Made by a program: the position numbers and the translations under genes. From assembly GCA_037043455.1 (NCBI GenBank), contig JAWPHD010011421.1, positions 1 through 64,000 on the forward strand: a stretch of DNA of 64,000 bases. Direction: 5' to 3'. Positions within the stretch are counted from its first letter, which is position 1. Every line of letters begins with the position of its first letter. Origin of the DNA: Cyrtodaria siliqua (Eukaryota > Mollusca > Bivalvia > Adapedonta > Hiatellidae). Positions 1 through 64,000 of this stretch are shown in pieces. The notes beneath the pieces are model-generated. The model was not told the origin of the DNA, did no database searches, and saw only the letters and a list, made by a program, of their open reading frames with translations.

Positions 1-250
1 AAAGCCTAAGTTTTCTCACCTGCTTGAGCCAAATGCGCATTCTGACGATGATGAAACTTTAAAGGGGTAACCATTGGTGTGTTCAGTGCTGTTAAAACCT
101 TCTTTCTAAAAGGACAGGCCTAATGTCGCCCTGTACCATTCGATTAGCAGTAGCATATTAAACATACAATATATAGCGGAAATACGCACCCTGCGTTTCT
201 TTTTCCTTTCAGTATACAAATAGGTACAGGGCATATATGAAATCCTGTGT
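1..250 (+). repeat. Partial copy of an interspersed element also present near 62.2-62.5 kb
   Basis: The first 250 bases match the reverse complement of about 62240-62490. Shared landmarks are a segment translating as LLEPNAHSDDDETLK here and MIEPNAYSVNNETLK there, a tract reading TGTACCATTCGATTA, and a terminal TATATAGCGGAAAT motif (168-181). In the right-hand copy that terminal motif is one arm of a long inverted repeat, so this is probably one end of a DNA element truncated by the window edge. No intact reading frame is present. Confidence 0.5.
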
Positions 251-339
251 CCAAACAGATACACTAATAAAGACACAACTATCAACATAGACATTTTTAT
301 TTCTTAGATTAAACTACAAAGTTTGAAACATCTAGTTCA

Positions 340-1075
340 TATAGTTGGTGAGAAAATGACGTAAACGTATTTACTAAGTTTGCCTAGTGGGTCAAATTGT
401 CACCCGCAACTGCTATGCCATGTTGCGAAGTAATACTAAAGATACAAATAATAACTAGAACTATCAACGAGGGTGATGAATACTCCCGCTTTGAATGAAG
501 TGAAAGATACATGAAGTTCATGAAGTCAAACAAAGGGCAATAAGTATGTAATAAATGAGGAAATCAACAATGTATGATGTAGAGGGACATGAGGTCATTG
601 GTTGTTATGTGTATGTTATGAAGTTTGGGAACAATCCACTGGAATTTGTTTGAGAAATGCAAGTTATCTAAATGTGCTACAGGATATAACGCGACGGAAC
701 GAAATGTTATGCGATGCGGATTTTTTGTAAAACGAGAGTATAACAAAGCTTGAAATATGTAGTACATACAGTTCCCGAGAAAATGACCGTAAAGCAAAAC
801 TAAGGGGGAATTTGGAAATCGCCGAACACGATAAATATGAAAAAATATTGCAGTCTCGGTTTGATTGAGAGCGGTAGTATGAGCGGTAGTATTGAAGTGA
901 CCTCCCCTTTGCTTGGATGGTGAAGGTCACGTCCGCATTTCCTTTGTCAAGTTGCGATGTACTACCCAACATACAACGATAAGCAAAGTTTGAACAGTAT
1001 AGTGCAAACAGTTCCTGAGAAAGTGACCTAAACGCAAAACGTTAAGGTTAAACTTATTAAGTTATCTGCCGTGAA
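340..1075. repeat. Degenerate ~160-bp dispersed repeat; no gene seen
   Basis: This stretch contains decayed copies of a unit with phrases such as GAAAGTGACCTAAACGCAAA and GTTGCGATGTACTACCCAA, which recur in better order at 3500-4060. A ~65-bp piece at about 811-878 is repeated at about 2178-2248. I see no plausible coding exon on either strand. Confidence 0.45.
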
Positions 1076-2990
1076 ATCAGGTTCGGGAAATGTTTTAAGA
1101 CCACTTGCCCTAAAAATTGGTGTTGTTCGCTCATTTGTGTGTTGTGCGTTAAACGTGGCCTCATATAATTTGGGCCATTATAATCGATATTGGTATTACA
1201 TCATTAAATTTGAAAAACAAAAGCAAGAAAGATTTATTTGTTTAATAAAACGTTTCAATTATTCATACACATACATACATAGAAAGACTTTTGACTTTTC
1301 TTCATTTTGATTTTGTTTATACTTTTATGATGATTATGTATCAATGGATATGAATACATACAATACTAGTATACAGCTTAAATAAAAGCACATCACTTGT
1401 TAAACGTTTGCTCCATTGTCTTCAATTTGATCAAATAAAGGTTCCACTTTAATTTAATGATAACCTGTTGTTTGTTTATTTTGTTTTTAACACATCATGT
1501 TAACATGCATATCAAACTAAACTGACATTTGGCAACAAGTCTCAAGACAGTTTTAACTTTATATTACGCAAACATGCAGTCTGCCAGCTCTAGAGATCAG
1601 CCACAACCCAATGGCATGATCCATTTGTGTGGATATTCGTTTTCCACTAACACTGTCTTTCCTATCTTACTATGCTCAAGCTTGATCCTGAACAGAGCAT
1701 TGAATGTGCCCTGACTCATTATAGTACGTGTGTCTGTCTTTAGAATGATATTGCTTAAATTCCCCGATTACAGTCAGCTGTAGTTGGTGAGATGGACAAG
1801 CGTTATTTCATAATCAGCTGAAGAAGTACTGTTTAAAAAAAACATGTCACGGTTTCGCCCTAAAAATTGTCAAGGCGTCTAGACAACCTTTTTAATGTAC
1901 CGGTACTCAACGACGATTTTCCTCTTTTCAGAGTCTAACTAGCAAATGCAAACATTATTGTCTGTAGTTTTCATCATATACAGAAGCGGTTAGACATTGT
2001 ATTGAAAGTCACAGGAACAAAAAAAAAAGCAATAATATAAACAGATGAATCAAATTACGGGATTAATCATACAACTACTCCATTTAAAACATGTACGGAA
2101 ACGATATATAGGGTGATTCATTCCAACTTTATGAGTCTACGTGTGTACTCTTTAACAGAACAAAGAGCACAAAATGAGAAATTTGGAAAACGCCGAACAC
2201 GATAAATACAAAAAATATTGCAGACTCGGTTTGATTGAGACTGTTCATGGTCGGTAGTGAAATATGCTTGCTACCGTTCATATCCTCTAGCCCCGGGTGG
2301 AGCATTACATTAAGCCTTTCAATTTATTAATGCAGTATCAATTTGACTTTAAACCTACTTGCATATATGTAAATACAATGTTGATTGTTCAACTTCTCAT
2401 CGTTATTCTACCATAGGTTTGAATATATTACTGATGAAATATAATCAACTGTTAGTAATATGCAAAAACAATTTGCCTTATACTAGTATTATAATTAATA
2501 TTAATGATTAAACAAATGCAAATTTTATGAGTTTGACTAAACTCAATTGGCGTGTGTCCCTTTAAGGTGGGCGTATCACTTTCATCTTCACATCTAACAT
2601 CTACTTCCTTTATGCATATGGAAGATCCTTCCTCGAAAGAAAGCTCCATCACACTCTCAAACCCACTGTTAGCTGCGATTCCCTTCTTTAGATAACCCTG
2701 TTATTGTGTACTAGTAGTTTGTGATTTTGTCAACATTTACTCACTACTACAAATATATATGTATCTAGTATGCCTGAGATGTAAATAAAGTTGGTATACA
2801 AACTTTGAAATACTAAGTTCTGCCTATACTGCAAGTCCGAATAAATTAAGAATATATTGTTCAGGATCATAATTATTTATCACTAATAACATAATATAGC
2901 GTTAGTCACAATTAAAGTGATTTAGCAGCTAGTGTATATGCTTATTTTATCATTTAACATGCCTTCATAAAGGGACCATGTTCAAACTTC
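1076..2990. other. AT-rich intergenic sequence without recognisable gene
   Basis: Apart from the short repeat at about 2178-2248 shared with 811-878, I see only short chance reading frames and AT-rich sequence. There are no splice-flanked conserved segments and no RNA gene signatures. Confidence 0.5.
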
Positions 2991-2997
2991 AGGCCTT

Positions 2998-3165
2998 GTA
3001 GCTGGATGAATGGACCTCTACCTCCTCGTATACGTCCGTTACAGGTATGTTCTCCCTCTGAAAGGTCTGACTGGGGCGCTGGAGTATTGATATAACGTCA
3101 CACATGAAGAACAGCATCTGGGTGAACGTAGATAGCCCCGTGAAGGTATTCAGGGTCGCATGGCA
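2998..3165 (-). pseudogene. Fragment resembling the C-terminal region of hAT-derived ZNF862/KIAA1586-like proteins
   Basis: Read on the minus strand, about 56 codons are open and protein-like: LNTFTGLSTFTQMLFFMCD, then ISILQRPSQTFQREN and IPVTDVYEEVEVH. The pattern (hydrophobic helix, LS.xFQRE/D, then V..DV...V) recalls the conserved block near the C-terminus of hAT-transposase-derived proteins annotated as ZNF862-like or KIAA1586-like in invertebrates. The frame closes at a TGA immediately after YKA and at a TAA upstream, so this is a relic or one exon of a broken copy. The family assignment is from memory of the pattern and is uncertain. A zinc-finger module of the same class of proteins lies at 60.9-61.3 kb. 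Confidence 0.35.
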
Positions 3166-3499
3166 ATGGAAAACAGATACTTTATTAAGTTACATATAAA
3201 ACATTGCAGAAGTGCTGTGGTCTAGTGGTCCCTGAGCAAGACACTTTATCTGCATTTGCTTAGTACTTGTTCTACGAAGACATCGATAGTGATTAAACTA
3301 AGTTCATAGAGCTTTCGTTATAATCGATGTAAAATAAATATGTTTAAATTAAACATTGCATAGTCTTATAATGAATATTTCTTTATTTTTTTTATTCTAA
3401 ATGCCATAATGATTAAATTAAATTAAATTAAATAAAATGGATGACAACAAAGTAATCCCTTTAAAATAGCGCATTGTATATATTTGACAAAGCCGGTAA
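3166..3499. other. No gene; short (TTAAA)n tract
   Basis: AT-rich sequence with a short ATTAA-type microsatellite at about 3410-3436. No coding or RNA feature is visible. Confidence 0.5.
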
Positions 3500-4065
3500 T
3501 ACATTCTGGTAAGCAATATTATTATATTATCTGCCCTGAAGGCTTTGCTTGTAGGGTAAAGGTCACATACGCAATTATTATCTCACATCGCGATGTGCTA
3601 CCCAAGTACAACTATAACCAACGATTGAATGGTGTAGTGCTTACATTTGCTGCGAAAGTGACCAAAACGCAAAAGTTGAATGTAAAACTTATTTGCCCTT
3701 TGCTAAAAGGGTAAAGGTCACATCCGTAGTTTCTATGTCGCGTTGCGGTGTACTATTAAAGATACAACTATAACCAAAGTTTGAAAGGTCTAGGGCATGA
3801 GAAAGTGAACTAAAGGCAAAGGTTGAATGTAAAAAGTATTAAGTTGTCTGCCCTTTGCTTGGAGTGTGAAGGTCACATCCGCATTTCAAATTTCACGTTG
3901 CGATGTACTACCCAAGATACAACTATAACCAAAGTTTGAAAATTCTATTGCGAATAGTTTCTCAGAAAATTACGTAAACGTACACTTGAATGTTGACGCC
4001 GTCGTCGCCGAGGCCGTCGCTGCCGCTGGCTCCTTTTTTGCTTCAAAAACGATGAGCCCAAAACT
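3500..4065. repeat. Tandem repeat, ~160-bp unit, about three copies
   Basis: Three diverged copies share GGTCACATCCGCA, ACAACTATAACCAAAGTTTGAA and GAAAGTGA.CTAAA.GCAAA. The last copy runs into a GC-richer tail (GACGCCGTCGTCGCCGAGG, about 3995) that often closes repeats of this type. It is the same family as the decayed sequence at 340-1075. Confidence 0.6.
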
Positions 4066-4900
4066 AGAATTGTGTGAATGGGACACGGATCGATATGTAC
4101 ATCATAGGTAGGGTAGGTAAGCATTCTGTAAAATTTCGAAATAATATGTTGAAAAATGTGGAAGACACACAAGATAGTTTACCTTAAATTTTGGAGGGGG
4201 AAAAGGGCCGTAACTCCGGTAATAAAAAGCAAAAGTAGGTATAAAAGTCGAACATGAATGCAGCTGTTACAGAACACAGTTAACAGAACACGCATTAAAA
4301 CAAACAGCAATTAGAGCTACCGCCTTGGAACAGTCAGTAGCAAAAAGGCCGCTTTATCATTTGTACTAGGTTAAAATCATCCAGCAGTTCGATAATGTCA
4401 TCATAGAGATTATGGTGACCACAACCTGGTTTTACAGTGGACTTATGTTCACTGTCCAATGATAATTTGAGGTAATTAAAGTTCTCCGGCTATGTTTTGA
4501 TTCATGTACATGTTTATGTTTATTTAAATTGAAATCAATACACAACGATAGGTATTTACAATTCACACATTGCAATATCTGTGAAAAGCAAGACTAAGAT
4601 TGTATTTGATGACGTAGAAAACTTTGAACAGGTAAATTAATCCACAGGTAAATGTATTTATCAATTATCTGGCAATATTTGTGCAGCTGTGCAATTCAGA
4701 TTTACCTCATTTCCCCCATGCGGTCACGCAGTGGTAAAGTAGTATCTACGTCATGCAAATAATACTTATTTTACATACAACTTAGTAGAGGTTTTAAATA
4801 TATGTTTCTCTCAGGGACTATCAAGAAATGTTCATAAAAATGTATGATGTTTAGGAGTTGTCAAATGTGTTAATTGAAACTATACACAGGAAAAATATCT
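4066..4900. other. AT-rich intergenic sequence, nothing recognised
   Basis: Short chance frames only; no repeat with clear boundaries and no coding potential that I can support. Confidence 0.45.
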
Positions 4901-4914
4901 AGGTACGAAATTCA

Positions 4915-5012
4915 TCTGTTTTACATATGTGCCACATATGTATTCTACATATGTATTTCATATTAAAAGAACACATATGTAATTAATATGAAAAGAATAC
5001 ATATGTAATACA
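4915..5012. repeat. ACATATGT-rich palindromic repeat, MITE-like
   Basis: ACATATGT octamers and their flanks are arranged as nested inverted repeats. The same motifs and arrangement recur at 12650-12860, suggesting a short dispersed foldback element. Confidence 0.45.
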
Positions 5013-5029
5013 TAAAAGTATGAAAAATT

Positions 5030-5262
5030 CAATTTCCATGAAAATTCAAAATTCAAAATTCCAAAATTCAAAATGTCAAAATTCAAAATTGAAAAAAAAT
5101 TCAAAATTACAAAATTCTAAAATTTCAAAATTCATAATTTCAAAATTCAAAAATTTCAAAACTCAAAATTCAAAATTCAAAATTTCAAAATTTCAAAAAT
5201 TTCAATATTCAAAAATTTCAAAATTCAAAAATTTCAAAATTCAAAATTTCAAAATTCCATGA
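5030..5262. repeat. Low-complexity AAAATTC/AAAATTTC array
   Basis: About 230 bp of AAAATTCAAAATT-type imperfect repeats. The apparent 80-residue reading frame across it is a product of the repeat (I/S/K/F only) and is not a gene. A related array in both orientations occurs at 10105-10345. Confidence 0.8.
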
Positions 5263-5283
5263 ATAATTTGATTTAATAATAAA

Positions 5284-5378
5284 ATAATTGTTGCCTTTTA
5301 GGTTCGGTCGATATGTGTATTTATCGACCTGAGAAAAATACACATATCGACCTCACTTAAAGGCAATAATTTTATAAT
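5284..5378. repeat. Short inverted repeat (hairpin) around TCGATATGTGTATTT
   Basis: The arm beginning AATTGTTGCCTTTTAGG (about 5286) and containing GGTCGATATGTGTATTT is mirrored by AAATACACATATCGACC followed by AAAGGCAATAATTT. The loop is about 15 nt. A small MITE or a cruciform-forming element is likely. Confidence 0.6.
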
Positions 5379-5529
5379 ATTTATTGAGCTAAACAATGAT
5401 TTATGCTGCACAAACTTAACAATTTTCATACTCAATCTAATAAAACGACATTTTGTTTACAAATGAAGTTTATACTTTAATCATGTTTAATTTAGTACAT
5501 TAAAGACATAGTTCGGGCCTATTGTATTT

Positions 5530-5563
5530 GGGGGGGGGGGGGGGGGGGGGGGGGTGGGGGGGG
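5530..5563 (+). repeat. Poly-G tract (25 G, one T, 8 G)
   Basis: A run of 25 G is followed by T and 8 more G in otherwise AT-rich DNA. It has strong potential for G-quadruplex formation, but tract length is prone to sequencing or assembly error. Confidence 0.9.
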
Positions 5564-6300
5564 AGAATTTCTATAGGTAACAGTAAATCGCTGTTAGCCA
5601 TGCAATTTCATGAGCAAAGTGTGATATTCAATTTTTCTTCGATTATGAGGCCCAACCAATAAAGCATTTGTGACCAGTACACATAATAACACATTAAAGA
5701 ATGTTGTATATTTATTGTGTTGTGCTCTGATTTTTGGTCTAAAAACAATTAAGAAATACCAGATAAGTTCTGTATTCAAAAGCTAAATTATGAACATATA
5801 TTTCTTCATTAAAGTAAATTACAAAGTGTTGTAAACTATTCTTACCCTCAATATAGCAATGCTCTACAAATAAAAAACTAAGAGCGGGCCTCAATTTATA
5901 TACCTGAGGTGATCAGCCATGAAGCGTGCTGGCTGTAAATATTCAAGCTTCCCATGCTTTTTCAACGACCAAGTAGCATTGGGAAATGTGTCTTTAAAGA
6001 CATCACACCAGAATCAAAAGATCACGGACATTTTACAGCTAGAGGTGATCACAAACTTGTTAATCCTCTACTGCGAAAAATATTTATTGAGGCCCTGACA
6101 TAATATTATATAAGACTACAATGTGCAATGTTTCTTACAATTGCTAAATGTTCATTTTACTGTTTCGAATAGAAACATTTAAATATGGCTGATTAAAAAA
6201 GGCAAAATCTGCAAATTCAATTTATTTTATTATAACAAATATGTATAGACTGAAATAATACACAATAAACAACATTACAATCATGACAAAATATCCTTTC
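5564..6300. other. AT-rich intergenic sequence, nothing recognised
   Basis: No supported coding region, RNA gene or bounded repeat. Confidence 0.45.
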
Positions 6301-6322
6301 TAGTCCCACATATGTCCCATGT

Positions 6323-6718
6323 ATGGTATTTTCTCTAAATTGGGATCCAGCATCCAGATGTAAAACAGATAAAAATTATGAGCCAAGTCGTATTATCATA
6401 ACAGACCCTTTTGCAAAACAGCTTTTATTATCGACAATCAAAAGTTTTGACGTTTACAAAACTCCCCAGAATTACATTTTCAGTATGGACTCTTATTTAG
6501 TGGAATCTTTTAATAACACACTAAACATTTTTCACGACAAAAGGATAGGTTCTTGTGGTGATATACAGTACATTTTAAAAACAAAATTAGCTGTGAGTCA
6601 TTGGAATGAAAACATTAGTTTGGACAACGCACGTCGATCATCCTATGGATACCAAAATCGAATTTGGTTGAGATGGGTCAGTTTATTGGTCAAAGACTGT
6701 ATTTGGAGACCATTTTAG
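6323..6718 (+). pseudogene. Transposase-like ORF fragment with an ESFNN...HDKR...WNEN block
   Basis: This 131-codon frame is protein-like and unrelated to local repeats. It contains YLVESFNNTLNIFHDKRI, then YILKTKLAVSHWNENISLD. Proteins with an E-S-F-N-N...K-R...L.W-N-E-(H/N) block near their C-terminus are common in invertebrate and fish genomes as multicopy, probably transposon-derived proteins of unknown function; that comparison is from memory. The beginning (near a TTTCTAG at about 6297) could follow a splice acceptor rather than start at the ATG. A donor-like AAT|GTAAGT lies at about 6732. Alternative explanations are a single exon of a larger gene or a decayed mobile-element copy. No catalytic triad can be identified in this short piece. 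Confidence 0.4.
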
Positions 6719-6732
6719 AAGACCCAATTAAT

Positions 6733-7330
6733 GTAAGTTTACACATACTTATTATTAAATTAACAATATAATATATGTTGTCTTAAACTTAACCAAAATC
6801 AATACTAAAAATATTGAAATTAAATCATGCTGGTAGTGTTACACATAAAATTCAGAAATAATTAAATCGGATTTAAAATTGTTTGTCGTGGGGGGCCTCA
6901 TAATATAACGGTACATACCAATCACCAATTTTGCATGAAATTCTCGTACTTTTCACAATGCATGAAAAAAACAATCATAATTATGCCCCCACTATTTCTA
7001 TAGGATGGATTAGGCTGGTGTGATGTTTTTAAACTGTATTTATGCAACATAATTCATTGGTTTTATATGCCCTGCAATTTTTACTGTTAACTTTGAGCGC
7101 AATATAGTCTCGGACAATCGAAACAAAAAAAAATGTGTTAATCCAGTTACTCTGTTTACATTATTACACTAACTTTATTCTCGGTTATAGTCATCTCTGA
7201 AGTTCGGGGGTCTCTCTCCACATACACACATATACAAATACTTTGTTGTTTGATATGAAAATTAAGTATTTCCATAAAAAAAAAACATTGCGGATGTTGC
7301 TCCCATGATTTATCTATGTTTCTTTCGCCC
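6733..7330. other. AT-rich intergenic sequence, nothing recognised
   Basis: No supported feature; only A/T homopolymer runs (about 7125-7134 and 7276-7286). Confidence 0.4.
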
Positions 7331-7399
7331 ACAGTTTTGAAATTGGGACCATAATTATCTTGCTGATCGTGGAATTAGATGACAAAACATAGGCATAAG

Positions 7400-7650
7400 A
7401 CCCGGTTGTTGTCGGGGGTGTCCCCTCCCCACCCACCTTCATTGTTCAGTCTACCTCTTGTGAATTCGAGTCCCAGTGGGACCTGGAATCTTTGTGAAAA
7501 TTTGAGAAAGCCATCCAGCTGGCTTGGGGAACGTCGGTGGTTCTACCCAGGTGCCCACCCGCACATGAACATTGCCCGGAGAGGCATCTGGGGTCTTCCT
7601 CCAGCAACGTAAGCTGGAAAGGTCACCAAATGATAGTATAGCCGGTGGTG
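7400..7650 (+). repeat. SINE-like dispersed repeat of molluscan type
   Basis: GC-richer than its surroundings. It contains AATTCGAGTCCCAG, which resembles a tRNA B-box, followed by phrases (CCATCCAGCTGGCTTGGGGA, TGGTTCTACCCAGGTGCCC, GGGGTCTTCCTCCA) that I recognise as a recurrent interspersed element in mollusc genomes. The 77-residue reading frame across it is incidental. No A-box or poly-A tail could be placed with confidence, so the SINE classification is tentative. Confidence 0.5.
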
Positions 7651-7806
7651 CGACTATAAAATCATATTCATTTATCAGTAACGTTTAATTTGGTCAGTTT
7701 TTATTAAAGTCAATAATATACAGTCATTAGTAAGATCCAGTATGTACTATTGACATATAAATGAGTTCTGTTCAAGCAGGGGATAAAGGGCGAAAACGGT
7801 AGGTTC

Positions 7807-8395
7807 ATGAACAATCGCACCTTTGTTACTACATATGTCCAGTGTCTTATATATGTATACATGTGTTACTATGTCCAATGTCGTATACTTGAGTTACTAC
7901 GCCCAATGTCTTATATTTGTGTTACTTTTCCCAATGTCTTATACATGTGTCCAATGTCTTATAACTGTGTTACAATGTCCAATGTTACTATGTCCAATGT
8001 TTTACATCTGTATTCCTGTGTAACTATGTCCAATGTCTTGCACCTGTGTTAATATGTTCAGTGTCTTATATCAGCACCTGTGTTAATATGTTCAATGTCA
8101 TATCATTCTGTGTACATGTGTTACTATGTCCAATGTCTCATATCTGTGTTCCTATGTCCAATGTCTTATATATGTGTTAATATATCCAATGTCTTATACC
8201 TATGTTACTATGCCCATTGCCTTATACTTGTGTTACTATGTCCAATGTCTTATACTTGTATTAATATGCCCAATGTCTTATATATGTGTTACTATGTCCA
8301 ATGTCTTATACCTCTGTTACTATGTCCAATGTCCAATGTATTATGCTGTCCAATGTATTATGCCTGTGTTAATATGTCCAATAGTTCATAATTAG
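7807..8395 (+). repeat. Minisatellite, ~27-28 bp unit (TATGTCCAATGTCTTATA...)
   Basis: About 20 imperfect units built on GTTACTATGTCCAATGTCTTAT, with variation in the spacer. Overlapping reading frames with MSNVLYL-like repeats arise from the array and are not genes. Confidence 0.85.
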
Positions 8396-8517
8396 TTCTG
8401 TAGTGTTGGTGCTTCCTGTCGTGATACAGGAGATAACACAATACTAAATCTGATTAACCAAAGAAAATTGAATGATATATGGGAATCTTGAAGCCTGCTA
8501 TTACTGTTCAAACGATT

Positions 8518-8622
8518 ACAGTGCTTTGTGGGGTATAGAATCACTTGGGTTAAACGACTAATTTTAAAATGAAAGGAAAATGTCTATTTAATTTCTGATT
8601 TAGATCTACCCTTTTAATTGTA
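8518..8622 (+). repeat. Diverged copy of a segment found at 17277 and 22500
   Basis: The tract from GTATAGAATCACTTGGGTTAA through GGAAAATGTCTATTTA to TTTCTGATTTAGAT matches about 17280-17365 in duplication unit 1 and the corresponding sequence (about 22500-22593) in unit 2. It shows that this sequence is dispersed and not unique to the segmental duplication. Confidence 0.6.
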
Positions 8623-8871
8623 TGATAGCAAAATTTCTAAAATTATTGTCCTGAAACTGTGGTTTTTTAATAGGCGTTTTTGCACCAATATTTACATAAT
8701 TTCATTTTATCCTTAAAAGTGCCAAACTTCAACAAGTTACCTTTATTGATGATTGCATTTTGACTTTTGTCCCTAACATTTGTTAAAATAGCAAATATTT
8801 ATTTCTGAGTTTATTGTGACAGTATGAATTTTTCGTTTCAAAAACACACTTCATTCAGGTAGTATAGAATC

Positions 8872-9895
8872 ATGTTTAGCTCTACTGGCCGAAGGCCAGC
8901 AGAGCTAATGGGATGCCGAGTTGTCCCTCGTCCGTCCGTCGTCGTTAACTTTTGTCTCGTAAAGACAATAGGGCTTTCATTTTTCTTCCCATCTTTACCA
9001 AACTTTGCCAGGTCGTTAATATCAATGAAAGCTCGGACAACATCAATGAAATATCGAAAACAAGCCAGATCGGACCAGTAACAGCGGAGTTATGGCCCTT
9101 GATTTAGTTAAAAAAGCTGTATGTTGGATCTTTAAGACGATAGGGCCTTTATTTTTCATCGGATCTTTACCAACCTTTACCAGTTTGTTAATATCAATGA
9201 AAGCTCGGACAAGTTTGAAAACCAGCCAGCTCGGACCAGTAACAGCGGAGTTATGGCCCTTGATTTAGTTAAAAACGCTATAGTTTTCCTCATTAAGACG
9301 ATAGGGCCTTCATTTTTCATCCGGTCTTTAACAAACTTTACCAGATTGTTAGTATCAATGAAAGCTCGGACAAGTTTGAAAACCAGCCAGATCGGACCGG
9401 TAACAGCTGAGTTATGACCCTTGATTTTGTTAAATATGCTATATTTTGCCTCGTTAAGCGATAGGGCCTTCATTTTTTATCCGATCTTTAGCAAACTTTA
9501 CCAACTTGTTAATATTAATAAAAGCTCGGACAAGTACGAAAACCAGTCAGATCGGACAAGTAACAGCGGAGTTATGGCCCTTGATTTAGTTAAACATGCT
9601 ATACTTTGTCTCAAGACGGTAGGGCCTTCATTTTTCATCCGATATTTCTAAACTTTACCAGAATGTTAATATCAATAAAAGCTTGGACAAGTTCGAAAGA
9701 CAGCCAGCTCGGACCAGTAACAGCGGAGTTATGGCCCTTGATTTAGTTAAAAATGCTATATGTGCCTCGTTAAGACGATAGGTCCTTCATTTTTCATCCG
9801 ATCATTACCAAACTTTACCAGATTGTCATATCACTGAAAGATCGAAAAAGTTTGAAAACCAGCCAGATCGGACTAGTAACAGCGGATTTAAACTA
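8872..9895 (+). repeat. Hairpin-headed repeat element with ~160-bp internal tandem array (about 6 units)
   Basis: It begins with the stem-loop AGCTCTACTGGCCGAAGGCC...GAGCT (about 8878-8907), then TCCGTCCGTCG, then about six direct copies of a ~160-bp unit. Unit landmarks are ACGATAGGGCCTTCATTTTT, ACCAAACTTTACCAGATTGT, AAAACCAGCCAGATCGGACC and GCGGAGTTATGGCCCTTGAT. Spacing of GATAGGGCC is about 160, 161, 160 and 157 bp. Related copies occur at 35167, 38740 and 63741. Reading frames inside are repeat artefacts. Confidence 0.75.
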
Positions 9896-9966
9896 TTTTT
9901 TTTTTAAATATGTTTATTTGTATATATACAAATAAACATATTTAAAAAAAAAAAAAAAATCCGCTA
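9881..9966. repeat. Near-perfect 86-bp palindrome at the end of the array
   Basis: AGCGGATTT...TTTAAATATGTTTATTTGTATA is mirrored by TATACAAATAAACATATTTAAA...AAATCCGCT, with no loop at the GTATATATAC centre. Confidence 0.8.
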
Positions 9967-10104
9967 TATATATTTTTTTTTAAATTGTTTTCATTATTAT
10001 TATTTATTTATTTTTTTATTTTTTTATTTATTGATTTTTTTTTTTTTTTTTTAATACTTTTTTTTTTTTTTTTTTATATATATATATATATTTTTTTTCC
10101 TTAT
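9967..10104. repeat. T-rich low-complexity tract with (AT)n
   Basis: Almost pure T/A sequence including a (TA)n run at about 10076-10091; no gene. Confidence 0.8.
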
Positions 10105-10345
10105 TTTTCAAATTTCAAAATTCAAAATTCAAAATTTCACAAAAAATCAAAAATTCAAAATTCCAAAATCTGTTAGATAAAACAGCATTTTTGAATTTTG
10201 AATTTTTTAAATTTTTAAATTTTTAAATTTTGAATTTTGAATTTTGAAATTTTGAGTTTTATTTTGAAATTTTAAGTTTTGAAATGAAATTTTAAATTTT
10301 GGAATTTGAATTTTGAGAATTTTGAATTTTTGAATTTTGAATTTT
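10105..10345. repeat. Low-complexity inverted array: AAAATTCAAAATT then TTTTGAATTTTGAA
   Basis: The first ~65 bp are the same AAAATTC array as at 5030-5262. After about 10190 the complementary TTTTGAATTTT version continues to about 10345, so the two halves can pair as a long imperfect hairpin. Confidence 0.7.
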
Positions 10346-10379
10346 CTTCACAATTTATATAAACACTATATGCATTGAA

Positions 10380-10600
10380 TATATACTCTGTAAAAGAAGT
10401 TTTGGACCATGGCAGTGTTCGAACCCGTACAATGATTGCTGAACCATGACATTCGACCATAACCCTTATTATCTCAGTTGATAATTCACAATAGATCAGC
10501 AATCAACAATAATTATCGTTTACAATGAAAGTTTGCGAAAAAATAATAATCTTATGTGTCCGTAACTGTTACTTTGTATGGACTTTGCAACATTTTTAAA
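10380..10600. other. Short segment with a tRNA B-box-like motif; possible SINE relic
   Basis: On the minus strand GGGTTCGAACAC (about 10412-10423) matches the Pol III B-box consensus. I could not find a convincing A-box or cloverleaf, so neither a tRNA gene nor a complete SINE is claimed. Confidence 0.25.
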
Positions 10601-12485
10601 CAGAACAGAACAGAACATACTTGTATTGACTTGTACGTTAAGTACATCATCATAATATATATACAACAATTACAAAATACATAATTAAATCACGTGTAAC
10701 ATACAAAGTATATGATTTATATCAGCTCTAAAGAGGATGATCTATAAAGTGTTCACACATGCGTTATAGATATTCTATGTGACATCGCACATTTGAGATA
10801 TAAAGCCAATTTTAAAAGAATCATTTTGTTTTCAGTTTGCAATAATTCGATGAATTTAAACATACTTGGTCTATTACAATAATATTGAGCTATGTATTTC
10901 CTCCTTATATCGGAGTAACATGGGCATTTTAGAATGAAATGAAACTCATCTTCAATATCTTGAGTATTACAATATTGACAAAAACGTTCATTTCTTTCAA
11001 TCCTATTGATACCATACCGACCTGCTTGAATTCTTAGAGAATGTGACGATAACCGTATTCTACTTACTAAACTTCTTAAATCGCATGGCAATACATCTAA
11101 GTATATTTCATAATGAAAAAGATTTTTCACATTGTTATACAAATCTAAGACACCAGAATTTTGTTTATCTGCATACCACTTTTGCAAAAAACAATCGATT
11201 ATTCTTTGTTTGAATACTAATACAAATGACCTACAAACAACTGTATCAGGGTTATCCCATACCCAATTAAAACCATATTCATACAGTAACGTTTTAACAT
11301 TAGATAACCAGTTCTTTTTGCCATTAACACACTCGTCATAGGCCATATTATAAACCTGTTTCAATATAATATTATCAGTATTTAACAACTTAAACCAATA
11401 CTTAACAATTTTAACATATCGTGAAATATACAAAGGATAACGTCCTAATTCACCGTAAACAGCAGCTGTACAAGTACTTACTTTAACATTTAATATTTTC
11501 TTACAAAATTTTAAGTGTATTCTTTCAATTTCTTTAGACTTACTAAAGCCCCATATTTCCGATGCATAACCCAAGACTGAGCCAACAAATGCATCAAAAA
11601 GTTGACAAAGTAATTTAGGTTTAAGTTTATATTTACGACAATTTACTAATAAAACATTAAGGGCTTTCAAAGCTTTACCAACTAATTGTTCTTGGTTAAG
11701 TGAAAAATTACCAGTATAATTAAACACGGTACCCAAATAATTAAAATCATCAACTACTTCTAATTTACTGTTATTATAAGTGAATTCCTCATTTGGTAAT
11801 AGTCTACCTCTTTTCCTAAAAAACATAACTTTAGTTTTAAGCGTATTCACTTCAAGACTCCATTTTTTACAATAACAATTTAACAAATCGAGGCTACTCT
11901 GTATTTCTTCTGGTGAATTTCCAAGGATAACCATATCATCAGCAAAAAGTAGTAACATTAAAACAATATCACCTATCTTTAAACCAGAATTTATATCTTG
12001 TTGCAAAAACAACTCTAAGTCTTCAAGAAATAGAGAAAATAAGATTGGAGAGATTACCTCCCCTTGACGTAAACCTACAGCATATTCGAAGAATTCAGAA
12101 TAAGTTTGACAAGACCTGACACAAGACTTTATCTTTAAATACATATCTCTTATTATTCTGCACATTTTACCTTGAATTCCCTGGTTATATATTTTTAACC
12201 ACAATGCATTTCTATAAATACAGTCATATGCTTTTTTAAGGTCAACAAATACACAATACAACCTTTTATTCTCGTTTACATATTTCTGAATAAAGGTTAA
12301 CAACACAAATAATGCTTCAACAGTAGATCTTCCTTTTCTAAATCCAAATTGTGCATCGGACAGTGTATTATTTTCATCACAAAAGGTAACCATGCGTTTA
12401 CATAATATCGATGTAAACAGTTTAGATAAACAGCTAACTAATGTAATACCCCTATAGTTGTTTAGCAGACAACAGACCCTTTGTG
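10601..12485 (-). mobile_element. 5'-truncated non-LTR retrotransposon (LINE, Jockey/I-like group)
   Basis: On the minus strand it comprises the reverse transcriptase and C-terminal region followed by ~150 bp of 3' UTR. It ends in a short pentanucleotide tail (ACAGA units at about 10598-10616, i.e. TTCTG repeats on the element strand). Homology begins near 12470 with LLNNYRGITL, the usual block just upstream of the RT fingers. The endonuclease and ORF1 are missing, as expected of 5' truncation. Clade placement within Jockey/I-type elements is an inference from motif style. Confidence 0.85.
10753..12393 (-). CDS. LINE reverse transcriptase / C-terminal domain ORF (partial ORF2)
   Basis: 546 uninterrupted codons; the frame stays open upstream past the first ATG to about 12480 (LLNNYRGITLVSCLSKLF precedes it), so the ATG is not the true start. 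RT motifs in order: FGFRKGRST (residues 16-24), CVFVDLKKAYD (about 47-57, first catalytic Asp at 51), GLRQGEVISP (about 107-116), LLFADDMVIL (about 148-157, catalytic FADD), and LEVNTLKTKVM plus FNYLG in the thumb. Near the C-terminus CQYCNTQDIEDEFHFILKC fits a C-x2-C-x8-H-x4-C zinc knuckle typical of LINE ORF2 proteins. The role would be target-primed reverse transcription of element RNA. The lack of stops over 1.6 kb suggests recent insertion, but the missing endonuclease makes this copy unable to move by itself. It is flanked by AT-rich repeats, not by host genes. Confidence 0.85.
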   Translation of the reverse strand: MVTFCDENNTLSDAQFGFRKGRSTVEALFVLLTFIQKYVNENKRLYCVFVDLKKAYDCIYRNALWLKIYNQGIQGKMCRIIRDMYLKIKSCVRSCQTYSEFFEYAVGLRQGEVISPILFSLFLEDLELFLQQDINSGLKIGDIVLMLLLFADDMVILGNSPEEIQSSLDLLNCYCKKWSLEVNTLKTKVMFFRKRGRLLPNEEFTYNNSKLEVVDDFNYLGTVFNYTGNFSLNQEQLVGKALKALNVLLVNCRKYKLKPKLLCQLFDAFVGSVLGYASEIWGFSKSKEIERIHLKFCKKILNVKVSTCTAAVYGELGRYPLYISRYVKIVKYWFKLLNTDNIILKQVYNMAYDECVNGKKNWLSNVKTLLYEYGFNWVWDNPDTVVCRSFVLVFKQRIIDCFLQKWYADKQNSGVLDLYNNVKNLFHYEIYLDVLPCDLRSLVSRIRLSSHSLRIQAGRYGINRIERNERFCQYCNTQDIEDEFHFILKCPCYSDIRRKYIAQYYCNRPSMFKFIELLQTENKMILLKLALYLKCAMSHRISITHV

Positions 12486-12649
12486 TGTTCGCGATATTTT
12501 TTTTTAAATCAAATCTTGTTTGGAATTTAATGTTTCTGGTACCAAATTAACCGGGTAGGGTAGACCTTGGTTACTAAAAAAAGATACTTAAATTTTGTCC
12601 ACTAGTTTTATTTTTATATGACTTTATATACCCTGGTTTTTACCGAGTA
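12486..12649. other. Short AT-rich spacer
   Basis: No supported feature between the LINE 5' truncation point and the palindromic repeat. Confidence 0.4.
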
Positions 12650-12862
12650 TATATTAGTTTCATATCAAATACATATGTAAACAGTTCATATGTGTCACAG
12701 GTGTATTACTTTGATGTGTAAAAAATATTTGGTACATATGTGCCACATATGTATCATTTACATATGTGGCACATATGTAAATGATATTATGCACATATTG
12801 TATTAATATGAAAATCATAAGAAAGGAATACATATGTGTCACACATCACAACATTTTTCCTG
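12650..12862. repeat. ACATATGT inverted-repeat element (MITE-like)
   Basis: TACATATGTGCCACATATGTA (about 12734-12754) is mirrored by TACATATGTGGCACATATGTA after a short spacer, with further ACATATGT copies on both sides. Same motif set as 4915-5012, including a nearby CCTGTGTA/TACACAGG. Confidence 0.55.
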
Positions 12863-13494
12863 TGTACTAAAGGGTGGCCATTCATCTTTAAAGTCGCCAT
12901 CTACCCAAATATTACCGTTCTTCTTGTGAACCATCTCAAGGGATTTTTGCTTCAAAGTGTCTTAGTCACAAGGATTATTATGTGAGTGAACAAACCAAAA
13001 TCATATCAAATTTTTTATTCACTTAGGTTCATACATAATTCACTTAGGTTCATACATATGAACAGCATAAGCAACAGTTACAAAATACATTTATAATATC
13101 AATGGCGACAGATAATCAAATATAATTCTAAACACGTATACATCAGGAAACGACTATATATAAACGGTTTATGGATTTCTAACCAAAATATGAGTATAAT
13201 AAATAGTATACTAGATGTTACATGATTAATAGTAATAATAATAATAATAATGACAGTAATAATATAATATAATAATAACAATAATAATTGTTTTGTAAAC
13301 ATAGTTTCAGATATATAGCATGTTTATGTTTTTATACAAAAATAAAAAATTAAAGTTAACAGGTTTTTAAACTAATTTCGTATTTCTGCAGCCCTACAGA
13401 AACGAAATTTAAAGCGTCAGTGTTATACGTTTCTCGATCGAAGATACACCGTTCTACCGAAACAAAATGTAGCACTGTGTTTGGTCATCTTTAT
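12863..13494. other. AT-rich spacer with (AAT)n microsatellite
   Basis: Contains an imperfect AAT microsatellite at about 13230-13290. No gene is seen; the 67-residue minus-strand frame is I/L-rich chance sequence over the microsatellite. Confidence 0.6.
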
Positions 13495-15308
13495 TTAAAT
13501 GTCTTAAGGATGTTATTATAATCTTACATTCTTTATTATTTTATCCATGAATAAACTAAGTTTATTTTGTTCCGCATATTTTTCAACTGATAATAATGAT
13601 GTGAATTTCAGAATATTAGGGCGATTATAATAGAATTTATTTATATATTTCTTCCTCATTTCACTAAATTCAGGAAAAATTAAAATATAATGAAATTAAT
13701 CACCTATACCATTGCAATTTACACATTTTATTTCGTTTACGGATAGCCCTCTCCACCTCCCTACTTCAATAGGCAAGCGATGATTTCTAGTTATAAAAGC
13801 CAAAAATCGTTTGGCATAAAACGTCAGGCAATAGTCTTATATAGTTACGTTGTCTAAAATTAGTGTCTGATGTTCTATCAATTTCATTTTTGAATAAAAA
13901 TATCTTTAAACCTTTGATAAGAAGACTTAATCATCCACTTTGATTTGCAAACATCGGGCTATCCCAGATTCCCGAGTAACCAGAAGAACATAAAATATCT
14001 TTCAAATTGTCGATCCATGCTGATTTTAATTTTCTAGATATATACAAATCGTGTAATAGCGAATACACCATGGATGAGAGCTTATAAATCTCATTTCTAT
14101 TAATATTTTCTATTAGGTTGGACCAATAAGCAATGATTTTGCTTTTTATGTCTATAGATAAAGGAGGAATTCCAGTCTCTCCATATACCATATAAGAAGG
14201 AGTTGATTTCTTAAGATTAAAATTGATTTTTAAAATTTTAAGCTGAACTCTTTCTAGTACGTCAATATTTCCAACACCCCAAATTTCGCTACCGTATAGT
14301 AATATTGGTTTCACTGTTTGGTCAAAAATATCAATTTGTATTTCAAAAGGAAGTGATAGTAATTTAATATTTCGTAGTAAAGAAAATAGAGCTTTGTTTG
14401 ATTGTTCTGCTATGTATTTTTTAGTGTTACTGTATACCCCACTTTTTGAAAAATATATTCCTAGATACTTATATTCTTGGACAATATCTATTTTATCATT
14501 TCCAATTTTGAAATTTACATTTTACGATGGGTTTCCTTTGCTAAAAATTATAATTTTAGTCTTACTTACATTTAATGAAAGTTTCCATGTATCACAGTAT
14601 TCTCTAAAACAATCAAGTGCCATTTGCAAATCTAATTCATTGTCACTAAAAATAACAGTATCATCAGCATAAAGTAAAATAAATAACTTTAGATAAATAT
14701 GTACATTGTTAATTATTGTTTCATTAATAATACCAGCAACGGCATTCCTACTTAAATATTCTTCTAAATCATTTAGAAAAATAGAAAATAAAAACGGCGA
14801 CAAATTTTCGCCCTATCGTACGCCATTTAAACAGTTGAAAAATGGTGAACAACCTTCCTCTGTAACAACTTTGGACTTTATACTATCACACATATTATGA
14901 ATAATATTAAAACACTTCCCATTTATATTTTCAATTTTCATTTTTTTCCAAAGGCCAAATCTCCAAAACGGAGTCAAAGGCTTGCATAACATCTATAAAG
15001 CAGCAACAGAGTTTCTTTTTATCTGACTGGACAATATCTATGAGACTTTTAAGTACAATCAGATTATCAATGGTAGATTGATGTTTCCTAAATCCAGCTT
15101 GTGTAGATTGTATCATGTTATACTTTTCTGCATATGTTTTTAGTCTATTATTTATTATACATGTAAACAATTTCCCAAAACAACTTAACAGCGATATTGG
15201 TCTATAATGTTCTGGTAGTTTTGGGTCACCTTTATTTTTGAATATTGATTTTAATTAGGCCAATTGTCCAGCTTATATTGTTAAAAACAATGTTGAATAA
15301 TTGTGTAT
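13495..15308 (-). pseudogene. Decayed LINE reverse transcriptase fragment (unit 1 copy)
   Basis: Read on the minus strand the order is: PKLPENYRPISLLS-like block (about 15180-15235), GFRKHQSTIDNL and CCCFIDVMQAFDSV (about 15000-15100), a gap, MSPFLFSIFLNDLEEYLSR (from 14803), LLYADDTVIFSD (about 14655-14690), then YGSEIWGVGNIDVLERVQLK and YMVYGETGIPPLSI (14150-14314), and C-terminal remains to about 13495. Several frameshifts and stops separate these blocks, so the copy is dead. The YADD catalytic box is intact. Sequence from about 14177 upward is repeated at 21157-22290 as part of the segmental duplication. Confidence 0.8.
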
Positions 15309-17078
15309 ATATTTTCATGTTTGCTTGGCGTGAGACAGGGCGAATGCTTGTCGCCATTTTTGTTTAGTATGTACCTCAATGATTTAGAGGAACAATTGAC
15401 ATTAAATGGGATCGAGGGCGTAGAGATGGGTATGATTAATCTATGTTTGTTATTATATGCAGATGATATAATTCTATTCGCAAAATCGGAAAAGGATTTA
15501 CAAAAAGCATTAAACGTATTAGCTGTATATTGTGAGAGATGGAAATTGATTGTTAATTGTAAAAAAACACTAAAGTAATGGTGTTTAAAAAAGGAGGAAG
15601 ATTACGAAATGATTTAAAATTTTATTATAAGGAAAACGAGCTAGAAATTGTTAGTAAATTCAAGTACTTGGGTATTGTCTTTACGTCTGGTGGGTCATTC
15701 AATGAAACTGATAAAATGTTATCTGGTCAGTCATTAAAGGCAATATTTAAACTTAACAAACATCTTAATAACTTTACTAACCTATCACCAAAACACACGC
15801 TTGATTTATTTGACAAGCTTGTTACACCTATATTATTCTTCAGAAGTGTGGGGTTTCCATAAAGGCCAACAAGTAGAAAGGACACATTTGAGTTTTTGCA
15901 AACGACTATTAGGGGTAAAAGTGTCTACACAAAATAACTTTAAATACGGAGAAACGGGGAGATTAGATTATAAAACTAGGAGATTATACTAAATTATAAA
16001 ATACTGGCCAAAAATATGTACATCTGATGAAACTAAATATATAAAAAGGGTATATGATATGCTTAAAGAAGATTGTGAAAGGCAAATAAATAAAATCAAT
16101 TGGGTATCACAGGTCAAAATATTACTATCAACATCGGGTTTCCATGATGTATGGCTTGCACAAGGGGCAGGCAATGTAACAACATTTATAAATGCATTTA
16201 AGTAAAGACTTAAAGATAATTTTATTCAAAATTGGAACACAGAATTAAACAATTCATCAAGAGCTGTATGCTAAAGATCTATAGCTACTTTCAATTTTAA
16301 TCAATATCTTGATGTTTTAAATATCAAGAAATTTCGAACGGCCCTTACAAGACTAAGACTCTCCTCACATAGGCTAGAAGTTGAGACAGGGCGATGGAAA
16401 AAAACGGAAAGGGTCCCATACGACGATAGAAAGTGTAAACAAGGTCATTTGTTAGAAGACGAATATCACTTTGTAATATAATGTACAAACTACAATGAAT
16501 TAAGAAAGATGTATATAAAACAATACTTTTGGAAAAATCCTAGTTTCATGAAATTTAAACAATTAATGAAGCATGAAAATAAAAATGAAACACAAAATTT
16601 AGGAATATACGTATATAAGGCTTTTGAACTAAGGAAACGAGTGAACCATATTCAGTCCGTTAATTAATTAGTAAGACTACCGAAAACACTACCCTTGTAA
16701 CCAAAGCAATGAAAACTATATAGTATTACAGTAAACAATAGCAAACCAAAGATCTCTCCCAAGAATTCTCAAGAATTCTCAAGTCACATGCATCTAGTTC
16801 ACGCTTAAGTCAGAGTACGCACGTATGTGAACTTAAACAATTATTGTTTAAAATTAGCTTACGTCCTATTGAAATCTTTCTTTGAATTATTGTTAATCTG
16901 TAAAACAAGTTCATTATGGTTTCGTTAACTGTATACATGTACTGTGACATATATGTCTGCAAAAACTACTAACACATTTACTGCTGCCATCTAACTATAT
17001 TGAAATCAATATTTGTATTATTTGTAAACATGTTTATGGGCCATATTTGGCTTACAATAAAAAATAAAATATACATTA
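15309..17078 (+). mobile_element. 5'-truncated, frameshifted LINE inserted in duplication unit 1
   Basis: Plus-strand RT fragment: LGVRQGECLSPFLFSMYLND (15325-15384), LLLYADDIILFA (about 15448-15483), then a frameshift at about 15577 to KGGRLRNDLKFYYKENELEI and KFKYLGIVFTSGG, another near 15840 to SEVWGFHKGQQVERTHLSF, then stops. The C-terminal half can be followed to about 16665, then a 3' UTR ends in GGCTTACAATAAAAAATAAA (about 17049-17068). The unoccupied sequence in unit 2 (TTGTGTATTTATAACCAG, about 22281-22298) shows the insertion point. No clear target-site duplication could be read. Confidence 0.8.
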
Positions 17079-17360
17079 TATAACCAGATGTTAACACTAA
17101 TTGTCACCGTTTAACCACAGAATTTAAGTAAAGTTTGGCTGATTTTTTCATCTCCGACTTTCCTGGCTGCGCGCGCAGCTCTATCACCCACCTCTCTTCT
17201 TACCCTCTGGCAGCAGTATATCATGAAATAAATATGAACGATTTCTTCGTAATATTTACTAAATAAAATGATTTACAGTGGGTTAGGGAGTATGGAATCA
17301 CTTGGGTTAACTGTTTAAATTTTAAATGGAAGGAAAATGTCTATTTAGTTTCTGATTAGA
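17079..17360. repeat. Start of the non-LINE part of duplication unit 1
   Basis: Matches 22285-22593 in unit 2. It includes a GCGCGC core palindrome (about 17167-17180) and the 17280-17365 stretch also seen at 8518. No gene. Confidence 0.7.
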
Positions 17361-17474
17361 TTATACCTTTTTCAGTAGAAAAGCTGTCAATAGTTAGCGG
17401 CATTGTTTAGTAAAAGTGGGATCATGGTGCTTTTATATTAATTTGGGTATGCTGAGTTCGATTATGGTGGATAT

Positions 17475-18640
17475 CAAGCTGAATTTTGACAGGAATTGCA
17501 ATTTTTGGAACATTTCATTGTTTTTAGATAATTTTACTGGGAATTTTTGGAATACTTTTTAAAATAAACATGTTACATCAGTTATCAAATGTCTACACAT
17601 TTTGCCTGCATATACATTGACTTATCACAGGAATAATATTTCAAGCTGAATTTTAACAGGAAATGCAATTTTTGGGACATTTTATCATCTTTTGATAGTT
17701 ATACTGCTAAGTTTTGGAAAAAACACACAAAAAAACAACATTTTACTCCAGTCATCAATTGTCTCCACATATTTTGACTTCATATACATTGACTTATCAT
17801 AGCTGACTTTTGACAGGAAAGACAGTTTTTGGGACATTTCATTGTTTTTTGATTGTGTTACTTTTAAATTTTGGAATATATTTTTAAAATAAACATTTAT
17901 CAATTTTCTCCACATAGTTTGACTTCATATACATAGACTTATCATAGGAATAATAGTTCAAGCTGAATTTAAAGGACATTTTTGGAATATCTTTTTAAAA
18001 TAAACATTTTACATCAGTTATTTATTTTCTCCACATATTTTGACTTCATATTAATTGGTTTTTCATAGGAAATATTTCCAATGCCAGGGGCGTACCTGGA
18101 GCATTTTGAAATGCACGCCAGATATGAGAAGCGTAGCTGCGAACCGAGCAGCGACGCTGCGAGTGGGGAGTAGGTGTGGTGTGGTGATGCGTTCTCTAGC
18201 TATATTTCAGCGCTAATATGGCATTTTGAACTTTTATTTGTTCATTTTTGCTGACGAATTGTACGCATTGGCGTACGTGCGTATGCCTGGATACGGGCCT
18301 GAATGCACTATTTTGGACATTTCATCGTTTTTTGATAATTTTATTGGGAATTTTTGGAATACGTTTTTAAAATACACATGTTACACCAATTACTAATTGT
18401 CTTTACATGTTTTGACTCCATAAATAATGACGTTTATCAAGCTGAATGTTGACAGGAAAGGCAACTATTTTGACATTTCATACTTTTTCAATAATTTTAC
18501 TGGGAATGCTTGTAATATATTTAAAAAAATAACTTTTTACCTCAATTATCAATTTTCTATACATATTTTGACTCCACATAAATTGACTTTCCACATGAAT
18601 AATATTCCAGTGGAAGTGTTTTTTTATATATTTTTCATTT
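17475..18640. repeat. Diverged ~160-bp tandem repeat array (about six units)
   Basis: Units share CAAGCTGAATTTTGACAGGAA, TTTTTGG.ACATTTCATTGTTTT, TTTTACTGGGAATTTTTGGAAT and CACATATTTTGACTTCATA. Unit 2 has the same array at about 26590-27520. No coding capacity. Confidence 0.7.
18085..18301 (+). mobile_element. 217-bp insertion with CAGGGGCGTA end, present only in unit 1
   Basis: Unit 2 reads TTTCCAATGTACTATTTTGG across this point (about 27212-27231), whereas unit 1 has AATGC, then CAGGGGCGTACCTGGA...TACGGGCCTG, then AATGC again. So a 217-bp sequence was inserted with an apparent 5-bp target duplication (18080-18084 and 18302-18306). Ends are roughly complementary (CAGGGGCGTA / TACGGGCCTG). 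The superfamily is unresolved; a non-autonomous DNA transposon is likely. Confidence 0.65.
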
Positions 18641-18685
18641 AATAGTTATTTTTGGAATGTTAACTAAAATATGGTTTATATTGTT

Positions 18686-18882
18686 TATCGTTATTTAAGA
18701 AATAATAAATACGTACCTGTATTTTATTGGTGAATAAAATACAGTTAGGCGTTCGGATGCGTAATAATTAAATCACGAGTGCGTTAGCACGAGTCATTTA
18801 ATTACTCGCATCCGAACGACTAACTGTATTTTATTCACCAATAAAATACAGGTACGTATTTAGTATTTCTTAAATAACGATA
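18686..18882. repeat. Foldback/MITE with ~85-bp inverted arms (unit 1 copy, 197 bp)
   Basis: TATCGTTATTTAAGAAATA...TACGTACCTGTATTTTATTG continues through GTTCGGATGCG and is mirrored almost perfectly, with a short centre around GAGTGCGTTAGCACGAGT. Unit 2 carries the same element at 27616-28337, enlarged by a nested insertion. Confidence 0.85.
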
Positions 18883-20449
18883 GTTTTTTAATTTTATCGT
18901 AAAATAACATACAGTTGTCTCTCTTCTTTGTGTATATGAAAGACTGCGCAGGTGTTAGAATCAAAATTTAAGAAAAATAAAAATATTATGTATGGATCCA
19001 GTACTGATTCTAGGCAGGGAAAAAAATGGTTTAAAAAACAAAAAAACATTTCCTGTCATATGTAGCCGAAACAAATGTGTTGAAAATGACGTAAGACTAC
19101 ATTCAACAAAATGCTTCTACCTAACAACTCATCATGTTTCATAATTCAAAGGAATTATGTGCCTCTTTTGTGATTTTTTTGTGTTCATATTCAAGCTGTA
19201 TTTATAGCGAGGGATCTTACAATGTTTTTATATATGTACAATTTAGCTAGTTGCAGATAAATAGCTTAATGACATCAATAATGGCTGCAGACCATTGTCA
19301 CTACGTGTCCATCCTATGTTCACTGGCAGTGGTAGCTCTGGTTTAGCACAGTCAGTCTGTTTCTGTATCATTGTTTGATAATACACCTGTAACAAGTGAA
19401 ATATAGCCTACATCTCCCGACTGTTGCACTTTATAGATTATGCAGACAAAATACACTGCAGACTTGATGGTGCTTTCTGTAATGTCTTCTTCCGTAAGTA
19501 ATTAAATAGGTTATAGTGCTCTAGAAATGGTGCCTGCTTGATGGCAAAAGGTCATCGCTGATCCCATTGGTAGGTTGTTGAACACAACTTCAACTGGAAC
19601 TTCGACTTGCCTTTTTATAAGCCACAGTTGTTGGCGATGTACATGCGGAAAATGATATACTAGTAGCAGAAAATAGTGCTGTACTGGCGTTGGAGAGCAT
19701 GCAACTCCATAATGTGTAGCAATGTCCTCCTTTGATGATCGCAGAGAAGTGAAATGACTGTGAGTTCATCAGCAGCAACAATTTCCTTATTGTCTATCAC
19801 TTGAGAAATCAATTCCTCAGACCAAAACTGTACAAGATCTGCCTCGTTATCTGGCAGAGGTAAGCATACTTAGTACGCCGTATCCTAATTATGGATTTCT
19901 TTACCGATCAAAGCAACTTTCTGGCTCTGCCGTTGGTTCCATCAATGAGCTTGAAACACGGTCATCATAGTACAAGTAATTTAGCCTTTATTTTCACTTG
20001 TTACGGGACTGGTGCACTATCAACCATGGAAACAGGGTGACTGTGCTATACCAGAGCTACCAGTGCCAGTGAACATAGAATGAACGCATAGTGGCAATAG
20101 TCTTAAGCCAGTCATGATGTGTTTAAGCCCTATACCCGCAACTAGCTGTAATGAATTTATTTCTTGCAAAAATAAAAATAAATAAACATTGTAGGACCCT
20201 TCACTGAAAATGTTGTCGTTATATATGAACCAACATAAACAAAATGTACTCAATCTATCTGTGGTACAATATAGGTTTTATGCAAGCATATAATATAGTT
20301 TTTTTGCAAGCATATAATTTAAAATATCAAACATGAAAAAAGCAACAAGAAAACAAGCAAGCTCATATGTGTCCCATGGTTTGTCAACATACACGCTAGA
20401 CCACCATGAGACAATAAGAGTTTCAAGAACAACCAAAGCAACATCAGCC
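18883..20449. other. Unit 1 spacer; coding-like remnant on minus strand near 19.6-19.9 kb
   Basis: No intact gene. On the minus strand about 19740-19870 translates to a protein-like stretch (...VQFWSEELISQVIDNKEIV...) that is longer in unit 2 (29414-29690), because unit 1 has lost ~37 bp. The origin is not recognised. Confidence 0.35.
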
Positions 20450-20945
20450 TCACATGACACACTTACATTTAGGTCCGGTCCAGGTGCGGATCAGCCTAGC
20501 AAACTCTTTGTAATCCTTGGCGGATCGGATATCATTTGGTAGGCCGTTCTACACCCGGACCGCTTCAAAACAAAATGATTTTTTACCGTACTTGGGTGTC
20601 CTTACTTGGGGTATTCCAAGGATATTTTCATATCTGAAATTATAATTAGATTTTTTTTTAATTACAAGATTTTGAATACATTGTGGAGAGAGTTTATGTA
20701 TACATTTATAAGTTTATGTAGCAAAGCATTTTAATCTACTCAGAAAAAGAGTGGACATTTTAACTCGACCCAGCAAATATTCATACTTCGAATTGTAATC
20801 ACTGAAAACTATTCCTAGCGCCCTTAGTTGGAGTTTTTCAAATTTATCAGAGTTACTTTTACTACAAAAGCTGAGAAAATTGAGTTTAAACAGAAAATGA
20901 TTCTTTACTATCGATGATTCTATACACCCCAATGTACTGATTAAA
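20450..20945 (-). pseudogene. LINE ORF2 C-terminal remnant (unit 1 copy)
   Basis: Minus-strand translation gives KFEKLQLRALGIVFSDYNSK and YEYLLGRVKMSTLFLSRLKC, a stop, then YKCIHKLSPQC..., FEAVRV-stop-NGLPNDIR and finally RTWTGPKCKC. This is the familiar C-terminal end of Jockey-type non-LTR retrotransposon proteins (SLF.RRL....., FRYEA..WN.LP..I, I..W.GP.C.C). Two in-frame stops (TAA about 20715, TAG in place of the Trp of V-W-N-x-L-P) kill it. Both stops are shared with the unit 2 copy, so decay preceded the duplication. Confidence 0.75.
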
Positions 20946-21156
20946 TTTATCTAATAATGTATCTACCAGTATGGCCAGAATGAACTTCGTTCCGACTCCC
21001 AGGTATGGCGGCTCTTTGAGGTGGTGTTAAACATTCCCATTTTTCGTGCGAAATACATACATATCAACCTCAGATGTCGCTTTAAGTTATATATAGCAAC
21101 ACAAGTGGTATTAAATATTCACATATAAATATAATAAATACACGACAATAAAAACT

Positions 21157-22290
21157 CTACATATACCATATAAGAAGGAGTTGATTTCTTAAGATTAAAA
21201 TTGATTTTTAAAAATGTTAAGCTGACGTCAATATTTCCAACACCCCAAATTTCGCTACCGTATTGTAATATTGGTTTCACGGTTTGGTCAAAAAGATCAA
21301 TTTGTATTTCAAAAGGAAGTGATAGTAATTTAATTTTTCGTAGTAAAGAAAACAGAGCTTTGTTTGATTGTTCTGCTATATATTTTTTAGTCTTACTCTA
21401 TGCCCCACTTTTTGAAAAATATATTCCCAGATACTTATATTCTTGGACAATATCTATTTTATCATTTCCAATTGAAATTTACATTTTGCGATGGGTTTCC
21501 TTTGCTAAAAATTATAATTTTAGTCTTGCTTACATTTAATGAAAGTTTCCATGTATCACAGTATTCTCTAAAACAATCAAGTGCCATTTGCAAATCTAAT
21601 TCATTGTCACTAAAAATAACAGTATCATCAGCATAAAATAAAATAAATAACTTGAGATAAATATGTACATTGTTAATTATTGTCTCATTAATAATACCAG
21701 CAACGTCATTCCTACTTAAATAGTCTTCTAAATCATTTAGGAAAATAAAAAATAAAACGGCGATAAATTTTCGCCCTATCGTACGCCATTTAAACAGTTG
21801 GAAAATGGTGAACAACCTTCCTCTGTAACAACTTTGGACTTTATACTATCATACATATTATGAATAATATTAAAACACTTCCCATTTATATTTTCAATTT
21901 TCATTTTTTTCCAAAGGCCAAATCTCCAAACGGAGTCAAAGGCTTGCATAACATCTATAAAGCAACAATAAAGTTTCTTTTTATCTGACTGGACAATATC
22001 TATGAGACTTTTAAGTACAAGCAGATTATCAATGGTAGAATGGTAGAATGATGTTTCCTAAATCCAGCTTGGGTAGATTTTATCATGTTATACTTTTCTG
22101 CATATGTTTTTAGTCTATTATTTATTATACATGTGAACAATTTCCCAAAACAACTTAACAACGATATTGGTCTATAATTTTCTGGTAGTTTTGGGTCACC
22201 TTTATTTTTGAATATTGGTTATAATTAGTCCAATTGTCCAGCTTTCTCGTATAATTCCTTCGTTAAAAACAATGTTGAATAATTGTGTAT
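21157..22290 (-). pseudogene. LINE reverse transcriptase fragment (unit 2 copy)
   Basis: The duplicate of about 14177-15308. Minus-strand blocks include IFKNKGDPKLPENYRPISLL (about 22145-22210), FLNDLEDYLSRNDVAGIINE (about 21690-21750) and ILFYADDTVIFSD (about 21612-21650). Frame breaks partly match those of unit 1. This copy retains about 25 bp more of the 5' side (TTTCTCGTATAATTCCTTCG, about 22243-22262), which unit 1 lost. Confidence 0.8.
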
Positions 22291-22593
22291 TTATAACCAG
22301 ATGTTAACACTAATTGTCACCGTTTAACCACAGAATTTAAGTAAAGTTTGGCTGATTTTTTCATCTCCGACTTTCCTGGCTGCGCGCGCAGCTCTATCAC
22401 CCACCTCTCTTCTTACCCTCTGGCAGCAGTATTTCAGCTATATTTATCATGAAATAAATATGAACGATTTCATTCGTAATATTTACTAAATAAAATGATT
22501 TACAGTGGGTTAGTGGGTATGGAAGCACTTGGGTTAACTGTTTAAATTTAAAATTGAAGGAAAATGTCTGTTTAGTTTCTGATTTAGATTATA

Positions 22594-25500
22594 CACACCC
22601 GATTACCGGCAGCCGTAGGCACAGTTCGGCAGCCGTAGGCACAGTTCCCAGTAAAAAAAAAAAAAAGTTTCAAAAGGGTAAATAAATCTAGTTTTATGAC
22701 TTGTTAGCCTTAAACTATTAGAAAAGTGAATCGGCCATTTTAATTTGACAGGAATGTTGTGTATGTCACCTGATTCCCGTGAAATTTGAACCTATATTAT
22801 GCGAGTTACGGTAGGTTAAATGTTGAAATTAAGCTAAAAAATGTAATTGTAGAAAGTTAGAGACCTGGTACTCGGTAAATAGTCAAGTTTAAGAGATTTC
22901 AGACATACTGCCATAAAATATAATCTTTCCTGAATAAACAGTCCAAATTTTAGCCCACAGAACATTTTATTAAAATAATTGTGGGTTTTGAAACACGACC
23001 GAGTATTGAAAAATGGCAGGAGTACGGTACAGTTCCATTATTTATTGGCAGGTAGCTAGTACAGTTCCGAAAAATGGCAGGCGTATGGTACAGTTCCAAA
23101 AACAATCGGACGCTAAAGTCTTTTCTCCTTTGGTATGGTGGTGTAATTTCGAAAACACTAATGAAGAAGTACTGTATATAGAATTATATACATCTTCGGT
23201 CCTTCCATAAACGTTTAAGAAAACCCACCAACCGTAGGGAAACGTGAATATAGGCTCGTTTGAACCTTCATTCCGACGGTACAGTACAGAGAAAGACACG
23301 TTTTAATAACAGTCGTATGTTGTGCTGAGTTACGTCCCCTTTTTATAATTCACCATTTATGATAACAGGCGTTTGGTATTTAGAAGTTTTGGAATAGATT
23401 GCTTCATTTTAATTATTGCATGGTTGAACTCATCACATTAATTACGTTTTAAGACCACTCTATGTAACTTAATGTATCTGAATCAAACGTCTACTGATAT
23501 ATAGGACACGCATATAAACCAATAATGTAGTCGCTCAAAAGATACCCATGGTAACGCAAAATACACTTTATGCTTACTTAAGGAGCAATAACAGGGCTTT
23601 ACAAACATGTCATCATTAACCAAATGAGGTTATGTGTCATTTAATTATGACCATTTAAAGTTGCCTAATGACCATGTTTAAGCTAAAATTTAAGCTAATT
23701 AGGTACGCTTAAAGTGGTCACATCTTTATGATAGATATTCTGATTTTGCCGATGAGGACATTTTGGGAAATTCAGACACTAAACTTTTATTTAGACAATA
23801 GACATGTACTAGTATTTCGTCTCACCAAAGCAAAAAAGTTTGAATGTCTGCATGTGTCAACTTTGAACTTGGGTATCTGCGCTATATCCGTTACAATTTG
23901 ATACCAACTTAAATAGTGTCCTATGATTATTATGGCTCCCCCACACAAAGTGTGGTAGGGGAGCCATATTGATTTTGTGCTTTCTGTCTGTCTGCGTGTC
24001 TGCGTGTCTGTAGGTCTGTGTCACAAACGATGTCCGATCAATAACTAGAGAATGGTTGGACCTAGGGTCCTCAAACTTAGAAGGTTGGTTGGTCATGCCA
24101 AGTAAATGACCCCTATTGATTTTGGGGTCATTAGGTCAAAGGTCAAGGTTGCGGTGACATTGACTATCAAAACGATGTCCGATCAATAACTAGAGAATGG
24201 TTGGACCTAGGGTCCTCAATCTTAGGAGGATGGTTGGTCATGACCAGCAAATGACCCCTATTGATTTTGGGGTCACTAGGTCAAAGGTCAAGGTTGCGGT
24301 GACATTGACTATCAAAACGATGTCCGATCAATAACTAGAGAATGGTTGGACCTAAGGTCCTCAAACTTTGAAGGGTGGTTGGTCATGATCAGCAGATGAC
24401 CCCAATTAATTTTGGGGTCACTAGGTCAAAGGTCAAGGTTGCGGTGACATTGACTATCAAAACGATGTCCGATCAATAACTAGAGAATGGTTGGACCTAG
24501 GGTCCTCAAACTTGGAACGGTGGTTGGTCATGACCAGTAGATGACCCCTATTGATTTTGGGGTCACTAGGTCAAAGGTCAAGGTTGCGGTGATATTGACT
24601 ATCAAAACGATGTCCGATCAATAACTAGAGAATGGTTGGACCTAGGGTCCTCAAACTTAGAAGATTGGTTGGTCATGACCAGCAGATGACCCGTATTGAT
24701 TTTGGGGTCACTAGGTCAAAGGTCAAGGTTGCGGTGACATTTACTATTAAAACGATGTCCGATCAATAACTAGAGAATGGTTGGACTTAGGGTCTTCAAA
24801 CTTGGAAGGATGGTTGGTCATGACCAGCAGATGACCACTGTTGATTTTGGGGTCACTAGGTCAAAGGTCAAGGTTGCGGGTGACATTGACTATCAAAACG
24901 ATGTCCGATCAATAACTAGAGAATGGTTGGACCTAGGGTCCTCAAACTTGGAAGGTTGGTTGGTCATGACCAGCAGATGACCCCTATTGATTTTAGGGTC
25001 ACTAGGTCAAAGGTCAAGGTTGCGTTGACATTGACTATCAAAACGATGTCCGATCAATAACTAGAGAGTGGTTTGACCTGGGGTCCTCAAACTTGGAAGG
25101 ATGGTTGGTCATGATTAGTAGATGACCCCTATTGATTTTTTTTTTTTTTTAATTTTTTTTTAATTTTTTTTTTTTTAAATTTAAATATTTTTTAAGAATT
25201 TATTTATTTTATTTTTTTTATTTTTAAATTTTTATTTTTTTATTTTTTAATTTCTTTTTTTATTTTTAATTTTTTTTTAATTTTTGCATAATAAGTTTTA
25301 GGGTCGGCCACTTCAAAAAATAGGGTCGGTCGCGTTACCTGAACCACACATATTGTTTTATGTGGCCTTACTGATACAGATTGTAGATACAGTCACAGGG
25401 ATTTTGATTATCAAAACGATCTCAGATCAATAGAGGACGGTTGGACCTAGAGTCGTCAATTATGCCTGTTGGGGCTAGTGGGGGAGCCATACGTTTTTGT

Positions 25501-26492
25501 CCCATGGACAATAACAATTTCTAGTTACTTTTTGAGTTAAGTACACTTTTGAGCGACTACATTATTGGTTTATATGCGTGTCCTATATATCAGTAGACGT
25601 TTGATTCAGCTACATTAAGTTACATAGAGTGGCCTTAAAACGTAATTAATGTGATGTGTTCAACTATGCAATAATTAAAATAAAGCAATCTATTCCAAAA
25701 CTTCTAAATACCAAACGCCTGTTATCATAAATGGTGAATTATAAAAAGGGGACGTAACTCAGCACAACATACGACTGTTATTAAAACGTGTCTTTCTCTG
25801 TACTGTACCGTCGGAATGAAGGTTCAAACGAGCCTATATTCACGTTTCCCTACGGTTGGTGGGTTTTCTTAAACGTTTATGGAAGGACCGAAGATGTATA
25901 TAATTCTATATACAGTACTTCTTCATTAGTGTTTTCGAAATTACACCACTATACCAAAGGAGAAAAAACTTTAGCGTCCGATGATTTTGGAACTGTACCA
26001 TACGCCTGCACTTTTTTCGGAACTGTACTAGCTACCTGCCAATAAATAATGGAACTGTACCGTACTCCTGCCATTTTTCAATACCCGGTCATGTTTAAAA
26101 ACCCACAATTATTTTAATAAAATGTTCTGTGGGCTAAAATTTGGACTGTTTATTCAGGAAAGATTATATTTTATGGCAGTATGTCTGAAATCTCTTAAAC
26201 TTGACTATTTACCGAGTACCAGGTCTCTAACTTTCTACAATCATATTTTTTAGCTTAATTTCAACATTTAACCTACCGTAACTCGCATAATATATGTTCA
26301 AATTTCAAGGGATTCAGGTGACATACACAACATTACTTCCAAATTAAAATGGCCGATTCACTTTTCTAATAGTTTAAGGCTAACAAGTCATAAAACTAGA
26401 TTTATTTACCCTTTTGAAACTTGTTTTTTTTTTACCGGGAACTGTGCCTACGGCTGCCGAACTGTGCCTACGGCTGCCGGTAATCGGGTGTG
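22594..26492. mobile_element. 3.9-kb foldback transposon with ~948-bp inverted arms
   Basis: The left arm (22594-23541) starts CACACCCGATTACCGGCAG and the right arm (25546-26492) ends with its complement; arms are nearly identical over ~948 bp. The outermost part holds two copies of CGGCAGCCGTAGGCACAGTT. It is flanked by TTATA direct repeats (22589-22593 and 26493-26497), and unit 1 retains the empty site with a single TTATA (17361-17365). The interior (23542-25545) has no transposase, only a nested repeat element. Any movement would therefore depend on enzymes supplied elsewhere. The mirrored ~85-residue frames in the arms are palindrome artefacts. Confidence 0.9.
23934..25490 (+). repeat. 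Nested hairpin-headed element with ~146-bp tandem array (about 8 units)
   Basis: It starts with the stem-loop GGCTCCCCCACACAAAGTG...GGGGAGCCATA and ends with GTGGGGGAGCCATA, i.e. short inverted termini. Eight units starting ACGATGTCCGATCAATAAC lie at about 24027, 24174, 24318, 24459, 24607, 24752, 24897 and 25043. Each full unit contains AGGTCAAAGGTCA. A T-rich tract (25137-25285) and a GGGTCGG-containing piece (about 25302-25330) interrupt the right part. Confidence 0.75.
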
Positions 26493-26497
26493 TTATA

Positions 26498-27615
26498 CCT
26501 ATTTCAGTAGAAAAGCTGTCAATAAAAGGTTAGCGGCATTATTTAGTAAAAGTGGTATCATGGTGCTTTTATATTAATATGGGTATGTGGTGGATATCAA
26601 GCTGAATTTTGACAGGAAATGCAATTTTTGGAACATTTCATTGTTTTTAGATAATTTTACTGGGAATTTTTGGAATATTTTTTAAAATAAACATTTTACA
26701 TCAGTTATCAATTGTCTCTACACATTTTGCCTGCATATACATTGACTTATCACAGGAGTAATATTTCAATCTGAATTTTAATAGGAAATGCAATTTTTGG
26801 GACATTTTATCATCTTTTGATAGTTTTACTGCCAAGTTTTGGATTTGTTTTTAAAAAAAAACCATTTTACACCAATCATCAATTGTCTCCACATATTTTG
26901 ACTTGATAAACATTGAAATATATTTCAAGCTGACTTTTGACAGGAAAGACAGTTTTGGGGACATTTCATTGTTATTTGATTGTGTTACTTTGAAATTTTG
27001 GAATATATTTTTAAAATAAACATTTTGAATCAGTTATCAATTTTTTCCACATAGTTTGACTTCATATACATAGACTTATCATAGGAATAATAGTTCAAGC
27101 TGAATTTAAAGGAAATTTTTTTGGAATATCTTTTTAAAACATTTTACATCAGTTATTTATTTTCTCCCGCATATTTTGACTTCATATTAATTGTTTTTTC
27201 ATAGGAAATATTTCCAATGTACTATTTTGGACATTTCATCGTTTTTTTGATAATTTTATTGGGATTTTTTGGAATACGTTTTAAAAATACACATGTTACA
27301 CCAATTACTAATTGTCTTTACATGTTTTGACTCCATAAATATTGACGTTTATCAAGCTGAATGTTGACAGGAAAGGCAACTATTTTGACATTTCATACTT
27401 TTTCGATAATTTTACTGGAATTTTTTGTAATATATTTAAAAAAATAACTTTTTACCTCAATTATCAATTTTCTATACATATTTTGACTCCACATAAATTG
27501 ACTTTTCACATGAATAATATTCCATTTTGTACCTGAAGTGGAAGTGTTTTTTTTTTTATATTTTTCATTTAATAGTTATTTTTGGAATGTTAACTAAAAT
27601 ATGGTTCATATTGTT
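26498..27615. repeat. ~160-bp tandem array, unit 2 copy
   Basis: Counterpart of 17366-18685, without the 217-bp insertion. No gene. Confidence 0.7.
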
Positions 27616-28337
27616 TATCGTTATTTAAGAAATAATAAATACGTTCCTGTATTTTATTGGTGAATAAAATACAGTTAGGCGTTCGGATGCGTAGTAATTA
27701 AATCAAGAGTGCGTTAGCACGAGTAATTTAATTACTCGCATTCGAACGACTAACTGTATTTTATTCACCATTTTATTCACCAATAAAATACAGGTACGTA
27801 TTTAGTATTTCTTAAAGGGGTTGATGCACTATTTTCAAATACAGTGTATTTTAAAGGGCTCTGAAAAACTTGAAAAAAGCTGAAAGAATTATCAAAATGC
27901 CATGAAAAATAAAGGAGATCTGACCTATTGAAAATTTGCAAAGAACATAAATGGAGGCGGCCATCTTTGAATGATGACGTCATCGCGCCGTTTTACCTAT
28001 GGCATATTGATAAAATGTCTTTTAAAGCAAAGAAAATCACTGCAAATGAAAAATAATACTAACATGTATACATTTTACATCTGTATATTTATTTTTAATC
28101 AATTTGCAGTGGTTTTCTTTGCTTTAAAATACATTTTGTCAATATGCCATATATGGTAAAACGGCGCGATGACGTCATCGTTCAAAGATTTATGTTCTTT
28201 GCAAATTTTCAATATGTCATATCTCCTTTATTTTTCATGGCATTTTGATAATTCTTTCAGCTTTTTTCAAGTTTTCCAGAGCCCTTTAAAGTAAACTGTG
28301 TTTGGAAATAGTGCATCAACCCCTTTAAATAACGATA
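27616..28337. repeat. Foldback/MITE (unit 2 copy), split by a nested MITE
   Basis: Same element as 18686-18882. Its right arm carries a small local duplication (ATTTTATTCACC twice, about 27762-27785) and is interrupted at a TTAA by the element at 27816-28324. Confidence 0.85.
27816..28324. mobile_element. 509-bp hairpin MITE with TTAA target duplication
   Basis: Termini AGGGGTTGATGCAC / GTGCATCAACCCCT are the ends of inverted arms of roughly 230 bp. It is flanked by TTAA on both sides (27812-27815, 28325-28328); unit 1 has the empty site with one TTAA (18870-18873). TTAA duplication is the hallmark of piggyBac-type transposition, so a piggyBac-mobilised MITE is the best guess. No transposase. 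Confidence 0.85.
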
Positions 28338-28770
28338 GTTTTTTAATTTTATCGTAGAATAACATACAGCTGTTTCTCTTCTTTGTGTATATGAAAGACT
28401 GCGCAGGTCGTGTTAGAATCAAAATTTTAGAAAGTTAAACATATTATGTATGGATCCAGTACTGATTCTAGCCAGGAAAAAAATTGGTTTAAAAAACAAA
28501 AAAACATTTCCTGTCATATGTAGCCTAAACAAATGTGTTGAAAATGACGTAAGACTACATATACAAAATCCTTCTACCTAACAACTCGTCATGTTTCATA
28601 ATTCAAAGGAATTATGTGCCTCTTTTGTGATTTTTTGTGTTCATATTCAAGCTGTATTTATAGCGAGAGATCTTACAATGTTTTTATATATGTACAATTT
28701 AGCTAGTTGCAGATAAATAGCTTAACGACATCAATAATGGCTGCAGACCATTGTCACTACGTGTCCATTA

Positions 28771-29062
28771 TGTACTTTTATTAAAACATATTCTGTCTTC
28801 TTCTCCTCCTTCTTTTCTTTTTTCTTCTTTTCTTTCACCCAACTATTGTGACAACTGTTTACGTCTACATTTGTAAACTTTAGTTCATTTATTTTCTGTA
28901 TTCATGGTTACTTAATATGTTTACTATAGCCATAACATTACAATTGTTCTTTGTAATTTAAATTGTTATTGGGAAGGGCCGAAACTAATGTTGTAAGAAC
29001 TTGTGGCCCGACCCATTTGCATACTTTGTTTAAAAAAATGCAATAAAATATGTTTGAACTAA
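28771..29062 (+). mobile_element. LINE 3' end (5'-truncated), present only in unit 2
   Basis: Unit 1 reads CTACGTGTCCATCCTATGTTC (about 19299-19319) where unit 2 has ~290 extra bp. These end in GCAATAAAATATGTTTGAAC, a typical LINE 3' terminus. The sequence before the insert (ACTACGTGTCCAT) and after it (ACTATGTGTCAGT) look like a diverged ~13-bp target-site duplication. No coding part is retained. Confidence 0.65.
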
Positions 29063-29359
29063 ACTATGTGTCAGTCCTATGTTCACTGACAGTGGTAGCT
29101 CTGGTTTAGCACAGTCAGTCTGTTTCTGTATCATTGTTTGATATAATACACCTGTAACAAGTGAAATATAGGCTACATCACCCGTCTGTTGCACTTTATA
29201 TATTATGCAGACAAAATACACTGCAGACTTGATGGTGCTTTCTGTAATGTCTCCTTCCGTAAGTAATTTAGTAGGTTATGGTGCTCTAGAAATGGTGCCT
29301 GCTTGATGGCAAAAGGTCATCGCTTATCCCATTGGTAGGTTGTTGAACACAACTTCAAC

Positions 29360-29690
29360 TGGAATATAGCGCTTTTGCTGCGACTTGCCTTTTATAAGCC
29401 ACAGTAGTTGGCGCTATACATGCGGAAAATGATATAATATTAGCAGAAAATAGTGCTGTACTGGCGTTGGAGAGCATGCAACTCCATAATGTGTAGCAAT
29501 GTACTCATTTGATGATCGCAGAGAAGTGAAATGACTTGTACTATATGATGACCGTTTTTCAAATTCGTCTGTGAGTTCATCAGCAGCAACAATTTCCTTA
29601 TTGTCTATCACTTGAGAAATCAATTCCTCAGACCAAAACTGTACAAGATCTGCCTCGTTATCTGGCAGAGGTAAGCATACTTAGTACGCC
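29360..29690 (-). pseudogene. Coding-like remnant of unknown origin (unit 2, longer copy)
   Basis: Minus-strand frame with VQFWSEELISQVIDNKEI, VAADELTDEFEKRSSYST and SLRSSNEYIATHYGV followed by a hydrophobic stretch and a stop. Codon composition looks protein-like, but I do not recognise the family. The unit 1 copy lacks 37 bp inside it. It is probably part of a dead mobile element. Confidence 0.3.
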
Positions 29691-30262
29691 GTATCCTAAT
29701 TATGGATTTCTTTACCGATCAAAGCAACTTTCTGGCTCTGCCGTTGGTTCCATCAATGAGCTTGAAACACGGTCATCATATAGTACAAGTAATTTAGCCT
29801 TTATTTTCACTTGTTACGGGACTGGTGCACTATCAACCATGGAAACAGGGTGACTGTGCTATACCAGAGCTACCAGTGCCAGTGAACATAGAATGAACGC
29901 ATAATGGCAATAGTCTTAAGCCAGTCATGATGTGTTTAAGCCCTATACCCGCAACTAGCTGTAATGAATTTATTTCTTGCAAAAATAAAAATAAATTAAC
30001 ATTGTAGGACCCTTCACTGAAAATGTTGTCGTTATATATAAACCAACATAAACAAAATGTACTCAATCTATCTGTGGTACAATATAGGTTTTATGCAAGC
30101 ATATAATATAGTTTTTTTGCAAGCATATAATTTAAAATATCAAACATGAAAAAAGCAACAAGAAAACAAGCAAGCTCATATGTATCCCATGGTTTGTCAA
30201 CATACACGCTAGACCACCATGAGACAATAAGAGTTTCAAGAACAACCAAAGCAACATCAGCC

Positions 30263-30758
30263 TCACATGACACACTTACATTTAGGTCCGGTCCAGGTGC
30301 GGATCAGCCTAGCAAACTCTTTGTAATCCTTGGCGGATCGGATATCATTTGGTAGGCCGTTCTACACCCGGACCGCTTCAAAACGAAATGATTTTTTACC
30401 GTACTTGGGTGTCCTTACTTGGGGTATTCCTAGGATATTTTCATATCTGAAATTATAATTAGATTTTTTTTTAATTACAAGATTTTGAATACATTGTGGA
30501 GAGAGTTTATGTATACATTTATAAGTTTATGTAGCAAAGCATTTTAATCTACTCAGAAGAAGAGTGGACATTTTAACTCGACCCAGCAAATATTCATACT
30601 TCGAATTGTAATCACTGAAAACTATTCCTAGCGCCCTTAGTTGGAGTTTTTCAAATTTATCAGAGTTACTTTTACTACAAAAGCTGAGAAAATTGAGTTT
30701 AAACAGAAAATGATTCTTTACTATCGATGATTCTATGCACCCCAATGTACTGATTAAA
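30263..30758 (-). pseudogene. LINE ORF2 C-terminal remnant (unit 2 copy)
   Basis: Counterpart of 20450-20945, offset by 9813 bp, with the same two internal stop codons and only a few base differences. It lies about 300 bp upstream of the ACBD5 start. Confidence 0.75.
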
Positions 30759-31046
30759 GTTATCTAATAATGTATCTACCAGTATGGCCAGAATGAACTT
30801 CGTTCCGACTCCCAGGTATGGCGGCTCTTTGAGGTGGTACGTGTTAAACATTCCCATTTTTCGTGCGAAATACATACAGATCAACCTCAGATGTCGCTTT
30901 AAGTTATATATAGCAACACAAGTGGTATTAAATATTCACATATAAATATAATAAATACACGACAATAAAAACTAACAATAATTTCGAAACTTTCCGCTCT
31001 TTCCGCATCTTTTTGCAGGTTGCGCTCTTTTCGTACTTTAGACCTG

Positions 31047-31056
31047 GTCACATGAC
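31047..31056 (+). promoter_or_regulatory. E-box-like GTCACATGAC just upstream of ACBD5
   Basis: GTCACATGAC sits 17 bp before the ATG. It differs by one base from the CLEAR palindrome GTCACGTGAC bound by MiT/TFE factors, and contains the CACATG E-box these factors can also use. The position could be 5' UTR or core promoter. This is inference from a single motif. Confidence 0.25.
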
Positions 31057-31072
31057 TACATGATCGAACAAA

Positions 31073-31139
31073 ATGGCTGCCTCTCCAAAAGAAAAATTTG
31101 AAGCAGCTATCAAAGTTATTCATAGCCTTCCAAAAGATG
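31073..31139 (+). CDS. ACBD5: ACBD5-like gene, exon 1 (coding part)
   Basis: The ATG at 31073 is preceded in frame by TGA (31061-31063) and sits in the context AAAATGG, which fixes the start. Twenty-two codons plus one base (MAASPKEKFEAAIKVIHSLP, then KD and the first base of Gly) end at a GT donor (31140-31141, GATG|GTATTT), phase 1. KFEAAIKVIHSLPKDG matches the opening helix of the ACB domain in animal ACBD4/5 proteins (RFEAAVKVIQSLPKNG in vertebrates). ACBD5 is a tail-anchored peroxisomal protein that binds very-long-chain acyl-CoA and tethers peroxisomes to the ER through VAP proteins; those functions are family knowledge, not visible here. The upstream side of the gene is the end of the segmental duplication. 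Confidence 0.85.
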
Positions 31140-32084
31140 GTATTTATCGAATTCAATGTTTAAGACAAATTTTATCTTATAAATAATATCCAATGTAGTT
31201 TGAAATAGCAGTCTTCTTATTTATCACTGTGCTGTAAAGAGAAGTCTGAAGATGTTAATTTTCCACCAATAATCCAATTTTTTTGAACATTGCCTGGATA
31301 ATTTGCACATAAGGACACAATATCTTATATCAAGTGACGTCCAGTATATAGACGTTTTACTGTTACCGCGTAAGCTTGCTTGCATCTGAGTCGGCTAGAC
31401 TGCTCTCGATCAAGTTCCGAACATCATGACAGGTGCCTGGTGGTCTAATCTTGTATAACAGTTTGGCAATAGTCCACTGTCCAGTAACACATTAAGATAA
31501 AAACTTTACTGACGGAGCATTAAAACCATTTGCGGGAAGTAATGTCACAGAGACACAGACATTTACATTGTGCCTGTGACTGAACATGATGCTTAGATTT
31601 GTGAGGTGGACCCATCCACAGTCACCATGGCGACTGCAGCAGGGCGGAGGCTTAGTGAAGTTAGTCTCATTAATTTGACGTCTTTAGGTGCTTTTTTTTT
31701 ACATACGGACGTTTATAGATGCACCCTAGTCAGAGGATGGCACATATCAAAAATCGTCTCTTCCAGTTTGAAGATGTGTATTTTATGCACTAGGCGGAGG
31801 CTATTTCATAGTGAAAAAGTTACATACATGTATGGAAAAGAAGGACAATTTATAAGCATCTGACATCTGTCCACACTCTGCTGTGCCAATTAAGCTGTAC
31901 TGGGATTCTCTGGTGGAGGGACTATAAAATTATGACACGCATACTCTTAAAATGTATTGACTATTGTACTGGATGAGATGACCCTGTGTGACATGAGGAG
32001 TTTGACAAAGTACAATACTGTTCCTTACTTTATAACATTATTTATGGAGAGTAGATCTGTATATATTTTATAAAAATATTTTTT
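31140..32084 (+). other. ACBD5 intron 1, first part: nothing recognised
   Basis: AT-rich sequence with short chance frames; no bounded repeat or exon candidate that I can support. Confidence 0.4.
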
Positions 32085-33890
32085 AGCTCGACTATTCCAA
32101 GGAAGAGCTATCCTACCCACCTCAGCATCGGCATCCACAGCTTCACCTAAAAGCTTTTGTGCAATAGATTTATAACTTCAAAACTACTGAAGCTATTGCA
32201 TTAAAACCTTCTAATAATGTGTCTCATCATATTCTTCACCTATCTACCAATCCCCATAACTCTTCCTTGAATTTTGACAAAATTATGGTCCTTTGATTGT
32301 CATGTCTTTAGTTCCAGCTTGACCTTAAAGTTTTTGTGCAGTAGATTTATAACTTCGAAACTACTCAAGTTATGGCATTAACATTTTAAACTAATGCTTC
32401 ACATCAAATTCTGTACCTTATCCAACAATCCCCATAACTCTTCCATTCATTTTGACAAAATTATGGCCTCTGAATTGGTAAAAGATTTCATATTTTTACA
32501 TAGAAGTATATATATAGGAAAAACAAAAATCTTCTTCTCCAAAACAAAAATGGCTGCAGCTTAGATATTTTGTATGTCGCATCGACTAGTAGTCCTCCAC
32601 CAAATTTGTTCAAATGGTGACCTACTGGGGTCAGAATTGGACTCGCCCCGGTGGTCACAAGCGGTGAAACATGAGGGTGTAGGTGGGGCCCCCGAGTCAT
32701 AACTTAGTAACCGTTGAGATCCCCACCCTATAACCATATATACACTTAATGGGCATGAACAGATGGATATAACCACCCATCCAGCATAGACTCCGGGCTC
32801 CATCCCCACCCCTGGGGACATAGCCCCTTGGTCATAACTTGGAAACCATTGAGATCAAATTCATCACCCTATAACCATATATATATACACTTATGAACAG
32901 ACGGATATAACCACCCAACCAGCATAGACCCGGGGTTCATTCCCAATCCCTTGGGACATAGCCCCTCAGTCATAACTTGGAAACCATTGAGATCCCCACC
33001 CTATAACCACATATACACTTACTGGCCATGAACAGACGGTTACAACCGTCCAACCAACAGACCCCGGTCTCCTCCACCCCTCGTGACATAACCCCTGGGT
33101 CATAACTTCTAAACCGTTGAGATCCCCACCCTATAACCATATACATTACATACACTTACTGGGCATTAACAGATGGATACAACCATCCAGCCAGCGTAGA
33201 CCCTAGGCTTCTTCCCGACCTTTGTGGACCTAGCTCCTGGGTCAAACTTTACAATTAATTTGATTTTTAGCTCAACTATTTGAAGAATATTATGGAGTCT
33301 ATAGGTCAAAGTTTATGGTCACAAATTATATTTGTGTTGATAGGCTCTTAGCATCAGGTTAATGTTTACGTCCGCATTTCTTAACAGGTAAATAACTTCA
33401 ACAGTTTTTATCCAGTCATCATTAAACTTACATACTTTATTATAAATGGGACGATGATCTTATCTATTGAGTTTAAGATCATTGGATGAAAGGTCAAGGT
33501 CACAAAGGCGCCAAAGGTCAAATGCACTTACATATACTTTTAACATATTTTTTTTCTTCAAATTGTCAACTTAAAATTTGCATTATGTATCCTTTGAAAG
33601 GGTTATTATGAAGATACCCCCGTGTCGTCGCAGAAAAGTTGTGGCCCTTGATTTAATGAAAATTCCAACTTTTTCTTTCTTGACACACCCAGCTCGCCCC
33701 TTAAAATATGGAGGGGTCAGCGCAAAACTATTCTAACTACATATCAATAAAGAAGCAGACAGAATAGTTTTGCACTGAAACCTTGCTTTGTTTTCACTTT
33801 TTTTTCTGATGGTATGCCGGGTGTATAATGTCTTGTTCTCTGAAAATTCGCATAGTCGAGCTACACTGTTCTCCGACAGCTCTTGTTTTT
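32085..33890 (+). repeat. Hairpin-headed repeat element with ~136-bp internal array (about 4-5 units)
   Basis: It starts TTTTTTAGCTCGACTATTCCA and ends CGAGCTACACTGTTCTCCGA then CAGCTCTTGTT, an ending that recurs at about 40055-40093. The central units (about 32690-33240) share TCATAACTTGGAAACCATTG, AGATCCCCACCCTATAACCA and GGATATAACCACCCAACCAG with a period near 136 bp. It lies inside ACBD5 intron 1. Confidence 0.65.
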
Positions 33891-33894
33891 TTAG

Positions 33895-34760
33895 CTTGGG
33901 TCCGATGGGTTTCTAAAGTAGACCATTTTACTTTACTTAGCATTTCTCCAAGGTGACTCAAATTTTGATGGTAGGTGTTCCATAGAGGTGATGCATATTC
34001 TTAGACCGGACCAGAGTAACCACTGTGTTTCTTTTGAAGCTAGTGCCAAATTGCATCTAAGACAATTTAAAGTCTTGGTTGTCTTGTTTGAAATATGTTT
34101 TGTATATGAGGGCCCCAGTCTAGATTATCTGTAATCATGGTAACCCCTAATTATTTTACAGAAGTAATGCTCTTCAGAGTTTGGTCATGGAGAGTGTAGT
34201 CGTGAATTATATGCCTGGTTACTCTCAGGGAATGGCACTTGGATATATTAAACTCCATAAGCCATTCCTTATCCCAAAGAGATGGTTTGTCAAGACCTTC
34301 TTGCAGGATCTGACAGCCTTTCAGACAGTAGTCTACCAGGGTTTCCCCCAGGATCATAAGGCATGTCGCATGCAACATGCCTTCCTGGAAAAGAAAGGAA
34401 AAACAACATGCCTTCATCATAGCAACATACCTTAAGATTTTCTTTATTTTCATGAATAACAGATTTAAAAGAAGAAAAATAGAATGTCTATGGTGATTCT
34501 TGTTCCTTTTGCACCAAAATCATAACAGTATGTTATTTTGCCATTTTGCCATTAATAGGCACTATTTTTTTCAAGCCCAGTTTGGTAAATGTAATGTCGG
34601 AACAACATGCCTTCACAATTTTCTGGGGGAAACCCTGGTAGTTATTCTATAAAGTGCATAGTCATCAGCAAACAAAGGACCAATGACTTCATGCCATCAT
34701 CGAGGAACAGTAAAAAGATGATTGAACCCTGAAGGTCACGAGGCAGTACATCATCAATGT
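33895..34760 (-). pseudogene. Jockey-type LINE fragment in ACBD5 intron 1, split by a MITE
   Basis: On the minus strand the parts are LFADDYALYRITT (about 34640-34685, catalytic ADD box), then after the MITE ILQEGLDKPSLWDKEWLMEF, NISKCHSLRVTRHI, YTLHDQTLKSITSVK, ITDNLDWGPHIQNIF and EYASPLWNTYHQNL. This is the standard order of a non-LTR RT palm, thumb and connection. Multiple stops show it is dead. Its antisense orientation relative to ACBD5 is typical of tolerated intronic insertions. Confidence 0.75.
34337..34637. mobile_element. 301-bp hAT-like MITE nested in the LINE fragment
   Basis: Terminal inverted repeats CAGGGTTTCCCCCAG / CTGGGGGAAACCCTG of 15 bp bound 301 bp with no ORF. Flanks GTAGTCTA and GTAGTTAT look like an imperfect 8-bp target duplication, and CAGGG...-type ends with 8-bp duplications are characteristic of hAT elements. 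Removing it reunites the LINE reading around the ADD box. Confidence 0.7.
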
Positions 34761-34919
34761 CAGATTGACCCCTACCTCCTCCTCACCCCTCCCAAAGTAC
34801 TGTTTTACCCTGGGTACTAATTATATTGTGTAACTTCCTTAGTTATAAAAAACAACATTTATTTGATCTTTTAGTAAGTGTATTCCACCTTAAAGTGTAT
34901 AAATCTTCTTTTTTTCTAG

Positions 34920-35148
34920 GTCCCTTCCAGCCCTCCAATGAGATGCTGCTGACATTTTATGGTTATTTTCCAGGTCCCTTCCAGCCCTCCAATGAGATGA
35001 TGCTGACATTTTATGGTTATTTTCCAGGTCCCTTCCAGCCCTCCAATGAGATGATGCTGACATTTTATGGTTATTTTAAGCAGGCAACAGAGGGACCATG
35101 TATGCTGACTAAACCAAACTTTTGGGAAGTGGTGAAAAAAGCAAAATG
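34920..35148 (+). CDS. ACBD5: ACBD5-like gene, exon 2 with triplicated 54-bp 5' end
   Basis: The acceptor is CTTTTTTTCTAG|GTCCC (AG at 34918-34919), phase 1, completing the Gly of exon 1. The exon encodes GPFQPSNEMLLTFYGYFP, GPFQPSNEMMLTFYGYFP, then GPFQPSNEMMLTFYGYFKQ and ATEGPCMLTKPNFWEVVKKAKW, ending TG|GTAATT (35149), phase 2. The last copy is the canonical ACB domain helix 1-2 region: FYGYFKQATEG holds the conserved Tyr and Lys of the acyl-CoA site, and KAKW the second Lys. The first two units each end in TTTTCCAG|GTCCC, so each unit junction is itself an acceptor (AG at 34972-34973 and 35026-35027). Splicing to the third acceptor (exon 35028-35148, 121 nt) gives a normal-length domain. 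Splicing to the first adds 36 residues between helices. Confidence 0.85.
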
Positions 35149-35166
35149 GTAATTACTGTTGGGCTG

Positions 35167-36150
35167 CATCATGTAAAATTTTTAGCTTGACTGGCCGAAG
35201 GTCGTCAGAGCTTATGGGATGGTGAGTTGTCCGTCGTCGTCCGTTAACTTTTGCCTTGTGATCACTCTAGCTTCTTCATTATTAATCGGATCTTTACCAA
35301 ACTTTGCCAGGGTCTTTATATCAATGAAAGCTCGGACACGTTCGAAAACCAGCCAGATCAGATTAGTTTCACCAGAGTTCTTGATTTGCTGAAAAATGCC
35401 ATATTTGGCCTTGTGAACACTCTAGCACCTCCATTTAGTATTTGATCAAACTTGCACAGATTGTTAATATCAATGAAAGCTCATATCAGATTAGTTACAC
35501 CTGGCCTGGAATTCACCAACCATTACTCAGACTATTTTTAGACTTGATCTCAAGTACTCAAATTTCGTTCAGAAATATTCCCATGACCTTCAAAGATAAA
35601 CAATCATATGAAGTGGCTATTGATTAGTATTTATCATATTTATACATAGCAGTTTGTGATGAACTTTTTACTTGAAACTTATAGAAATATGTGTGATAGA
35701 AATGTTCATACTTGGGCTCAAGTCTAAGAATATTCTCAAGAATAGTTGGTGAATTCAAGGCCAGAGTTATGGCCCATGTTATTCCTGAAAAGTGCCATTT
35801 TCTGCCTGGTGAACACTCTAACACCTTCATTTATTATTTGATGTTTACCACACTTGCGCAGATTGTTAATATCAATAAAAACGCAGTGAAGTTCGAAAAC
35901 CAGCCATATTGGGTTATGGCCCTTGTTTGCTAAAAAATGCCATATTTTGCTTTGTGAACACTCTAGCACCTTCATTTATTATTTAATCTTTACCAAACTT
36001 GCACAGATTGTTAATATCAATGAAAATCTCATTCGAGTTTGAAAACCAGCCAAATGGGATTAGTAACAGCAGAGTTATGGCTCTTGTTTTTCTTGTAAAG
36101 CTATATTCTGCCTTATGAACACTCTAGCAATCATTTATTATTTGATCTTC
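35167..36150 (+). repeat. Hairpin-headed repeat element with ~160-bp units (intron 2)
   Basis: It starts TTTTTAGCTTGACTGGCCGAAGG...AGAGCTTATGGGATGG, TCCGTCGTCGTCCG, then diverged units with ACCAAACTTGCACAGATTGT, ATCAATGAAAGCTC, AAAACCAGCCA and GTGAACACTCTAGCACCTTC. Same family as 8872-9895. Confidence 0.65.
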
Positions 36151-36720
36151 TTTTTGTGGTTGCAGTAATACGTCTCCCCGCGCTTGCATTCAGGACTGTT
36201 ATTCATTCGATCTTTGGAGATTGCTGAGCCCGATACGTATATTTTGATATCGGTGGTACATTTAAAAATATTATCTAGAATTGTACTGATCACTGGTTTA
36301 TTTTATCCTGTCAGCTATAATTAAAGCTAATGTATACTTGACACCAAATGTGTGTATTTCATACCTCATCATTGACAGGTGTTGCCTTCTGGACTTGGAA
36401 ATTAGAGGTGCTAATTTTGGCAGAGTTATTAGGCGATTATACAGGGGAAAATTAAGGGGTATGACAATATTGGAAAGTAATACACAACATTCATGACTGA
36501 CAGTGGATATTGGATGTTTTTTTCGCCAGTCACATTCGTCAAAGTAAATTTTTTATCGCCACTTTTATTATTTTGTCTCATTTGTGAATCCCAGAGGAGG
36601 CCCTGCATTTTCAAATGTTTATGTTTTCTTACTTAAATTTCGATTCAGTGGTTCCACTGCTCCGGCCGATAAAGGCTCTGGATATTGTTTAACCACCCAT
36701 AGGATATGCTGTCTGCTTTT
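36151..36720 (+). other. ACBD5 intron 2 segment, nothing recognised
   Basis: No repeat with clear ends and no exon candidate; chance frames only. Confidence 0.4.
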
Positions 36721-38405
36721 TAGTCCCCCACTGGTCCCAGGGGGACTATAGGTTTGCACCCTGTCCGTCCGTCCTTACGAAATGCTTGTCCGGGCCATAT
36801 TTTCAATACTATAATACTTTGAGATACCTAAACTTGGTATGTGGATACATCTTGGGATAGCAGTTTCTTGCACACCGGACAAGGATATCCGTCATTTTAC
36901 CGGGGCTAGATATTTCCATCTCACCCTAGGGTCGAGATAAAATTCACGTGCGCCAACATCCGGTATGCAGGAAAACTTGCAAAACGTTAGTAGCTGGCGT
37001 CGTCAACGCACAACATGTCTCTGATATGCAAGAAAAAGAATCTATCATGGGTATTCGGTTCAGATAGGGAATTCCAACCCTCGGCATAAGTGTTTTAATC
37101 GGAACCTCGGCAGAGCCTCGGTTCCGATAAAAACACTTATACCTCGGGCTGGAATTCCCTATCTTCACCGGATACTCATGATAGATTCTTATAATGTCGC
37201 ATACCAAAAAAAGGTCACTATGACCTTGACCTGTGACCTCTGTCATAGAAAATGCTTGTCTGGACCGTATTTTCAATACTATAACACTTAGAGATACCAA
37301 ACTTGATATTTGAATACATCTTGGGATAGCGGTGTGTCGCATACCAAAATAAGGTCACAGTGACCTTGACCTGTGACCTCTGTCATAGAAAATGTTCCGA
37401 AAATGCTTGTCCAGGCCATATATTCAATACTATAAGACTTTGAGATACCAAACTTGGTATGTGGATACATCTTGAGATAGTGGTGTATCGCGTACCAAAA
37501 TAGGTCATTGTGACCTGTGACCTCTGTCATAGAAAATGCTTGTCCGGACCGTTTTTTCAATACTATAACACTTAGAGATACCAAACTTGGTATGTGAATA
37601 CATCTTGGGATCGCGGTGTGTTGCGTACCAAAATAGGTCATTGTGACCTGTGACCTCTGTCATAGAAAATGCTTGTCCGGACCGTTTTTTTAATACTATA
37701 ACACTTAGAGATACCAAACTTGGTATGTGAATACATCTTGGGATAGCGGTGTGTCACGTACCAAAATAAGGTCATTGTGACCTTGACCTGTGACCTCTGT
37801 CATAGAAAATGCTTGTCCGGACCGTATTTTCAATACTAAAACACTTAGAGATACAAAACTTGGTATGTGGATACATCTTGGGATAGCGGTGTGTCGCGTA
37901 CCAAAATAAGGTCACTATATCCTTATCCTGTGACCTCTGTCACAGAAAATGCTTGTCCGGACCTTATTTTCAATACTATAACACTTAAGAAGTACCAAAC
38001 TTGGTATGTGAATACATCTTGAGTTAGCAGTGTGGCGCGTACCAAAATAAGGTCATTGTGACCTTGACCTGTGACCTCTGTCATAGAAAATGCTTGTTCG
38101 GACCGTATTTTCAATACTATAACACTTAGAGATACCAAACTTGGTATATGAATACATCTTGGGATAGCGTTGTGTCGCGTACCAAAATAAGGTCATTGTG
38201 ACCTTGACCTGTGACCTCTGTCATAGAAAATGGTTGTCCAGACCGTATTTTCAATACTATAACACTTAGAGACACCAAACTTGGTATGTGAAAACATCTT
38301 GGGATAGCGATGTGTCGCATACCAAAATAAGGTCATTGTGACCTTGATCTTTGACCTCCATCATAGAAAATGTCTGGAAAATGTTTATCTGGGCCGGTGG
38401 GGACT
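36721..38405 (+). repeat. Hairpin-headed repeat element with ~140-bp tandem array (about 8-9 units)
   Basis: The head AGTCCCCCACTGGTCCCAGG...GGGACTATAGG is followed by CTGTCCGTCCGTCC. Units share AAAATGCTTGTCCGGACCGT, CAATACTATAACACTTAGAG, ATACCAAACTTGGTATGTG, CATCTTGGGATAGCGGTGTG and AAGGTCATTGTGACCTTGAC. The stretch from about 36870 to 37195 is foreign to the array and contains a separate hairpin. Several minus-strand frames of 60-130 residues are array artefacts. Confidence 0.8.
37029..37190. repeat. ~160-bp hairpin inserted in the tandem array
   Basis: AAGAATCTATCATGGGTATTC, GATAGGGAATTCCA, CCTCGG and AAGTGTTTTAATCGGAACC are mirrored after a minimal loop by GGTTCCGATAAAAACACTT, CCTCGG, TGGAATTCCCTATC and ATGATAGATTCTT. 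A compact MITE is likely. Confidence 0.75.
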
Positions 38406-38944
38406 ATGGATTGCCCTGCAATTCTTGATGCTCTTGTTAATTTAGTCTCTTGACTGTTACTTGTAATGCACAGGCTTCATAACCTCTGCTCCGAACTAAA
38501 TTCCATTTTGTTTATTCCGCTCTTCGGGGCATAGAATTTTGTTAGATACTAGGACCATACGCCGCTGGACATGGAATAATGACAGTTAAATAGCATGTCC
38601 AACGCCATATGCATGCCATCTTCGGGATGGTTAAAATTCTGTACTATTGACTTTATGAACAGTGCCAAGCATATTTCACTACCGTTCATGAACAATCTCA
38701 ATCAAACCAAGACTGCAATATTTCGTGTTTATCGTGTTCGACCAAAGGTCAGCTCTCATACTCTTTTACACAGCTTGTTGATATCAATGTAAGCTCAGAC
38801 AAGTTTGAAAACCAGCCAAACTGTATTAGTAATACTGGAGTTACAGCCCTTAACTTAGTTAAAAATGCTGTCTTTTGCCTCATTAAGAAGATAAGGCTTG
38901 CATTTGGCCAGATTTTAATGAAACTTTGCAGTATCAAATCTGCA
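38406..38944 (+). other. Intron 2 segment with one diverged 160-bp repeat unit
   Basis: A single unit of the 8872/35167 family is visible at about 38740-38930 (ATCAATGTAAGCTCAGACAA, AAAACCAGCC, AAAAATGCTGTCTTTTGCCT). The rest is unassigned. Confidence 0.45.
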
Positions 38945-39900
38945 TATGTATATCGTCACAATTTTACAGTTGAACGATTATGGCCCTTTAAAGGTTTTAA
39001 AACACAAACTTTGTCCGGACTTTTTTTCTGAACCCCTGGTCGGATTTCAGCGAAACTTTGTAGGGATGATCAGTACCAGGCCTAGTGTTGCAATCATCAC
39101 TATGTTCCACTTGAATGATATTTGGCTGAGTTATGGCCCTTTAAAGGGTTTACTAAACAAACTTTATCGACTATTTCTCTTGAACTCTTGTCTCGATTTC
39201 AATGAAACCTTGCAGTGATGATCAGTACCAAGCCTAGTTATGCATGTCATCGCTTGAACCCGTGGCTGGATTTCAGCGAAACTTTGCAGGGATGATCAGT
39301 ACTAGGCCTAGTTTGCATATCATCACTATATTCCGCTTGAATGTTATTTGGCTGAGTTATGGCCCTTTAAAGGTTTTACTACAGAAACTTTATCTGGACT
39401 ATTTCTCTTGAACCCTTTGCTGGTTTTCAACGAAACTTTGCAGGGATGATCAGTACCAAGCCTAATTATGCATGTCATCACCGTATTTCGGTTGTAAGAT
39501 TTTTGGCAGAGTTAAGGCCCTTCAAAGGTTTTAATACAAAAAAAATTCTGGACTAGTGCTCCTGAACCCCTGGCCGGATTTCAGTGAAACTTTGCAGGGT
39601 TGATCAGTACCAGGCCTAGTTGTGCATGTCATTGCCGTGTTCCGGTTGAATGTTTTTTGCAGAGTTATAGGATACACAAACTTTATCCAGACAAGTCTCT
39701 TCTGAACTCATGGCCGAATTTCAATGAATTTTGGCAGGGATGATGTGTACCTAGCCTAGGTGCATCTATCATAGCCATGTTCTGGTTGAATATACACAAA
39801 CTTTATCCAGACAATTTTTCCTGAACCCCTGGCTGGATTTCTGTGAAACTTGGCAGGAATGATCAGTACCAAGCCTAGTTGCGCATGTTGTTGTCGTGTT
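38945..39900 (+). repeat. ~160-bp tandem array (about 6 units), intron 2
   Basis: Units share GAACCCCTGGCCGGATTTCA, CGAAACTTTGCAGGGATGAT, CAGTACCAGGCCTAG, TTGAATGATATTTGGC and GAGTTATGGCCCTTTAAAGG. The array is followed by a common repeat ending (TCAAGCTGCGCTGTTCTCCG, about 40065) shared with 33870. Confidence 0.75.
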
Positions 39901-40093
39901 CCCCATTCCATATAGCCAGTAGAGCGATACAGGTCCTCTTGGTCCTCTTGTTTAAGTGTGCACTTATTAGACAGACATCTTACCACATCTTTTTGCAATA
40001 ATTTTGCAATAATTTTGTAAAAACTACCCACACCGTGTGATAATTAGGTTGAATACGGTAGTCAAGCTGCGCTGTTCTCCGACAGCTCTTGTT

Positions 40094-40565
40094 ATACATT
40101 CATTGGTTCTTTAACATGCATGCAGTATATGTGACAACCCAGAATAAGTGATATAGAGGGAATAGTTAAATAAGATCCTGGACCGAGTTCAGCAATGATA
40201 AAAATCTTTCATTACCTTACCGAGGTTAAAATTTAGAGTATTGATGAGTGTTAACCTGAAATTATGATTGGGAACATGCAATGTAGAGCAAAGAAAGTTG
40301 TTTGGTTACACTATTTGAAAATGTTCTTCTTCTTGTCAACCAACAGGAGACTTGATTTTGTTGAAATTTCATCTGAAACAAATGGGAAATATATTTAAAA
40401 TCCAGCCTTTTTACACGACTGTGTATTATGTCATGGCATTGTCTGTTCATCCATCTGTCTGTCCAAGCATATGTTCACTGCCTTAGGTTGGTAGGAGGTG
40501 TGCCTTAACACGAAAGAATTCAGTTCAGTTTATTCCCTAACCACTAAAGCCTATTGTTTGTATAA
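40094..40565 (+). other. Intron 2 segment, nothing recognised
   Basis: AT-rich, no supported feature. Confidence 0.4.
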
Positions 40566-42645
40566 GGCCAGAGTTTTTTTATTTTTAGTTTTACGGGAGA
40601 GCCTACCCTAAATTTTGCAAAACTGAAATAAAAATAAAAGTCGAAATTGTGAAGTTTATTTTATTTTTTCCTCCTGTTCGATCTGCTACAACTTTTTGTA
40701 AAAAAAAAGTTGTGTCTATCCTAAAACTTATTTTCACAATAACGTAAAATCGCAAACTTTTTTTTTTTTTAAATTTGGATTATGACTTAGTATTTACTTT
40801 GCAAGGTTGGATATCGAAGTATTAATTTAGTCTCTATAATTTAAATGTTTACAAACACAATTAATGCATACCATTGAACACCACAATACCTATTAAATTT
40901 CACTTTACTAGGCATTGAGTTCAGAAGCCTTTCTTGAGAATATTCTTAGTCATGACCTATGTCAGGGAAAAATATGTCTATTATTCTTGCAACTATGAAA
41001 GATAAACATTCAATAATTTCAAGTTTATATATTACATTTTGTTTCGATTTGAAGTGTGTTTAATAGCAAATTTGTGATAATTTCTGTAAAATACATACTC
41101 AAAAATATATTAATTTGACAGTCAACAAACCAATTCTCAAGAGTGGAAGGTATTTTTAAGAACGGTTTGTGAATTTGAGAGTTTTAGGCAGTTTTAACAT
41201 AAAGTGGATGTTTGTTACATTTATATGCAAAACAACTTGAAAAAAAATCAACATAAAAAATGAAGCTATACATTTAATATTAATTAATATTAATCATAAT
41301 TAATGTTACGAGAAAACTTGTTTTATGAAGAAGAAAAAATCTCACATTTCTCTATTTTTTTTTATTTTTTTTATCGATTATTTTTTATTTACTCATTTTT
41401 ATGCCCCCGAAAAAAAATCGGGGCCATATTATAATCGCACTGTCCGTCTGTCCGGATTCCGTCTGTCATTCCGAAGTTCGTGTCCGGACCGTAACTTCAC
41501 AACCCCTGCAGGGGTGATCACCATAACAAGACGATGTGTCCCCCGCAAAACCCAGGTCCGTACCTCAAAGGTCAAGGTCACACTTGAAGTTCATAGGTCA
41601 AAAACAGGTACGCAATTTCGTGTCCGGACCGTAACTTCACAACCCCTGCAGGGATTTTTAAATAACTTGGCACAACTGATCACCATAACAAGACGATGTG
41701 TCCCCCGCAAAACCCAGGTCCGAACCTCAAAGGTCAAGGTCACACTTGAAGTTCATAGGTCAAAAACAGGTACGCAATTCCGTGTCCGGACCGTAACTTC
41801 ACAACCCCTGCAGGGATTTTTAAATAACTTGGCACAACTGATCACCATAACAAGACGATGTGTCCCCCGCAAAACCCAGGTCCGTACCTCTTCAGGTCAA
41901 GGTCACACTTGAAGTTCATAGGTCAAAAACAGGTATGCAATTTCGTGTCCGGACCGTAACGTCACAAACCCTGCAGGGATTTTTAAATAACTTGGCACAA
42001 GTGATCACCATAACAAGACGATGTGTCCCCCGCAAAACCCAGGTCTGTACCTCAAAGGTCAAGGTCACACTTGAAGTTCATAGGTCAAAAACAGGTATGC
42101 AATTTCGTGTCCGGACCATAACGTCACAACCCCTACAGGGATTTTTAAATAACTTGGCACAAGTGATCACCATAACAAGACAATGTGTTGCGCGCAAAAC
42201 CCAGGTCTTCAAGGTCAAGGTCACACTTTGAGGTCAAAAGTCAAATTGTGTCTGGTCAATAACTCTGGCATTCATGGACGGATGTTCAAATAACTTGGCA
42301 CAAGTGCTCACCACAACAAGACGATGTGTCGTGCACAAAATCCAGGTCTGTGGCCCAAGGTCAAGGTCACATTTAGAGGTCAAAGGTCAAATCGTGTCTG
42401 GTCAATAACTTTTGCATGCCTGGACGGATTTTCAAATAACTTGGCACAAGTGCTCACCACAACCAAATGAGGTGTCGTGCACAAATCCAGGTCCATGACT
42501 CCAAGGTCAAGGTCATACTTAGAGGTCAAAGGACACTTCGGGGGCATTTGTCACTTTACAGTGACATTTCTTGTTATTTTTATTTCCTCCTACTGCATTT
42601 TTTTCTAAAATCTCCCGTAAAACTAACTATAAAAAACCTCTGGCC
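40566..42645. mobile_element. 2.08-kb foldback element, Harbinger-like (TAA target duplication)
   Basis: The left end GGCCAGAGTTTTTTTATTTT and TAGTTTTACGGGAG pairs with the right end CTCCCGTAAAACTAACTATA and AAAAAACCTCTGGCC over about 34 bp. TAA flanks both ends (40563-40565, 42646-42648). A 3-bp TAA/TTA duplication with GGCC-type ends is the PIF/Harbinger pattern. There is no transposase; the interior is AT-rich plus a nested repeat element (41401-42547). Confidence 0.7.
41401..42547 (+). repeat. Nested element ATGCCCCCGA...TCGGGGGCAT with ~163-bp array (about 6 units)
   Basis: Short inverted termini ATGCCCCCGA / TCGGGGGCAT enclose a head hairpin (CCCCGAAAAAAAATCGGGG), CTGTCCGTCTGTCCGG, and about six units containing CCGTAACTTCACAACCCCTG, AAATAACTTGGCACAA, ATCACCATAACAAGACGATG and AAAGGTCAAGGTCACACTTG. 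The open frames of 195 and 123 codons follow the unit period and are not genes. Confidence 0.8.
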
Positions 42646-42648
42646 TAA

Positions 42649-43085
42649 GTGATCATTCCTTTGATCTTATTTCTTCATCTTTCATCAGTTTTTGCGCACA
42701 ATATGACCTATTTATGTGTCGACGTGCTGTAAAGCACCATTTATTTAAACAAAGGAATCAAACACTTAAGGTACCTCTTTGGGGACGTCCATCTTGAGTT
42801 TAGGAGAAACTGACTGACTTACGTCTTAATGGCTTGTGCCTGCAGTGGTGTATGCATGTCAAGAAGTAATAGAACAACAGTGAATGCAGTCATGTAAGGA
42901 AGTTCATCTATATGTGTTTGATATTCTCATCTCACATTCTTCTGTATCGTCTTTCTGGGAGCAGGTCACCAAATAAAGTGTTGATGAACTCTTATTATAG
43001 AACAACAATTCTCAATTCCCCTGTTATGCAAAAAATTGTGCGAGGTGGTTTCATAAGAGTAGTTAAACTTTCCTTCTAAGCATTA
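42649..43085 (+). other. Intron 2 segment, nothing recognised
   Basis: No supported exon or bounded repeat. Confidence 0.4.
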
Positions 43086-43620
43086 ATCCTTTTTTAATGG
43101 CCCCACCACCGAATTTATGTGTCTGTCTCCTCCCACAGTTTTCAACCGATTGTTTCAAAACTTGACAGGATGCTTACCTATGATGTCCAGATGTGCACAT
43201 TGATTCGGCGTCAAAGTCGAGACCGTATTACCTTAATTACGGCCCTTTTTTGTTTAATTTACGTTAAAATATCTTGAGTGTCTATCTTCTCCAACAGTTT
43301 TTAACTGATTGTTTCGAAACTTTACAGGAAGCTTAAATATGATATCAAGATGTGCATATTGATTCTGCATCAAAATCGAGCCTGTAATACCCGAGTTATG
43401 GCATTTTTTCGTCTTTATTTTCCGTTAAACTACTTTGTGTGTCTCTCCTCCCACAGTTTTAAACCGATTATTTCGAAACTTTACAGGATGCTTACCTATG
43501 ATGTCAAGATTCCACGTAAAAATTTACATTGTCTTACCAGAGTTGTGGCCCTTTATCCATCCAAATTTACATTCTTCCACTGATTGTTTTCAGTGGAATC
43601 ACTCGTGTCCCATGGACATA
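43086..43620 (+). repeat. Degenerate ~150-bp tandem repeat (about three units) upstream of exon 3
   Basis: Units share GTCTCTCCTCCCACAGTTTT, AACCGATTGTTTCGAAACTT, TACAGGATGCTTACCTATGA and GATTCTGCATCAAA. This is a dispersed molluscan-type repeat and ends about 70 bp before exon 3. Confidence 0.6.
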
Positions 43621-43688
43621 TTTCTAGTTTATAGTATAGTATGTGTATTTATAGAACATTAGAATGTTTCTTACTTTTTACACTACAG

Positions 43689-43761
43689 GGATGCTTGGCA
43701 CAAGCTGGGAGACATGGATAGAGAAACTGCCATGGTAAATTATGTAGAGGAACTTAAAAAG
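43689..43761 (+). CDS. ACBD5: ACBD5-like gene, exon 3
   Basis: The acceptor is TTTTTACACTACAG|GGATG (AG at 43687-43688). One base completes the Trp of KAKW, then DAWHKLGDMDRETAMVNYVE and ELKK, ending AAG|GTAGGC (43762), phase 0. This is ACB domain helices 3-4; the vertebrate counterpart reads DAWSSLGDMTKEEAMIAYVE. The Tyr of NYVEELKK is the conserved acyl-CoA-site tyrosine. The donor GTAGGC is a weak match to GTRAGT. The last ~30 nt of this exon plus the donor seed the giant tandem array that follows. Reading through the donor reaches a stop at 43840-43842. Confidence 0.85.
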
Positions 43762-46700
43762 GTAGGCATTCCTTTGTTTAATTTTGTGGAAAACTTAAGA
43801 AGGTATGTTTTCCTATGGTTAATTATGTGGAGGAACTGGTAAATTATGTGGAGGAACTGGTAAATTATGTGGAGGAACTGAAATTATGTGGAGGAACTTA
43901 AGAAGGTATGTTTTCCTGTGATTAATTATGTGGAGGAACTTAAGAAACTATGTTTTCCTGTGGTTAATTTTGTGGAGGAACTGGTAATTATGTAGAGGAA
44001 CTGGTAAATTATGTAGAGGAACTTAAGAAGGTATGTTTTTCTGTGGTTAATTATGTGGAGGAACTTAAGGTTTGTTTTCCAGTGGTTAATTATGTGGAGG
44101 AACTTAAGAAAGTATGTTTTCCTGTGGTTAATTATATGGAGGAACTGGTAAATTATGTGGAGGAACTGGTAAATTATGTGGAGGAACTGAAATTATGTGG
44201 AGGAACTTAAGAAGGTATGTTTTCCTGTGATTAATTATGTGGAGGAACTTAAGAAAGTATGTTTTCCTGTGGTTAATTTTGTGGAGGAACTGGTAATTAT
44301 GTAGAGGAACTGGTAAATTATGTAGAGGAACTTAAGAAGGTATATTTTCCTGTGGTTAATTATGTGGAGGAACTTAAGAAAGTATGTTTTCCTGTGGTTA
44401 ATTTTGTGGAGGAACTGGTAATTATGTAGAGGAACTGGTAAATTATGTAGAGGAACTTAAGAATGTATGTTTTCCTGTGGTTAATTATGTGGAAGAATTT
44501 AAGAAGGTATGTTTTCCTGTGGTTAATTATGTGGAGGAACTTAAGAAGTTATGTTTTCCAGTGGTTAATTATGTGGAGGAACTTAAGAAAGTATGTTTTC
44601 CTGTGGTTAATTTTGTGGAGGAACTGGTAATTATGTAGAGGAACTGGTAAATTATGTAGAGGAACTTAAAAAGGTATGTTTTTCTGTGGTTAATTATGTG
44701 GAGGAACTTAAGAAGGTGTGTTTTCTTGTGGTTAATTATGTGGAGGAACTTAAGAAGGTATGTTTTCCTGTGGTTCATTATATGGATGTTTTCCTGTGGT
44801 TAATTATGTGGAGGAACTGGTAATTATATAAAATAACTGGTAAATTATGTAGAGGAACTGGTAAATTATGTGGAGGAACTTAAGAAAGTATGTTTTCCTG
44901 TGGTTAAATATGTGGAGGAACTTAAGAAGGTGTGTTTTCTTGTGGTTAATTATGTGGAGGAACTTAAGAAGGTATGTTTTCCTGTGGTTCATTATGTGGA
45001 TGTTTTTCTGTGATTAATTTTGAGGAGGAACTGGTAATTATATAAAATAACTGGTAAATTATGTAGAGGAACTGGTAAATTATGTAGAGGAACTTAAGAA
45101 GGTATGTTTTCCTGTGGTTAATTATGTGGAGGAACTTAAGGTTTGTTTTCCAGTGGTTAATTATGTGGAGGAACTTAAGAAAGTATGTTTTCCTGTGGTT
45201 AATTATATGGAGGAACTGGTAAATTATGTGGAGGAACTGGTAAATTATGTGGAGGAACTGAAATTATGTGGAGGAACTTAAGAAGGTATGTTTTCCTGTG
45301 ATTAATTATGTGGAGGAACTTAAGAAAGTATGTTTTCCTGTGGTTAATTTTGTGGAGGAACTGGTAATTATGTAGAGGAACTGGTAAATTATGTAGAGGA
45401 ACTTAAGAAGGTATATTTTCCTGTGGTTAATTATGTGGAGGAACTTAAGAAAGTATGTTTTCCTGTGGTTAATTTTGTGAAGGAACTGGTAATTATGTAG
45501 AGGAACTGGTAAATTATGTAGAGGAACTTAAGAATGTATGTTTTCCTGTGGTTAATTATGTGGAAGAATTTAAGAAGGTATGTTTTCCTGTGGTTAATTA
45601 TGTGGAGGAACTTAAGAAGTTATGTTTTCCAGTGGTTAATTATGTGGAGGAACTTAAGAAAGTATGTTTTCCTGTGGTTAATTTTGTGGAGGAACTGGTA
45701 ATTATGTAGAGGAACTGGTAAATTATGTAGAGGAACTTAAAAAGGTATGTTTTTCTGTGGTTAATTATGTGGAGGAACTTAAGAAGGTGTGTTTTCTTGT
45801 GGTTAATTATGTGGAGGAACTTAAGAAGGTATGTTTTCCTGTGGTTCATTATGTGGATGTTTTCCTGTGGTTAATTATGTGGAGGAACTGGTAATTATAT
45901 AAAATAACTGGTAAATTATGTAGAGGAACTGGTAAATTATGTGGAGGAACTTAAGAAAGTATGTTTTCCTGTGGTTAAATATGTGGAGGAACTTAAGAAG
46001 GTGTGTTTTCTTGTGGTTAATTATGTGGAGGAACTTAAGAAGGTATGTTTTCCTGTGGTTCATTATGTGGATGTTTTCCTGTGATTAATTTTGAGGAGGA
46101 ACTGGTAATTATATAAAATAACTGGTAAATTATGTAGAGGAACTGGTAAATTATGTGGAGGAACTTAAGAAAGTATGTTTTCCTGTGGTAAATTATGTGG
46201 AGAAACTTAAGAAGGTATGTTTTCATGTGGTTAGTTATATGGAGGAAGTATGTTTTCCTGTGGTTAATTATGTGGAGGAACTGGTAAATTATGTGGAGAA
46301 ACTTAAGAAGGTATGTTTTCATGTGGTTAATTTTGTGGAGGAATTGGTAATTATGTAGAGGAACAGGTAAATTATGTGAAGGAACTGCTAAATTATGTGG
46401 AGAAATGTAAGAAGGTATGTTTTCCTGTTTATAATTTTGTGGAGGAACTGGTAATTATGTAGAGCAGTGAACTCTCTTGTTAGTTCACTGTTTAGAGGAA
46501 CTGGTAAATTATGTAGAGTAACTGGTAAATTATGCTGAGGAACTTAAGAAAGTATGTTTTCCTGTGGTTAATTATGTGGAGGAACTGGTAATTATGTGGA
46601 GGAACTTAATAAGGTGTGTTTTCCTGTTGTTAATTATGTGGATGAACTGGTAAATTATGTGGAGAAACTTAATAAGGTATTTTATCTGTGGTTAACTATG

Positions 46701-48235
46701 TGGACAACTGGTAAATTATGTGGAGGAACTGGTAATTATGTAGAGGAACTGGTAAATTATGTGGAGGAACTTAATAAGTATGTTTCATGTGGTTAATTAT
46801 GTGGAGAAACTTAAGAAGGTTTGTTTTCCTGTGGTTAATTATGTGGAGGAACTGGTAATTATGTAGAGGAACTGGTAAATTATGTAGAGGTACTGGTAAA
46901 TTAGGTAGAGGAACTGGTAAATTAGGTAGAGGAACTGGTAAATTATGTGGAGGAACTTGTTAAAGAAGGTGTGTTTTCCTGTTGTTAGTTATATGGAGGA
47001 ACTGGTAAATTATGTGGAGAAACTTAAGAATGTATGTTTGCCTGTGGTTAATTATGTGGTGGAACTGGTAATTTATGTGGAGGAACTGGTAATTATGTAA
47101 AGGAACTGGTAATTATGTATAAGAACTGGTAAATTATGTGGAGGAACTTAAGAAAGTATGTTTTCATGTGGTTAATTATGTAGAAAATCTTAAGAAGGTA
47201 TCTTTTCTTGTGGTTAATTATGTGGAAGAACTTAAGAATGTATCTTTTCCTGTTGTTAATTATGTGGAGGAACTGGTAAATTATGTGGAGTAACTGCTAA
47301 ATTATGTGTATAAACTTAAGAAGGTATGTTTTCCTGTGGTTAATTATGTGGAAGAACTTAAGAAAGTATGTTTTCCTGTGGTTAATTATGTAGAGGTACT
47401 GGAAAATTATGTGGAGAAACTTAAGATGGTATGTTTTCCTGTGGTTAATTATGTGGAGGAACTGGTAAATTATGTGGGGGAACAGGTGATTAAATAGAGG
47501 AACTGGTAAATTATGTGGAAGAACTTAAGAAATTATGTCCTGTGGTTCATTATGTAGAGAAACGTAAGAAGGTATGTTTTCCTGTGGTTAATTATGTGGA
47601 GTAACTTAAGAATGTATGTTTTCCAGTGGTTAATTATGTTGAGGAACTTAAGAAAGTATGTTTTCCTGTGGTTAATTATGTGGAAGAACTTAAGAAAGTA
47701 TGTTTTCCTGTGGTTAATTATGTGGAGGAACTTAAGAAAGTATGTTTTCCTGTGGTTAATTATATGGAGGAAATGGTAAATTATGTGGAGGAACTGGTAA
47801 TTATGTAGAGGAACTGGTAATTTATGTAGAGGAACTGGTAATTATGTAGAGGAACTGGTCAATTATGTGGAGGAACTGGTAATTATGTAGAGGAACTGGT
47901 CAATTATGTAGAGGAACTGGTAAATTAAAGAAAGTATGTTTTCCTGTTGTTAATTTTGTGGAGGAACTTAACAAGGTATCTTTTCCTGTGGTTAATTATG
48001 TGGTGGAGCTTAAGAAAGTATGTTTTCCTGTGGTTAATTATGTGGTGGAGCTTAAGAAAGTATGTTTTCCTGTGGTTAATTATGTGGTGGAGCTTAAGAA
48101 AGTATGTTTTCCTGTGGTTAATTATGTGGTGGAGCTTAAGAAAGTATGTTTTCCTGTGGTTAATTATGTGGTGGAGCTTAAGAAAGTATGTTTTCCTGTG
48201 GTTAATTATGCGGAGGATACTTAAGAAGGTTTGTT
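43733..48235 (+). repeat. ~4.5-kb minisatellite derived from the exon 3/intron 3 junction
   Basis: Two interleaved unit types are built on AATTATGTGGAGGAACT: a 42-bp unit continuing TAAGAAG|GTATGTTTTCCTGT, and a ~21-bp unit continuing GGTA. The first unit overlaps the true exon end (GTAAATTATGTAGAGGAACT at 43734-43753), so the array is the coding end of helix 4 plus splice donor, amplified. Its size suggests on the order of a hundred or more units (estimate, not a count). Runs of identical long units near 47626-47780 and 47990-48200 look recently homogenised. Frames such as VCFPVVNYVVELKK repeats are array products. Confidence 0.9.
44000..46140 (+). repeat. Higher-order tandem duplication of 1071 bp inside the exon 3-derived array
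   Basis: Landmarks recur at a constant 1071-bp offset: GGTTTGTTTTCCAGTGG at about 44068 and 45139, and identical minus-strand frames at 44569-44778 and 45640-45849 and at 44804-44992 and 45875-46063. The two ~1-kb blocks differ at only a few positions. Confidence 0.85.
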
Positions 48236-49150
48236 TTTCTTCAAACCAACCTACTTTCTAGCGAATTACAATTTTAAAAGGTGACTGCTTACATGTGTTT
48301 ATTTTAATGAGTTAAGCTAGATATTAATTGCATTATTTTTTCTTGACAGACAATTTATCAAAATATGTCCATGTACATATTAAACCCCCATGGAATGGGA
48401 TGTATTATGGAATGTGGCTGTCCGAACGTACAACACCTACGCTCATGAAACTTCATAAATACATTGCCCTTGATGAGAGGAGAAACTTTTTTGTGGTCAT
48501 TAGGCCAAAGGTCAAAGTCACACTGACCTCATAATGGCATTTATGTATTCCGCATGATAACTCGGGATGTATAAGAATCATGTAATGATCATGAACCTGT
48601 GTTGCTACATTGCCTTTGGTGAGAGAAAGAAACAAGGCATGGACCTACTCATTCTATGCGATATCCCCATAAGTACCCACATTCATGATACATTGCCCTT
48701 GGTGAGAGGAGGAACCCTATTGCTATTGGGGTCAGTCAGTCACAAATCAAGGTCACATTGGCCTGCCAATGGTGCAATCCTGAAAAATCACCATCTACAC
48801 TGTAATTTTTGCATTTACTTTTCTTTTACTTTACACTTTACATAATAATTCCTCTTTTGACCGTTTGCCGCCCGAAACTATACAGTTCAATGATGACCCC
48901 TATACATTGTCGAGTAAATAGACTTAGGTAAATGATGCCCTGAAAATGAAAGTTCTTGTCTTCTCTGTAACTCTTCAAGTCTTAGCCATACTCATGAAAC
49001 TTTACAGGTACACTGTCCAAGATATGAAGCTGACGCTAAACATTTTGGAGTCAATAGGTAAAAGGTCAAGGTCACCATGATATAATAAGGACAAACCTTG
49101 TCTGCTCTATAACTCTTAAAAATTTGTAGCCACATGTATGAAGCTACATA
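48236..49150 (+). repeat. Decayed repeat with GGTCAAGGTCA-type units (intron 3)
   Basis: Loose repeats of ACATTGCCCTTGATGAGAGG, GGCCAAAGGTCAAAGTCACA and ACTCTTCAAGTCTTAGCCATA-like phrases; typical molluscan dispersed repeat, too diverged to delimit units. No exon. Confidence 0.45.
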
Positions 49151-50095
49151 GTTTAAGAGCATAGTTGCTATTGGTTCACAGTCTTCACATACAAAAAAAG
49201 GAACAGGCTGTTAATTATAAAGTTCCAAAAGACAAATCAAATATCTTAGATTTGAATTGTTAAGTAGTGAATAATACTAATGGTTGATTAGTTATATTGA
49301 ATTGTTGATAAATGTCTAAAACCTGATCCTAAAACAAAAGCTCCAAAATTTGACTTCAACAATTTTTATTTGGCCATACTTTTGGCGCAAAGAATTTTTG
49401 AACCAATGTGGACCCTGATTCCTAGTTTAAAGATCACATGAGAAATAAAATTATCTATTTAATCAGTATTCAGTGGTAACAAAATTTGGCAATTTACATT
49501 GCAGAATGTGTTTGAATATGCAGTCTTTAGAATTGTTGTCTTTTTCGTAGAGATTTCCATGATTCCTAAATTTGTGTTACAAAAAATGTCTCCAGGGTCA
49601 AAACCAACAAACTTGATTTTCTATGATCTACTGATTGAGCCCATTGTTAATTCTCAATGAGATGTTTGCATCCAAGATAAATGATAATGCAAAATTTGGC
49701 CAAGATATTTTATTACATGAACCTTTTGAACATCACACAGTAATTCGACCCCATTCCCCTCCTCAAAAAGAATGTATTTTTCCCTTTTTTGAGAAAAAAT
49801 TGCCCTCAAAAAAATAAATTAAAAAAATATAATAATTTTATTATTATTATTATTTTTTAGTTGACCATCCATAACATGTACATCAAATATGTTCTTGATG
49901 TGAATTTAATATAAAATGAAAGACTGAGACTTGATACATATAAAAAAATACTATCTTAAAAATACTAAAAATACAAATTCCCCCTTTTCCCAATTCACGT
50001 CGAATTTTTCCCCCTCTAAAGGGCCCCGACCCCCTTCCCCGTGAAAAGTCACACTATTGCCTATGAATGTCTGATGCTACATTGACTGTTTGATT
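49151..50095 (+). other. Intron 3 segment with a dispersed repeat; no gene
   Basis: Contains a T/A-rich microsatellite (TTATTATTATTATT, about 49839-49855) and a CCCC-rich stretch (about 49980-50045) of the kind seen in dispersed mollusc repeats. No coding segment. Confidence 0.4.
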
Positions 50096-50099
50096 TTTA

Positions 50100-50835
50100 T
50101 GCTTGTGCATGTTTTATAATTAAATGCAGTGACTGTTGAGGTTTGTTATTACTGGGCATTTGGTCATGGAGGTGCATGTTTTATAATTAAATACAGTGAC
50201 TGTTGAGGTTTGTTATTACTGGGCATTTTGGTCATGGAGGTGCATGTTTTATAATTAAATGCAGTGACTGTTGAGGTTTGTTATTACTGGGCATTTGGTC
50301 ATGGAGGTGCATGTTTTATAATTAAATACAGTGACTGTTGAGGTTTGTTATTACTGGGAATTTGGTCATGGAGGTGCATGTTTTATAATTAAATACAGTG
50401 ACTGTTGAGGTTTGTTATTACTGTGCATGTGGTCACAGATGCATGTTTTATAATTAAATGCAGTGACTGTTGAGGTTTGTTATTACCGGGCATGTGGTCA
50501 CAGATGCATGTTTTATAATTAAATGCAGTGACTGTTGAGGTTTGTTATTACTGGGCATGTGGTCACAGATGCATGTTTTATAATTAAATGCAGTGACTGT
50601 TGAGGTTTGTTATTACTGGGCATGTGGTCACAGATGCATGTTTTATAATTAAATGCAGTGACTGTTGAGGTTTGTTATTACTGGGCATGTGGTCACAGAT
50701 GCATGTTTTATAATTAAATGCAGTGACTGTTGAGGTTTGTTATTACTGGGCATGTGGTCACAGAGGTGCATCTTTTATAATTAAATGCAGTGACTGTTGA
50801 GGTTTGTTATTACCGGGCATGTGGTCACAGAGGTT
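50100..50835 (+). repeat. Tandem repeat, 65-69 bp unit, 11 copies
   Basis: Each unit reads GCATGTTTTATAATTAAATG then CAGTGACTGTTGAGGTTTGT then TATTACTGGGCAT. The first ~5 copies end TTTGGTCATGGAGGT (68-69 bp) and the later ones GTGGTCACAGAT (65 bp), so two subfamilies are arranged in blocks. Conservation is high, indicating recent expansion. Confidence 0.85.
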
Positions 50836-50839
50836 TTTG

Positions 50840-51274
50840 AAAATGCACAATAAAAATGTGATACACCACTTTAAACTCTTACCAGATTACCATATATATA
50901 TATACCAATTAAGCACATTTCCACACCATCCTTCAGTTCTCTGAACAATAGTGCATTGATTGAAAAATAAGTTAGAAAAACAAGGAAGGACAGAAATTGT
51001 TAATGCAAGTCACATGCTGATCTTCATCAGTTGATGTCACTGATAAAGAGCCAAAGGACAGTCTTATTTAACAATATTTATTCAAGAAACGTTGTGTACA
51101 CAACAGTACATCATATTTAAATGTAAAGGATGTGAAAATAAGTGGTCCAAAAAATCTTTTGCTTTTTCAGCATTTCACAGGGCAGTTTGGTTTTGACAGT
51201 TGTCATTTCAGATACAGTGTAGTTATTTCATATAATATATTGTTCTTAATACTTTGTTTGTGTTGCCTGCATAG
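50840..51274 (+). other. Intron 3 segment, nothing recognised
   Basis: AT-rich, no supported feature. Confidence 0.4.
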
Positions 51275-51384
51275 ATTGGCAGACACTAAGGGATCACTTT
51301 GTCGGCAGCATCTGCGACAGCATCGGTGTCACACCCTCGTTTCTGATCAGTAAATCTGTAGGATTATATACCCACCAGCTTTAA
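51275..51384 (+). other. Exon-like open segment of unknown origin
   Basis: After an acceptor-like GTTGCCTGCATAG (AG at 51273-51274) the phase-1 frame reads DWQTLRDHFVGSICDSIG then VTPSFLISKSVGLYTHQL and a stop at 51382-51384. It is GC-richer than its surroundings and looks like a terminal exon. It does not match the phase 0 of ACBD5 exon 3 and is not part of known ACBD5 structure. It may be a fragment of another, possibly mobile, gene. Confidence 0.3.
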
Positions 51385-51962
51385 ACTATATAACCTAATT
51401 GTCCTTGTGAGAGGATGACCCATATTGATTTTTGGGTCTGTTTGGTCAAAGGTCAATGTCGCCTTTTCCTGATTATGAAAAACATTAGCGACATGATGAT
51501 TTCAACGTCTGTGGCCACATTGATCAAACCACAATGGTGTCACTGTGTAATCTATGACTTGACTGGATTAACTGTTTAATTAATTGCTACCGGCTTCTGA
51601 TTGATCATCGGTTAATTAGACTGAACTGCGATAAAACAGATGGTGACGGTCAAACGTGTGAAAAGGTAAAATCGGCAAAAAATATAATTGACTTGATTTG
51701 TTTTTGTTGTTTGTTAATTTTGTTTTACACACATTTTAATTTAAAGAACAAAGAAATATAATTTTAATGAGGATAATTTAAATATTTATAAATCGGCGAC
51801 ATGTACATAAACAGAGCGTGTTTTAACCTGTGTTATCATTCAGTCAAAACAAATCAATATTACCATTGTGATATTTTGAGCTTGCAGACTACATGTACTT
51901 TATAAATCATGTGATGTGTTTATGTTTGATACACAAATGGCTCAAAGAAGTTTATTTCGTTT

Positions 51963-52373
51963 ATGTCATCGCAATCTCCGAAACGGCCTGTTGGGGATGC
52001 ACTGTCTGACTCTCAGACTTCGAAGAAGCAGAAAATAAGTGACAATTCAGAAAAGGAATGGAATAGTAGTTTTTTAAGTTCAAATGTATATCCTTGCACA
52101 CCGTTCTTGACAATAAAATATTTACAGAATTTCACTAAATTTAAAGTTATTAAAGGATGTTTTATAAAACGACGCTTCGATTTGTTTGATTTACATTTGA
52201 CTTTTGACATTTCGATTTTGACCCTTGGGATTTTTGAGTCAAGGGTCACACGACTTTTCACTTTTGTCAGCACGACAATTCGACAGCACGACATCGCTAA
52301 TTTCCATGCGTTCTTCACACATGTCAATATGGTAAACAAATATATGTCAAATAAGATCGTGCACGTCAGTTAA
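51963..52373 (+). other. 136-codon ORF of doubtful status (possible LINE ORF1 N-terminus)
   Basis: The first ~35 residues (MSSQSPKRPVGDALSDSQTS, KKQKISDNSEKE) are hydrophilic and protein-like, recalling the N-terminus of retrotransposon ORF1 proteins. The remainder is compositionally like translated noncoding DNA and overlaps an inverted-repeat arm. I would treat it as a mobile-element fragment at most. Confidence 0.25.
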
Positions 52374-53180
52374 ATCTTTTTCAAACAATTATATAAAGTG
52401 GATAAAAAGAAACTGAAATTGTTTTCGTAAAAATTGGTATTGAATCACAATATAGATTTTTATTTTCTGTGAACACTTTTGTTTCCATTGTCAATATTGT
52501 TGTGTTGCTATAACCTTGTATATATGTTTTTGTTTACTATGTTTGTTTTGTAAAGAGGGCCTCGGGGAAGATTAGTATTTTTTTTACTCACTGGGCTACC
52601 CTCTTAAAATAAAGTCTTCAGTTCAATTCATTTCAATTCAAATGATTTTCGCGTACACACGCGTTTTGACGCATGGGAATTCAATTTGACCCAATTCTGA
52701 CGCAGGTAATTTATCACCTGTGCGTTTTTATGATGCTGGTAGATTTGCAGCCAAGCATCAATCTAATACCTATTTTCGATAGCCCAAACATCAGAACAAG
52801 AGAAAAAAATATCATTTGAGACATAATTTATGTTTCGAATGATTTTTTTTCCTTTCTCAAATTAACGGTTATGATGATATTACACAGTATTTTGCTCCAG
52901 GGTCACGGCCTGTGCGGCTCTGGTTTGGGGTCAAAAGTTCAAATACACAAATACCCAAAATCTATTTTATTAATTAATTTACAGTGCCATGCATAAATAA
53001 TAGCATAGTTACATATTATTATTACCATTCTGAATATCAAAGCACAATCAACACAGTGTTACCCCTAAATTTGAACATGGGGTCAAAGTATATAAACAAA
53101 CATATATTTGTTTACCATATTGACATGTGTGAAGAATGCATGGAAATTAGCATCAATGTCATGAATGTCGTGCTGTCGAA
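52272..53180. repeat. Inverted repeat with ~75-85 bp arms spanning a LINE 3' end
   Basis: ATTCGACAGCACGACAT.GCTAATTTCCATGCGTTCTTCACACATGTCAATATGGTAAACAAATATATG in pieces at about 52278-52348 is mirrored at about 53093-53178 (CATATATTTGTTTACCATAT, TGACATGTGTGAAGAA, TCGTGCTGTCGAAT). The loop of about 750 bp holds the LINE tail at 52400-52645. Confidence 0.65.
52400..52645 (+). mobile_element. LINE 3' untranslated end with TTCAA-type tail
   Basis: TTGTAAAGAGGGCCTCGGGG, then CACTGGGCTACCCTCTTAAAATAAAG and a tail of TTCAATTCA repeats is a typical mollusc non-LTR retrotransposon 3' end (motif given in parts). No coding region is attached. Confidence 0.55.
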
Positions 53181-53495
53181 TTGGTTCTAGTTTGTTTTAA
53201 AATAATATCCAGTATGCATGTGTATTTAGAATGTTCAGTTTAATGTTATTTGTTTTCAAATATCAATCATTCCTCTGGGTTCATGTCTTAATGGCTATGA
53301 TAGTTACTGGTATACTGACTTTTCAAATTATTTCCCTTAAGTTCAGCCTGCAGCCCTAGACAGGTTATATACCTCTTCATCAGCAGATAATATATATATA
53401 TATATAAATATAGTTGATAAAATTGCTAGCAACAGATAAGCACTTTCTAGTATTAAGAAGAATACAAGTCAATTGTTTTCACTAATTTTTTTCAG
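53181..53495 (+). other. Intron 3 end, nothing recognised
   Basis: Contains a short (TA)n run at about 53390-53406; otherwise featureless up to the candidate exon. Confidence 0.4.
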
Positions 53496-53552
53496 ACACT
53501 CAAAGTGTGCACTGAAAAATGGAATGACATGTCCAAAAATGGTGACCCCAGG
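53496..53552 (+). CDS. Candidate 57-nt cassette exon of the ACBD5-like gene
   Basis: It is flanked by a good acceptor (TTTTCACTAATTTTTTTCAG, AG at 53494-53495) and a donor (CCCAGG|GTATGA at 53553). Its length is exactly 19 codons, it starts and ends in phase 0, and the frame is open: TLKVCTEKWNDMSKNGDPR. Exon 3 ends and exon 4 begins in phase 0, so inclusion would insert 19 hydrophilic residues between ELKK and IVEAMP without a frameshift. In vertebrate ACBD5 the two flanking segments are contiguous (KKIIETMP), so this would be an optional exon. Support is from splice logic and composition only. Confidence 0.5.
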
Positions 53553-54009
53553 GTATGATTATATTTGATTATATTTCTGAAACTAATTAATTATGTATTG
53601 TATTGGATAATGTATTTTGTTTGGTCATTGGCATACACACTTTATAATAATTTTGTTGTGAGTTGATATATTTTTATCCAAAGTAGCCTCTCACAAACAA
53701 CACAGCTATCAGTGAATGGCCTCGGGAGGTCAACATACAGAGATTAAAGTGTGATCATTTGTTAATTTTGTCTCAAAGGGGCATCTCTGTCATATAAGCA
53801 AACTTTTTCTCCAATAAAAGCAGAGTCTGTTTGAAGATCAGAATCATGAAAGACAAGTTGAACTCAGTTGTGCCTTGTGATTGTGTATTCTAGCTAATTG
53901 TTTTATGAAACAGGAAAATGTGAAATCACATTTTGCAACAATATTATGGCCAGGTTTTAATTGGTAATTTGGGAATGGCATATCGTTGACAAGTATATTC
54001 ATCCCTGTT
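53553..54009 (+). other. Intron segment, nothing recognised
   Basis: No supported feature. Confidence 0.4.
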
Positions 54010-54560
54010 TAGCTCACCTGAGCCAAAGACTCAAAGTGAGCTATTGTGACTATATTTTGTCTGTCGTCCATCATTTAAAGTTTTCTTAAACAATTTTTCC
54101 TTAAATTGCTGGGCGATTTTGACCAAACTTCACATGGCTGATCCTTAAGCCAGCTTTTTCAAATGTGTTAAAATTAAGTCAGTGTGACATACAAGATGGA
54201 TGCCATTGCCATAAAAAGTTGAAACCTTAAAAAATCTTCTCAAGAACCACTAAACAGATTGATTTCAGTATATATATTTTTTTATTAATAATTGCCAACC
54301 CCTGGACTATCAAGTTTGTTTAAATGAAGTCCTGGGTTAAAAAATGGCTGCACCCCATGGGTCCAAAGTTTGCATATAGAGATTTTGCGTGTTTTTCTAA
54401 TATTTGGTATGTAGCATTACCAAGTTTCTTCAAATGGTAACCTTGGGGTAAAATTTGGCCCCACCCCCAAAAAACAGTCACATGTTTTACATAGAGTTAT
54501 ATAGAGACAACTTTACAAAGTATCAGAAAACTTGTCACACTTGTTTCTTGTACAGTAAAA
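54010..54560 (+). repeat. Hairpin-headed repeat starting TTTAGCTCACCTGAGCCAAAG
   Basis: The head stem AGCTCACCTGAGCC...TCAAAGTGAGCT at about 54010-54043 is followed by GTCTGTCGTCCATC and unit-like phrases (GACCAAACTTCACATGGCTG, ACAAGATGGATGCCATTGCC). The same phrases close the window (about 63880-63960). Internal repetition is weak in this copy. Confidence 0.6.
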
Positions 54561-54766
54561 CTTGCTTATAACAAACTCCTGGGGACCTCAACAAATATTT
54601 CGCTATAACTGATGCTATATCCGTAAAACGAATTCGGTACAGTAATCACAAATTTGTTACAGCAAAGGTGCTTTTGCTTACTATATTTACATCTGACGAG
54701 TGGTCATTGCAAAACGGGAAGTGTACTGATTTGAGCTTTACCGCACCGCACCTTTCGTTTTTTAGC

Positions 54767-56325
54767 TCTACTGATCAGAGATCAGCAGAGCTTATGCCGT
54801 GGTGCGTCGTCCGTCTGTCCGTAAACTTTTATTTGTAGCGACTTCACAGCTGAAACTACTGGATGGATATTCATGAAACTTTACAGAAATGTTGCCCATA
54901 AAGTCTAGTTGATCCTAGCAAAAATTCATGTTGATGTGAAATCCAAGATGGCCGCCAAAGCTAAAAATAGAGTTTTAAAATACAAGTTTGTAGCGACTTC
55001 TTCTTGAAAACTATAAGTGATATTGATATGGGACTTTTTCTAAAATGATCAGCATGACATGATGTTGATCCTAGTCAAAAATCGTTTTGATTCAACGTTA
55101 AACATGGCTGCCAGCGGCCATCTTTGTTTACATAGAGTTATATAGTAAAAACTTGTAGCGACTACTTCTCTGAAACTACTTGGCGGATTGTCATGAAACT
55201 TTACAGGAATGTTGCTCTTGATGTCTAATTGATCCTAGAAAAATTTCAGGTCGGCCGGAAATTCAAGATGGCCGTCACAGCTAAAAATAGATTTTTAAAA
55301 AATAAGTTTGTAGCGACTACTTCTTGAAAACTATAAGTGATATTGATATGGGACTTTTTCTAAAATGATCAGCATTACATGATGTTGATCCTAGTCAAAA
55401 ATCGTTTTGATTCAACGTTAAACATGGCTGCCAGCGGCCATCTTTGTTTACATAGAGTTATATAGTAAAAACTTGTAGCGACTACTCCTCTGAAACTACT
55501 TGGCGGATTGTCATGAAACTTTACAGGAATGTTGCTCTTAATGTCTAATTGATCCTATCAAAATTTCAGGTCGGCCGGAAATTCAAGATGGCCGTCACAG
55601 CTAAAAATAGATTTTTAAAAAATAAGTTTGTAGCGACTACTTCTTGAAAACTATTAGTGATATTGATATGGGACTTTTTCTAAAATGATCAGCATGACAT
55701 GATGTAGATCCTTGTGGAAAATTATTTTGATTCGACGTTAAACATGGCTGCCAGTGGCCATCTTTGGTTACATAGAGTTATATAGTAAAAACTTGTAGCG
55801 ACTACTCCTCTGAAACTACTTGACGGATGTTCATGAAACTTCACAGGAATGTTGCTCTTGATGTCTAGTTGATCCTAGAAAAATTTCAGGTCGGCCGGAA
55901 ATTCAAGATGGCCGCCACAGCTAAAAATAGATTTAAAATAAATAATTTTGTAGCGACTACTTCTTCAAAACAATAAGAGATATTGATATGGGACTTTTTC
56001 TAAAATGATCAGTATGACATGATGTTGGTCCTTGTCGAAAATCGTTTTGATTTGACCTTAAACATGGCTGCTTTGTTTACATAGAGTTATATAATGAAAA
56101 CTTGTAGCGACTACTTCTTTGAAACTACCTGACGGATTTTCATGAAACTTCACAGGAATGTTGCTCTTAATGTCTTATTGATCTTAGCAAAATTTCAGGT
56201 CGGCCGGAAATTCAAGATGGCCGCCACGGTTTAAAATAGATATTCAAAAAACAAGTCTGTACCGACTACTTCCTGAAATCAAAATCAATCAGTAGAGCTT
56301 CAAGGTCATTGACCTCTTGTTTAAG
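54767..56325 (+). repeat. Hairpin-headed repeat element with ~320-bp tandem array (about 4.5 units)
   Basis: The head TTTTAGCTCTACTGATCAGAG...GCAGAGCTTATG and GTCGTCCGTCTGTCCG is followed by large units sharing CTTGTAGCGACTACTTCTCT, GAAACTACTTGGCGGATTGT, TTTCAGGTCGGCCGGAAATT, CAAGATGGCCGTCACAGC and AACATGGCTGCCAGCGGCCA. The last landmark recurs at about 55103, 55422, 55743 and 56060. It ends with TCATTGACCTCTTGTTTAAGG. Confidence 0.8.
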
Positions 56326-56612
56326 GTTCATATCCATTTTACATGCAATATGACTATGCAAGCTATTTCTTAAAATGTATTCCAACTGAGAATAATCAGG
56401 GGGTTTATATATAATACAAAAACCCTGGTATAATATAGTATATATACTTGATAGATGTTCACGCTTTAGAAATTATATCAAACAAGATGTCAAACAACCT
56501 GTTTATCACAACCATTTAAATATGGTACAAACACCACTTAACACCTTCCTTTTGTCAAAGTTGTGAACCCTTGACATTATCTGAAATGGTGATTTTTAAA
56601 CATTTATTTCAG
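56326..56612 (+). other. Intron segment before exon 4
   Basis: AT-rich spacer with the exon 4 acceptor at its end (CATTTATTTCAG). Confidence 0.5.
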
Positions 56613-56742
56613 ATCGTGGAAGCCATGCCACAAACCAATGTTGTGGGAGACTTCTTAGAAAAATTAGGCAGTTTCTATGAGATTGTGGATGAGGAATCAC
56701 CAGTGAAGGGATCCCGCCATATCTCACCAGGGGGCAGCACAG
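56613..56742 (+). CDS. ACBD5: ACBD5-like gene, exon 4 (alternative end at 56808)
   Basis: The acceptor is CATTTATTTCAG|ATCGTG (AG at 56611-56612), phase 0. The exon encodes IVEAMPQTNVVGDFLEKLGS, FYEIVDEESPVKGSR and HISPGGST. It matches the helix following the ACB domain in ACBD5 (IIETMPMTEKVEELL...GPFYEIVED in vertebrates). Two GT donors give phase 1, matching exon 5: CACAG|GTATCC (end 56742) and GCAG|GTGGAC (end 56808, adding 22 Ser/Gly/Asp-rich codons). Neither is a strong donor. If neither is used, the frame runs on into the adjoining minisatellite as octapeptide repeats and stops at 57038. Confidence 0.8.
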
Positions 56743-56816
56743 GTATCCACCCAGACCAGAGCCGATCAGATACTTCAGCAGGGCTTGGTGGGTACTGTAA
56801 TTATGCAGGTGGACAT

Positions 56817-57460
56817 TTTCAGCTAGCAGCATGGCTGAATGGTCAGCTAGTAGCATGGCTGAATAGTCAACTAGCAGCATGGCTGAATGGTCAGCTAGTA
56901 GCCTGGCAGAATGGTCAGCTAGTAGCATGGCTGAATGGTCAGCTGGCACCATGGGTGAATGGTCAACTAGGAACATGGCTGAATGGTCAACTAGCAGCAT
57001 GGCTGAATGGTCAGCTGGCACCATGGCTGGTAGCATGACAATGTTCAGCTAGCGGCATGGCTGATTGGTCTGCTAGAAACATGACTGAACGGTCAGTTGG
57101 CACCATGGCTGAATGGTCAGCTGGCAGCATGGCTTAATGGTCAGCTGGTAGCATGGCTGATTGGTCTGCTAGTAACATGGATGACTGGTCAGCTAGAAAC
57201 ATGGCTGAATGGTCAGTTGACATCATGGCTGAATGGTCAGCTGGCAGCATGGCTGAATTGTCAACTAGCAACATGACTGAATGTTCAGCTAACAACATGC
57301 TGAATGGTCAGCTAGCAACATGGCTAAATGGTCAGCTGGCAACATGGCTGAATGGTTAGCTGGCAGCATGGTGGAATGTTCAGCTAGCAACATGGCTGAA
57401 TGGTCAGCTAGCAGCATGACTGAATGGTCAGCTAGCAGCATGGCTGAATGGCTTGGTTTA
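56817..57460 (+). repeat. Minisatellite, 24-bp unit (AGCATGGCTGAATGGTCAGCT...), about 26 copies
   Basis: Units read AGCATGGCTGAATGGTCAGC plus TAGT, TGGC and similar variants. It begins 9 bp after the second possible exon 4 donor. The first nine units are open in the exon 4 frame (AAWLNGQL repeats), later units are open in other frames. The multiple overlapping frames on both strands are repeat artefacts. Confidence 0.85.
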
Positions 57461-58072
57461 TTTAGCACCAATATTTTGTGTCCTGCCACGACTGTGGAAT
57501 GGGCATGTAGTGTGACCCTTGTCCATCTCTACCTCGGGCTGTCCGTCCGTCCCAAGTTTTACAATCAAATAGTTTATGAAGTCCATTACTCAGATATCAA
57601 AAGCCTTACAGTCTTAAAACTTTATACACACTTGCATCTATATATGACCTTGAGACATACTAACACACTTTATTGAATATTGTTTATTTTACCGGGAGAG
57701 CTAAAGCGTGGCCCATGTCCCATGCATGGACACATTTTCTAGGTATAATGAAAAATAACTTAACATATTTAAACGCATCTCCAGATGTTTCATTATGTCG
57801 CATTTATATACTAACCTTGTGTGATGTAAAACTATATTTTATCAAATTGAAACTAGGATTCCATTTCAAACAAACCTTTTCTTGATGTTTTATTTAGTAG
57901 TTAATAGGTTTGGAGTGCATTTGGTTAATAATTTGAGGACTTTGAATGGCCAGAGAGGGAGGGGAGTTAAGCATTGACACGTAATCAACTCTAGTTTAAT
58001 TATGTGTTTCATTGTCATGAATAATAATCTCTTCATTTTAATAGCATCTTTACTTCAATTTCTTCCTTGCAG
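57461..58072 (+). other. Intron 4 remainder; fragment of a dispersed repeat
   Basis: Contains GTCCGTCCGTCCCAAG (about 57541), the signature of hairpin-headed repeats, but no intact head. The rest is AT-rich up to the exon 5 acceptor. Confidence 0.45.
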
Positions 58073-58303
58073 ACAATGGAGATATACTGGACATGTCCCA
58101 GCAGGTGGAGTCTGTCCTGAATATGACACAAGAGATGGATTCCGCTCTGCAGAAATACTCCCACATGGACGAAGACATGTCCCATCAGGGCGAATCTGCA
58201 CTGCAGACGTACTCACATACGGATGACGAGGATGCTATCCCTGTACACTCCCAAGCACACAGTCTGCCACTCACTAATGGGGATAATCTTGATGATGGGG
58301 AAG
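58073..58303 (+). CDS. ACBD5: ACBD5-like gene, exon 5 (acidic linker)
   Basis: The acceptor is CAATTTCTTCCTTGCAG|ACAATG (AG at 58071-58072) and the donor is GGGGAAG|GTAAGA (58304), a near-consensus site; phases 1 and 1. It encodes NGDILDMSQQVESVLNMTQE, MDSALQKYSHMDEDMSHQGE, SALQTYSHTDDEDAIPVHSQ and AHSLPLTNGDNLDDGEG. It is rich in Asp/Glu/Ser/Gln and probably disordered, as the segment between the ACB domain and the C-terminal coiled coil and membrane anchor is in ACBD5. SALQKYSHMDED and SALQTYSHTDDED look like an old internal duplication. Gene identity here rests on phase and position; the linker itself is poorly conserved in the family. Confidence 0.7.
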
Positions 58304-58495
58304 GTAAGACAGTCTGATCATCAATAAAGAAATTTGGTCACAATGTCCAGGTCTAGTTTGATAAACAGCCAGATTGCCCAAGACTCACCATTATTGTTAT
58401 TGAGTTATTGCCATTGAATTGGTGAAAAATAAATACAGTTGTCTGTTTCCACACAATAACTTAAGTATTTATATTCCAGTCTTAGTGAGCATAGT
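58304..58495 (+). other. Start of intron 5
   Basis: Contains one phrase of the 160-bp repeat family (CAGGTCTAGTTTGATAAACA, about 58348) just before the minisatellite; a related phrase follows the array at about 61775. Confidence 0.5.
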
Positions 58496-60885
58496 CACAA
58501 TGTTATGTGGTCACAATGTTTAAGAACACAATGTTTATGTCAAAATGTTTATTTGGTCACAATGTTTATGGCCACAATGTTTATTTGGTCACAATGTTTA
58601 TGGTCACAATATTTATGGTCACAGTGTTTATTTGGTCACAATGTTTTTTTGGTCACAATGTTTATGGCCGCAATGTTTATGGTCACAATGTTTATGTCAA
58701 AATGTTTATTTGGTCACAATGTTTATGTGGCCACAATGTTTATGGCTGCAATGTTTATGGTCACAATGTTTATGTGGTCACAATGTTTATGGTCACAATG
58801 TTTATTTGGTCACAATGTTTATTTGGTCACAATGTTTATGGTCACAATGTTTATGTGGTCACAATGTTTATGGTCACAATGTTTATGTCAAAATGTTTCT
58901 TTGGTCACAGTGTTTATGGTCAGAATATTTATTTGGTCACAATGTTTATTTGGCCACAATGTTTATGGTCACAATAGTTATGGTCACAGTGTTTATGATC
59001 ACACTGTTTATGTGGTCACAATGTTTATGGTCACAATGTTTATGTGGTCACAATGTTTATGGTCACAATGTTTATGTGGTCACAATGTTTATGGTCACAA
59101 TGTTTATGTGGTCACAATGTTTATGGTCACAATGTTTATGTGGTCACAATGTTTATGGTCACACTGTTTATGTGGTCACAATGTTTATGGTCACAATGTT
59201 TATGATCACAATGTTTATGTGGTCACAATGTTTATGGTCACAATGTTTATGTGGTCACAATGTTTATGGTCACACTGTTTATGTGGTCACAATGTTTATG
59301 ATCACAATGTTTATGGTCACAATGTTTATATGGTCACAATGTTTATGTGGCCACAATGTTTATGGTCACAATGTTTATGTGGTCACAATGTTTATGGTCA
59401 CACTGTTTATGTGGTCACAATGTTTATGGTCACAATGTTTATGATCACAATGTTTATGTGGTCACAATGTTTATGTGGTCACAATGTTTATGGTCACAAT
59501 GTTTATGTGGTCACAATGTTTATGGTCACACTGTTTATGTGGTCACAATGTTTATGGTCACAATGTTTATGATCACAATGTTTATGTGGTCACAATGTTT
59601 ATGGTCACAATGTTTATGTGGTCACAATGTTTATGATCACAATGTTTATGGTCACAATGTTTATATGGTCACAATGTTTATGTGGCCACAATGTTTATGG
59701 CCACAATGTGTATGGTCACAATGTTTATGTGGTCACAATGTTTATGGTCACAATGTTTATGTGGTCACAATGTTTATGGTCACAATGTTTATGTGGTCAC
59801 AATGTTTATGGTCACAATGTTTATGGTCACAATGTTTATGATCACAATGTTTATGTGGTCACAATGTTTATGGTCACAATGTTTATGTGGTCACAATGTT
59901 TATGGTCACACTGTTTATGTGGTCACAATGTTTATGATCACAATGTTTATGGTCACAATGTTTATATGGTCACAATGTTTATGTGGCCACAATGTTTATG
60001 GTCACAATGTTTATGTGGTCACAATGTTTATGGTCACACTGTTTATGTGGTCACAATGTTTATGGTCACAATGTTTATGATCACAATGTTTATGTGGTCA
60101 CAATGTTTATGGTCACAATGTTTATGTGGTCACAATGTTTATGGTCACACTGTTTATGTGGTCACAATGTTTATGATCACAATGTTTATGGTCACAATGT
60201 TTATATGGTCACAATGTTTATGGTCACAATGTTTATGTGGTCACAATGTTTATGGTCACAATGTTTATTTGGTCACAATGTTTATGGTCACAATGTTTAT
60301 ATGGTCACAATGTTTATGTGGCCACAATGTTTATGGCCACAATGTGTATGGTCACAATGTTTATGTGGTCACAATGTTTATGGTCACAATGTTTATGTGG
60401 TCACAATGTTTATGGTCACAATGTTTATGTGGTCACAATGTTTATGGTCACAATGTTTATGTGGTCACAATGTTTATGGTCACACTGTTTATGTGGTCAC
60501 AATGTTTATGATCACAATGTTTATGGTCACAATGTTTATATGGTCACAATGTTTATGTGGCCACAATGTTTATGGTCACAATGTTTATGTGGTCACAATG
60601 TTTATGGTCACAATGTTTATTTGGTCACAATGTTTATGGTCACAATGTTTATATGGTCACAATGTTTATGTGGCCACAATGTTTATGGCCACAATGTGTA
60701 TGGTCACAATGTTTATGTGGTCACAATGTTTATGGTCACAATGTTTATTTGGTCACAATGTTTATGGTCACAAGGTTTATTTGGCCACAATGTTTATGGT
60801 CACAAGGTTTATTTGGTCACAATGTTTATGGCCACAATGTTTATTTTGTCACAATAGTTATGGTCACAATGTTTATGTGGCCTTC
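58496..60885 (+). repeat. ~2.4-kb minisatellite, 15- and 17-bp units (GGTCACAATGTTTAT / GTGGTCACAATGTTTAT)
   Basis: Alternating 15- and 17-bp units give a dominant 32-bp period, with variants (CACTGTTTATG, GATCACAATG, GGCCACAATG) that themselves recur in higher-order blocks. For example the GGCCACAATGTTTATGGCC/ACAATGTGTATGG block appears near 59690, 60318 and 60670. Because units contain no stop in any plus-strand frame at most offsets, frames up to 355 codons (VTMFMWSQCLW...) appear in all three frames. These are not genes. Confidence 0.92.
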
Positions 60886-60897
60886 GGCCAGTAGAGC

Positions 60898-61310
60898 TAA
60901 AACCAAAAAATATGATGTAAACAAACGTGACAAGACTTTTAAACAGCACTGGTTAGATGCCTTCAATTCTCTGAAATAAGTTTTTCTTGTCACTAGCCCA
61001 AATTCTTATATACTCAATGAAAACCGTGCATTTTACTTCAGCCCGACTACATAAATTAAAAAAAAATCACTAGCCCCGGGCTTTGGGCTTAATTCGAAGA
61101 CTGCCTTCTCGTGGTTAGTGTATCATGAGGATGATAACAAGATGTTTTGCAAATTCTGCAAGGCTTATCCTCCCAGGCTTGCCACAAACAACCCTAACCT
61201 TGTACCTGTGTTTGTGTATGGCTTAGACAAGAACCTCATAAAGTGTGTGCATCCCAGTATCTACAAGAAGCTGAGAAGACACTCCAGGATGCTCCTCTGT
61301 GTAGCATAAT
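60898..61310 (+). pseudogene. Broken zinc-finger fragment, ZNF862/TTF-type, interrupted by ~145 bp
   Basis: The first piece reads KYDVNKRDKTFKQHWLDAF (to about 60963) and the second FSWLVYHEDDNKMFCKFCKA then YPPRLATNNPNLVPVFVYGL (from about 61105). The basic K-R-x-K-x-F...W...F.WL.Y......MFC..C pattern is that of the N-terminal zinc-finger module of ZNF862-like, hAT-derived proteins. A ~145-bp AT-rich insert flanked by a 7-bp direct repeat TGCCTTC (60957-60963, 61102-61108) separates them and introduces a stop. After the first C-x2-C the expected continuation decays, and the frame ends at 61307-61309. It is not an ACBD5 exon. Confidence 0.5.
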
Positions 61311-61606
61311 ATTCTTACTATGCTACTGTTTCACCCAATGGCAGCCTACAATCTATACAACTGAAACATACGTCAATTGTCTGAAGAGTCAATAAGGATC
61401 ATTTCATTTACTGTGTATAATGAATTATAATGTGAGTATTCAAATCCGTTAAAATAAGACAAAGTTTTAACATATTGAGAAATCGAAAGAATTCAGGACT
61501 TGTGACCATTTTTTGGGACTAGTGACAATTTTTTTGGGACTAGTCACTTTTGACAGGGTGTCTAGTCCCGGACTAGTGGCTAAAATTGTTATTTGTACAG
61601 CCCTGA

Positions 61607-61772
61607 ATGTTTATGTGGTCACAATGTTTATGTCAAGGTTTATGGTCGCAGTGTTTATGGTCACAATGTTTATGGTCACAATGTTTATGTCAAAATGTTG
61701 ATGGTCGCAATGTTTATGTGGTCAATGTTTATGTCGAAATGTTTATGGTCGCAATGTTTATGGTCACAATGT
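61607..61772 (+). repeat. Continuation of the 15/17-bp minisatellite after a ~720-bp interruption
   Basis: AATGTTTATGTGGTCACAATGTTTATG-type units resume, with GTCGCAATG and GTCAAAATG variants also found at the left end of the main array (58675-58715). The intervening 60886-61606 therefore appears to be an insertion into one array. Confidence 0.75.
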
Positions 61773-62239
61773 CTGGGTCAAGTTTGATAACCAGCCTGAT
61801 CGCTTCAGAAACACCTGGAGTTAGGGCACTTAAATGGGTAAAATGCATTTTACATACATTTCTTGTTTACAGATGTATTGTAGAATTGTGTCTTACCCGG
61901 CACAGGAGAAATATGTTAAACAGCTGAGCAGTATAAGAAACGTAAACATTTGGTATTATAGTACTTTTACACTAATCTTTAGTCATAGCATACCATTAAC
62001 ATACAGTTTCTCGCCTTTTCAATGACAAGCTAGACTAGAGACAGGTTCTGTATTAAGACAAACTTCAGGTAGGACACCATAAGTCCCCCACTGGCCAAAG
62101 GACTGAATGCGGATTATAGGAATGGAGTCCATCCGTCCCGAAGTTTTCTTATGGCACAATTTTTAAAGAATCATTTTCCATCTGAAAGTCCCTTTCCGGC
62201 CATCAACAGGCAAATTTTACAACATATGTACAAGGTTTC
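61773..62239 (+). other. Spacer with a short hairpin-headed repeat fragment
   Basis: TAAGTCCCCCACTGGCCAAAG (about 62081) followed by GTCCATCCGTCCCGAAG is the head of a family member without its array. TTTCTTGTTTACAG at 61858-61871 is acceptor-like, but the following sequence has a stop in the phase required after exon 5 (phase 1). Confidence 0.4.
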
Positions 62240-62760
62240 TAAACCTAATGATGATGAGGTATATACACCCAAGAGATATGAAAACGCAACACGGGAATTT
62301 CCGCTATATATTGTATGTACAATGTGCTGCTTTTAATCGAATGGTACATGGCTACGTAAGACCTTTCCTTTTGGAAAAAATACTTAAACAACAAATAATA
62401 CAGCAAATAGTATTCCTTCAATGTTTCATTATTCACAGAGTACGCGTTTGGCTCAATCATGTGAGCAAACTCAGGATGCAACATTTTGCAAACTATTTAC
62501 GTTAAATACAGTACTGAACTAGCTCAATTTTTCAAAGAGCAACTTCAACATTTATGAAGTTCTTGTTACAAAGTGTAGTGTGATTAAAACGTCTACAACA
62601 TCACAGTTGTGTCCTTTTTCTAGTTAACTGCAACTTTTTTTTTAAAAAACATCTTGGGACTTCTTTAGAATATTATGTGCAGTTAAGTGTGCAGTATATA
62701 GAATATATAGCGGAAATTCCCGTGTTGTGTTTTCATATCTCTTGAGAGTATATAACTTAC
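62240..62760. mobile_element. Element with ~50-bp inverted arms ending TATATAGCGGAAAT
   Basis: TATACACCCAAGAGATATGAAAAC, then ACACGGGAATTTCCGCTATATA (62264-62314, in parts), is mirrored by TATATAGCGGAAATTCCCGT, GTTGTGTTTTCATATCTCTTGAGAG (62702-62752). The intervening ~390 bp shares coding-like sequence on the minus strand (PEFAHMIEPNAYSVNNETLK) with the first bases of the window. It is likely a non-autonomous DNA element with remnant coding sequence. Confidence 0.55.
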
Positions 62761-63369
62761 ATATTTTGAGAATCCAAACTCTGTAGACACAATATAAACT
62801 GCTTTAACCAGCCAGGCTAAACCCCAAAACAGCTGGAGCGTTGAATTTAGACCAACTCATAATTCATTTTAAGCGGATTCAATCTTGGGTATTTCAAGAA
62901 TGCGTGAATAAACCTATACATTTAATTGGCACATATACATTATTATATGATCTGAACACTTAGATAGAGTTTTGATAAACAGTTTGTTAGTGTAATTTTG
63001 CTGTTACTTGGAAGGTTAGTTTCTTTAACATTTATCAGTGCAAAGACTCATTTATTTTCGAATTTGAAATCTACATGTCAAAATCCCAGTTGGTCGCCAT
63101 GTGAAATGTGTTTTAAAGGTTTTTGGGACATTCGTGGTCACAATTTTTAATATGTTTTTTCAATCTTGTTATGAATCATAAGACACTCAAAACCATGCCT
63201 GAGTTTGATTTTTGAGATCTGCACGATGGCCAGCACACAACATATGATGCCTTTTTGAAGGTTTTCGGACATTTTTGTCTCAATATTTGATGTGTTTTTT
63301 TCAAACTGGGTTCCTTTTATATCATGTGTTACTGTTCCAAACCACCATTCCTCCAACCATACCTTTTCC
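62761..63369 (+). other. AT-rich spacer, nothing recognised
   Basis: Two loosely similar halves (TTTTGGGACATTCGTGGTCACAA near 63121; TTTTCGGACATTTTTGTCTCAA near 63261) suggest an old ~140-bp repeat. No gene. Confidence 0.4.
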
Positions 63370-63384
63370 TTTCAACTTAACAGT

Positions 63385-63740
63385 TTGACTGGGGACCTTG
63401 GCCAACTGGCCCTTGTTTATTTGGGGACCTTGGCCAACTGGCCCTTACTTATTTGGGGACCTTGGCCCAACTGGCCCTTGATTATTTGGTGACCATGGCC
63501 AACTGGCACTTGTTTATCTGGGGACCATGGCCAACTGGCCCTTGTTTATTTGGGGACCATGGCCAAATGGCCTTTGTTTATCTAGAGAACTTGGCCAACT
63601 GGCCCTTGTTTATCTGGGGACCTTGGCCAATTGGCCCTTGTTTATCTGGGGACCTTGGCCAACCGACCCTTGTTTATTTGGGGACCTTGGCCAGCTGGCC
63701 CTTGTTATTTGGGGACCTTGGCCAACTGGCCCTTGTTTTT
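63385..63740 (+). repeat. Minisatellite, ~33-bp unit (GGGGACCTTGGCCAACTGGCCCTTGTTTATTT), 11 copies
   Basis: Eleven units differ by single bases or small indels. The array runs directly into the hairpin head of the next repeat (GGCCCTTGTTTTTAGCTCTACTGGCC). Overlapping frames (LGDLGQLALVY... and WPLFIWGPWP...) are array artefacts. Confidence 0.88.
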
Positions 63741-64000
63741 AGCTCTACTGGCCAAGGGCCAGCAGAGCTTATGGGATGGTGTGTTGTCCGTCTTCCGGTG
63801 TCCGTCGTCCGGCCGTCGTCCGTTAACTTTTCTTCAAACGACTTCTCCTCAGAAACCGCTTGGCTAATTTTGACCAAACTTCACATGGATGATCCTTAGA
63901 TGAATGCTTTTTAGATTTGTTAAAATTAGGTCAGCGCTACATCCAAGATGGCTGCCATTACCATATATGGTCGAAACCTTAAAAAATCTTCTTCACCAGA
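63741..64000 (+). repeat. Hairpin-headed repeat element, left part (cut by window end)
   Basis: TAGCTCTACTGGCCAAGGGCC...GCAGAGCTTATGGGATGG, TCCGTCGTCCGGCCGTCGTC, then GACCAAACTTCACATGGATG, as in the 54010 and 54767 elements. It continues beyond the window. Confidence 0.75.

What the first reader, a model, noticed from the sequence alone, without database searches (positions are those of the whole stretch)
43689..48235. A coding exon end and its splice donor amplified into a 4.5-kb array
Seen: exon 3 ends NYVEELKK|GTAGGC, and the array downstream repeats AATTATGTGGAGGAACTTAAG and AAG|GTATGT in 42-bp units, plus shorter units ending CTG|GTAAAT. The repeat unit is therefore the ACB domain helix 4 coding end plus the 5' splice site. 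Most long units keep a donor arguably closer to consensus than the authentic GTAGGC. Inference: the intron carries dozens of decoy or alternative 5' splice sites, which could act as a U1 sponge, shift splicing to nonsense isoforms (read-through stops at 43840-43842), or be silenced by context. A minisatellite built from an exon-intron junction of an essential-type domain is unusual.
Basis: partly seen in the sequence, partly recalled or inferred. Interest (0 to 1): 0.88.

Follow-up and report, generated by a model that had tools for sequence, protein, structure and literature searches.

The report
Splice-junction minisatellite in ACBD5 intron 3
A 4.5-kb array of over 140 short repeats that match the end of a coding exon, many together with its splice site, fills the start of one intron of an ACBD5 gene; it likely grew by tandem copying and likely persists because splicing would cut the extra copies out, and similar arrays lie at two more exons of this gene and in other genes of the same genome.

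Summary
Observation confirmed. Exon 3 (43689-43761) of an ACBD5 ortholog is followed to about 48236 by 144 repeat units (66 long, 70 short, 8 other). The 42-bp unit is 24 exonic plus 18 intronic bases (22/24 and 13/18 identical to the real junction). All whole-genome matches to an array piece lie here, and orthologs keep the exon peptide, so the exon is the parent. Corrections: the short units are exonic codons, not donors; whether decoys beat the real donor depends on the scorer (0, 0 or 26 of 492 GT sites); 65 of 65 long-unit GT sites tested would give a premature stop. No sponge or switch function was shown. New: the exon 2 acceptor (54 bp x3) and, beyond the window, the exon 8 acceptor (27 fuzzy copies) of this gene are also tandemly copied. 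In other genes 4 of 48 sampled exons carry junction arrays (one weak); 28 further exons with short flanks gave none. Local direct repeats span 19% of flank windows, 4.5% of exon edges, 0.3% of exon interiors. Best reading: sequence-blind tandem duplication filtered by selection; junction-spanning duplications likely survive because the exon-side splice site leaves the extra copies in the intron. A new variant of a known kind.

The parts
31073..31139 (+). ACBD5 exon 1 (start codon; ends GATG|GTATTT)
   Evidence: tblastn and reading
34920..34973 (+). Exon 2 acceptor-derived copy 1 of 54 bp (in frame)
   Evidence: TRF; sequence; translation
34974..35027 (+). Exon 2 acceptor-derived copy 2, preceded by TTATTTTCCAG|G
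35028..35148 (+). Exon 2 as orthologs have it (third acceptor), ends AAATG|GTAATT
43689..43761 (+). Exon 3, parent of the array (its last 24 bases are the exonic half of the long unit)
43762..48236 (+). Junction-derived minisatellite in intron 3; with the exon's own unit (43738-43779) 145 units: 67 long, 70 short, 8 other
44049..45119 (+). Higher-order block, first copy (1071 bp)
   Evidence: 1065/1071 identical to 45120-46190
45120..46190 (+). Higher-order block, second copy
53496..53552 (+). Likely cassette exon 3b in intron 3 (TLKVCTEKWNDMSKNGDPR), homologous to a 19-residue insert in oyster ACBD5 models
56613..56742 (+). Exon 4 (IVEAMPQTNVVGDF...), joins exon 3 in phase 0
58073..58303 (+). 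Exon 5

Best explanation
The array consists of repeats that match the exon 3 end and its donor, most likely grew by repeated tandem duplication across that junction, and is predicted to be harmless because splicing at the exon-side donor would leave every extra copy inside the intron. Steps: (1) shown: the long unit spans the junction, the exon is the ancestral part, and the array was found only in this gene. (2) inferred: tandem duplication in this genome is blind to sequence, and duplications that alter coding sequence are removed by selection. (3) inferred: a duplication that spans a junction escapes, because if the donor (or acceptor) nearest the exon is used the mRNA is unchanged. (4) shown for one other junction array, more weakly for a second: copy number or arrangement differs between two contigs whose exons are nearly or fully identical. 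(5) inferred: no dedicated function; the copies mostly drift, leaving some usable decoy sites that could now and then give nonsense transcripts.
For: Junction-spanning unit and exact exon copies. Whole-genome matches only here. YVEELKK exact in 7 of 9 aligned orthologs, none with a repeat of it in the protein. The same pattern at the exon 2 acceptor (54 bp x3) and the exon 8 acceptor (27 fuzzy copies counting the exon's own, 0 in the first 73.5 kb of the contig). In other genes 4 of 48 independent exons: three exons of E2 enzymes (L056; L048/L051; L049/L050) and one CCT exon (L045) whose exonic share is weak. 24-bp windows spanned by local direct repeats: flank 1529/7906, match edge 6/134, match interior 1/383; edge against interior p=0.0015, edge against flank p=1e-6; counting one exon per cluster for the edges, 4/96 against 1/383, p=0.006. 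L049 and L050: exon 224/225 identical, acceptor motif 23 against 8 exact, 23 against 10 fuzzy, the exon's own included. ACBD5 exons 1-8 read open as one frame.
Against: No RNA data, so use of the exon-side donor is untested. A rough own-genome matrix ranks 26 of 492 array GT sites at or above the real donor; in L056 one decoy outscores the real donor (6.1 against 3.5) and in L045, L048 and L051 two, two and three decoys tie it, so silent copies are not guaranteed. ACBD5 has 3 of 9 exons affected against 4 of 48 elsewhere (p=0.07; against 4 of 76 with the short-flank sample p=0.02), so something local to this gene is possible. 28 short-flank exons gave 0 hits. Pairs such as L049/L050 may be alleles or recent duplicates; the stretch beyond L050's array had no match in L049. 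Junctions are not enriched over introns, so no junction-specific process is implied.
Confidence: 0.75

Rival explanations
1. The array acts: its donor-like sites bind U1 or compete with the real donor and tune ACBD5 output by nonsense splicing.
For: 25 array sites read AAG|GT(A/G)TGT (19 and 6), which a rough own-genome matrix ranks above the real donor. 65 of 65 long-unit GT sites tested lead to a stop by residue 115. Intron 3 also holds a likely conserved cassette exon at 53496-53552, so the region may already be alternatively spliced.
Against: Donors are not better kept than the rest: the -1 G is the most variable position (12 of 31 distinct units differ). Two other scorers favour the real donor. 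The same kind of array occurs in unrelated genes and at acceptors, which a donor-sponge idea does not predict.
Confidence: 0.1
2. The array is an assembly artefact (false expansion in a repeat).
For: No reads were available to me; the 1071-bp block is 1065/1071 identical to its neighbour, which an assembler could inflate.
Against: Units differ: 31 distinct sequences among 59 full 42-mers. Junction arrays appear on both contigs of two near-identical pairs (L048/L051, L049/L050). The exact length could still be wrong.
Confidence: 0.08
3. The exon end came from the repeat: an older satellite was recruited as coding sequence.
For: Exon end and units are nearly identical.
Against: Orthologs from clam, annelid, shrimp and cockroach keep the peptide (YVEELKK exact in 7 of 9), and the unit was found nowhere else in the genome.
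Confidence: 0.02
4. The array is coding: it forms an alternative long exon of NYVEELKK-type repeats.
For: 42 and 21 bp are multiples of three, and single units are open.
Against: Stops occur 83 to 99 times per frame; the longest open run is 113 codons in 4.5 kb; 20-bp units shift the frame.
Confidence: 0.03

Closest known systems
Human IFI6 (6-16, G1P3) minisatellite with multiple splice donors (Turri et al. 1995: title seen in the reference list, and one passage on repeat units as donor sites seen, in PMC4526556; the paper itself is not held)
   Same: By title and passage, a minisatellite whose units serve as splice donors between exons.
   Different: There repeat units are reported as used donors. 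Here use is untested, and acceptors of the same gene are also arrayed. Unit length and copy number of IFI6 were not seen in a call.
Internal tandem repeats at exon-intron boundaries of human duplicated genes (PMC2812944; start of abstract, passages and one section seen)
   Same: Minisatellites (on average 30-bp units repeated 4 times) at boundaries that can change splicing.
   Different: Those cases are in recent paralogs; here ACBD5, with one copy found, has over 140 units at one junction and arrays at two more.
[quoted passage not shown] abstract and other passages seen)
   Same: Tandem duplication of sequence with splice signals, protein unchanged because the extra copy is spliced out; a fission-yeast case with multiple copies of a 24-bp exonic segment is mentioned there.
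   Different: No new intron: an existing intron is lengthened from its own edge.
Minisatellites near alternatively spliced exons in C. elegans (PMC4039745; passages seen)
   Same: Intronic minisatellites discussed as possible splicing regulators.
   Different: In the passages seen, those repeats are not described as copies of the exon-intron junction.

Membership tests
Minisatellite | Tandem array of units of about 10-100 bp | tested here: met
   Units of 19-50 bp, 145 counted with the exon's own
Splice-donor minisatellite (IFI6-like) | Unit spans an exon-intron boundary and carries a donor | tested here: met
   24 exonic + 18 intronic bases; GT kept in 56 of 59 full units
Splice-donor minisatellite (IFI6-like) | Repeat donors are used in mRNA | not testable with these tools
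Tandem-duplication intron gain (Rogers model) | A new intron appears inside a former exon | tested here: not met
   The exon 3 peptide aligns without a gap to 9 orthologs (three oysters have a 19-residue insert just after it); the copies lie downstream of the donor
Dispersed satellite or transposon-derived repeat | Copies elsewhere in the genome | tested here: not met
   37 of 37 matches lie within this array (one candidate scored, counts are lower bounds)
ACBD5 (acyl-CoA-binding domain protein 5) | ACB domain, later coiled coil and C-terminal membrane segment (recalled) | tested here: inconclusive
   ACB domain and coiled-coil exon found, 79% identity to a Mercenaria ACBD5-like protein over the N-terminal part; a membrane exon was not found in the 84 kb read

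The most novel reading that the evidence does not exclude
Exon-intron junctions of ordinary housekeeping genes in this genome are a recurrent seedbed of hypervariable minisatellites. Splicing acts as the shelter that lets junction-spanning duplications live, so each allele carries its own stock of tens of spare donors and acceptors, a standing supply from which new splice forms can arise.
Probability: 0.5. Interest if true: 0.75.

Novelty: new variant of a known kind. Interest (0 to 1): 0.6.

Why it matters
If splicing hides junction-spanning duplications, repeat-rich genomes should accumulate spare splice sites next to real ones in essential genes. That is a natural, many-fold replicated experiment on how the spliceosome picks one site among dozens of near-copies, and a source of splice variation that may differ between alleles. 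It also warns that gene models and short-read splice maps can fail at such junctions.

Tried and rejected
Sponge, switch and coding readings of the array: see the rivals. Selection against decoys: the -1 G varies most (12 of 31 distinct units), but the three donor G positions (12, 2, 4) do not clearly exceed the other nine G positions (0, 9, 1, 5, 9, 3, 0, 3, 2) in the table, so I claim neither purging nor upkeep. A gene-specific cause was considered: 3 of 9 ACBD5 exons against 4 of 48 elsewhere gives p=0.07 (0.02 against 4 of 76), not enough. The 24-bp x26 array at 56819-57451 near exon 4 showed no evident likeness to an exon when read by eye. In one search, 9 of 60 exons passed a loose filter; four of them (L025, L026, L027, L075) had E-values above 1 and were set aside as chance; ACBD5 exon 1 also gave one weak hit (42 bp, 76%, E 0.03, 1.4 kb away), not counted among the 3 of 9. 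Two of the 67 sampled loci (L053, L075) had more than one stop in the match frame and were kept. Literature: in the listings of eight searches (three of them returned nothing) I recognised no paper, by title and start of abstract, that reports junction-derived minisatellites across a genome; the library lacks most subscription papers.

The U1 energy is a plain duplex calculation. Subfamily names of the control genes (CCT subunit, E2 types) are recalled from their peptides; the calls give only the Pfam family.
Full report
What is there. The window lies on an 84,152-bp contig (C11421) of a 2.88-Gb genome in 26,948 contigs; I read 84,000 bases of it. The gene is an ACBD5 ortholog on the + strand: exon 1 31073-31139, exon 2 ending 35148, exon 3 43689-43761, exon 4 56613-56742, exon 5 58073-58303, and beyond the window exon 6 67438-67526, exon 7 69704-70172 and exon 8 77145-77369. 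The best relative is an ACBD5-like protein of the clam Mercenaria (79% over the aligned N-terminal part), so the genome is most likely a bivalve's. With these ends exons 1-8 read open without a stop; a first script with an exon 7 end two bases short showed stops in exon 8. A last, membrane-anchor exon was not found in the stretch read.

The array. Directly after exon 3 the sequence repeats for 4.5 kb. Cutting at the exon-derived anchor gives 145 units including the exon's own: 67 of 39-46 bp, 70 of 19-21 bp and 8 others. The long unit is AATTATGTGGAGGAACTTAAGAAG|GTATGTTTTCCTGTGGTT; its first 24 bases match the exon end at 22 positions, its last 18 the intron start at 13. Two units copy the exon's last 24 bases without error (44650 and 45721), against a best of 18/24 in 100 shuffles. 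The short unit is exonic only: the 22-mer TGGTAAATTATGTAGAGGAACT lies in exon 3 at 43733 and occurs 11 times exactly in the array. A 1071-bp block is doubled at 1065/1071 identity, so growth went on at several scales.

Which came first. Nine orthologs picked from the 120 listed (clam, three oysters, two annelids, shrimp, sea cucumber, cockroach) align through the exon 3 peptide without a gap; YVEELKK is exact in 7 of 9. The three oysters carry a 19-residue insert just after it, which matches a likely cassette exon at 53496-53552 here. These are proteins: whether the orthologs' introns hold arrays I could not see. A 161-base array piece finds 37 matches in the whole genome, all in this array; the tool scored one candidate and calls counts lower bounds. 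The exon is therefore the parent and the array its local offspring.

Donors. In 59 full 42-mers the donor reads AAG|GTATGT 18 times, AAG|GTGTGT 5 times, AAA|GTATGT 22 times, the rest other; GT is kept in 56. Counting consensus matches, the real donor has 7 of 9; 23 units have 8, 34 have 7 and 2 have 6. A recalled human-like matrix puts the real donor above all 492 other GT sites, and none of the 492 pairs with U1 as strongly. A rough matrix from 39 donors of this genome puts 26 of 492 at or above it. So the decoys are weaker or comparable, depending on the scorer. Joining exon 4 after the GT site of a long unit gives a stop at residue 113-115 in 65 of 65 tested (66 long units, one without a matching site); exon 3 ends at residue 87.

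Not alone in this gene. The start of exon 2 with its acceptor is present three times (54-bp units). Each inner copy carries CTGAC, a T-rich stretch and TTTTCCAG|G, so on inspection it looks like a complete acceptor; the joint shares TTTT between exon and intron, which suggests a microhomology-mediated duplication (inference). All three acceptors keep the frame; only the third gives the protein that orthologs have, the others insert 18 or 36 residues. At exon 8 (outside the window) the acceptor plus about 25 exonic bases recurs: 27 fuzzy copies, counting the exon's own, between contig positions 73954 and 77131, none in the first 73.5 kb, interrupted by about 1.8 kb of other sequence. Four other exons and the likely cassette exon gave no self-repeat hit, and exon 1 one weak hit that I do not count.

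Not alone in the genome. I sampled exons found with three Pfam families (PF00118, PF00179, PF00887): 67 loci with 1.5-kb flanks (the listed best matches; the ACBD5 exon left out), forming 48 clusters at 88% identity. Local direct repeats span 1529 of 7906 flank windows (19%), 6 of 134 match edges (4.5%) and 1 of 383 interior windows (0.3%); edge against interior p=0.0015, edge against flank p=1e-6, and 4/96 against 1/383 gives p=0.006 with one exon per cluster at the edges (interior windows were not thinned). Match edges only approximate exon edges, and flanks may hold other exons. The six edges are four exons. One E2-enzyme exon (L056) ends GGGAACATGGTCGGGCAAG|GTTAGTAT and is followed by 27-bp copies; another (L048/L051) ends ACTGGAAACCAGCCACCAAAACAGATCAGG|GTAAGC with copies of about 87 bp; a third (L049/L050) starts TTTGCAG|GTGACATTCAG with upstream copies mostly about 53-70 bp apart; a CCT exon (L045) is followed by 48-bp units that begin at the donor, with only a weak exonic share. 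A further 28 exons with flanks of roughly 140-230 bp gave no hit; some belong to the same families or genes as the first sample.

Change between copies. L049 and L050 lie on two contigs: exon 224/225 identical, 943 bp from the exon start on at 99.6%, yet 23 against 8 exact acceptor motifs (23 against 10 fuzzy), the exon's own included; the L049 array runs off the fetched stretch, and the sequence beyond L050's array had no match in L049. L048 and L051: 187/187 bases identical over the exon match and first intron bases, 7 against 8 fuzzy copies in a different arrangement. Whether these pairs are alleles or recent duplicates I could not test. No second copy of the ACBD5 junction was found.

Reading. 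Flanking, mostly intronic DNA here is full of local duplications and exon interiors are nearly free of them, with junctions in between. The simplest account is that duplication is blind, selection clears it from exons, and splicing spares those that cross a junction, because using the exon-side site removes every extra copy. The ACBD5 intron 3 array would be a large case of that kind. The RNA step is inferred; nothing here shows which sites are used. In other genes of the sample some decoys tie or outscore the real donor, so competition is possible.

Known relatives. The human IFI6 minisatellite with multiple donors (cited in PMC4526556), boundary repeats in human duplicated genes (PMC2812944) and intron gain by tandem duplication (PMC4974935) are the nearest kinds I saw. 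What I did not recognise in the listings of eight searches is the recurrence: three junctions in one gene, at donors and acceptors, and several other genes of one genome.

After the filing check I changed these facts: exon 7 end, number of donors tested, the two counts for L049/L050, the limits of the uniqueness search, and the weak exon 1 hit. None called for a change of the odds.

Noticed in passing
window 34912-35077: Exon 2 acceptor plus 50 coding bases present three times (54-bp units), each in frame and each with what looks like its own acceptor.
   Followed up: yes
contig C11421 73954-77168 (L005/L006): Exon 8 acceptor plus about 25 exonic bases in 27 fuzzy copies, the exon's own included, split by about 1.8 kb of other sequence.
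   Followed up: yes
window 53496-53552: Likely cassette exon in intron 3, homologous to a 19-residue insert in oyster ACBD5 models.
   Followed up: partly
window 56819-57451: 24-bp unit repeated 26 times just after exon 4; no evident exon parent by eye.
   Followed up: partly
window 44001-48000: Very strong GC skew (+0.6) on the coding strand over the array, which could favour RNA-DNA hybrids.
   Followed up: no
window 54833-56278 and L006 3835-4550: The same 320-bp tandem unit (TTGTAGCGACTACTCC...) in two places of the contig, so likely a dispersed repeat family.
   Followed up: no
L049 and L050: Junction array upstream of a near-identical E2-enzyme exon differs in copy number (23 against 8 exact motifs, 23 against 10 fuzzy, the exon's own included).
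   Followed up: yes
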